In this document: positions 1-37,867 of the stretch, in pieces
How the letters are laid out: each line of letters starts with the position of its first letter
Position numbering within the stretch: the stretch's first letter is position 1
NCBI GenBank assembly: GCA_002715505.1
Contig: PAZF01000014.1
Coordinates: 1 to 37,867 of the forward strand
DNA: 37,867 nucleotides
Origin: Candidatus Pelagibacterales bacterium
GTDB lineage: Bacteria; Pseudomonadota; Alphaproteobacteria; TMED109
Direction of reading: 5' to 3'
The notes under the pieces: model-generated
Told to the model about the DNA's origin: nothing
What the model saw: only the letters and a program-made list of their open reading frames with translations
The model's database searches: none
Position numbers and translations under genes: made by a program

Positions 1-567
1 CCAAGGGGAGGAATTATAGTAAGTAATAATGAAGAACTAGGAAAGAAAATAGATAAAGCTGTCTTCCCAGGAATGCAAGGAGGCCCATTGATGCACGTTA
101 TCGCGGCTAAAGCAGCCGCATTTAAAGAGGCTGATACACTAGCTTTTAAAAAGTATAGTCAACAAACTGTAAAAAATGCTAAAGCATTTTGCAATTACTT
201 AGTTCAAAAGGGATTTGATATAGTTTCGGGTGGTACTGATTGTCATATGGTTTTAATAAATTTAGAGAGAAAAAATGTTACAGGAAAAGTTGCCGAGGAA
301 AGTTTAGACAGAGCCGGAATTACTTGCAACAAGAATTCTGTTCCTTTTGACAAGCAATCTCCATTTGTAACTTCAGGAATAAGGGTAGGAACAGCAGCAG
401 GTACAACCAGAGGCTTTAAAGAAGACCAATTTGAATTTATTGCAGAATGTATATCAAAAATAATAAATGTACTACCTTCCAATGATGAACAACTTATTAA
501 CAAAACTGAGGCAACAGTGCTTTTAGAAATAAGAAAACTGTGCCAAAATTTTCCAATTTATAAGTAG
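1..567 (+). CDS. glyA: Serine hydroxymethyltransferase, C-terminal part (5' truncated by window edge)
   Basis: This is the C-terminal part (188 residues) of the PLP enzyme that interconverts serine and glycine and feeds one-carbon units into folate. The frame is open from base 1 and begins PRGGI, the segment just after the PLP-lysine loop (THK) of the family, so the catalytic lysine lies just outside the window. [11 protein letters not shown], the GGTDCHM segment and the [14 protein letters not shown] stretch near residue 125 are classic SHMT sequences. It ends 4 bases before nrdR, as in many alphaproteobacteria, where glyA heads the nrdR-rib-nusB cluster. Identity is certain; the true start cannot be seen. 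Confidence 0.97.
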
Positions 568-571
568 AAAA

Positions 572-1033
572 ATGAAGTGTCCTTTCTGTAATAACTTAGA
601 AACGCAAGTAAAGGACTCAAGACCAACAGAAGACGATTCTGCTATAAGAAGAAGAAGATTATGTCCCAATTGTGGGTCTCGTTTTACTTCTTTTGAGAGA
701 GTACAGTTAAGAGATTTAACAGTAATAAAAAAAGATGGTAAAAGAACACCTTTTAATAGAGATAAGTTAGCTAATTCAATTATTATAGCATTAAGGAAAA
801 GGAAAGTTGATGCTGATAGAATAGAAAAATTAATTAGTGGGATAGTAAGAAGACTAGAAAGTTCTGGAGAGGTTGACATACCTTCTCAAATGATTGGAAA
901 ATTGGTAATGGAGTCACTTTCTGAAATAGATCAGGTAGCTTATGTCAGATTTGCTTCAGTGTACAAAAATTTTAGAGAGGCTAAAGACTTTGAAGATTTT
1001 TTAGGTGAGTTAAAGGACAATTCTAAGCAATAA
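572..1033 (+). CDS. nrdR: Transcriptional repressor NrdR
   Basis: This is a zinc-ribbon/ATP-cone repressor that senses nucleotides and represses ribonucleotide reductase genes by binding NrdR boxes. The four zinc cysteines are present as CPFC (residues 3 and 6) and CPNC (31 and 34). The arginine-rich RRRR stretch used for DNA contact lies between them, and an ATP-cone domain follows from about residue 49 ([14 protein letters not shown]). The length of 153 residues is normal for the family. It sits 4 bases after glyA and 2 bases before ribD, so it is probably cotranscribed with the riboflavin genes. I saw no NrdR box in the window; its targets are presumably elsewhere. Confidence 0.97.
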
Positions 1034-1035
1034 TC

Positions 1036-2139
1036 ATGGACAGTGTATGGTTAAATGCAGCATTTTATCAAGCAAGTCGTGTTGTTGGTAATACAGGAAA
1101 AAACCCACCAGTAGGATGCATAATAGTAAAAAATAATCAGGTCATAGGTATAGGCCATACCTCTTTAAATGGCAGGCCTCATGCTGAAGAAAATGCATTA
1201 AAAATGGCTGGAAACGATGCATTAGGATCCACTATGTATATAAGTCTTGAGCCTTGTTGTCTAGATGATAACTTAAACTCCTGTACAAACCAAATAGTAA
1301 AATCGGGTGTTAAAAAAGTAGTTATTGGCATGCTTGATTATAATAAATTAACATTAAAAAAAGGTTTTAGAAGATTAATTAAAAGTGGAGTTGAAACTAA
1401 ACTTTTACCTCTTGATTTTGAAAATTTTTTGTTCAATTATTCTCAATATGCTTATCACGTTTTGAAAAGACCGCAAATTACTGTTAAATTAGCTACTAGT
1501 GCTGATAGTAAAATCACCTATTCTAATGGTTCAAGCAAATGGATAACTTCAAAACTTGCAAGAAAACATGTACATCAGGTTAGAAGTAATTATGATGCTA
1601 TATTAGTAGGAAAAAATACATTTATGCAAGATGACCCAAGTTTGACTGTGAGAATAGAAGGTTACAAAAAAAGTATTAATAGAGTTTTGTTAGATACGAG
1701 CCTAAGTTTAAAAATTAATTCTAAGTTATTAAAAACTTTAAAATATAACCCTCTTATAATTTTCACAAAAAAAAAATTAAAAAGCAAACAGTCTGAATAT
1801 TTAATTTCAAAAGGAGTAAAGATATATCAAGTAAAAACTTTATCAAATGGGCTTTTATGTATATCAAGTGTTATAAAAATACTTCATAGACTAAAAATTA
1901 GAAATGTTCTAGTCGAAGGAGGAGCAATAACTGCTTCCTCATTTTTAAATTCTGAGTGCTGTGATTTTATGTACATTTACAAGTCAAAAACTTTTATTGG
2001 AAATGAAGGGCTTCATGCATTTGGTAAATTAAACGAGCAGAAGAAATTTTCTTTATACAATGAATTATGTTTAAAAGATAATAAACTAGAAATTTGGATT
2101 AATAATAAAATAAATAAAATATATAAAAAATTAGTGTAA
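1036..2139 (+). CDS. ribD: Bifunctional riboflavin biosynthesis deaminase/reductase RibD
   Basis: RibD converts the GTP cyclohydrolase II product (diamino-hydroxyphosphoribosylamino-pyrimidine) to the ribitylamino-uracil phosphate in two steps. The N-terminal cytidine-deaminase-type domain (about residues 1-145) shows the zinc motif HAEE plus EPCC and a later cysteine (NSCTNQIV). The usual PCSHHGRTPPC loop is shortened and altered here, but the three zinc ligands remain. The C-terminal reductase domain (about 147-367) starts at RPQITVKLA and includes the substrate-binding SNGSSKWITS and the VEGGA motif. The 367-residue length is typical. It is followed one base later by ribE. Confidence 0.96.
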   Translation: MDSVWLNAAFYQASRVVGNTGKNPPVGCIIVKNNQVIGIGHTSLNGRPHAEENALKMAGNDALGSTMYISLEPCCLDDNLNSCTNQIVKSGVKKVVIGMLDYNKLTLKKGFRRLIKSGVETKLLPLDFENFLFNYSQYAYHVLKRPQITVKLATSADSKITYSNGSSKWITSKLARKHVHQVRSNYDAILVGKNTFMQDDPSLTVRIEGYKKSINRVLLDTSLSLKINSKLLKTLKYNPLIIFTKKKLKSKQSEYLISKGVKIYQVKTLSNGLLCISSVIKILHRLKIRNVLVEGGAITASSFLNSECCDFMYIYKSKTFIGNEGLHAFGKLNEQKKFSLYNELCLKDNKLEIWINNKINKIYKKLV

Positions 2140-2140
2140 A

Positions 2141-2728
2141 ATGTTTACTGGAATTACAGAGAATATAGGAGTTGTTAGAAGTAAAACATCTAAGGAGCCC
2201 GTTGAATATAAAATTAAAACTAAGATGAATTTAAAAAAATCTTTAATAGGATCTTCGATAATGTGTTCAGGGATCTGTTTGACAGTTGTAAAGAAAACTT
2301 TAAATAGTTTTTCAGTTAATATTTCTGAAGAAACATTAAGTTTAACAACTGCAAAAAATTGGAAACCAGGGACCTTAATTAACCTTGAGAAATCTTTAAA
2401 AGTGGGAGATGAATTAGGAGGACATATTGTTACTGGCCACGTAGATGGAGTAACTAAAGTAAAAGAAAAAAAAATTCTTAAAAAATCAGTTTTAATAAAC
2501 TTTTTTCTTCCTAAAAAAATGAATAAGTTCATATGTAAAAAAGGATCAGTATCTATAGATGGAGTTTCCTTAACTGTTAATAATGTATATAAGGACAAAT
2601 TTTCAGTCAATTTAATTCCTCATACTTGTAAAATAACTACACTTGGTAAATTAGAAAAAGGTGATAAAGTTAACATTGAAGTTGATATCTTGGCTAGATA
2701 TGTAAATAAGAATATGAGTAAAAATTAA
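2141..2728 (+). CDS. ribE: Riboflavin synthase, alpha-type
   Basis: The enzyme catalyses the final dismutation of two 6,7-dimethyl-8-ribityllumazine molecules to riboflavin. It contains two similar lumazine-binding beta-barrel repeats. The first begins MFTGITENIG and includes GSSIMCSGICLTVV. The second contains GDELGGHIVTGHVDG and SVSIDGVSLTVN. The length of 195 residues matches the family. The ATG lies one base after the ribD stop, which suggests translational coupling. It is the natural partner of lumazine synthase encoded two genes downstream. Confidence 0.97.
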   Translation: MFTGITENIGVVRSKTSKEPVEYKIKTKMNLKKSLIGSSIMCSGICLTVVKKTLNSFSVNISEETLSLTTAKNWKPGTLINLEKSLKVGDELGGHIVTGHVDGVTKVKEKKILKKSVLINFFLPKKMNKFICKKGSVSIDGVSLTVNNVYKDKFSVNLIPHTCKITTLGKLEKGDKVNIEVDILARYVNKNMSKN

Positions 2729-2738
2729 AGAGGTTGTT

Positions 2739-3821
2739 TTGGAGTTATCAAGTATTGAAGAAATAGTAGAATGTGCAAGAAATGGTAAAACTTTTGTATT
2801 AGTAGATGATGAAAATAGAGAAAATGAAGGTGACTTAATTTTTCCTGCGCAATTAGTCACGCCTGATATTATAAATTTTATGGCAAAGTATGGAAGGGGT
2901 CTTATTTGTCTTGCTTTAACTGAAAAAAGATCAAAAGTTTTAGAACTGAAAAGAATGGACAGAAGGAATGCTAGTAAATTTGATACTGCTTTTACAGTTT
3001 CAATAGAGGCTAAAGAAGGTGTAACCACAGGAATTTCAGCTGCAGATCGTTCAAAAACTATTCAAACTGCTATAGATAACACTAAGGGAAAAGACGATAT
3101 AACCACGCCTGGCCATATTTTTCCTTTAGTTGCTAGAAATGGCGGAGTTCTCTCTAGAGCAGGACATACTGAAGCAGCAATAGATATTGCTAGGTTAGCT
3201 GGTTTAAATCCATCAGCAGTAATTTGTGAAATAATGAATGATGATGGAAGTATGGCTAGATTAGATGATTTGAAAAAATTTTGTAAACATCATAATTTAA
3301 AACTTGCTTCTATAGAAGATTTAATAAGGTGGAGAGTTCATAAAGATCCTATAGTAAAAAAAGTCTTTTCAGATAAACTTAGCACTGATTTTGCGGGAGA
3401 TTTTGACTTTTTTTGCTATTTGAACGAAATAGATAAAACTGAACACTTTGCTATAGTAAAAGGAAAAATTACAGAAAGTGAAAATACATTAGTTAGAGTC
3501 CAGAAAGTAAACTATGTTAATGATCTATTTGATGGTCAATTGGTAGGTAAAAAAGTAAATAGTTGTTCTATTAAGAAAGCGATGATAGAAATAAATAATA
3601 ATAAAAAAGGTGTCTTAGTAATAATAAAGGATTACAAATCTCAGTTTTCCTCAAAACTACAAGATGAAAAAAAAGGATCAGAGTTTAGAGAATATGGAGT
3701 GGGAGCCCAGATTCTTAGAGATTTAGGTGTCAGAAAAATGTTATTGTTAACAAACTCTAACCAGGAAATAATAGGGTTAGAAGGTTTTGATTTGAAAGTA
3801 ATAGAAAAAAAGAGTATTTAA
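2739..3821 (+). CDS. ribB: 3,4-dihydroxy-2-butanone-4-phosphate synthase with degenerate GTP cyclohydrolase II-like domain (RibBX type)
   Basis: The N-terminal domain (about residues 1-200) is a full DHBP synthase that makes the four-carbon riboflavin precursor from ribulose 5-phosphate. It carries DDENRENEGD, the TTPGHIFPL region and GHTEAAIDIARLAGL. The C-terminal 150 residues resemble RibA only in outline (LVRVQKVNYVNDLF near 267, GVRKMLLLTNS and GLEGFDLKV at the end). The zinc-binding cysteines of GTP cyclohydrolase II (CLTGD and CDC) are absent, so this half is probably not a cyclohydrolase. The start is TTG at 2739, chosen because AAGAGG at 2728-2733 sits at good spacing and the first residues align with the family. 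A GTP cyclohydrolase II must be encoded elsewhere. Confidence 0.93.
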   Translation: MELSSIEEIVECARNGKTFVLVDDENRENEGDLIFPAQLVTPDIINFMAKYGRGLICLALTEKRSKVLELKRMDRRNASKFDTAFTVSIEAKEGVTTGISAADRSKTIQTAIDNTKGKDDITTPGHIFPLVARNGGVLSRAGHTEAAIDIARLAGLNPSAVICEIMNDDGSMARLDDLKKFCKHHNLKLASIEDLIRWRVHKDPIVKKVFSDKLSTDFAGDFDFFCYLNEIDKTEHFAIVKGKITESENTLVRVQKVNYVNDLFDGQLVGKKVNSCSIKKAMIEINNNKKGVLVIIKDYKSQFSSKLQDEKKGSEFREYGVGAQILRDLGVRKMLLLTNSNQEIIGLEGFDLKVIEKKSI

Positions 3822-3823
3822 AG

Positions 3824-4261
3824 ATGCAAAAGAAGAGGCATATTCTAATAATAGCGAGCAATTACTATCATAAGATTTATGATAATTTACTAAAAGAAGC
3901 AATAGATGAAATTTCTTCTCAGAATATTCAGTATACCCAAGAAACTGTAACTGGAGTATTTGAAATACCATCTATAATTACATTTGCCAAAAATAAATTC
4001 GATGGCTACATTGCTTTGGGTTGCGTTATTAGAGGTGAGACAACGCATTATGATTATGTTTGCCAAGAAAGTGCAAGGGCACTAATGCAATTATCACTTG
4101 AAGGCCTCGCAATAGGATATGGTATTTTGACCTGTGAAAATTATGATCAAGCAACTACTAGATCTATTTCTAACGAAAATGCAATAGGTAAAGGTAGGGT
4201 CGCTGCAAAAGCATGCATCAATCAAATTGAGCTTAGACGTAAATATACGTATGAAAGTTAA
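3824..4261 (+). CDS. ribH: 6,7-dimethyl-8-ribityllumazine synthase
   Basis: This is the penultimate riboflavin enzyme. It condenses the RibD-pathway pyrimidine with the DHBP made by the upstream gene, usually inside pentameric or icosahedral assemblies. Visible family motifs are GVFEIP, the GCVIRGETTHYDYV signature containing the active-site histidine, YGILTCEN, and the C-terminal KGRVAAKACI. The length of 145 residues is normal. It begins 2 bases after ribB and its last bases overlap the likely nusB start. Confidence 0.97.
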   Translation: MQKKRHILIIASNYYHKIYDNLLKEAIDEISSQNIQYTQETVTGVFEIPSIITFAKNKFDGYIALGCVIRGETTHYDYVCQESARALMQLSLEGLAIGYGILTCENYDQATTRSISNENAIGKGRVAAKACINQIELRRKYTYES

Positions 4262-4691
4262 AAGAAACGCTAGATTAGCAGCAGTACAGGTTATATTTCA
4301 ATATTTTTTTTCTAGGGCAGATATTAAAAAAATTATAAAAGATTTTGATGGATTAAATGAAGATTCTTTAAAGAGACAATTAAATAATTTTGATAAAAAA
4401 CTTTTTGAAAAAATTGTTTTTGGTGTAAGTATAAATGAAAAAAAAATACAATGTTTAATCGAGGAAAATCTATCTGAAAATTGGATTTATGAAAGACTTG
4501 ATCCTACAATGAGAGCTATAATAAGCCTAGGAGTTTTTGAATTGAACTTTTGTCTAAAAACGCCTTATAAAGTTATAATCGACGAGTATGTATCAATTGC
4601 AGATTTATTTTTCAACAAAACAAATACGGGTTTTATTAATGGTATTTTAGATAATATCTGTAAAATAATTAGATATAATGAAAGAAATTAA
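4251..4691 (+). CDS. nusB: Transcription antitermination factor NusB
   Basis: NusB forms a heterodimer with ribosomal protein S10 and supports antitermination on rRNA operons. The protein starts with the family-typical MKVKRNARLAAVQVIFQ. It contains the all-helical NusB fold, with LDPTMRAIISLGVFEL near residue 85 and TPYKVIIDEYVSIADLF followed by NGILDNI near the C-terminus. I chose ATG 4251 over an in-frame TTG at 4227 because it matches the family N-terminus and overlaps the ribH stop, giving 146 residues. Its 3' end overlaps thiL by 14 bases. Confidence 0.93.
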   Translation: MKVKRNARLAAVQVIFQYFFSRADIKKIIKDFDGLNEDSLKRQLNNFDKKLFEKIVFGVSINEKKIQCLIEENLSENWIYERLDPTMRAIISLGVFELNFCLKTPYKVIIDEYVSIADLFFNKTNTGFINGILDNICKIIRYNERN

Positions 4692-5634
4692 TCTTATTAA
4701 AAAATACTTTTTACCATTTAGTAAGAATTTTAAAGATTCTTTGAATTTAGAAGATGATGCGGCAGTTTTAAGTTATTTTAAAAATGAAAAGTACTTAGTA
4801 AGTGTTGATAATTTTATACAAGGCATACATTGTCCTCATACTTTAAATTCAAAGCAAATTACAGTTAGAGCAATATTATGTGCTATTAGTGATTTAGCTG
4901 CAATGGGTGCCACACCTTATTGTATATTTTTATCATTATCTATTCCTAAAATGAAAAGTAAAAATATTTTTAATAATATTGCTAAAGGAATTGATGAAGT
5001 AATTCATCTTACTGGAATAAAAATAGCCGGTGGAGACTTAGTTTCATATGATGGCCCTCTAGCAATAAGTGTTACTGCTGTAGGAAAAAAAAAATCTTCT
5101 GAAAAGACTTTATTTAGAAAAGGAGGAAAAGTTGGAGATTTTATAGGTATAACTGGTTTTATAGGAGATGCTTACATAGGACTTAAAATTCTACAAAAAA
5201 AGATTACAATTTCAAATGTTAAAGAAAAAAAATCTGCAATTAATTCATTTCTTTATCCTCCTCAATTACATGATTTTGCTAAAAAACTATCTGACTATGC
5301 TCACTGTTGTATAGATATTTCTGATGGATTAATAGAAGATATAGGAAAATTAGGAGCCTTGGCAAATTGTGGTGTAGAATTATTTTCTAACCACATACCA
5401 TTATCAAATAAAGCCAATTTGTTAATAAAAGATAGAAAAGTTTTTTTTAAGGACATTTTGAAAGCTGGAGATGACTATCAACTGGCTTTTACTTTTCACA
5501 AAAAAAATTTAGGAGAAATACAAAAATTAAAAGGTACATTTAATTTGAATATTTCTATAGTTGGCCAATTAACCAACGGAAAAGGAGTTTATCTAGACAA
5601 AAAAAAAATTTCAGGTGGATTTTCTCATTTTTAG
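4678..5634 (+). CDS. thiL: Thiamine-monophosphate kinase
   Basis: ThiL phosphorylates thiamine monophosphate to the active cofactor thiamine diphosphate. The protein shows the metal-binding DDAAVL near residue 26, DLAAMGATP near residue 75, the GGDLVSYDGPLAISVTAVG segment, and CCIDISDGLIEDIG near residue 214. These are all landmarks of the PurM/ThiL fold. At 318 residues it is of usual size. It is the last gene of the glyA-nrdR-rib-nusB-thiL string and overlaps nusB by 14 bases. Confidence 0.95.
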   Translation: MKEINLIKKYFLPFSKNFKDSLNLEDDAAVLSYFKNEKYLVSVDNFIQGIHCPHTLNSKQITVRAILCAISDLAAMGATPYCIFLSLSIPKMKSKNIFNNIAKGIDEVIHLTGIKIAGGDLVSYDGPLAISVTAVGKKKSSEKTLFRKGGKVGDFIGITGFIGDAYIGLKILQKKITISNVKEKKSAINSFLYPPQLHDFAKKLSDYAHCCIDISDGLIEDIGKLGALANCGVELFSNHIPLSNKANLLIKDRKVFFKDILKAGDDYQLAFTFHKKNLGEIQKLKGTFNLNISIVGQLTNGKGVYLDKKKISGGFSHF

Positions 5635-5653
5635 CTTACAGGTTAAATAGATA

Positions 5654-5682
5654 TTGCATTAAATCATTACATCTGGCATTGT
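5654..5682 (+). promoter_or_regulatory. Possible promoter for the pyrophosphatase gene
   Basis: The 78-base gap between thiL and hppA is one of the larger non-coding stretches here. It holds a TTGCAT hexamer at 5654-5659. After 17 bases comes CATTGT at 5677-5682, preceded by TGG as in an extended -10 element. The -10 match is only partial (3 of 6), so this is a weak prediction. A ribosome binding site AAAGGG follows at 5701-5706. Confidence 0.3.
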
Positions 5683-5715
5683 ACAAAAATCATTAACAAT
5701 AAAGGGTGAAATGTG

Positions 5716-7821
5716 ATGGAACAAATATTTTTATTTTCTTGTATTGCAGGAATTATAGCAATACTTTATGGATTTATTACTGCTAAACAAGTTTTAAATA
5801 TGCCTTCAGGGAACAAAAAAATGAGGGAGATTTCTGGAGCAATACAGGAAGGTGCTTCGGCTTATTTAAAAAGGCAATATATTACTATTTCTATTGTTGG
5901 AATAATAATATTTGTTTTCATAACTATATTTTTAGATTTAAATGTAGGGTTAGGATTTTTAATAGGAGCATTATTATCTGGAGTAGCTGGCTTTATTGGA
6001 ATGCATATTTCAGTTAGAGCAAATGTTAGAACTACAGAAGCAGCTAAAAAAGGTCTCAATCAAGGACTAAATGTAGCATTTAAATCAGGAGCAGTTACTG
6101 GAATGTTAGTAGCTGGATTAGCTCTTTTAGCAATTTGCTTTACTTATTTTTATTTAGTTAACTCTGGGGCTGAAGGAAGAGAGTTAATTGATCCATTGGT
6201 TGCTCTTGGTTTTGGAGCTTCACTAATTTCCATATTTGCAAGGTTAGGGGGAGGAATTTTTACTAAAGGAGCTGATGTAGGAGCAGATTTAGTAGGAAAA
6301 GTGGAAGCAGGTATTCCAGAAGATGATCCTAGGAACCCAGCTGTGATAGCCGACAATGTTGGAGACAATGTTGGAGACTGTGCTGGAATGGCGGCAGATT
6401 TATTTGAAACATATGCAGTTACTGTAGTTGCTACAATGGTGCTTGCTTCAATATTTTTTAATGGAAATTCTGAAATTTTATTAATGAATCTACCTCTGGC
6501 TATAGGGGGAGTATGTATACTTGCATCAATAATAGGAACGTTTTTTGTCAAGCTATCTAAAAATGGAACAGTAATGGGAGCTTTATATAAAGGATTTTTG
6601 GTTTCAGCAATTTTATCTCTAATTGGTATTTATGCAATAATAGAAATCTTTGTTGGTATAAATACAACATTTACAAGCTCTAACGGTTATTTCACAGCTA
6701 ATGATATTTTTTATTGCTCAATAATTGGTTTAGCAGTTACTGCCTTATTTATCTGGATTACTGAATATTATACTTCAACTAATTTTAGGCCAGTAAAATC
6801 CGTAGCAAAGGCCTCAGAGACTGGACATGCTACTAATGTTATACAAGGTTTAGCTATTTCTATGGAGTCTACTGCGATTCCTGCAATAATAATTTGTATT
6901 GCTATTATTGTTTCTAATAGTTTAGCTGGTTTATTTGGTATAGCTATATCTGTAACTAGTATGTTAGCTTTGGCAGGGATGGTAGTTGCCTTAGATGCAT
7001 ATGGACCAGTAACCGATAATGCTGGAGGAATAGCAGAAATGGCCAATTTATCTGAGGATGTAAGAAAAACCACTGATAATCTTGATGCGGTAGGAAATAC
7101 TACAAAAGCGGTAACTAAAGGTTATGCTATTGGATCTGCTGGCTTAGGAGCCTTGGTTTTGTTTGGTGCTTACAGAGAAGATTTAGACTATTTTATTGCT
7201 AACTCCTCTACTTATACTTATTTTGAAGGATTAAATATTAATTTTTCACTAGATAATCCTTTTGTAATAGTGGGGCTTATTTTTGGAGGATTACTTCCAT
7301 TTTTATTTGGAGCACTTTCTATGACTGCAGTTGGTAGGGCTGCTTCCTCTGTGGTTTTAGAAGTAAGAAGACAATTCTCAGAAAATAAAGGAATAATGAC
7401 AGGTAAAAGTAAACCAAATTATAGTAAAACAGTTGATTTATTAACAAAATCTGCAATAAAAGAGATGATTATTCCTTCTTTATTACCGGTTTTAGCGCCT
7501 ATAGCTTTTTATATGATTATAGAAAAAGTTGCTGGTAGATCGGAAGCTTTTATATCTTTGGGAGCAATGTTACTTGGAGTAATTATAACGGGTTTGTATG
7601 TTGCTATAAGCATGACTTCAGGAGGAGGAGCTTGGGATAATGCTAAAAAGTATATAGAAGATGGAAATCACGGAGGAAAAGGTTCTGATGCACATAAGGC
7701 TGCCGTAACTGGTGATACTGTAGGGGACCCTTACAAAGATACTTCAGGACCAGCAGTCAATCCCATGATAAAAATTACTAATATTGTTGCTTTACTTTTA
7801 TTAGCATTTTTATCGCATTAA
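5716..7821 (+). CDS. hppA: Membrane-bound proton-translocating pyrophosphatase, K+-independent type
   Basis: This integral membrane pump couples hydrolysis of cytoplasmic pyrophosphate to cation export. The 701-residue protein has about 16 hydrophobic segments. The catalytic loop near residue 195-235 contains [21 protein letters not shown] and [12 protein letters not shown], and the C-terminus has [15 protein letters not shown]. In [10 protein letters not shown] the lysine (about residue 464) and the threonine three positions later are the diagnostic pair of K+-independent H+-pumping members; K+-dependent forms have alanine at the lysine position. GTG 5713 is also in frame, but ATG 5716 lies 9 bases after AGGG (5703-5706) and is preferred. 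The 3' end overlaps the convergent bamE by 4 bases. In an energy-limited cell the pump would salvage energy from biosynthetic pyrophosphate. Confidence 0.95.
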
Positions 7822-8264
7822 TCTTTTGACTCAAGCCTTCTTACAAAAGAGTCTAGGAATTCTCTTACTAGACCTCTTTTGAATGCTGAGGTTTCAGTAG
7901 TATCATTGTTAATAGGTATTTTAATAGAATTTTTATTTTGTATTATATTATAACTTTTTACATTTTGTTTATTATCAAATTTTATTTTTAATACAGTGTT
8001 GCTTGTATTTCTTACCTTAAAATAAGCTCTTTCTTTTTGAATGAAAAAAATATAATACCAAACATTATCTGAGAAAGTAGATCGTGTAGATGGTTGCCCT
8101 AGGATCTCTAAGATCTCTGATTTGTTTAGTTTTGTAGATTGTAAAAGTTTAATATCATCTTGACTAAAAAAATTACCATGTCTTGATATTCTTGGACTAC
8201 AACTATAAATTAAGGTTAAAATGATTAAATAACTTAAAATAAATCTTAATTTGTAAAAAAACAT
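7818..8264 (-). CDS. bamE: Outer membrane protein assembly factor BamE (SmpA/OmlA lipoprotein)
   Basis: This is a small lipoprotein subunit of the BAM complex, which inserts beta-barrel proteins into the outer membrane. A hydrophobic leader of about 20 residues ends in IYSC, a lipobox-like site with a less usual tyrosine at -2, putting the lipidated cysteine near residue 22. The mature part has the SmpA/OmlA pattern: [19 protein letters not shown], then DNVWYYIFF and a beta-rich end. I chose ATG at 8264 (148 residues) over the TTG three codons upstream at 8273. Position next to the ubiquinol-cytochrome c chaperone gene in divergent orientation is a standard alphaproteobacterial arrangement and supports the call. 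Confidence 0.85.
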
Positions 8265-8300
8265 AAAGTTCAACTAAAAAAAATAATACTTGGCTAAAAA

Positions 8301-8855
8301 ATGTTTCTAAAATTTAAAAAAAATAACATAAAGAATATTTCATATTTAATTTATAAAAAAATAGTTTTATTCTCAAGGAATAAAATTTTTTATACTATTT
8401 TAAAAGTACCCGATACTATCGATGGGAGGTTTGATTTAATTATTTTTCACTTTTTTTTTATTCATAATGTATTTTTTAAAAAAACTGATTTAGAAAAAAG
8501 AATCCATGATGAAATTTTAAATATTATGTATAAAGACTTTGATTCTAATTTAAGAGAAATAGGAGTTGGGGATCTTTCTGTAGGTAAAAAAGTTTATCAG
8601 ATGTCTGAAGCTCTTGCAGGAAGAGTAAATGCTTACAATAAATCTAAAAATAATAAGGCATTGTTATATGAAGCTATCTTAAGGAATGTATATGGTTCTA
8701 AGAAAAATATAGATAAAAAAACTGTTTCAATTATGGTAGATTATTTTTTAGTTAATATAAAAACTGTTAAATCAAAAAAATTAGTCGAAATTAAAGAAAA
8801 TAATGATATATTTTTTGATTTAGAAAAATTTATTAATAATTATAAGAGGAAATGA
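8301..8855 (+). CDS. Ubiquinol-cytochrome c chaperone family protein (CBP3-like)
   Basis: This 184-residue protein matches the family related to mitochondrial CBP3/UQCC1, which helps cytochrome b and bc1 complex assembly. Diagnostic stretches are [15 protein letters not shown] near residue 37, [15 protein letters not shown] near residue 85, and the [12 protein letters not shown] segment that follows. It is short and has no signal peptide or lipobox, so it probably acts in the cytoplasm or at the inner face of the membrane. It is divergent from bamE and is followed one base later by rpmF. The bc1 function is inferred from the family. Confidence 0.88.
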
Positions 8856-8856
8856 A

Positions 8857-9054
8857 ATGGCTGTACCTAAAAAAAAGATATCTTCCTCAAGAAGAGGTAA
8901 AAGACGATCACATCATGCTTTAAGTGATAGTCTAGTAATGGAATGTCCAAATTGTGGAGCCGAAAAAAGACCACATCATGTTTGTCCAAGCTGTGGTTAT
9001 TATAACACCAGACAAGTAGTTCTGCTCAAGAAAGAAGAAGACAAAAAAGAGTAG
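8857..9054 (+). CDS. rpmF: 50S ribosomal protein L32
   Basis: This is a 65-residue zinc-ribbon ribosomal protein. It starts [20 protein letters not shown], the family signature, followed by two cysteine pairs (CPNC and CPSC, about residues 29-32 and 43-46). It lies between the cytochrome-chaperone gene and plsX, with its ATG one base after the upstream stop. rpmF-plsX linkage is widespread in bacteria and connects ribosome and phospholipid synthesis transcriptionally. Confidence 0.97.
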
Positions 9055-9059
9055 AAGCA

Positions 9060-10097
9060 ATGTCTATTAGAGTCACAATAGCCGTAGATGTCATGGGTAG
9101 TGATAAAGGTCCTAAATCAATAATCTCTGGCGCTGCTTTAAGTAAGGAAAGACACCCTGAATCCGACTATATTTTTTTTGGGGATTATAATTTAATTAAT
9201 AAAGCAATAAGTGAATACTCAATCTTAAAAAATTGTAGTGAAGTTATAGGTACTGAGTTCGTCGTAAACCCTGATGACAAGCCATCTTCAGTTTTGAGAA
9301 AGAGCAAAAATACTAGTATGGGGGAAGCTCTGGATTGGTTGAAAAATAAAAAAGTAGACGCTTTAGTATCAGCAGGAAACACAGGTGCGCTAATGGCTCT
9401 ATCAAAATTCAAACTAAGAACGCTTAGTGGTATTAGTAGGCCAGCAATAGCAACTACAATTCCTCATGCTAATGGTGAGTTCGTTATGTTAGATTTAGGA
9501 GCAAATGTAGAATGTAATACTGAAAATTTTATACAATTTGCTATAATGGGATCTGAGTTTGCGAAAATTATTTTAGGGAAAGAGAAACCAAAGATAGGAA
9601 TCCTAAATGTAGGAACGGAACAAGAAAAAGGAAAATTAGTATTGCAAGAAGCTTCTGAGCATTTAAAAAAAAGTTATCTTTCAAAACAATATAGCGGTTT
9701 TGTAGAGGGAGATACTATTACAAATGGAGTAGTTGACGTTGTAGTTACAGATGGTTTTACTGGAAATATTGCTTTAAAAACTGCTGAAGGAATAGCTAAA
9801 TTATGTTCTTTTTATATAAAGAAAATGTTTTTAGGAAATTTATTGGGTAAAATAGCTTATTTGCTTATAAAAAAATCATTAGGCTTGCTAAAAGCTAAGT
9901 TAGACCCTAGAACCAGAAATGGAGCTCTTTTTTTGGGTCTTAATGGCATAGTTGTAAAAAGTCATGGGGGAGCAGACGCACTTAGTTTTGCTTCTGCTAT
10001 AGATATAGCTTTAGAGTTTTCTAAAGAAGGAGTAGGGAAAAAAATAATTAAAGGTTTAGATAATCTTAAATCATCAGGAGATATAAATATTGATTAG
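9060..10097 (+). CDS. plsX: Phosphate acyltransferase PlsX
   Basis: PlsX makes acyl-phosphate from acyl-ACP, the first committed step of phosphatidic-acid synthesis; PlsY, encoded at 34512-35132, uses that product. Family motifs include IAVDVMGSDKGPKSII at the N-terminus, SAGNTGALMALS near residue 101, LDLGANVECN near residue 144, and VVTDGFTGNIALKTAEG near residue 226. The length of 345 residues is typical. In most relatives fabH follows directly, but here the plsX stop overlaps the start of ihfA. Confidence 0.96.
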   Translation: MSIRVTIAVDVMGSDKGPKSIISGAALSKERHPESDYIFFGDYNLINKAISEYSILKNCSEVIGTEFVVNPDDKPSSVLRKSKNTSMGEALDWLKNKKVDALVSAGNTGALMALSKFKLRTLSGISRPAIATTIPHANGEFVMLDLGANVECNTENFIQFAIMGSEFAKIILGKEKPKIGILNVGTEQEKGKLVLQEASEHLKKSYLSKQYSGFVEGDTITNGVVDVVVTDGFTGNIALKTAEGIAKLCSFYIKKMFLGNLLGKIAYLLIKKSLGLLKAKLDPRTRNGALFLGLNGIVVKSHGGADALSFASAIDIALEFSKEGVGKKIIKGLDNLKSSGDINID

Positions 10098-10380
10098 AAA
10101 AAATTTAACTAAACAAAATATAGCTGATAAAATTAATCTTAAGTTAGGATTTTCAAAAGAGGAGGCTAAATTCTTTATAGAAAACTTTTTTTCTATTATA
10201 CAGGATAAAGTGGTCTTGGGAGAAGAAGTCAAAATACCTAAATTAGGAAATTTTTCATCTAGAAAAAAAAATGAAAGATATGGAAGAAATCCAAAAACTG
10301 GAGAAGAGGCTTTAATAACAAAAAGAAAAGTGGTTAGATTCAAAAGCTCTAAGCTATTAAAAAATAATATTAATAGATAG
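10090..10380 (+). CDS. ihfA: Integration host factor alpha subunit (HU/IHF family)
   Basis: This is a 96-residue DNA-bending protein of the HU/IHF family. GEEVKIPKLGNFSSR followed by GRNPKTGEEALITKRKVVRF is the DNA-binding arm region, and the first 45 residues form the helical dimer core. The gene order plsX-(fabH)-ihfA-merR supports IHF-alpha rather than HU. Translation most likely starts at TTG 10090 inside the last codons of plsX, an 8-base overlap, because no in-frame ATG occurs near the family N-terminus. Confidence 0.9.
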   Translation: MIRKNLTKQNIADKINLKLGFSKEEAKFFIENFFSIIQDKVVLGEEVKIPKLGNFSSRKKNERYGRNPKTGEEALITKRKVVRFKSSKLLKNNINR

Positions 10381-10390
10381 TAGATTTAAA

Positions 10391-10735
10391 ATGAAAAGTT
10401 CTGAGGCTTATAAAACAATAGGAGAAGTATCAAAAATGATACAAACTCCTCAACACATACTAAGATTTTGGGAAGATAGTTTCTCCCAGATTAATCCGCT
10501 AAAAAGAAAAGGTGGTAGAAGATTATATTCAGATAGTGATATAGACCTGCTTAGAAGAATAAAACAACTTTTATATGAAGAAGGATATAGCATTAAGGGA
10601 GTCAAAAATTATTTATCAAAAAATAAAATAAAAGATATTAAGTCAGAAGGTAAGTTAAAGGTCCCTGAAGAAGTTTCAAAAAAACTTGAAGAAATGAAGC
10701 AAGCTCTAATAAAAATAAAAAAACTTTATGAATAA
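10391..10735 (+). CDS. MerR-family transcriptional regulator
   Basis: This 114-residue regulator has an N-terminal winged-helix MerR domain. The TIGEVSKMI helix, then LRFWEDSFSQINPLKRKGGRRLYSDSDIDLLRRI, are the features seen in the MerR-like protein encoded after ihfA across alphaproteobacteria. A short lysine-rich helical tail follows (residues 80-114), with no cysteine-based metal site, so a classical metal sensor is unlikely. The effector is unknown. It begins 10 bases after ihfA and overlaps the SCO1 gene by 8 bases. Confidence 0.9.
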   Translation: MKSSEAYKTIGEVSKMIQTPQHILRFWEDSFSQINPLKRKGGRRLYSDSDIDLLRRIKQLLYEEGYSIKGVKNYLSKNKIKDIKSEGKLKVPEEVSKKLEEMKQALIKIKKLYE

Positions 10736-11309
10736 AAAAATATTTATTTTATCTATAGTAATAGGGATTGTCTTAGTAATAAACATACTATATCTTTCAT
10801 TAAATAAAAAAAATGATAATAAATTTTCAATTAATAAAGAATTAACTTACTTAAATCTAACTACTAATAAGGGAATACATCTTAAAACAGAAGAAGTTCT
10901 AGGATCTCCTTCAATATTTTTTTTTGGTTTTTTAAATTGCCCTGATATTTGTCCTAATACGCTAATGAAAATATCTGAAATTATAACTAAGCTTGGAGAT
11001 AAAAGCAAAAAAGTTAATTTTTATTTCGTTACTGTTGATCCAGAAAGAGATAAAGTGGATGATATGAATAAGTATTTGACTAATTTTAGTAAAGAAATTA
11101 TTGGAGTAACAGGAAGTCCTAATAATATTAAAAAATTTTTAAAAACCATGCATGTATATTACGAAAAAATTTACTTAGATGAGAACTTTTATACTTTAGA
11201 TCATAGTTCTCAGATATTTATTTTTAAAAAAAAAGGAGATTTTTTTGGGACCATTTCACTAGAAGAGGATGAATTAATTGTATTAAAAAAAATTAAATCA
11301 ATAATCTAA
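10728..11309 (+). CDS. SCO1/SenC family copper-binding protein
   Basis: SCO proteins deliver copper to, or reduce the cysteines of, the CuA site of cytochrome c oxidase. One N-terminal membrane anchor (about residues 5-24) places the thioredoxin-like domain in the periplasm. The copper ligands are visible as C71 and C75 in NCPDICP and the distant histidine H159 in LDHSS. The FVTVDPERD segment near residue 100 is also typical. It follows the MerR-type gene with an 8-base overlap, and tRNA-Pro begins 3 bases after its stop. The role in oxidase assembly is inferred from the family. Confidence 0.93.
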
Positions 11310-11312
11310 TAA

Positions 11313-11389
11313 CGGTGCGTAGCGCAGCCTGGTAGCGCACTAGTCTGGGGGACTAGGGGTCGTAGGTTCAAATCCTGCCGCACCGACCA
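11313..11389 (+). tRNA. tRNA-Pro (GGG anticodon), CCA encoded
   Basis: A complete 77-base cloverleaf can be read. The acceptor stem CGGTGCG pairs with CGCACCG. The D arm contains GCGC-AGCCTGGTA-GCGC. The anticodon stem CTAGT/ACTAG encloses the loop CTGGGGG with anticodon GGG. The T arm is GTAGG-TTCAAAT-CCTGC. Discriminator A and an encoded CCA end at 11389. The gene starts 3 bases after the SCO1 stop codon, so it is probably processed from that operon transcript. Confidence 0.96.
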
Positions 11390-11416
11390 CTCATTAAATT
11401 AAAATTTTATTAAGAG

Positions 11417-12166
11417 CTAATTTAAACTTTTTAAATTTCGTTCAAATAAAAGTATTAAATTTTCCCAATGCTTTTCTGCTGCTTTTTCAATATAAGAGTG
11501 CCTGCTTGGAAATGCAAATCCATGATTAGTTCCTTTATATGTTTCTACAGTGACTTTATTATAAGTATTAGAAAATGATATTTTAATTTTTTCTAGTACT
11601 TTGTTTGGCACCCATATATCCTTTTCAGCAAAAGCTAAATACAATTCTCCTTTTATTTTATCAGCAAGCAAGTGTGGTGAGTCACTTTTATTTGTAAAGA
11701 TATCTACACCATAAAATGAAGCGATAGCTGATATTTTTTCTGGATAAATAGCGCCACAAGTTACTACAAATCTACCACTCATACAATAGCCAACAATTCC
11801 TATATTTTTATTATTTGGAAAATTATTTTCTATATAATCTAAAATAAATTTTGTGTCTTTTGTAATCATTGAATTTGTAGTGTTATTCATTGTTGTTATC
11901 ATTTTTTTTAGTTCTTTTTTTTGAGTTTTATAACTACCTTGATTAAAAGGATAATTTCCTTCAGTTCCAACTCTATAAAATAAATTAGGTAATACTACAT
12001 TGTAACCGTTCTTGCAAAGCCTTCTGCACATGATTCTTAATTCTTCTCTTATGGCAGGCGCATCCATATAAAATATTATAGAAGGAGTATTTTTATTTTT
12101 ATTTATAAATAATCTACAATCTAAAAGACCATCATTAGTTTCTATAGTAATTTCTTCCTCTTGCAT
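11417..12166 (-). CDS. Dienelactone hydrolase family protein
   Basis: This is an alpha/beta-hydrolase of 249 residues without a signal peptide. The catalytic triad of dienelactone hydrolases is visible: the nucleophile Cys128 in GYCMSGRF, Asp183 in AEKDIWVP, and His215 in TNHGFAF. The N-terminal strand region and FYMDAPAIREELRIMCRRL match bacterial DLH-like proteins. The natural substrate is unknown; members act on lactones or other small esters and do not prove aromatic degradation. The gene is divergent from the small secreted-protein gene, separated by only 22 bases, and converges on the tRNA-Pro. Confidence 0.9.
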   Translation of the reverse strand: MQEEEITIETNDGLLDCRLFINKNKNTPSIIFYMDAPAIREELRIMCRRLCKNGYNVVLPNLFYRVGTEGNYPFNQGSYKTQKKELKKMITTMNNTTNSMITKDTKFILDYIENNFPNNKNIGIVGYCMSGRFVVTCGAIYPEKISAIASFYGVDIFTNKSDSPHLLADKIKGELYLAFAEKDIWVPNKVLEKIKISFSNTYNKVTVETYKGTNHGFAFPSRHSYIEKAAEKHWENLILLFERNLKSLN

Positions 12167-12169
12167 TAT

Positions 12170-12177
12170 ATTATAAT
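12170..12177. promoter_or_regulatory. Overlapping divergent -10-like boxes between the DLH-like gene and the secreted-protein gene
   Basis: The 22-base gap contains TATAAT on the plus strand at 12172-12177 and TATAAT on the minus strand at 12175-12170, so the two -10-like hexamers overlap. Neither has a convincing -35 at normal spacing. Transcripts would begin within about 5 bases of the respective ATG codons. AT-rich sequence gives chance matches, so confidence is moderate to low. Confidence 0.35.
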
Positions 12178-12188
12178 ATTAAGAAAAT

Positions 12189-12569
12189 ATGAAAATAGTA
12201 ACAATATATTTTTTAACTATAGTTTTTTTTAATTTAAGCTTTTCTTTAGACTCAAATGATGCTTGTGAAGATTATAATACTAAATTAAGAGAAGCTAGAA
12301 GCTTTTTCAAATCTTATAAAGAAATAGACTTGAACCTTACATTAAGAAGCTCATTTATCAAAAATTATAATCACTTTTCTCATGAAAAAAAAAAACTTGA
12401 TGTTGATAGGTTAACTTTGTTTATGTTATTAGATAAAACTGAATGGTATATTTTAGGAGCAAAAAACAAATGCTTTACATTTTGGATTAATTTAGAGCCA
12501 GACAGATTTGTAGAACTAATCGACGGTGGCTCTTTGTCATTAGGACAAGGGAACTGGCTAGAGGATTAG
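12189..12569 (+). CDS. Small secreted protein of unknown function
   Basis: I do not recognise this 126-residue protein. It begins with a clear Sec-type signal peptide: a lysine at position 2, then a hydrophobic core to about residue 18, with likely cleavage near SFS-LD around residue 19-20. The mature protein would be about 106 residues with two cysteines (near residues 26 and 98), which could form a disulfide in the periplasm. It is rich in aromatic and charged residues and ends in a glycine/serine stretch (DGGSLSLGQGNW). It is divergent from the DLH-like gene and ends 2 bases before the convergent metY. The signal peptide and tight packing argue for a real gene. Confidence 0.75.
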   Translation: MKIVTIYFLTIVFFNLSFSLDSNDACEDYNTKLREARSFFKSYKEIDLNLTLRSSFIKNYNHFSHEKKKLDVDRLTLFMLLDKTEWYILGAKNKCFTFWINLEPDRFVELIDGGSLSLGQGNWLED

Positions 12570-12571
12570 TA

Positions 12572-13861
12572 CTATTTTAAAGCAAAATCCAAATCTTGAA
12601 TAATATCATCGATGGTTTCTAATCCAATAGATAGTCTTATAGTATCTGGTGCTGCGCCTGCTTTTATCTTGTCCTCATTAGATAATTGGCTGTGTGTAGT
12701 AGATGCAGGATGAATAATTAAGCTTCTAGTATCCCCAATATTTGCTACATGAGAAAAAAGCTTCACTGACTCAACTAAATCAATACAAGCTTTGAAGCCT
12801 TTTTTTAATTTAATAGTAAATATTGATCCTGGCCCGTTAGGCATATATTTTTTAGCTAGCTTGTAATATTTGCTAGATTTTAGACCTGCGTAAGAAACAC
12901 TGCTAACTTTTGGATGAGTATTAAGAAATTCTGCAACTAATTTAGCATTTGAATTATGTTCTTTCATTCTAAGGTGCAGTGTTTCTAGCCCATTAAGAAT
13001 ATTAAATGCGTTTTGCGGAGAAAGAGTACACCCTAAGTCTCTGAGTGAGTCTGCTTTTACTTTCATAGCATATCCAAAATCTCCAAAAGTTTCTGAAAAC
13101 TTAATTCCATTATAAGATTGATTAGGTTGGCTTAAACCAGGAAATTTATCATCTTCTAAAAAATTAAAATTTCCGCAATCTATAACAATTCCTCCCATGC
13201 TTGTTCCATTTCCACAAATGAATTTAGTAAGAGAATGAGTAATAATATTGGCACCCCAATCGATAGGATTATGTATATAAGGAGTAGCAAGTGTATTATC
13301 AACAATAAGCGGTATGTGATATTTTTTAGCAATTTTAGAAACTTTTTCTATATCAACAATAGATCCATCTGGGTTAGATAGAGTTTCAATAAATATAAAT
13401 TTAGTATTATCCCTTATATTATTTTCAAAATTAGAAACATTGTCCGGATCTACTAAAGAGCAATTCCATCCAAAGTTTTTGAAAGTCTTGCTGAATTGAT
13501 TTATTGAGCCTCCATATAGTTTATTTGAAGATATGAAGTGATCTCCATTTTCCAGCAAGGGCACAAATGCTAATTGTTGTGCTGCATGCCCTGAAGAACA
13601 AGCTACAGCCGCTCTAGAATTTTCAATATTTGCCATTCTTTCTTCTAAAACTGATACTGTAGGATTAGTAAGCCTTGAGTAAATAAATCCAAAATCTTGT
13701 AAATTAAATAAGCGTTTTGCATGTTCTGTGTTATCAAACACATAAGATGTAGTTTGATAAATAGGCGTATTTCTTGCTCCAGTAAATGGATCAGGCCTTG
13801 TTCCTGAATGAATAGTTCTTGTTGCAAAGCCAAAATTATTTTTATTTTCTTTTTTACTCAT
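12572..13861 (-). CDS. metY: O-acetylhomoserine sulfhydrylase / aminocarboxypropyltransferase (MetY type)
   Basis: This PLP enzyme makes homocysteine from O-acetylhomoserine and sulfide, the direct sulfhydrylation route to methionine. It belongs to the Cys/Met metabolism family: TRTIHSGTRPDPFTGARNTPIYQTTSYVF at the N-terminus is split here only by the family spacing, YSRLTNPT binds PLP phosphate, and the PLP lysine is K213 in HSLTKFICGNGT. Length (429 residues) and the GNGTSMGG segment separate MetY from MetB/MetC and MetZ, which are shorter. It overlaps the upstream CoA-binding gene by 4 bases (ATGA). Its substrate derives from homoserine made by hom at 19255-20550. Confidence 0.93.
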   Translation of the reverse strand: MSKKENKNNFGFATRTIHSGTRPDPFTGARNTPIYQTTSYVFDNTEHAKRLFNLQDFGFIYSRLTNPTVSVLEERMANIENSRAAVACSSGHAAQQLAFVPLLENGDHFISSNKLYGGSINQFSKTFKNFGWNCSLVDPDNVSNFENNIRDNTKFIFIETLSNPDGSIVDIEKVSKIAKKYHIPLIVDNTLATPYIHNPIDWGANIITHSLTKFICGNGTSMGGIVIDCGNFNFLEDDKFPGLSQPNQSYNGIKFSETFGDFGYAMKVKADSLRDLGCTLSPQNAFNILNGLETLHLRMKEHNSNAKLVAEFLNTHPKVSSVSYAGLKSSKYYKLAKKYMPNGPGSIFTIKLKKGFKACIDLVESVKLFSHVANIGDTRSLIIHPASTTHSQLSNEDKIKAGAAPDTIRLSIGLETIDDIIQDLDFALK

Positions 13862-14352
13862 CTTATTAATTTTATTTTTTTGCTTGTTATAATCCCAGTA
13901 TTAATTCCACCCCATCCTAGTTCGCCTACTAATCTCGCATATTCTATCTTTGGACAACGATCCATAACAAAGTTTATGTTAGCTTTTTGTACCTTTTCTT
14001 CAGCTGATTTACTTACAACTCCCAATTGCAGCCAAATCGTTTTCGGTCTAATTTTTAGAGCTGCGTTGACAATATTAAGAACTTTTTCACTTTTTATAAA
14101 AATATCTACCATATCAGGAACAAATTCTAAGTCTGCTAGACTAGAATAAACCTTTTCTTTAAGAATAATTTTTTTTTTTGTAATGGGATTTACAGGTATA
14201 ATTTTGTACCCTTTTGTCTGTAAATATTTTGCAGCAAAATTACTAGGTCTTTTTTCATCATCACTAAGCCCTACCATTGCTATAGTTTTAGTGTTAAATA
14301 AAATACTTTTTATATAATCATCCTGATATTCAGGTTTATTTTTTTTTATCAT
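13858..14352 (-). CDS. CoA-binding domain protein (YccU-like)
   Basis: This 164-residue single-domain protein has the Rossmann-like CoA-binding fold of the YccU family. Visible landmarks are TIAMVGLSDDEKRPS near residue 23, YKIIPVNP near residue 49, IWLQLGVVS near residue 105, and the VMDRCPKIEYARL end with its conserved cysteine. No catalytic domain is fused to it, and the physiological role is unknown. It is sandwiched between an ECHDC3-like gene (4 bases upstream) and metY (4-base overlap). The CoA-binding/metY pairing recurs in alphaproteobacteria and suggests a link to acyl-homoserine or CoA status, which is inference. Confidence 0.88.
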   Translation of the reverse strand: MIKKNKPEYQDDYIKSILFNTKTIAMVGLSDDEKRPSNFAAKYLQTKGYKIIPVNPITKKKIILKEKVYSSLADLEFVPDMVDIFIKSEKVLNIVNAALKIRPKTIWLQLGVVSKSAEEKVQKANINFVMDRCPKIEYARLVGELGWGGINTGIITSKKIKLIR

Positions 14353-14356
14353 AATT

Positions 14357-15142
14357 TTATTTGGTCCAATTTGGAGTTCTTTTTTTCACAAATGCTTCTA
14401 TTCCTTCTTTAGCGTCTTTGACTTGCATGTTTTTAGTCATAACTTGCGAAGTATAGTTGTAAGCTTTGCCAAGATCCATTTCTAGCTGATTATAAAACGC
14501 AACCTTTCCTATTTTTATAGACTGAAAAGATTTTTTCTGTAGCTTATTTGTAATTATATCTATTTGTTTTTGAAATTGTTTTTTATTTGTAATAATATTA
14601 ATTAATTTATATTCTTTAGCTTCTTTTGCAGTAATTTGGTCTCCTGTTAGAAGCATATACATCATATCCTTGGGCGCTACTTTTCTAGAAATAGCCACCA
14701 TGGGTGTTGAGCAGAAAAGACCTATATTGACTCCAGGAGTTTGAAAGGTAGATTCTTTAGTTGCAATTACTAAGTCACAGCTTGCAACTAACTGACAACC
14801 TGCAGCTGCAGCTAAACCATCAACACATGCAATTACAGGTTGAGGAAGCTCTCTTACAGTCATCATCATTTGACTGCACTTTTTAAAAAGATTTAAGAGT
14901 CTCACTTTAGATTTTGATAATTTTCTTACCTCATTAAGATCATGACCTGAACAGAAACTAGGGCCAGTAGATTTTAAAATAACTACCTTGACCATTTTAC
15001 TTTTTTTTAACTTATGAAATAGGGCTTGTAATGAAGTTATTAGTTCTAATGATAAGGGATTACGTTTTAAAGGATTATTAAGTGTAATTTCACAAATATT
15101 ATTGTTAATTATTTTATGTAAGAAAATTTTGTTAGTTGACAT
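14357..15142 (-). CDS. Enoyl-CoA hydratase/isomerase family protein, ECHDC3-like, lacking catalytic glutamates
   Basis: This is a 261-residue crotonase-fold protein. The CoA/oxyanion-hole segment SFCSGHDLNEVR (residues 62-73) is present and typical. Aligned by eye to enoyl-CoA hydratase, both catalytic glutamates are replaced: Q117 in AAGCQLVASCDL and G137 in TPGVNIGLF. The AAGCQLVASCD and GVNIGLFCSTP motifs are those of the ECHDC3 subfamily. It may bind acyl-CoA but catalyse something other than standard hydration. It is the first gene of a leftward operon with the CoA-binding protein and metY, and its start codon overlaps the -35 box of the rplM promoter. Confidence 0.88.
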   Translation of the reverse strand: MSTNKIFLHKIINNNICEITLNNPLKRNPLSLELITSLQALFHKLKKSKMVKVVILKSTGPSFCSGHDLNEVRKLSKSKVRLLNLFKKCSQMMMTVRELPQPVIACVDGLAAAAGCQLVASCDLVIATKESTFQTPGVNIGLFCSTPMVAISRKVAPKDMMYMLLTGDQITAKEAKEYKLINIITNKKQFQKQIDIITNKLQKKSFQSIKIGKVAFYNQLEMDLGKAYNYTSQVMTKNMQVKDAKEGIEAFVKKRTPNWTK

Positions 15143-15164
15143 AATGGTAACAAATAATTATAAA
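15136..15164 (+). promoter_or_regulatory. Strong sigma-70-type promoter for rplM-rpsI
   Basis: TTGACA at 15136-15141 is a perfect -35 box. After exactly 17 bases TATAAA follows at 15159-15164 as -10 (5 of 6). Transcription would start near 15171, giving a leader of about 32 bases before rplM at 15203. The -35 overlaps the start codon of the divergent crotonase gene. On the opposite strand TATAAT at 15162-15157 overlaps this -10 and may serve the crotonase operon. Confidence 0.8.
15157..15162 (-). promoter_or_regulatory. Candidate -10 box for the crotonase-metY operon
   Basis: TATAAT is read on the minus strand at 15162-15157, about 15 bases upstream of the crotonase ATG at 15142. No good -35 is seen at 16-18 bases; TTTATT at about 15185-15180 is the best and is weak. 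A start near 15150 would leave a leader of about 8 bases. The box shares bases with the rplM -10, so the two polymerases could not bind together. Confidence 0.4.
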
Positions 15165-15202
15165 CTATAGATTATTTTAAATAAAGCATATATCTAAATA
15201 AA

Positions 15203-15682
15203 ATGAGTACTAATTGGATAAGTAAAACTAATATAACCAGAAAATGGTTCATAATAGATGGAAAAGACTTAGTATTAGGAAGATTATCTTCTTACTTAGC
15301 TTTTCATTTAATGGGAAAACATAAAACCATATATTCTCCCAACCTAGATTGTGGTGATAATTTTATAGTAACAAATGCTGATAAAGTAATAATGACAGGA
15401 AATAAACTAGAAAAAAAAATGTATAGAAAGCATACAGGCTACCCTGGAGGGTTAAAAGAAACTTCTTATGAAAAAATTTTAAATAGTAAATATCCAGAGA
15501 GAGTTTTAAAATTAGCAGTCAGGCGTATGTTGCCAAAGGGATCTCTTGGAAGAGAACAGATAAAGAAGCTTCATATATATGGAGGTAATTCTCATCCACA
15601 CAATGCACAAAATCCAGAAATCGTTGATTTTAAGAGTAATAACAAAAAAAATTCTATAGGAAAGAAAATTGTAAATGGATAA
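15203..15682 (+). CDS. rplM: 50S ribosomal protein L13
   Basis: L13 is an early-assembly large-subunit protein. Recognisable segments are [17 protein letters not shown] near residue 14, [21 protein letters not shown] near residue 36 split by normal family residues, [12 protein letters not shown] near residue 74, and [13 protein letters not shown] near residue 105. The protein has 159 residues. It is preceded by the best promoter in the window and overlaps rpsI by 8 bases; the rplM-rpsI pair is nearly universal in bacteria. Confidence 0.98.
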
Positions 15683-16121
15683 TAATATTGATTCAAATGT
15701 AATAGAACAGACTTTAGAAAAAAAAGTTGACTCAGCAGGAAGAGCTTATTCAACTGGTAAAAGAAAATCTTCAATTGCTAGGGTATGGCTTAAAGCAGGA
15801 AATGGAAATATAACGGTCAACGGAAGAAAAGAAGAAGTTTACTTTTCATCTAAATCGCACAGGCTGCTTTTAAATCAACCTCTGGTTAACACTAATAGAA
15901 AAACAGAAATTGATGTTTTCTGTACAGTTAAAGGAGGAGGGCTTTCAGGTCAAGCAGGAGCTATTAGACATGGTATATCAAGGGCATTAGTAAATTTTGA
16001 GCCTGAGCTTAGAAAAAGCTTAAAAAAAGATGGTTTTCTTACCAGAGACTCAAGAGTGGTAGAAAGAAAAAAATATGGAAGGGCTAAAGCAAGGAGAAGT
16101 TATCAGTTTAGTAAAAGATAA
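15675..16121 (+). CDS. rpsI: 30S ribosomal protein S9
   Basis: S9 contacts the P-site tRNA through its basic C-terminal tail. Family features are [17 protein letters not shown] near residue 25, [19 protein letters not shown] near residue 96, and the end [17 protein letters not shown]. The 148-residue protein has a longer N-terminal extension (about 24 residues) than the roughly 130-residue E. coli protein, as is common in alphaproteobacteria. Translation starts inside the end of rplM. Confidence 0.98.
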
Positions 16122-16140
16122 TTTTTCGTCTCCAAATTTA

Positions 16141-16146
16141 AAGGAG
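16141..16146 (+). promoter_or_regulatory. Shine-Dalgarno sequence that fixes an ATT start for argC
   Basis: AAGGAG is a near-perfect ribosome binding site. It lies 7 bases before an in-frame ATT at 16154 and 43 bases before the first in-frame ATG at 16190. The reading frame is closed by TAA at 16151, and no ATG, GTG, TTG or CTG occurs between 16154 and 16190. The site therefore points to ATT as the initiator. Confidence 0.7.
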
Positions 16147-16153
16147 TCAGTAA

Positions 16154-17191
16154 ATTTCTTATAATAACTCTAAAGTTAATGTAGCTGTAATGGGGGCATC
16201 CGGGTATACAGGTGCTGAGACTTTAAGAATATTACTTAAACATCCAAATGTCCATATTTCAGAGTTGATAGGAGAACAGTCTGCAGGAAAAAATATTCAA
16301 GAAATCTTTTCTAATTTCTACGGAAAAGAACTTCCTGTTATAAAATCTTTTGAAGACTCTAATTTATCAGATCTAGAAATTATGTTTTCTTGTACCCCCA
16401 GCGGTGTATTATCTAAAATTATAAATAAAATTCCAAAAAATATAACTCTAATAGATTTATCTTCAGACTTTAGATTTCAAGACGTAAACCTTTATAATAA
16501 TTATTATAACTTTCATGGCAACCCTTCTTTTATAAAAAACTTTGTTTATGGGCTATCTGAAATTTTTAGAAAGAAAATTAAAGGAAGTAAATTTATTTCT
16601 TGTCCAGGATGTTACCCTACTTCAGCTCTGTTACCTCTAGTTCCATTATTGGAAAATAACTTAGTACAAACCGAGGATATAATAATTGACTCTAAATCAG
16701 GTATAACTGGTGCTGGAAGAAATATGAATCTAGATTTACTTTTTTCTGAAAATTTTGGAAGCATGAAAGCATATGGAAATGGTAATCACAGACATAAACC
16801 AGAAATTGAGCACATAATAGATATAGTAACAAACAAAAAAATAAAAATCTCTTTTACTCCTCATATTATTCCAATAAACAGAGGTATTTTGAGTACTATT
16901 TATGTAAAAGGTAGTTATAAAAAAGTGCTAGAATATTTAGAAAACTATTATAAAGAGGAAAAATTTGTAAAAATAAATAAAAATGGAACTATTCCTAAAA
17001 TAAGTGACGTAGTTGGTACAAATTTATGCAGAATAGGTATTATTAATAACCAAGAAAGTGATCGGCTTACAATTATTTCAGTTATTGATAATTTAGTTAA
17101 GGGAGCATCAGGACAGGCTGTACAAAACATGAATATAATTATGAACTATCCTGAAGAGTTAGGACTTGATAATCATTCATTATCACCTTAA
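16154..17191 (+). CDS. argC: N-acetyl-gamma-glutamyl-phosphate reductase, probable ATT start
   Basis: ArgC reduces N-acetylglutamyl phosphate to the semialdehyde in arginine synthesis. Motifs are the NADP-binding GASGYTGAE, DLSSDFRF near residue 100, the active-site cysteine in SCPGCYPTS, and TGAGRN plus NHRHKPEIEH further on. The first ATG (16190) would cut off the first beta strand (KVNVAV) that precedes the glycine motif. The frame upstream begins at ATT 16154 right after a stop and 7 bases behind AAGGAG. Starting there gives 345 residues and a family-like N-terminus. If ATT is not used, the gene is 16190-17191 (333 residues). It lies 32 bases after rpsI and is probably cotranscribed with it. 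Confidence 0.9.
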   Translation: MSYNNSKVNVAVMGASGYTGAETLRILLKHPNVHISELIGEQSAGKNIQEIFSNFYGKELPVIKSFEDSNLSDLEIMFSCTPSGVLSKIINKIPKNITLIDLSSDFRFQDVNLYNNYYNFHGNPSFIKNFVYGLSEIFRKKIKGSKFISCPGCYPTSALLPLVPLLENNLVQTEDIIIDSKSGITGAGRNMNLDLLFSENFGSMKAYGNGNHRHKPEIEHIIDIVTNKKIKISFTPHIIPINRGILSTIYVKGSYKKVLEYLENYYKEEKFVKINKNGTIPKISDVVGTNLCRIGIINNQESDRLTIISVIDNLVKGASGQAVQNMNIIMNYPEELGLDNHSLSP

Positions 17192-17202
17192 TATATTAGT
17201 AA

Positions 17203-18066
17203 ATGTTAAAATACTTAGCCAATTTTATTATTTATTCCTTTTTAATTCTTTTTTTAAATAGTTGTTCAACTATTTCTGAAACCATTGATTTAGCTGGTAT
17301 AGTTGATAAAACCGAAGAAATTTTCTTTGGAAAGGATGATGAAGAGGAGAATAAAAGTGAGATAGAAAAGGTAGATCTAAATGAAGAAGAAATTTTAGAA
17401 GAAGAAATACCTAACATTACTGATATACCTACCGAAAGACCTGAGTTTTCTGATATTGAAAAAGATTTTTTTGAAGGAGAGAACGATATTAAAATAGTAG
17501 AAGAAATAGAGGAAGAAAAAGAGGAGATAGTAAAACCAACTACCAAAAAAACTAGTGAAATTACCTTAGTAGAAAAAAATATACAAGTCATTTCACAGAT
17601 ACCAGAAAATATTCGGTTTAGAGTAAGAACGTTATTATTTAATTCTGATCCACCAACCAAAAATGATGGAAAATTTATTTCTTATCAATCTAAAAAAGAA
17701 AATATTAGAGAGTATAGTGATGAAAACAAGATAGCAGTATTTTATTTTCCTAATAATGCTATCTTGCCTGATGTAAAAGCCGAAGCGGTTATAAATGAGA
17801 TAGTGAAAATTTATAATAATAATTCATTAATTTTAGTTGGCCATGCTTCTTCTTTAGGCAGTGATACCCCCGAAGGTAAGAAATTAAATATGAATTTATC
17901 ATTTGCTAGAGCTGAGTCTATTAAGAACATGCTTATAAATAAAGGCTTTATTTCTGATAATATATCAATTTTGGCAAAAGGAGACTTAGAACCCGCAATC
18001 AGCAAACCTGATGGAAAAAATATAGAAAGTGAAAACAGAAGGGTAGAAGTATTCTTATCTAAATAA
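17203..18066 (+). CDS. OmpA-family lipoprotein with acidic linker
   Basis: This 287-residue protein has three parts. An N-terminal lipoprotein signal ends in FLNSC (Cys21). A very acidic glutamate-rich region runs from about residue 45 to 115 and is probably unstructured. A C-terminal OmpA-like peptidoglycan-binding domain spans about residues 175-287, with ILVGHASSLGSD, LSFARAESIKNMLINKG and ENRRVEVFLS. It likely tethers the outer membrane to peptidoglycan. The basic or proline-rich linker usual in Pal is replaced by acidic sequence, and Pal itself is normally in a tol cluster, so I do not call it Pal. It sits between argC and an aminotransferase gene with no obvious functional link. Confidence 0.87.
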   Translation: MLKYLANFIIYSFLILFLNSCSTISETIDLAGIVDKTEEIFFGKDDEEENKSEIEKVDLNEEEILEEEIPNITDIPTERPEFSDIEKDFFEGENDIKIVEEIEEEKEEIVKPTTKKTSEITLVEKNIQVISQIPENIRFRVRTLLFNSDPPTKNDGKFISYQSKKENIREYSDENKIAVFYFPNNAILPDVKAEAVINEIVKIYNNNSLILVGHASSLGSDTPEGKKLNMNLSFARAESIKNMLINKGFISDNISILAKGDLEPAISKPDGKNIESENRRVEVFLSK

Positions 18067-18073
18067 TATATTT

Positions 18074-19252
18074 ATGAAAACTAAATTTGAAAGAGTTTCT
18101 TTGTTACCGCCATATGTGTTTTCAGAAATTAATAATCTTAAAGCCAAAGAAAGACTAAAAGGGAGAGACATAATTGACTTAGGTATGGGAAATCCTGATA
18201 ATGCAACTCCCAAACATATAGTCAATAAAATGGTAGCAACTATTAAAAATCCTAAAACACATAGGTATTCTATTTCTAGAGGCATTGAAGGTCTCAGAAA
18301 AGCTCAAAGAGATTATTATCTGAGAAGATTTAATGTAAACTTACACAAGGATAAGGAAATTGTGGTTACATTAGGATCAAAGGAAGGATTAGCAAATTTA
18401 GCTTCTGCAATTACTTCTAAAGGTGATTTGGTTTTAGTTCCAAATCCAAGTTACCCAATACATCCTTATGGTTTTTTAATAGCAGGTGCTAATGTAAAAA
18501 GCATAAGAATGGACAGTCATGAAAATTTTTTAAATAATTTGTCAAAAAAATTAAATTTATACAAAAATAAGATAAAGGCAATAATAATTAATTATCCTAA
18601 TAATCCTACAACAAATGTTGTTAGCTTAGATTTTTATAAGGAATTGGTTGATATTTGTTATAAAAATGAAGTTTGGATTTTATCAGATTTAGCATATGCA
18701 GAAATTTACTTTGATATTCCCCCTCCTCCTTCAATATTACAAATTAAAAAAGCTAAAAATATTGCTGTTGAATTCACGTCTATGAGCAAGACTTTTAGTA
18801 TGCCAGGGTGGAGAATAGGATTTGCATGTGGAAATCGTATTCTAATTTCTGCACTATCTAGAATAAAATCATATCTAGACTATGGAGCTTTTACTCCTAT
18901 ACAAGTAGCAGCAACTGCAGCACTAAATGGGCCACAGGACTGCATAAAAGAAATTAGAGATATTTATAAAAAAAGAAGAGATGTTTTGGTAACCAGTTTT
19001 AAAAGAGCAGGGTGGAGCGTTTCTCCTCCTGAAGCAACCATGTTTGCCTGGGCAAAAATTCCAGAAAAATTTTCAAATAAAGGAAGTTTATATTTTTCAA
19101 AAATTCTTCTTAAAAAAGCAGGATTAGCTGTTTCGCCTGGAATTGGTTTTGGAAAATATGGAGACAAACATGTTAGAATTAGTTTAGTAGAAAATGAGCA
19201 TAGAATAAGACAAGCTGCAAGAAATATTAAAAATAGTTTAAAGCTTTTGTAA
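18074..19252 (+). CDS. Class I/II aminotransferase, AlaC-like (possible alanine or diaminopimelate transaminase)
   Basis: This is a 392-residue fold-type I PLP aminotransferase. DLGMGNPDNATP near residue 36, YSISRGIEGLR, NPSYPIHPYG, INYPNNPTTNVV (the NPT motif), SDLAYAEIYFD and the PLP-lysine region TSMSKTFSMPGWRIGF are all visible. The LSKTFS-MPGWRIG sequence and the position directly before hom match the alphaproteobacterial enzymes annotated as alanine transaminase AlaC or LL-diaminopimelate aminotransferase-like. The amino donor and acceptor cannot be decided from sequence alone. It is spaced 2 bases from hom and is probably cotranscribed. Confidence 0.88.
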   Translation: MKTKFERVSLLPPYVFSEINNLKAKERLKGRDIIDLGMGNPDNATPKHIVNKMVATIKNPKTHRYSISRGIEGLRKAQRDYYLRRFNVNLHKDKEIVVTLGSKEGLANLASAITSKGDLVLVPNPSYPIHPYGFLIAGANVKSIRMDSHENFLNNLSKKLNLYKNKIKAIIINYPNNPTTNVVSLDFYKELVDICYKNEVWILSDLAYAEIYFDIPPPPSILQIKKAKNIAVEFTSMSKTFSMPGWRIGFACGNRILISALSRIKSYLDYGAFTPIQVAATAALNGPQDCIKEIRDIYKKRRDVLVTSFKRAGWSVSPPEATMFAWAKIPEKFSNKGSLYFSKILLKKAGLAVSPGIGFGKYGDKHVRISLVENEHRIRQAARNIKNSLKLL

Positions 19253-19254
19253 TC

Positions 19255-20550
19255 ATGAGTATTAGAAAAATAAATGTTGGAATAGTAGGACTAGGAACTG
19301 TAGGTTCAGGTTTAATAGAAATTATTGAAAAAAAAAAAAATACCTTCAAAAAACTATATAATTTAAATTTAGCAATTGTTGGTGTGTCTGCTAAGAGAAA
19401 AACAAAAAAAAGATCTTTTAATATTAAAAATTATATCTGGTATCAAGATCCTTTAAAAATGTTAAATAACCCAGAGATAGATGTAATTGTGGAGCTAATT
19501 GGAGGCAGTGATGGACTTGCACTTGAATTAGCTGAGAAAAGCTTACGAAAAGGAAAGTCTTTTGTAACAGCAAATAAAGCTTTAGTTGCTAAACATGGTG
19601 TGAAAATATTTGAATTATCAAATAGGTACAATTCTAGATTTAGCTTTGAAGCCTCAGTAGGGGGAGGTATTCCAATTATTAGACTCACACAAAACAGTAT
19701 GATAGTAGGAAAGATAAAAAATATTTATGGTATCTTAAATGGAACCTGTAACTATATTTTGTCTAAAATGCGAGAAGATAATTTACCTTTTAAAAAAGCA
19801 TTAAAAAATGCGCAGAACTTAGGTTTTGCAGAGTCAGATCCTCATGATGACATAAGCGGAAATGACACTGCATATAAATTAGCTATTTTGTCTAAGCTTG
19901 TATTTGGCTTTAGTAATAAAATTTCCGATATTTTTGTCGAGGGTATTACAAATATTGAGGAAATTGATATTAAAATGGCAAGTAAATTAGGATATAGGAT
20001 TGTCTTACTAGGAATATCTAACTTAAATAATAATAAAGTTATGCAGAGAGTACATCCAAGTCTAGTACCGAATAATTCTATGATAGCAAAAGTTAATAAT
20101 GAGCTTAATACTATTGTTGTGGATGATGAGTTTACTGATAAAATTATGATTGTAGGAAAAGGTGCAGGTAAAATGCCAACAGCTGCCTCAGTTATGTCTG
20201 ATATTTTGAATATAGTAGATGAAAATAAGAAAAAGGTATTTTCTTCAAAAGCAAATAAAAGTCATAAATTAATTTCGCAAAATATTGATAAAAGAGAAGG
20301 AAAGTTTTATATAAGGATGGGAGTTGATGATAAGCCTGGCGTTCTGGCAGATATTACGCTTTTTTTTAAAAAACAAAAAATATCTATCAAAAGCATGTTT
20401 CAATTAGATAATAAAATTAAAAATATAGTTCCACTAGTTTTTGTAACGCACAAAGTTACAGAAAAGAAGATAAAGCTAGTTTTAAAAAGAATATCAATTC
20501 TTGATATAATTAAAACCAAAATTACTTTGATAAGAATAGAGGATATGTAA
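19255..20550 (+). CDS. hom: Homoserine dehydrogenase
   Basis: Hom reduces aspartate semialdehyde to homoserine, the branch point to threonine and methionine. The N-terminal NAD(P) domain begins with VGIVGLGTVGSGLIEII, the catalytic domain has TANKALVAKHG, GGGIPIIRL, GILNGTCNYILSKM and AESDPHDDISGNDTAYKLAIL, and an ACT domain occupies about residues 350-431 (MGVDDKPGVLADITLFF). The ACT domain implies feedback control, usually by threonine. At 431 residues it has normal length. Its product, after acetylation, is the substrate of the MetY encoded at 12572-13861. Confidence 0.96.
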   Translation: MSIRKINVGIVGLGTVGSGLIEIIEKKKNTFKKLYNLNLAIVGVSAKRKTKKRSFNIKNYIWYQDPLKMLNNPEIDVIVELIGGSDGLALELAEKSLRKGKSFVTANKALVAKHGVKIFELSNRYNSRFSFEASVGGGIPIIRLTQNSMIVGKIKNIYGILNGTCNYILSKMREDNLPFKKALKNAQNLGFAESDPHDDISGNDTAYKLAILSKLVFGFSNKISDIFVEGITNIEEIDIKMASKLGYRIVLLGISNLNNNKVMQRVHPSLVPNNSMIAKVNNELNTIVVDDEFTDKIMIVGKGAGKMPTAASVMSDILNIVDENKKKVFSSKANKSHKLISQNIDKREGKFYIRMGVDDKPGVLADITLFFKKQKISIKSMFQLDNKIKNIVPLVFVTHKVTEKKIKLVLKRISILDIIKTKITLIRIEDM

Positions 20551-20551
20551 A

Positions 20552-21526
20552 ATGAAAAGAAATTTCGAAATTTATGAAAGAAATTTAGCGCTAGAAGCAG
20601 TAAGAGTTACTGAAGCAGCAGCTCTTTCTGCAAGCATGTGGATAGGGTTAGGGGATGAGAAAGCAGCTGATGCAGCGGCTGTAAAAGCAATGAGAAATTC
20701 ATTAAATCAACTAGATATCATAGGCGAAGTAGTCATTGGAGAAGGTGAAAGAGATAAAGCACCTATGCTTTATATAGGAGAAAAAGTAGGAAGTAAACTA
20801 GGCGGGCCAGAGATAGACATAGCATTAGATCCTTTAGAGGGAACAACAATTTGTGCAACTGGAGGACAAAATGCTCTTACTGTAATAGCATTTGCAAAAA
20901 AAGGATGCTTTTTAAATGCGCCTGATGTTTATATGGAAAAGATTGCTATAGGAGGAAATTTACCAAGTGATTTAGTTTCTTTAGATGAAAAGCCTATAGT
21001 TAACTTGAAGAATTTAGCTAAGGCAAAAAAGAAAGATATTAGAGAGCTAGTCGTATGCATTCTAAACAGAGAGAGGCATTATGAATTGATTAAAAATTGC
21101 AGAGACGCAGGAGCAAGAATAATGCTAATATCAGATGGAGATGTATCTGGAGTTATTGCAACTTCAGAGGAAGAGTCGGGTGTAGATATATATATGGGTA
21201 CAGGTGGTTCCCCAGAAGGAGTTCTTGCTGCTGCAGCGTTAAGATGTATTGGAGGCCAAATGCAAACTAGGATGACTTTTAGAAATGAAGAAGAAATATC
21301 TAGAGCTAGAAAGGTTGGTGTTAAAAATCTAGATAAAATTTATAATCTCAATGAATTAGCTGCCGGTGATGTAATGTTCGCTGCTACTGGAGTAACTGAT
21401 GGTAATATGCTTAGAGGAGTAAAAAATAAAGAAAGATTAGCTTATACTGAGTCAATAGTAATGAGATCTTCAACACAGACAGTGAGGAAAATAAAAGCAA
21501 AACATAGTATAAAAAATAAATTATAA
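20552..21526 (+). CDS. glpX: Fructose-1,6-bisphosphatase class II
   Basis: GlpX hydrolyses fructose 1,6-bisphosphate in gluconeogenesis. The 324-residue sequence shows the metal-binding GEGERDKAPML near residue 66, DPLEGTTICATGG near residue 92, LISDGDVSG near residue 191 and GTGGSPEGVLAAAALRC near residue 216, all typical of class II. Some class II enzymes also act on sedoheptulose bisphosphate. It follows hom by 1 base; the hom-glpX-recJ order is a common alphaproteobacterial arrangement. Confidence 0.96.
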   Translation: MKRNFEIYERNLALEAVRVTEAAALSASMWIGLGDEKAADAAAVKAMRNSLNQLDIIGEVVIGEGERDKAPMLYIGEKVGSKLGGPEIDIALDPLEGTTICATGGQNALTVIAFAKKGCFLNAPDVYMEKIAIGGNLPSDLVSLDEKPIVNLKNLAKAKKKDIRELVVCILNRERHYELIKNCRDAGARIMLISDGDVSGVIATSEEESGVDIYMGTGGSPEGVLAAAALRCIGGQMQTRMTFRNEEEISRARKVGVKNLDKIYNLNELAAGDVMFAATGVTDGNMLRGVKNKERLAYTESIVMRSSTQTVRKIKAKHSIKNKL

Positions 21527-21528
21527 AT

Positions 21529-23310
21529 ATGCAAAAAGTAATTTACAAAAGAAGTAATTTATCCGCAAGTGGACTAATATGGAAGCATAAAAAAAATCTA
21601 AGTGAAAATTATAAAATATTAGAAAAAAGTTACTTTTTATCCAATATTGTAAAAAATCTTCTGTTAAAGAGAGATTTATTTTCAATGGAAATCAGCGATT
21701 ACCTAAATCCTTCATTGAGAAGACTTACGCCTGATCCTTCAATTTTACACGATATGGAAAAAGCGGTAAACGAATTTTACAAAGCAATAGTAAAGAAAGA
21801 AAAAATAGGAATATTGGGAGACTATGATGTTGATGGAGCTACTTCGTCTGCATTGATTTTTAATTATTTAAAGGAATTAAAAATAAATTATTTAGATGTA
21901 TTTATTCCTGACAGAGAAAAAGATGGTTATGGTATAAGTGAAAACGCTGTAAAGTTTTTTTCTAAAAAAAAAACTAAACTAATTTTATGTTTAGATTGCG
22001 GTACCAACGATATAAATAATATAAAAAAAGCAGAAGATTTAGGAATAAAGGTAATAATTATTGATCATCATGAGCAAAAGACTCAAAATAAATCTTTAGC
22101 TCTAATTAATCCTAAAAAAAGTAAGGATAAAAGCGGTTTAGATTATTTAGCTACAGTGGGTTTAAGTTTTTTATTTATTATAGCTTTAAATAGGAGTCTT
22201 AAGAAAAACTTTTATTTTAATGAAAGTCTAATTGAGCCAAAGTTAAAAAAATATTTAGACTTAGTGGCTCTAGGAACAATTTGTGACTTAGTTCCTTTAA
22301 AAAAAGTAAATAGACTATTTGTAAAAAAAGGTATTTTAGAATTAAATAAAAAAAAAAATAAAGGTATTGTAGCCCTTACTGAAAAACTAAATATAGATAA
22401 GACAATTGATGTTTCTGATATTGGGTTTTATTTAGGACCATGCATAAATGCGCCAGGGAGAATAGGTGACTCTTCATTAGGATTTAAAATTCTTTCATCA
22501 GAAGATGAGAGTACTTCTTCAGAATTGGCAAACATATTATTGAAAAATAATAAAGAAAGAAAGACTTTAGAAGATATTGTATGTGAACAAGCAAAAAAAA
22601 AATTTTTGATAACAAAAAAAAATAATAATAAAATTAAACACCCAAACTTTATTCTTGTTCATGATCAAAACTGGCATCCTGGAATTATTGGGATTATTGC
22701 TAGTAGGTTAACTAAGGAATATAATTTGCCAAGTATAGTTATTAGTTTAAAAGAAAGTAATTCTAAGGGATCAATTAGAAGTATTATAGGAGTAAATGCT
22801 TCAGATATTATAGAGTTTCTTAAAGAAAAAAACTGTATTATAAATGGGGGAGGACACAAAATGGCAGGAGGTTTTTCACTGAAAAAAGCAAACTTAAGTA
22901 AGATAAAAAGTATGTTGGAGTCCTACTTCTCAAGAGTAACTATAAAAAATCAGAACTTTTTAGAAATAGATACTACACTGGATCTACAGTCTATTAATAC
23001 TTCATTAATTGAAAAGATTAAAGATATTGGGCCTTTTGGGAATAATAATGAAGAGCCTATAATTGTACTTAATAACTTAAAACCTACTTTTATAAAAAGG
23101 GTAGGGAAATTTAAAAATCATGTTTTTTGTGTTTTAGAAGATATTTATGGAAAAACTATAAATGCAATTGCATTTAACCATGCCACTACTGCTATTGGAA
23201 GAGCTATATTAAGAGAGAATATAATAAACGTAGCAGGAAAGTTAGAGATAAATAAATATGAAAAAAAAAACAACACTCAATTTATTATAGAAGATATTTT
23301 AATTTTATAG
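21529..23310 (+). CDS. recJ: Single-stranded-DNA-specific 5'-3' exonuclease RecJ
   Basis: RecJ degrades single-stranded DNA in recombinational and mismatch repair. DHH-family motifs appear in order: GDYDVDGATSSAL near residue 98, CLDCGTND, IIDHHEQ near residue 180 and LGTICDLVPL near residue 245. The DHHA1 domain has NGGGHKMAGGFSL near residue 438, and the OB-like C-terminal part has DIGPFGNNNEEPI. The length of 593 residues matches the family. The gene starts 2 bases after glpX and ends 12 bases before galU. Confidence 0.96.
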   Translation: MQKVIYKRSNLSASGLIWKHKKNLSENYKILEKSYFLSNIVKNLLLKRDLFSMEISDYLNPSLRRLTPDPSILHDMEKAVNEFYKAIVKKEKIGILGDYDVDGATSSALIFNYLKELKINYLDVFIPDREKDGYGISENAVKFFSKKKTKLILCLDCGTNDINNIKKAEDLGIKVIIIDHHEQKTQNKSLALINPKKSKDKSGLDYLATVGLSFLFIIALNRSLKKNFYFNESLIEPKLKKYLDLVALGTICDLVPLKKVNRLFVKKGILELNKKKNKGIVALTEKLNIDKTIDVSDIGFYLGPCINAPGRIGDSSLGFKILSSEDESTSSELANILLKNNKERKTLEDIVCEQAKKKFLITKKNNNKIKHPNFILVHDQNWHPGIIGIIASRLTKEYNLPSIVISLKESNSKGSIRSIIGVNASDIIEFLKEKNCIINGGGHKMAGGFSLKKANLSKIKSMLESYFSRVTIKNQNFLEIDTTLDLQSINTSLIEKIKDIGPFGNNNEEPIIVLNNLKPTFIKRVGKFKNHVFCVLEDIYGKTINAIAFNHATTAIGRAILRENIINVAGKLEINKYEKKNNTQFIIEDILIL

Positions 23311-23322
23311 CATATTAATTTT

Positions 23323-24195
23323 ATGAGTATCAAAACTGTAGTAATACCTGTGGCCGGAATGGGAACTAGGTTTTTGCCAGCAACTAAGGCTGTCTCAAAA
23401 GAAATGCTTCCTCTATTAGATAAGCCTTTATTGCATTATGCAATTGAAGAAGCAAAATCTGCTGGGATCACTTCGTTTATATTTGTTACAAATTTAAATA
23501 ATAAATTTCCTTCTCTATATTTATCAAAAAATAAGATACTAGAAAGTCATTTAAGGGAAAAAAATAAACTTAAAACTTTAAAAATGATCAGAGATATAAC
23601 GTTAAAAGAAAAAAATATCCGATTAGTCTACCAAAAAAAACCATTAGGATTAGGAGATGCAATTCATAGAACTAAAAAATATGTAGGAAAAGATGATTTT
23701 GCAGTATTACTTCCAGATGATTTAATATTAGGACGTAATTGCTTAAAAGAATTAATAAGTGTTTATAATAAAAAGAATTCAAATGTAATAGGAGTTATGT
23801 CTGTTGATAAAAAGGAAGTAAATAAATATGGAATTGTTAAAGGAAGTATAGCTAATGGCAGAACTTCTAAAATTAATGAACTAGTAGAAAAACCAAAAAT
23901 TAAAGATGCTCCTTCAAGATTGGCGGTAGTAGGTAGATATATATTAAAAAATAATATCTTTAAATATCTTAGAAAAATCAGTAAAGGAGCAGAAAACGAA
24001 ATTCAGCTCACAGATGCTATATCTTTGAGTGCTATTAATGAAAATGTATTTTCTTATGAATTTTCGGGAACAAGATATGACTGTGGAAGCAAATTAGGAT
24101 TTATCAAAGCACAGTTGGCATGTGCAATGCTAGATAATAGTATTAGAAAGTCTTTTAAAAAAGAATTAGAAAAAATTTTAAGAAGGAATTATTAA
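23323..24195 (+). CDS. galU: UTP--glucose-1-phosphate uridylyltransferase
   Basis: GalU makes UDP-glucose. The nucleotide-binding signature AGMGTRFLPATKAVSKEMLP is at residues 11-30, followed by QKKPLGLGDAIH and LLPDDLILG near residue 130. The C-terminal GAENEIQLTDAI and GTRYDCGSKLGF regions are also present. Length is 290 residues. Its stop overlaps the start of ugd by one base (TAATG), so product and consumer of UDP-glucose are coupled. Confidence 0.96.
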   Translation: MSIKTVVIPVAGMGTRFLPATKAVSKEMLPLLDKPLLHYAIEEAKSAGITSFIFVTNLNNKFPSLYLSKNKILESHLREKNKLKTLKMIRDITLKEKNIRLVYQKKPLGLGDAIHRTKKYVGKDDFAVLLPDDLILGRNCLKELISVYNKKNSNVIGVMSVDKKEVNKYGIVKGSIANGRTSKINELVEKPKIKDAPSRLAVVGRYILKNNIFKYLRKISKGAENEIQLTDAISLSAINENVFSYEFSGTRYDCGSKLGFIKAQLACAMLDNSIRKSFKKELEKILRRNY

Positions 24196-25526
24196 TGAAA
24201 ATATCAGTCATTGGAAGTGGATATGTAGGTTTAGTTACAGGAGCATGTCTTTCGGAGTTTGGATACAAAGTGGTATGTATTGATAAAAATAAAAAAAAAA
24301 TTGAATTACTAAAAAAAAATATAATACCTATTTATGAACCTGGTTTGTCAGATTTAGTAAAAAAAAATACTAAGGCAAAATATCTTTCTTTTAGTGATAA
24401 TTTAAAACATATAAAAGGTTCTAAGATAATATTTATTGCAGTCGGAACTCCTTCCGCTAGAAGAGGAGATGGTGAGGCCGATTTAAAGTATGTCTTTGAA
24501 GTTTGCAAGGAACTGGCAAAGGTCTTAAACAAAAAGGATAAACCAATAATAGTTACTAAATCAACTGTACCAATAGGAACAGGTAAAAAAATAATAAATT
24601 TATTTAAAAAATTTTGCCCCTCATTACAATATGAAATCGATTATAATGTAGCTTCTAATCCAGAGTTTCTAAGAGAGGGTTCTGCGATAGAAGATTTTCT
24701 AAGACCTGATAGAGTAATTTGTGGAGTAAATAATCAGGTTTCTTTAAGTTGTTTAAAAGAATTATATAGGCCCCTTAATTTAAGAGAAGCTCCTGTTCTT
24801 TTTACAGATATTGAAAGTGCTGAGTTAATTAAATATGCTTCTAATGCATTTTTGGCACTTAAAATATCATTCATTAATGAGATGGCTGATTTATGTGAGA
24901 AGGTAGGAGGAAATGTTCAGATGGTAGCAAAGGGAATGGGTTTAGATAATAGAATAGGATCTAAGTTTTTACATCCGGGTCCTGGTTTTGGAGGCAGTTG
25001 TTTTCCCAAAGATACAAGAGCTTTGTATGCTTCTTTTAAAAAAAATAATGTAGAGTCCACTCTAATTAAATCGGTAATAGAATTTAATGAAAGAAGAAAA
25101 CTTAACATGGTTAAAAAAATTATTAATATTTTAGGTAAGCCTTATAAAAACAAAAAGATCACTATTTTAGGAGTCACTTTTAAGCCTAATACAGATGATT
25201 TAAGAGAATCTCCAAGTTTAGTTATAATTCCAAAATTAAAAAAACTAGGCATAAAAATTTATGCTCACGATCCCTCTTATAATACAACATTTTCAAGTAT
25301 AAAAGAGTTTAAAGGAGTAATGTGGAAGAAAAACACTTTTGATGCAGTTAAAGGTTCAGATATGATAGTAATTCATACTGAGTGGAACGAATATAGAGGA
25401 ATGGATTTGTCTAAAATAAAAAAACTACTTAAAAGTCCAGTGATACTTGATTTAAGGAATATTTTTAATAAGAATGAATTAAATGAAATGGGTTATTTGT
25501 ACTACAATATAGGCTCAAAAAAATGA
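24195..25526 (+). CDS. ugd: UDP-glucose 6-dehydrogenase
   Basis: The enzyme oxidises UDP-glucose twice to UDP-glucuronate for surface polysaccharide. The N-terminal Rossmann motif GSGYVGLVTGACLSEFG, the ASNPEFLREGSAIEDF segment near residue 154, the catalytic-cysteine motif GFGGSCFPKDTRALY near residue 260 and the C-terminal UDP-binding ITILGVTFKPNTDDLRESPS region are present. It has 443 residues. It lies in a galU-ugd-phosphomannomutase block (4-base overlap with the next gene), pointing to an exopolysaccharide or lipopolysaccharide sugar-nucleotide supply. Confidence 0.96.
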   Translation: MKISVIGSGYVGLVTGACLSEFGYKVVCIDKNKKKIELLKKNIIPIYEPGLSDLVKKNTKAKYLSFSDNLKHIKGSKIIFIAVGTPSARRGDGEADLKYVFEVCKELAKVLNKKDKPIIVTKSTVPIGTGKKIINLFKKFCPSLQYEIDYNVASNPEFLREGSAIEDFLRPDRVICGVNNQVSLSCLKELYRPLNLREAPVLFTDIESAELIKYASNAFLALKISFINEMADLCEKVGGNVQMVAKGMGLDNRIGSKFLHPGPGFGGSCFPKDTRALYASFKKNNVESTLIKSVIEFNERRKLNMVKKIINILGKPYKNKKITILGVTFKPNTDDLRESPSLVIIPKLKKLGIKIYAHDPSYNTTFSSIKEFKGVMWKKNTFDAVKGSDMIVIHTEWNEYRGMDLSKIKKLLKSPVILDLRNIFNKNELNEMGYLYYNIGSKK

Positions 25527-26893
25527 AAAATAAATTTCATGAAAGTATTTTAAGGGCTTATGATATAAGAGGTGTTGTGGGCGAAACTTTAACCTCGAAA
25601 GATGCATTTAATTTAGGGTTTAAATTTTCTTGTTTTGCTAGAATAAAAAATAAGGCGCCGAGAGTGGTAGTTGGATATGATGGAAGATTATCCTCTAATT
25701 TATTAAATACAAAGCTGATAGAGGGTTTACTAGAGGCTGGAAGCAAAGTAACTTCTATAGGATTATGTTCATCACCTATGCTTTACTATGCTAGCAAAGT
25801 AATGAACTCTGATGGGGCAATAATGATTACAGGTTCTCATAATCCTGCAAATTATAATGGTTTCAAAATGTTAATACGAGGTAAAAGCCTATATGGAAGA
25901 GATATTCAAAAACTGGCAGTTCAAGTTGAGACAAAACTAAACGAAAAAGGGACTTTATGCTCTTATAATATCGAAGATTCTTATCTCAGTGAAATAACAA
26001 AAGATACAAAAAATATTAATAATACTTTAAAAGTAGTATGGGATGCAGGGAATGGGTCTACAGGTAATATATTAAAAAAAATGATTAAACTTTTACCGGG
26101 AAAGCATATTTTATTAAATACCGAAGTAGATGGTACTTTTCCTTCACATCATCCTGATCCTACCGAAGAAAAAAATCTAAAGCAACTAAAGCAAAAAGTT
26201 TTTAGTTGCAAAGCTGATATTGGTATAGCATTTGATGGTGATGGTGACAGAATTGGTGTTATAAATAATAAAAAAAGTTTTATAACCGGGGATAAGCTGC
26301 TTTTTATTTTTGCATCAGAAGTAGTGAAAGAAAACCCTGGTGCTATTGTAATTTCTGATGTTAAGGCAAGCAATGTGGTTTTTAGTGAAATTAAAAAACT
26401 TGGAGGAACTCCTCTAATGTGGAAGACAGGACATTCTTTTATTAAGGAGAAAATGAGACAAACAGGTGCGTTATTAGCTGGAGAAATGTCAGGTCATGTT
26501 TTTTTTGCAGATAAATATTTTGGTTTTGATGATGCTATGTATGCGTCAATTAGATTATTAAAAATTTTGTCTAAGAAAAAAGTTATAAGTAATTTACTAA
26601 GACCTTTCTCAAAACTAATTAGCACACCTGAAATAAAAATATATTGCAATGATGAAGCTAAATTTAATATTATTAAAAAATGTATAAAAGTGATCAAAAA
26701 AAAGTATTCTAGCGTTAATATCATTGACGGGATGAGGGTTACTACAAGTAAAGGTTGGTGGCTGCTAAGGGCTTCAAATACTCAGCCAGCTTTAATTGTT
26801 AGATGTGAAGCAGAAAATCGCAAGAATTTAGATATTCTTTTGTTAGAAGTAAAAAATTTGTTGGAAAGATGTGGGGTTAATACTAATTTATAA
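25523..26893 (+). CDS. Phosphomannomutase/phosphoglucomutase
   Basis: This is a 456-residue alpha-D-phosphohexomutase of the ManB/AlgC type. LRAYDIRGVVGE is at the N-terminus, the active-site serine lies in ITGSHNPANYNGFKM near residue 105, the metal loop DGDGDRIG is near residue 233, sugar specificity is set by GEMSGH near residue 320, and the phosphate-binding loop SNTQPALIVRCEA is near residue 420. The GEMSGH loop is typical of enzymes acting on both mannose and glucose phosphates. Converting glucose 6-phosphate to glucose 1-phosphate would feed galU and ugd immediately upstream. Confidence 0.94.
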   Translation: MKNKFHESILRAYDIRGVVGETLTSKDAFNLGFKFSCFARIKNKAPRVVVGYDGRLSSNLLNTKLIEGLLEAGSKVTSIGLCSSPMLYYASKVMNSDGAIMITGSHNPANYNGFKMLIRGKSLYGRDIQKLAVQVETKLNEKGTLCSYNIEDSYLSEITKDTKNINNTLKVVWDAGNGSTGNILKKMIKLLPGKHILLNTEVDGTFPSHHPDPTEEKNLKQLKQKVFSCKADIGIAFDGDGDRIGVINNKKSFITGDKLLFIFASEVVKENPGAIVISDVKASNVVFSEIKKLGGTPLMWKTGHSFIKEKMRQTGALLAGEMSGHVFFADKYFGFDDAMYASIRLLKILSKKKVISNLLRPFSKLISTPEIKIYCNDEAKFNIIKKCIKVIKKKYSSVNIIDGMRVTTSKGWWLLRASNTQPALIVRCEAENRKNLDILLLEVKNLLERCGVNTNL

Positions 26894-26906
26894 TTATTTC
26901 AATCAG

Positions 26907-26936
26907 TTGATAAAATAATAACTTCTTATATATTAT
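26907..26936 (+). promoter_or_regulatory. Candidate promoter for clpS-clpA
   Basis: The 47-base gap before clpS contains TTGATA at 26907-26912 and TATTAT at 26931-26936, an 18-base spacing; TATATT at 26929 would give 16. The transcript would begin within a few bases of the clpS ATG at 26941. No Shine-Dalgarno sequence is visible in front of this ATG, which fits a leaderless mRNA. The region is so AT-rich that chance matches are likely. Confidence 0.45.
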
Positions 26937-26940
26937 TATA

Positions 26941-27246
26941 ATGACTTTAAATAATGATAATAACTTATTAACTAAAGAAAAAGTTAAGTTAAAAAAACCA
27001 AACATGTATGCTGTCGTCATGCTAAACGACGATTATACTCCTATGGAATTTGTTATTTATGTATTGCAATCAATATTTAAAAAAAACTATGAAGATGCAA
27101 AAAAAATTATGTTGCTTATACATAATGAAGGTAAAGGTATTTGCGGAGTTTTTCCTTTAGATATAGCTGAAACTAAAGCTAATCAAGTTGTAGAATTTGC
27201 TAGAATTAACCAACATCCATTAGAGTGTAAGGTGCAAAAGCAGTAG
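26941..27246 (+). CDS. clpS: ATP-dependent Clp protease adapter ClpS
   Basis: ClpS delivers N-degron substrates to ClpAP. The 101-residue protein shows [20 protein letters not shown] near residue 22, in which the NDD and TPM residues form the N-degron pocket, and [20 protein letters not shown] near residue 60. The C-terminal LECKVQK end is typical. It is encoded 2 bases before clpA, the standard arrangement. Confidence 0.96.
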
Positions 27247-27248
27247 TT

Positions 27249-29480
27249 ATGATTTCAGAAGAATTAGAAATAAGTATACAAAATGCTTTTGAAATGGCGA
27301 AGTTAAAAAAGCATGAGTTTCTTACTTTAGAGCACTTAATGTTAGAATTATGTAAGGATAATGAGATATTAAGCCTATTTACTTTTCATAAAGTTAACCA
27401 TAAAAAAGTTATCAGCGATTTAGAGAACTTTTTAGAAAACAAATTAAAAGATATCACTGTAGCTGATGAGACTAGACCAACTCCTTCTGCAGCATTTGAA
27501 AGGGTTTTAAAACGAGCAGCTCAACATGTTCAGAGTTCAGGTAAAAAAGAAGTAAAGGCTCTAAATATTTTAGTAGCAATGTATTCTGAAAGAGATAGCT
27601 TTGCAGTTTATTTTCTAGAAAAGCAAAAATTAACTAGGTTAAAGGCCGTATCATATATAAGTCATTCAAAAGATAACAAAGTAGATCATAATGAAGATAT
27701 AGCTACCGATAATTTAGAAGAAAAGTCGAATTCGAAAAATAAAACAATTTTAGAAACATTTTGTATTAATTTAAATAAAAAAGCAAAAGAAGGTAGAATA
27801 GACCCTATCATAGGACGGGGAGAGGAAATTGAAAGAACTGTACAAATTTTATGTAGAAGACTAAAAAATAATCCTTTATTTGTAGGAGACCCTGGTGTAG
27901 GGAAAACAGCACTTGCAGAAGGTTTAGCAATGAAAATTGTAGAAAAAAAAGTACCTAAAGTATTGCTCAATACTAAGGTATTTTCTTTGGAAATGTCTAC
28001 ATTATTAGCTGGAACTAGATACAGAGGAGATTTTGAAGAAAGGCTAAATAACTTATTAAAAGAATTAACATCTAACAGAGATAATATACTTTTTATAGAT
28101 GAAATACATACAGTAATAGGTGCCGGTGCAACCTCAGGAGGATCAATCGACGCATCAAACATATTAAAGCCTGCTTTGGCTAACGGAACTTTGAGGTGCA
28201 TTGGATCCACTACTTACTCTGAATTTAGAAAATATTTTGAAAAGGATAGTGCATTAGCCAGAAGGTTTCAAAAAATAGATATTGAAGAGCCTAGTACTTC
28301 AGATGCCATTAAAATATTAAAAGGAATAAGCCATATATATGAAAATTTTCATAATATACAGTACTCTGAAGAAGCTATTGAACAGGCTGTTCAACTTTCA
28401 GATAGATATATAAATGAAAGAAAACTGCCAGATAAAGCTATAGATATTTTGGACGAAATAGGTGCTGCACAGAATTTGAAGTCTGGAAAAAATAAAATTA
28501 TATCTTCAAAGGAAGTTGCAGATATTGTAGCTAAGATAGCCAGAATTCCATCCAAAAATATTAATAGAGAAGATAACAAGGTATTAAAAAACTTAGCAAA
28601 AAACCTTAAACTTTCTGTATTTGGACAAGATAAGGCAATCAATGAGCTTAGTAGAGTTGTAAGATTATCAAGATCCGGACTAAGAGAGAAAGAAAAAACA
28701 ATAGGCTCTTATTTGTTTGTAGGACCTACTGGAGTTGGTAAAACAGAAATTGCAAGGGTATTAGCTAACGTGCTTAATATTAAATTATTAAGATTTGATA
28801 TGTCTGAGTATATGGAAAGACATAGTATATCAAGACTAATAGGATCACCTCCTGGTTATGTTGGTTTTGATGAAGGAGGAGCCTTAACAGAGGCAGTAAA
28901 TAAAAATCCTTATGCAGTTTTATTATTAGATGAAATAGAAAAAGCTCATCCTGATATTTTTAATATATTATTGCAAATTATGGACTATGGAAAATTAACA
29001 GACCATAATTCAAGAACTATTGATTTTAGAAATATAATATTAATTATGACATCAAATGTAGGTGCTTCAAGTTTAGATAAAAATAAGATTGGTTTTACAG
29101 GGAATCAAACAAATGAAGATAACTTGCAAGAAATAAATAGAATGTTTTCACCTGAGTTTAGGAATAGATTAGATTCAGTTATTAGTTTTGATTTTTTATC
29201 TCCAAAAATAATGAACAGCATTGTAGATAAGGCAATAAGTTACTTGGAAGGGCAGCTAACCGAAAAAAATATTTCAATAAAACTATCCAACGAAGCAAAA
29301 AAATATTTAACAATCAAAGGTTTTGATAAAAAATATGGCGCTAGACCTTTGCAAAGACTTGTTCAAAAAGAAATAAAAGAACCACTAGCTGAAGAGATAC
29401 TATTTGGCAAGTTAAAAAATGGTGGCTTAGTAAATATAAATTTAAAAGATGAAAATTTAGTTTTTAGGTTTCAGAAATAA
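27249..29480 (+). CDS. clpA: ATP-dependent Clp protease ATP-binding subunit ClpA
   Basis: ClpA is the AAA+ unfoldase partner of ClpP. It has the N-domain binding ClpS (about residues 1-145), a first AAA module with Walker A GDPGVGKTALAEG near residue 215, and a second with GPTGVGKTEIARV near residue 490. It lacks the long middle domain of ClpB, and the ClpP-docking loop is visible as KIGFTG near residue 613. At 743 residues it is normal size. The 3' end overlaps the convergent FemAB/GNAT-like gene by 17 bases. Confidence 0.96.
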   Translation: MISEELEISIQNAFEMAKLKKHEFLTLEHLMLELCKDNEILSLFTFHKVNHKKVISDLENFLENKLKDITVADETRPTPSAAFERVLKRAAQHVQSSGKKEVKALNILVAMYSERDSFAVYFLEKQKLTRLKAVSYISHSKDNKVDHNEDIATDNLEEKSNSKNKTILETFCINLNKKAKEGRIDPIIGRGEEIERTVQILCRRLKNNPLFVGDPGVGKTALAEGLAMKIVEKKVPKVLLNTKVFSLEMSTLLAGTRYRGDFEERLNNLLKELTSNRDNILFIDEIHTVIGAGATSGGSIDASNILKPALANGTLRCIGSTTYSEFRKYFEKDSALARRFQKIDIEEPSTSDAIKILKGISHIYENFHNIQYSEEAIEQAVQLSDRYINERKLPDKAIDILDEIGAAQNLKSGKNKIISSKEVADIVAKIARIPSKNINREDNKVLKNLAKNLKLSVFGQDKAINELSRVVRLSRSGLREKEKTIGSYLFVGPTGVGKTEIARVLANVLNIKLLRFDMSEYMERHSISRLIGSPPGYVGFDEGGALTEAVNKNPYAVLLLDEIEKAHPDIFNILLQIMDYGKLTDHNSRTIDFRNIILIMTSNVGASSLDKNKIGFTGNQTNEDNLQEINRMFSPEFRNRLDSVISFDFLSPKIMNSIVDKAISYLEGQLTEKNISIKLSNEAKKYLTIKGFDKKYGARPLQRLVQKEIKEPLAEEILFGKLKNGGLVNINLKDENLVFRFQK

Positions 29481-30618
29481 CTTTATACGGAGAATACTCT
29501 TCTTTAAGAATTCTAATATTGTTTAATATATTTTCTTTTTCTAATTCGTTATATCTTGAAAATATTTCATGTAGCTCTTTATTAAAAACTAAATGAGCAC
29601 TATAAGTCAAGGCAGGAGTATATCCTCTTTTAATTTTATGTGGACCTTGTGCTCCGGCTTCAACTTTACTAAGATTTAAATCTATTGCTGTTTCTATAGC
29701 TTTATAGTAACAAACTTCAAAGTGCAGATATGGTAATTCTTTTTTTGTGCCCCAGTATCTACCATAGAGAATATTATTAGATATAAAGTTAAGTGCTGCT
29801 GCTATTACTTTTTTTCCTTGTAATGCAATTATAATAACAAGATTATCTTTTAAATAACGTTTTAAGTTTAGGAAAAAATCAATAGTTAAGTAGTCATATG
29901 ACCATTTTTTATCTATAGTTGTGATATAAAACTTATATAATTCTTCTAAGATATCACTTTGAATATTATTTCCTTTTAATATTTCTATTTTTATACCCAT
30001 TTTTTTTATGGAGTTTCTTTCTTTAATAATTGCTTTTCTCTTTTTATAAGATAACTTGTCTAAAAAATCTTGGAAAGATAAGTAACCATTATTTACAAAA
30101 TGAAATTGTTCACCATATCTGATTATAAAGTTATTATCAGAATAAAACTTAATTTGCTCTTCATCAATAAAGTTTATATGTAAACTTGAGAACTTTTTTT
30201 TGATAGAAAATTCTATTATATCGTCAATTATTTTTTTTTTAAATTCAATATTATTTTCTTTTCTTAATAAAATTCTTTTTCCTGTTATTGGTGTAAAAGG
30301 AGATGCAATTAGCAATTTAGGATAATAACTTAATCCTAATTTTTGGTATACATTTGCCCATGAGTGATCAAAAACAAATTCACCCTGACTATTTACTTTT
30401 TCATAAGCTGCAACACAAGCTTGAAGGTTATTTTCTGTATCCCAAGTAAAGTAATATGGATTCCATCCAGTACGATCTGACAATGAATTACTATCTTCTA
30501 AAAGCTTCAAAAAGTTATAACTAGTGAATAAATTTCCATTTTGATTGCATCTATCCCAATCAAGTTTCCTTATAGAACCTATTTTACTAAAGGTTTTAAG
30601 TTTATATTTTCTTATCAA
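29464..30618 (-). CDS. FemAB/GNAT-like protein (DUF482, PF04339-type peptidoglycan-related family)
   Basis: This cytoplasmic protein of about 384 residues belongs by pattern to the DUF482 group of the acyl-CoA N-acyltransferase superfamily. WDRCNQNGNLFTSYNFLKLLE, GWNPYYFTW, KLLIASPFTPITGKRIL, HINF and VEAGAQGPHKIKRGYTP are the segments usually seen. The reaction is unknown; relatives are annotated as peptidogalycan biosynthesis proteins. I chose TTG at 30618, which overlaps the RidA stop as TTGA and matches the family N-terminus. A TTG at 30678 is also open and would extend it by 20 residues. The 3' end overlaps clpA antisense. Confidence 0.8.
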   Translation of the reverse strand: MIRKYKLKTFSKIGSIRKLDWDRCNQNGNLFTSYNFLKLLEDSNSLSDRTGWNPYYFTWDTENNLQACVAAYEKVNSQGEFVFDHSWANVYQKLGLSYYPKLLIASPFTPITGKRILLRKENNIEFKKKIIDDIIEFSIKKKFSSLHINFIDEEQIKFYSDNNFIIRYGEQFHFVNNGYLSFQDFLDKLSYKKRKAIIKERNSIKKMGIKIEILKGNNIQSDILEELYKFYITTIDKKWSYDYLTIDFFLNLKRYLKDNLVIIIALQGKKVIAAALNFISNNILYGRYWGTKKELPYLHFEVCYYKAIETAIDLNLSKVEAGAQGPHKIKRGYTPALTYSAHLVFNKELHEIFSRYNELEKENILNNIRILKEEYSPYKVISET

Positions 30619-31082
30619 AGGCTTAACTGAAATATTGAGTCTATTTCCACTGCTGCATTTATTGGCAAAGAACTGCAACTTACAGCGGATCTAGCATGAT
30701 TTCCATTCTCATTAAAAATTTCTTTAATTAAGTCTGAAGCTCCATCTGCAACTAAAGGTTGGTCATAAAAATTATCGGCACTATTTATAAAAACATTAAT
30801 TTTAATACAAGACTTTACAGAATCTAGATTTTCTTTAGTAGCATCATTCAGAACAGCTAAGGTATTTATTAAACAGAGAGCAGATGCTTTTTTTGCATCT
30901 TCAACTTTTAGATCTTTTCCAACTTTACCTTTATAGATTAATTCCCCATTTTTAAAAGGAATTTGACCAGAAACATAAACCATATCTCCATTTACTGTAA
31001 ATGGGGAATAGTTAGCTACTGGCTTTGATGCCTTAGGAAGTATAATATTTAATTCTTCTAACCTTTTAATTATATTAGTCAT
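30615..31082 (-). CDS. RidA family protein (reactive intermediate deaminase-like)
   Basis: This 155-residue member of the YjgF/YER057c/UK114 family probably hydrolyses enamine/imine intermediates formed by PLP enzymes. MVYVSGQIPF near residue 34 and the HARSAV segment near residue 129, with its carboxylate-binding arginine, are visible. An N-terminal extension (EELNIILPKASKPVANYSPF) marks the longer alphaproteobacterial subgroup rather than classic RidA, so the exact substrate is unsure. It overlaps the HAD-like gene by 8 bases and the downstream FemAB/GNAT-like gene by 4. Confidence 0.9.
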   Translation of the reverse strand: MTNIIKRLEELNIILPKASKPVANYSPFTVNGDMVYVSGQIPFKNGELIYKGKVGKDLKVEDAKKASALCLINTLAVLNDATKENLDSVKSCIKINVFINSADNFYDQPLVADGASDLIKEIFNENGNHARSAVSCSSLPINAAVEIDSIFQLSL

Positions 31083-31725
31083 ATTTTAAAAATTGATTTA
31101 ATAATATTTTTTCATTTTTTAACCAGCTAGTAGAATAAAAATCACAATTATTCTTATTTTTAATTAGTTTAGCAAGTTTAGTATTCTCAATAAACAAAAT
31201 TGTTTTTATATTAGGTTCTTTTTTTATAACCGAAGAAACCTGGAAAGGACTATCATCTATGAACCATGTTTGATTTTTATTAAAATTAAAAATATGTGAA
31301 CTAGCAGTTCCTTTTTCTCCTTTATTTGCGAAAAAAGGAAAATTTAGATTATTATTATTTAAGGCGTTTAATCTTAAATCGTAATACTCAAATGGAATAT
31401 TAGATAAAACTACAATATTAAAATATTTAGAAATTTTATTTAAAGTTTTAATAGAACCCCTTATTACAGTCATTTTAAGTGTAAACTTTTTAAAGAAATT
31501 ATTAATTAATTCTTTTATCTCCTCTTCATTTAATGAAGAATTATCGTTTTTTAGTATATTGCTGGTTAGAGCATAACTTTTCCAATTAAAAAAAAGCTTT
31601 TTTATTTTTAAAAAATTTTGAAAGTCGTACATAAAGTCAAAAATAACCTGATCAGCATCACATATTAGTGTAGGTCTATAAGGATTTAATTTTAGCGAAT
31701 TTAAAGAAGGAAAAGTATTTTGCAA
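31075..31725 (-). CDS. HAD-like hydrolase family protein
   Basis: This 216-residue protein was identified by its order of HAD motifs rather than by overall similarity. Motif I is CDADQVIFDF with D23 and D25, motif II is VVLSN with S108, motif III is a lysine in NKGEKG (135 or 138), and motif IV is FIDDSP with D157-D158. About 70 residues between motifs I and II could form a helical C1 cap. The second Asp in motif I is typical of phosphatases. The substrate is unknown. The start TTG at 31725 is the only start-like codon near the N-terminus. It follows rpmG and overlaps RidA by 8 bases. Confidence 0.78.
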   Translation of the reverse strand: MQNTFPSLNSLKLNPYRPTLICDADQVIFDFMYDFQNFLKIKKLFFNWKSYALTSNILKNDNSSLNEEEIKELINNFFKKFTLKMTVIRGSIKTLNKISKYFNIVVLSNIPFEYYDLRLNALNNNNLNFPFFANKGEKGTASSHIFNFNKNQTWFIDDSPFQVSSVIKKEPNIKTILFIENTKLAKLIKNKNNCDFYSTSWLKNEKILLNQFLKYD

Positions 31726-31743
31726 GAAAAATATTTAAAGTAT

Positions 31744-31911
31744 TTATTTTATTTTACCTTCTTTAAAAAGGACGTGTTTCCTAGCAACTGGGTCATACTT
31801 TTTTATTTCCATTTTTTCTGTCATGGTCTTGTTGTTTTTTTTAGTGACATAAAAGAAACCTGTATTAGCAGTACTATTTAACCTTATTTTAATTGAAGAT
31901 GGTTTAGCCAT
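31744..31911 (-). CDS. rpmG: 50S ribosomal protein L33
   Basis: This is a 55-residue ribosomal protein translated by hand from the minus strand. It starts [20 protein letters not shown], continues [20 protein letters not shown], and ends [15 protein letters not shown]. It is the cysteine-free form typical of alphaproteobacteria. A promoter with TTGACA lies directly upstream and would start transcription at or next to the ATG, with no Shine-Dalgarno sequence visible. It lies between topA and the HAD-like gene; relatives often carry rnr and other genes between topA and rpmG. Confidence 0.96.
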
Positions 31912-31916
31912 AATTA

Positions 31917-31946
31917 TTAATACAATAATAAAATAGTTATTGTCAA
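31917..31946 (-). promoter_or_regulatory. Promoter for rpmG, probably leaderless
   Basis: On the minus strand TTGACA (31946-31941) is a perfect -35. It is followed after 18 bases by TATTAA (31922-31917), a 4-of-6 match to the -10. The predicted transcription start falls at about 31910-31911, which is the first base of the rpmG start codon. The few bases before the ATG contain no purine-rich ribosome binding site. Confidence 0.6.
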
Positions 31947-31953
31947 GAGTTAC

Positions 31954-34452
31954 CTATTTTTCTTTTTTTTTAATAATATCTACAACATCTTTTATTGAAA
32001 TTTCTTGAGCATCAGAAGATTTGGGTAAGCCAATATTTAAACCTTTATATTTAACATAAAGGCCATACCTTCCTTTATAAATTGAAATATTCTCATTATC
32101 ATCAGGATGCTTTCCCAAATCTCTCAAAGGCTTTACTGACCTATTGGAACTTTTTTTAGGCTTTGATATAATATCTATTGCTCTGTTTATACCAATTGTT
32201 AAAGGATTCTCATCCTTAGGTATTGAATAGAAAGTCCCGTTATATTTTAAATATGGACCATATCTTCCATTATTAGCTATAATAATTTCTCCGGTTTCTG
32301 GATGCTGGCCTACGTCTCTAGGAAGTGCTAATAGTTTTTTAGCTAATAATAAATCAATGTCATTAATATTAATATTTTTAGGAATTGATGCTCTCTTTAA
32401 ATTTTTTTTATCTTCTTTATCTGAACCTAGTTGAACGTAAGGTCCATAAGGTCCTTTTTTTAGAATAATTTCAATATTATTCTCATATCCCAATATTTTA
32501 TTTTCGATTAAGATTTCTTCAGAGTCATCTCCTGGAAATACTTCGCTTCTAATAAAATCACAATCAGGATGACTAGTGCAAGCGACGAATGGTCCAGAAC
32601 CATTTTTTCTCATTTTAATAGATAAATTAGATTTTTTACACTTTGGACAAAGTTTAGATTCGTCATTTTTCCTATTTTCCTTATGCGGAAATAAGTATTC
32701 TTTCATTGCATCATTAATATAGTCATATACATTTGTATTAGATAGTTTGAGTGTGCCTTCAACGCTTTTATTGAAGTCATCCCAAAATTCATGAAGCACT
32801 GACTTCCAATTCTTTTCTCCTTGAGATACTAGATCCAATTCATCTTCTTTTTTTGCTGTAAAATTATAATCCAGATATTTCTGAAAATAATTTTCTAAAA
32901 AACAGGTTACAATTCTACCACTAGGTTGAGGAATAAATCTTTTTGAGTTTAAAGAAACATAGCCTCTAAGTTGATTTTTTTTCATTATATTTGCATAAGT
33001 AGAAGGCCTTCCTATTCCATATTCTTCTAGCTTCTTTATCAAAGATGCTTCTGTATATCTAGGTGGAGGATCGGTAAAATGCTGTATGGTCTCACTTTTA
33101 ACTTTTTCTATAAACGTGTCTTTAGTTAATTTATCTATGCCTTTATTTTTTTGTATATTACTTACTTCTTCATCTTGGTAAATTTTCTTATATCCATCAA
33201 ACTCTAATTCTGATGTGGAAGCACTTAGAATAATTTGAGTAGAATCATCTTTTATTTTAATAGAAATAATTTTGCTTACTGATTGATTAGCCTGAGTAGA
33301 CAACGATCTTCTCCATATTAAATCGTATAATTTTTTTAAATCTTGTTCTAAAGAAGCAGGTAACCCATCTGGTTTTATGAAAGGGTCACTAGGTCTTATT
33401 GCTTCATGTGCTTCTTGAGAATTTTTAACCTTATTTTTGAAGCTTCTTACACTTTGGTAAACATAATTTTTTCCGAAATCTTTTGAAATTATATCTTTGG
33501 CCTTTTGAATAAATTCATTAGAAAGATTTGTAGAATCGGTTCTCATATAGGTTATTAATCCTTTATTTTCTCCATTTATATTTATTCCTTCATATAGCTT
33601 TTGCGCTAATGACATAGTTCTACTTGGACTAAATCCAAGCTTATTACTAGCATCTAATTGCAAAGTAGAAGTTATGAACGGAGGAAAAGGATTATTTTTT
33701 CTGATTTTACTATCAATTTCCTTAATCTTAAATTTAGAATTTAATATTTTTTTTTCTAATTCTAAGGCTTGACTTTCATTTTCAATACTAAGTTTTGTAA
33801 TTTTTTTTTCTTCAATTTGATATAATTTAGCATCTATTTTTTTATTATTATTTAGTAACAATTGAATTTGTATGGACCAGTATTCTTTTGGTTTAAATTT
33901 CTGTATTTCATTTTCTCTTTCTGTTATTAATTTTAATGCTACTGATTGTACTCTTCCAGCTGATTTACACCCTGGAAATTTTCTTATCAGAAGCGGAGAT
34001 AGTGAGTATCCCATCAAATAGTCTAAAGACCTTCTGGCCTGATAAGCATTTACTAAGTTCATATCTATGTGTCTTGGAGTATTCAGTGAATTTAAAATAG
34101 CTTCCTTAGTAATCTCATTAAAAGTAATTCTTAATATTTCAATATCTTTTAGCAGATTATCTTCTTCAAGTATTGATTTAATATGCCATGCAATTGCTTC
34201 ACCTTCTCTATCTTGATCTGTAGCTAGAAAAAGCTTTTTTTTATCTTTAATGCTTTTTCTTATGATATTAAGATACTTAGAGTCCTCAGTATTTTTTTGA
34301 TAATTTATTTTAAAATCTTGGGTTACATCTATACCCTTCTTTTCTTCTATATCTCTAACATGTCCATAAGAAGCAATAACTTCATAATCATTACCTAAAA
34401 ATTTATTAATTGTTTTTGCTTTGGCAGGTGACTCTACAATAACTAAATTCAT
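31954..34452 (-). CDS. topA: DNA topoisomerase I
   Basis: TopA relaxes negative supercoils as a type IA topoisomerase. The toprim domain starts MNLVIVESPAKAKTINKFLG and includes ATDQDREGEAIAWH near residue 110. The active-site tyrosine is in GLITYMRTDSTNLS near residue 303. A C4 zinc finger (CPKC ... C ... C) lies near residue 590, followed by three GPYGPYVQLG-type repeats, the last two reading GRYGPYLKY and GRYGLYVKY. ATG 34452 is preferred to a GTG at 34467 because it matches the family N-terminus, giving 832 residues. The rest of the alphaproteobacterial context (ruvX-pyrBC-plsY) lies upstream. Confidence 0.96.
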   Translation of the reverse strand: MNLVIVESPAKAKTINKFLGNDYEVIASYGHVRDIEEKKGIDVTQDFKINYQKNTEDSKYLNIIRKSIKDKKKLFLATDQDREGEAIAWHIKSILEEDNLLKDIEILRITFNEITKEAILNSLNTPRHIDMNLVNAYQARRSLDYLMGYSLSPLLIRKFPGCKSAGRVQSVALKLITERENEIQKFKPKEYWSIQIQLLLNNNKKIDAKLYQIEEKKITKLSIENESQALELEKKILNSKFKIKEIDSKIRKNNPFPPFITSTLQLDASNKLGFSPSRTMSLAQKLYEGININGENKGLITYMRTDSTNLSNEFIQKAKDIISKDFGKNYVYQSVRSFKNKVKNSQEAHEAIRPSDPFIKPDGLPASLEQDLKKLYDLIWRRSLSTQANQSVSKIISIKIKDDSTQIILSASTSELEFDGYKKIYQDEEVSNIQKNKGIDKLTKDTFIEKVKSETIQHFTDPPPRYTEASLIKKLEEYGIGRPSTYANIMKKNQLRGYVSLNSKRFIPQPSGRIVTCFLENYFQKYLDYNFTAKKEDELDLVSQGEKNWKSVLHEFWDDFNKSVEGTLKLSNTNVYDYINDAMKEYLFPHKENRKNDESKLCPKCKKSNLSIKMRKNGSGPFVACTSHPDCDFIRSEVFPGDDSEEILIENKILGYENNIEIILKKGPYGPYVQLGSDKEDKKNLKRASIPKNININDIDLLLAKKLLALPRDVGQHPETGEIIIANNGRYGPYLKYNGTFYSIPKDENPLTIGINRAIDIISKPKKSSNRSVKPLRDLGKHPDDNENISIYKGRYGLYVKYKGLNIGLPKSSDAQEISIKDVVDIIKKKEK

Positions 34453-34478
34453 AATATAAATGTACACTTAAAAATGAA

Positions 34479-34506
34479 AAATTATCATTAGTATTCCCTA
34501 AGTCAA
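34479..34506 (-). promoter_or_regulatory. Weak promoter candidate for topA
   Basis: TTGACT on the minus strand (34506-34501) lies in the 59-base gap between plsY and topA. TAATTT about 16 bases downstream (near 34484-34479) is a poor -10. A GATAAT is also close by, but its spacing is too short. No ribosome binding site precedes the topA ATG. topA may also be read through from plsY. Confidence 0.3.
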
Positions 34507-34511
34507 GATAA

Positions 34512-35132
34512 TTATTTTTTTAAGAGGTTTTTAAAATTTGTAGAATGTTTAATTAAAATAATAATGCTTAAACCTAATATCACATTTAAGTCTAATGGAG
34601 TTCCAGGTATCCAAAGTAATTTCAGATAATTAAATTGAATATATAAAACAAGTTTAAATAAAATGAAATTTAAGATTATGGAGATTATAGCTCCTGTTCC
34701 CGAGTATTTAAAGTACTTTACAATGATTAACCAAACTATACAAAAAATTAAAGATAGGGGCCATGAAATTATTGATAATAAACCTAAGAAGGAAGCTACT
34801 CCTTTACCTCCTTTAAATTTTAGCCAGATAGGAAACATGTGTCCAATTACAGAAAAAAAACCACTAATTGACGCTGCATCCGCTCCAAACATTACAAAAA
34901 TTAAAAAACTAATTAAAAAGGTTTTTAGAAAATCTAATAATAGAGTAATTAACCCAAGTTTTTTACCTAAAAGCCTATTAACATTTGTAGCTCCAATATT
35001 ACCAGAACCATATTTTCTGATATCATCCTTATTTTTAAACTTAAAAATCAAAAAACCAAATGGTATAGATCCAACCAAGTAGCTAACTAAAATTAATATT
35101 AATATTTGCTGATTAAATATTAAGTTTTCCAT
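34512..35132 (-). CDS. plsY: Glycerol-3-phosphate acyltransferase PlsY
   Basis: PlsY moves the acyl group from acyl-phosphate (made by PlsX, encoded at 9060-10097) to glycerol 3-phosphate. The 206-residue protein is an integral membrane enzyme with about five to seven hydrophobic segments. Its three conserved loops are GSIPFGFLI near residue 21, KYGSGNIGATNVNRLLGK near residue 39, and HMFPIWLKFKGGKGVASFLG near residue 97. It overlaps pyrC by 20 bases. In many relatives dprA stands between plsY and topA; it is absent here. Confidence 0.95.
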   Translation of the reverse strand: MENLIFNQQILILILVSYLVGSIPFGFLIFKFKNKDDIRKYGSGNIGATNVNRLLGKKLGLITLLLDFLKTFLISFLIFVMFGADAASISGFFSVIGHMFPIWLKFKGGKGVASFLGLLSIISWPLSLIFCIVWLIIVKYFKYSGTGAIISIILNFILFKLVLYIQFNYLKLLWIPGTPLDLNVILGLSIIILIKHSTNFKNLLKK

Positions 35133-36414
35133 TTTTAAAAATTATTTTACCGTCTACCATAGTTAAAAATACTTCACCATAACCTTTAGTTTTTTCATAC
35201 GGAAAATTATTTGATTTACTTTTAATATTTTTAGGAGATAGAGTAATTTTTTTGTTAGGATCAAATATTACTATATCTGCATTATTTCCTTTTTTTAAAC
35301 TTCCAGAGTTTAACTTTAAAAGTTCTGCTGGTTTTGTGCTAAGTAAGTTTACTAATTTTGTTATTCCAAGCTTTTTTTCTTTCACTATTTTTAATGTTAG
35401 TGGTAAGAGGCTTTCAAAACCTATAGACCCAGCCGATGCTATTTCAAAAGGTAATCTTTTACTATCAGTATCATGAGGTGAATGGTCTGAAGTAATACAA
35501 GAAATAATATCATCTGCAATAGCTTCTTTAACAAGTTTCATATTTTCTTCATCTCTAAGAGGAGGAGAAAGTTTAGCAAAAGTTCTCCATTTTTTTATAT
35601 CCTTTTCATTAAGTGAAAAATAGTGAGGAGACGTGGAACAACTTATCTTTAGACCTTTTTTTTTAGCATTTTTAATCGCCTCTAATGCAAGGCCTGTAGA
35701 TATATTTAAAAAATGTATTTTGCCATTTGTCATTTCTGCAAGCCTTATATCTCTTTCTACTTGAATAACCTCTGCTTCTATTGGGATTCCTTTAATTCCA
35801 AGCTCTGTAGAAAGTTTACCAGATGTCATTGATCCTCCATCACTTAACTCTTTTTCTTCAGGATGTTGCATTAATAAAATATCAAATGCACTAGCATACT
35901 TTAGTGCTTTATACATAACTGCAGAACTATGGACAGACGTGATAGCATCTGTAAATGCCAGTGCACCAGCTTCGCTTAAAAGTCCAAATTCACTTAGTTC
36001 TTTTCCTTGGAGTTTTTTTGTAATACTAGCAGTAGAATATATTTTTACATCGCTTTCTTTTCTTGCTTTTCTTTGTAAAAGTTCAACAATTGATACGTTA
36101 TCAATGATAGGATTTGTATTTGGCATGCAAATTAAACTAGTAATTCCTGATGATGCTGCGGCTTTACTTGCATAAGATAGGTTCTCTTTATGCTCATCAC
36201 CAGGAACTCTTAGATGACACTTTAAATCAATAAAGCCTGGACTTAATATCAATTTTTTACAATCTATTATTTTATTTTTCTCATTTTTTTTAAAGCTTAT
36301 TTTCTCCGTAGATATTTCAATAATATTTTTATTTTCTACAGTAACAGTTCCAATTTTATTAATATTTTGACTGGGGTCTACAATGTGTGCATTAGTGAAT
36401 ATTATTTTAGTCAT
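35113..36414 (-). CDS. pyrC: Dihydroorotase (PyrC), HxH motif altered to KxH
   Basis: This 433-residue amidohydrolase-fold protein is encoded directly after pyrB, as expected for type I dihydroorotase. Most metal ligands can be placed: D156 (AFTD), H184 (QHPE), H234 (IHFLNIST) and D310 (ITSDHSPH). The first histidine of the HxH pair is replaced by lysine: FIDLKCHLRVPG has K65 and H67 where active enzymes have H-x-H. The protein could be a catalytically altered form or a structural partner of PyrB, as the inactive PyrC' of Pseudomonas is. It overlaps plsY by 20 bases. Confidence 0.9.
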   Translation of the reverse strand: MTKIIFTNAHIVDPSQNINKIGTVTVENKNIIEISTEKISFKKNEKNKIIDCKKLILSPGFIDLKCHLRVPGDEHKENLSYASKAAASSGITSLICMPNTNPIIDNVSIVELLQRKARKESDVKIYSTASITKKLQGKELSEFGLLSEAGALAFTDAITSVHSSAVMYKALKYASAFDILLMQHPEEKELSDGGSMTSGKLSTELGIKGIPIEAEVIQVERDIRLAEMTNGKIHFLNISTGLALEAIKNAKKKGLKISCSTSPHYFSLNEKDIKKWRTFAKLSPPLRDEENMKLVKEAIADDIISCITSDHSPHDTDSKRLPFEIASAGSIGFESLLPLTLKIVKEKKLGITKLVNLLSTKPAELLKLNSGSLKKGNNADIVIFDPNKKITLSPKNIKSKSNNFPYEKTKGYGEVFLTMVDGKIIFKNGKLNI

Positions 36415-36430
36415 TTTTTAATTTCATTTG

Positions 36431-37342
36431 TTAATTTATTAATTTATTTATAACAGACATTCTTACTGCTACTCCCAGTTTAACTTGCTCTAGAATTAAT
36501 GATCTTCCTATATCGTCTGCAACATCACTATCTATTTCAATTCCTCTATTTATAGGACCAGGATGCATTACCAAAGCATTTTTTTTTGCTTTATTTAATT
36601 TTTCTCTATCAAGCCCCCAAAATTTGAAGAACTCTTTTTCAGAAGGAACAAAAGATCCCTCCATTCTTTCCTTTTGTATTCTTAGTACCATTATAATATC
36701 TACATTTCTTAGGCCTTCTCTAATATTTTTAAAAACTTTAACATTCATTTTTTCTATACCTGCAGGCAATAAGGTTGGAGGACAAATAACTCTAACTTTA
36801 GCATTAAGTTTATTCAGTAAATAAATATTTGATCTTGCTACTCTGCTGTGTAAAACATCCCCCATTATTGCTACTTCTAATCCAGATATTTTTTTTTTAT
36901 GCCTGAGTATTGTCAAAGCATCTAATAAAGCCTGTGTTGGATGTTCGTTGCTTCCATCACCAGCATTTATTACAGAACAATTAACTTTTTCAGATAGTAA
37001 ATAGGGAACGCCACTCATATTATGTCTTACAATTAAAATATCAGGATTCATAGCATTTAATGTCATGGCTGTATCGATAAGAGACTCACCCTTTTTAATT
37101 GCAGAAGTTGCAACAGCCATATTAATTATACTAGCTCCAAGTTTTTTTCCAGCAAGTTCAAATGATGTTAAAGTTCTAGTAGAGTCTTCGAAAAAAAGAT
37201 TAATAATATTTTTTCCTTTTATTTTTTTTAATATCTTATTTTGTATACTTTTTTTATTAAGAAAATCATTAGCATCGCTAAGTATATTTTTTATTTCATT
37301 TACAGATAGATCTTTTATAGAAAGTAAATGTTTAGTTTTCAT
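36431..37342 (-). CDS. pyrB: Aspartate carbamoyltransferase, catalytic subunit
   Basis: PyrB joins carbamoyl phosphate and aspartate in pyrimidine synthesis. The 303-residue chain shows the carbamoyl-phosphate site [13 protein letters not shown] near residue 51 (the second arginine of the usual STRTRTSFE is leucine), the active-site lysine region KKGES near residue 83, and [10 protein letters not shown] near residue 134. [11 protein letters not shown] near residue 261 is also typical. It overlaps ruvX by 11 bases and is 16 bases before pyrC. No pyrI regulatory gene is present. Confidence 0.96.
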
Positions 37343-37847
37343 AATTCACTTCATTATATTTCATTCTGTCTAACACACCTTGTAATATCCATGTTGCTGA
37401 AGCACAATCAATATTTTTTTTAATATATTTTTTTTTTAGTCCAGTAATAACCATTTCTCTCTCTATTCCAATGGTAGAAAATCTTTCATCCCACATCAGA
37501 ATAGGAAGATCAAATCTTTTATTCAAGTTTCCAGCAAAAGTCATAATAGATTGAGCTTGTCTACCTTTAGTACCATCTTTATTGAGAGGAAGTCCTAGTA
37601 CTACAGATTCTATATGATTATTATCAATTATGAGTTTGATTTTATTAAAGTCCTTATCTAGTTTTTCTCTTTCTATTAAAATATGGCTTAGTGCAACACG
37701 CTTTCTATCGTCAGAAATTGCTGTTCCAATCTTAGTTTTACTGGCATCCATAGACAAAATTTTCCCTTTTTGACTTAAAAAAGTCTTATATAAATTTATA
37801 TCAAATGTGATTGTACTTTTACTTTTAGTGTGTAATATAGAATTCAT
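37332..37847 (-). CDS. ruvX: YqgF/RuvX-type RNase H-fold nuclease (putative pre-16S rRNA processing or Holliday junction resolvase)
   Basis: This is a 171-residue protein of the YqgF family. [18 protein letters not shown] near residue 30 is the RNase-H-like first motif with its acidic residue, [14 protein letters not shown] near residue 83 is the family signature, and WDERFST near residue 118 and [15 protein letters not shown] at the end carry the other acidic residues. It has about 25 extra residues at the N-terminus compared with E. coli YqgF. It heads the ruvX-pyrB-pyrC-plsY run, which reads leftward from the window's right edge; the remaining 20 bases to its right hold nothing I can assign. 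Confidence 0.92.
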
Positions 37848-37867
37848 TCTATGTATGATAAATAACA

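Follow-up and report, generated by a model that had tools for sequence, protein, structure and literature searches.

The argC gene of the analyzed window most likely starts at an ATT codon (positions 16154-16156), a reading to which we assign a probability of about 0.93 on the basis of sequence comparisons. The window is the whole stretch of 37,867 nucleotides and is located on contig C14 of its source genome (G000), a draft of 1.70 Mb in 31 contigs. The features relevant to this start are the following:

15203-15682, plus strand: rplM, ribosomal protein L13 (TIGR01066, over the cut-off)
15675-16121, plus strand: rpsI, ribosomal protein S9, with the C-terminus ...QFSKR followed by TAA, directly 5' of argC across the family (NF001099, over the cut-off; synteny)
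16130-16133, plus strand: CTCC, which can pair with GGAG of the Shine-Dalgarno (SD) site in a putative short hairpin of -5.0 kcal/mol (folding)
16141-16146, plus strand: AAGGAG, SD site located 7 bases before ATT (GAGGAG at equal spacing in G001 and G002)
16154-16156, plus strand: ATT, probable initiation codon of argC (open frame, conservation, third-position pattern)
16154-17191, plus strand: argC, N-acetyl-gamma-glutamyl-phosphate reductase, 345 codons from ATT (TIGR01850; solved relatives)
16175-16192, plus strand: codons 8-13 (V N V A V M), predicted first beta strand of the NADP-binding domain (DSSP on the model; homology to solved ArgC)
16190-16192, plus strand: internal methionine 13, the first in-frame ATG

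A probable ATT start codon of argC

The stop codon of rpsI (TAA, 16119-16121) is found 32 bases ahead of the ATT. The frame of argC presents stops at 16139 and 16151 (TAA), is open from ATT 16154 to the TAA at 17189-17191, and encodes a product beginning with ISYNNSKVNVAVMGASGYTG... No ATG, GTG, TTG, CTG, ATA or ATC was found in this frame between ATT 16154 and ATG 16190. This reading of the frame confirms the initial annotation, according to which the frame opens only at this ATT, with no NTG codon before ATG 16190, and AAGGAG is positioned exactly 7 bases upstream. The spacer is TCAGTAA, and AGGAG is found at the same spacing in both congeners. The gene presents the sequence properties of AUU/AUA/AUC-initiated genes: no canonical full-length start, a conserved codon and a strong, well-spaced SD site.

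We further analyzed the conservation of the ATT within the genus (g1) using four genomes, three of which possess argC (G000, G001 and G002). The ArgC proteins of G001 and G002 share 70-71% identity with that of G000, and the ATT occupies the same column in all three species. The start region of the window reads aaAGGAGtcagtaa-ATT-TCT-TAT-AAT-AAC-TCT-AAA-GTT and the one of G002 reads, in essence, tagAGGAGaagtaag-ATT-TCT-TAT-AAT-AAT-TCA-AAA-GTC; G001 is in essence identical to G002, with one undetermined base before the ATT. The first 18 residues of ArgC are identical in the three species, except for one Val/Ile difference in G001. Across the 12 codons from ATT to GTA, the differences at codon positions 1, 2 and 3 number respectively 0, 0 and 5 between G000 and G002, and 1, 0 and 5 between G000 and G001. 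The 32 bases 5' of the ATT differ at 18 sites between G000 and G002 and at 17 sites between G000 and G001 (about 55% divergence). This divergence of third-position type in the 12 codons preceding ATG 16190 indicates that the stretch is under coding constraint and translated. For comparison, ordinary ATT isoleucine codons remain ATT in only 41% of the aligned cases (G000 versus G002).

The initial annotation had suggested an alignment with close relatives, in which ATG, GTG or TTG in the ATT column would point to a sequencing error. None of these codons was seen in that column among the congeners, and both the ATT and AGGAG were kept while the leader diverged. Outside the genus, argC starts at ATG in the sister genera examined. 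The conserved ATT, together with the translated 12 codons, argues against a sequencing or assembly error replacing an ATG, GTG or TTG. The draft state of the genome would leave room for such an error, but the ATT is found in three separately assembled species and other genes present the same pattern across the four species of the genus, which makes this explanation hardly credible.

The product of argC scores 372 bits against TIGR01850 (cut-off of 233.6) and presents the GASGYTG nucleotide site and the PGCYPT active-site cysteine, which identifies it as a type 1 ArgC equivalog. This cysteine (C153) is invariant among the aligned ArgC relatives; a search of the genome contigs with ArgC matched only distant relatives. 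The first position of the profile corresponds to residue 8, and alignments with solved ArgC structures begin at residues 5-9, both of them ahead of Met13. We also built an AlphaFold2 model from a three-sequence alignment and assigned its strands with DSSP; with a mean pLDDT of 57, only its local N-terminal element was used. This modest model presents a strand at residues 8-13, the last residue of which is encoded by ATG 16190, and a start at Met13 would drop five of the six residues of this predicted strand.

These results bear on the possibility that translation begins at ATG 16190 and that the 12 upstream codons constitute a leader. This ATG is the first in-frame ATG and would be the choice of an automatic gene caller. 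However, this start conflicts with the third-position changes and with the extent of the profile, and it would remove the strand; the cost of the first beta strand, anticipated by the initial annotation, is supported by the relatives, the profile and the structural model. As also anticipated, no SD site is present before ATG 16190, whereas the SD site before the ATT has been maintained in a diverged leader. The same kind of misannotation was proved wrong for pncA of Borrelia (PMC13398362). Overall, we consider initiation at ATG 16190 very improbable, and ATT 16154 is retained as the start of argC.

Other genes with non-canonical starts and the strength of their SD sites

We searched for similar starts by pairing stop-to-stop frames between 1.56 Mb of G000 and 0.89 Mb of G002. 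This survey covered one pair of genomes of the genus and 734 pairs of orthologs with both 5' ends visible. Candidates were genes whose N-terminus presents a synonymous type of divergence with no usable ATG, GTG or TTG in either genome. In addition to argC, five clear cases were identified, all with ATT (contigs of G000):

C19, 17456-17475: aspartate-aminotransferase-like gene, AAGGAG-6-ATT, with matches in each of the four species (G000-G003)
C21, 9814-9847, minus strand: NtrX-like sigma-54 response regulator, GGAG-6/7-ATT, all four species
C6, 67879-68775: parB, (C/A)AGGAG-6-ATT, no canonical start, G000 and G002
C12, 21885-22475, minus strand: pyrE, no ATG/GTG/TTG start, candidate ATT with a weaker SD site, two species
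C21, 21872-23509, minus strand: pyrG, no ATG/GTG/TTG start, candidate ATT with a weaker SD site, two species

The families of argC, the aminotransferase, PyrG, PyrE, ParB and the NtrX-like regulator are assigned by Pfam. Moreover, no canonical start is available to infC, whose first codon is ATA both in this genus and in genera g4 and g7. Weaker cases, which we regard as possible only, include zapE, hpnC, a glycosyltransferase and a Tim44-like gene. The survey also flagged prfB owing to its well-known frameshift, which indicates that the method finds real recoding. Given the 41% rate at which ATT is kept inside genes, plain conservation of isoleucine is an unlikely explanation for this series of conserved ATT starts, bearing in mind that the cases were chosen post hoc. 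Separately, an MltA-like lipoprotein frame without a start was observed on the minus strand of contig C6 (ORF g0_2041) and in its G002 ortholog; reading from the ATG located upstream leads into a run of T, which suggests either slippage at this homopolymer or a misassembly.

SD energies were computed with the standard anti-SD sequence, from which the lineage's own 16S end may differ, because the 16S 3' end of the lineage was not found in the assemblies. The SD site of argC presents an energy of about -8.3 kcal/mol (AAGGAG) or -8.9 kcal/mol (GAGGAG). Such sites are rare in G000: conserved ATG codons are preceded by sites with a median energy of -0.5 kcal/mol, and SD sites with at least five contiguous matches in both genomes were found at 33 of the 573 ATG columns conserved between G000 and G002. 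The strength of argC's site is matched by only 2.8% of 607 ATG genes (when the genome with the weaker site is used for each gene), and about 2% of the ATT triplets genome-wide are preceded by an equally strong site at a spacing of 4-11. By the same measure, argC, the aspC-like gene, the ntrX-like gene and parB all rank within the strongest 2-3% of these ATG genes. Taken jointly, the six ATT genes present stronger SD sites than ATG genes (P = 2e-4; Mann-Whitney test), a value that is somewhat flattered because the choice of the ATN codon in parB and pyrG was made with the SD site in view.

An altered initiator tRNA was also considered as the cause of the ATT start. Neither the 16S 3' end nor the initiator tRNA was seen in the G000 assembly, and no match to the canonical anticodon arm of the initiator tRNA (GGGCTCATAACCC) was obtained in the four genomes of the genus. 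Since the 16S 3' end is missing as well, the absence of this tRNA is uninformative and is most likely due to rRNA operons that were left unassembled; this candidate was set aside.

The rpsI-argC junction and a possible translational throttle

The gene argC is located behind rpsI in every member of the family examined (23 argC loci), but the junction differs among genera. A rho-independent terminator of the AAGCGGTTG...CAACCGCTTTTTTTT type separates the two genes in genera g2, g5 and g6. The gap is short and devoid of terminator in g1, g4 and g7, and it extends over about 60-70 bases in g8, with a GC-rich sequence before the ATG. The ATG of argC is nearer the core in g2, g5, g6 and g8; in g4 and g7 it lies close behind rpsI without an evident SD site and opens an unconserved N-terminal tail. 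Only g1 pairs an ATT start with a strong SD site.

These observations suggest a role for the ATT start. Translation of argC would begin at AUU 16154, presumably with formyl-methionine, and AAGGAG, 7 bases upstream, would position the ribosomes on this codon. Since the pairing of AUU with the initiator tRNA is imperfect, initiation would be inefficient, and the strong SD site would make up in part for the poor codon. In S. aureus, AUU and AUA starts with strong SD sites yield about 10% of the AUG output (PMC13009471). As no terminator separates argC from rpsI, which ends 32 bases upstream, argC probably shares the abundant rplM-rpsI transcript, and the likely function of this arrangement would be to keep ArgC low despite this position. 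We infer from sequence comparisons the initiation at AUU in the cell, the co-transcription, the reduced yield and the selection for this reduced yield. Most simply, a gene reached by read-through from a ribosomal-protein operon would need its translation held down, and genera may achieve this differently. The presence of a terminator in distant genera, as opposed to no terminator and an ATT in this genus, favors throttling, which we consider the probable role of the ATT start, although with clearly less confidence than the start itself.

Several properties of the leader are relevant to this role. A promoter-like match overlaps the leader (16137-16165), which renders the co-transcription of rpsI and argC uncertain, and argC could be transcribed separately. 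A hairpin covering the SD site, comparable to the one involving CTCC, is possible in G001 and G002 despite their diverged leaders (reading the N of G001 as A); the fold of the whole leader was no better than that of shuffled sequences (z = -1.0). Two other candidates were rejected: a fusion of S9 and ArgC, or a frameshift from rpsI, is ruled out in G000 by the two stops in the argC frame, and a regulatory mini-ORF formed by the out-of-frame ATG 16179 and TAG 16182 is absent in G001.

Alternatively, the start might rely on reinitiation: after ribosomes end rpsI 32 bases upstream, the remaining 30S subunits would accept AUU while held by the SD site. The short and conserved distance between rpsI and argC, with a strong SD site between them, is consistent with this scenario, which is also compatible with throttling. 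However, ordinary SD-led initiation accounts for the same features and 32 bases is long for translational coupling, so that we consider reinitiation unlikely.

It has also to be considered that AUU may make argC respond to IF3, as the initial annotation proposed, and to the state of ribosomes or growth, as for infC, in which case low IF3 would raise ArgC. Such a link is possible since infC itself is devoid of a canonical start, its first codon being ATA in the genus and in sister genera. IF3 represses non-canonical starts, including those of infC and of Streptomyces sigR (PMC5472188), and an AUA start of S. aureus changed with the medium, but the AUU start of cvfC1 showed no medium effect in the same species (PMC13009471). 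A constant throttle fits the anatomy of argC equally well without IF3, and the coupling of IF3 to arginine is a conjecture, which we view as somewhat more doubtful than reinitiation. More speculative still, the genes combining AUU with a strong SD site (argC, the aspC-like gene, the NtrX-like gene, parB and probably pyrE and pyrG), with infC at AUA, might constitute a regulon at the level of translation, because most of them serve nitrogen, aspartate, arginine and pyrimidine metabolism. IF3 or free 30S subunits would then tune this regulon, which would connect the assimilation of nitrogen with the supply of ribosomes. Constant throttling remains our preferred reading.

Comparison with known non-canonical starts

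AUU starts have been treated as curiosities. The one described here is conserved and belongs to a core gene of metabolism, and comparison among genera points to a possible reason for it: in this genus, a strong SD site and a poor start codon are found where distant relatives present a terminator. Since several genes of the genus behave alike, gene callers limited to ATG, GTG and TTG would truncate or miss a recognizable set of proteins in this lineage, which lends itself to studying the reasons for retaining a poor start codon. We found no paper describing a non-canonical start of argC in open-access full texts.

The infC gene of E. coli and many other bacteria starts at AUU, AUC or AUA and is autoregulated by IF3. 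It resembles argC in its non-canonical AUN start with an SD site, which limits translation and would do so in argC, but argC encodes a biosynthetic enzyme outside the initiation machinery. To our knowledge, there is no feedback loop acting through the product of argC.

Weaker start codons generally go with stronger SD sites, and an ancestral reconstruction identified a single switch to AUU among 61,358 AUG starts (PMC5622118). The pcnB gene of E. coli is translationally limited by an AUU start (Binns and Masters 2002, cited in PMC13009471). As would be the case for argC, the codon keeps a chromosomal gene low, but in another gene and lineage, and the AUU of argC is located directly behind rpsI. 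The cvfC1 (AUU) and ccpN (AUA) genes of S. aureus, for which an output of about 10% of that of AUG was measured (PMC13009471), share with argC a conserved non-canonical start and an unusually strong SD site; the starts of these Firmicute genes were shown by ribosome profiling and reporters, whereas the start of argC is predicted from its sequence. In Borrelia burgdorferi, pncA (BBE22) starts at AUU and databases list a truncated protein that does not fit the fold (PMC13398362). Both pncA and argC encode a metabolic enzyme for which a later start would misfit the fold, although pncA is a spirochaete plasmid gene with experimental support. Finally, repression by IF3 was shown genetically for Streptomyces sigR (PMC5472188), where the non-canonical start reduces one of two proteins encoded on the same transcript, as we propose for argC, but with GTC as the codon. 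The ATT start of argC joins the type known from infC, pcnB, pncA and cvfC1, and it is not unique in its genome.
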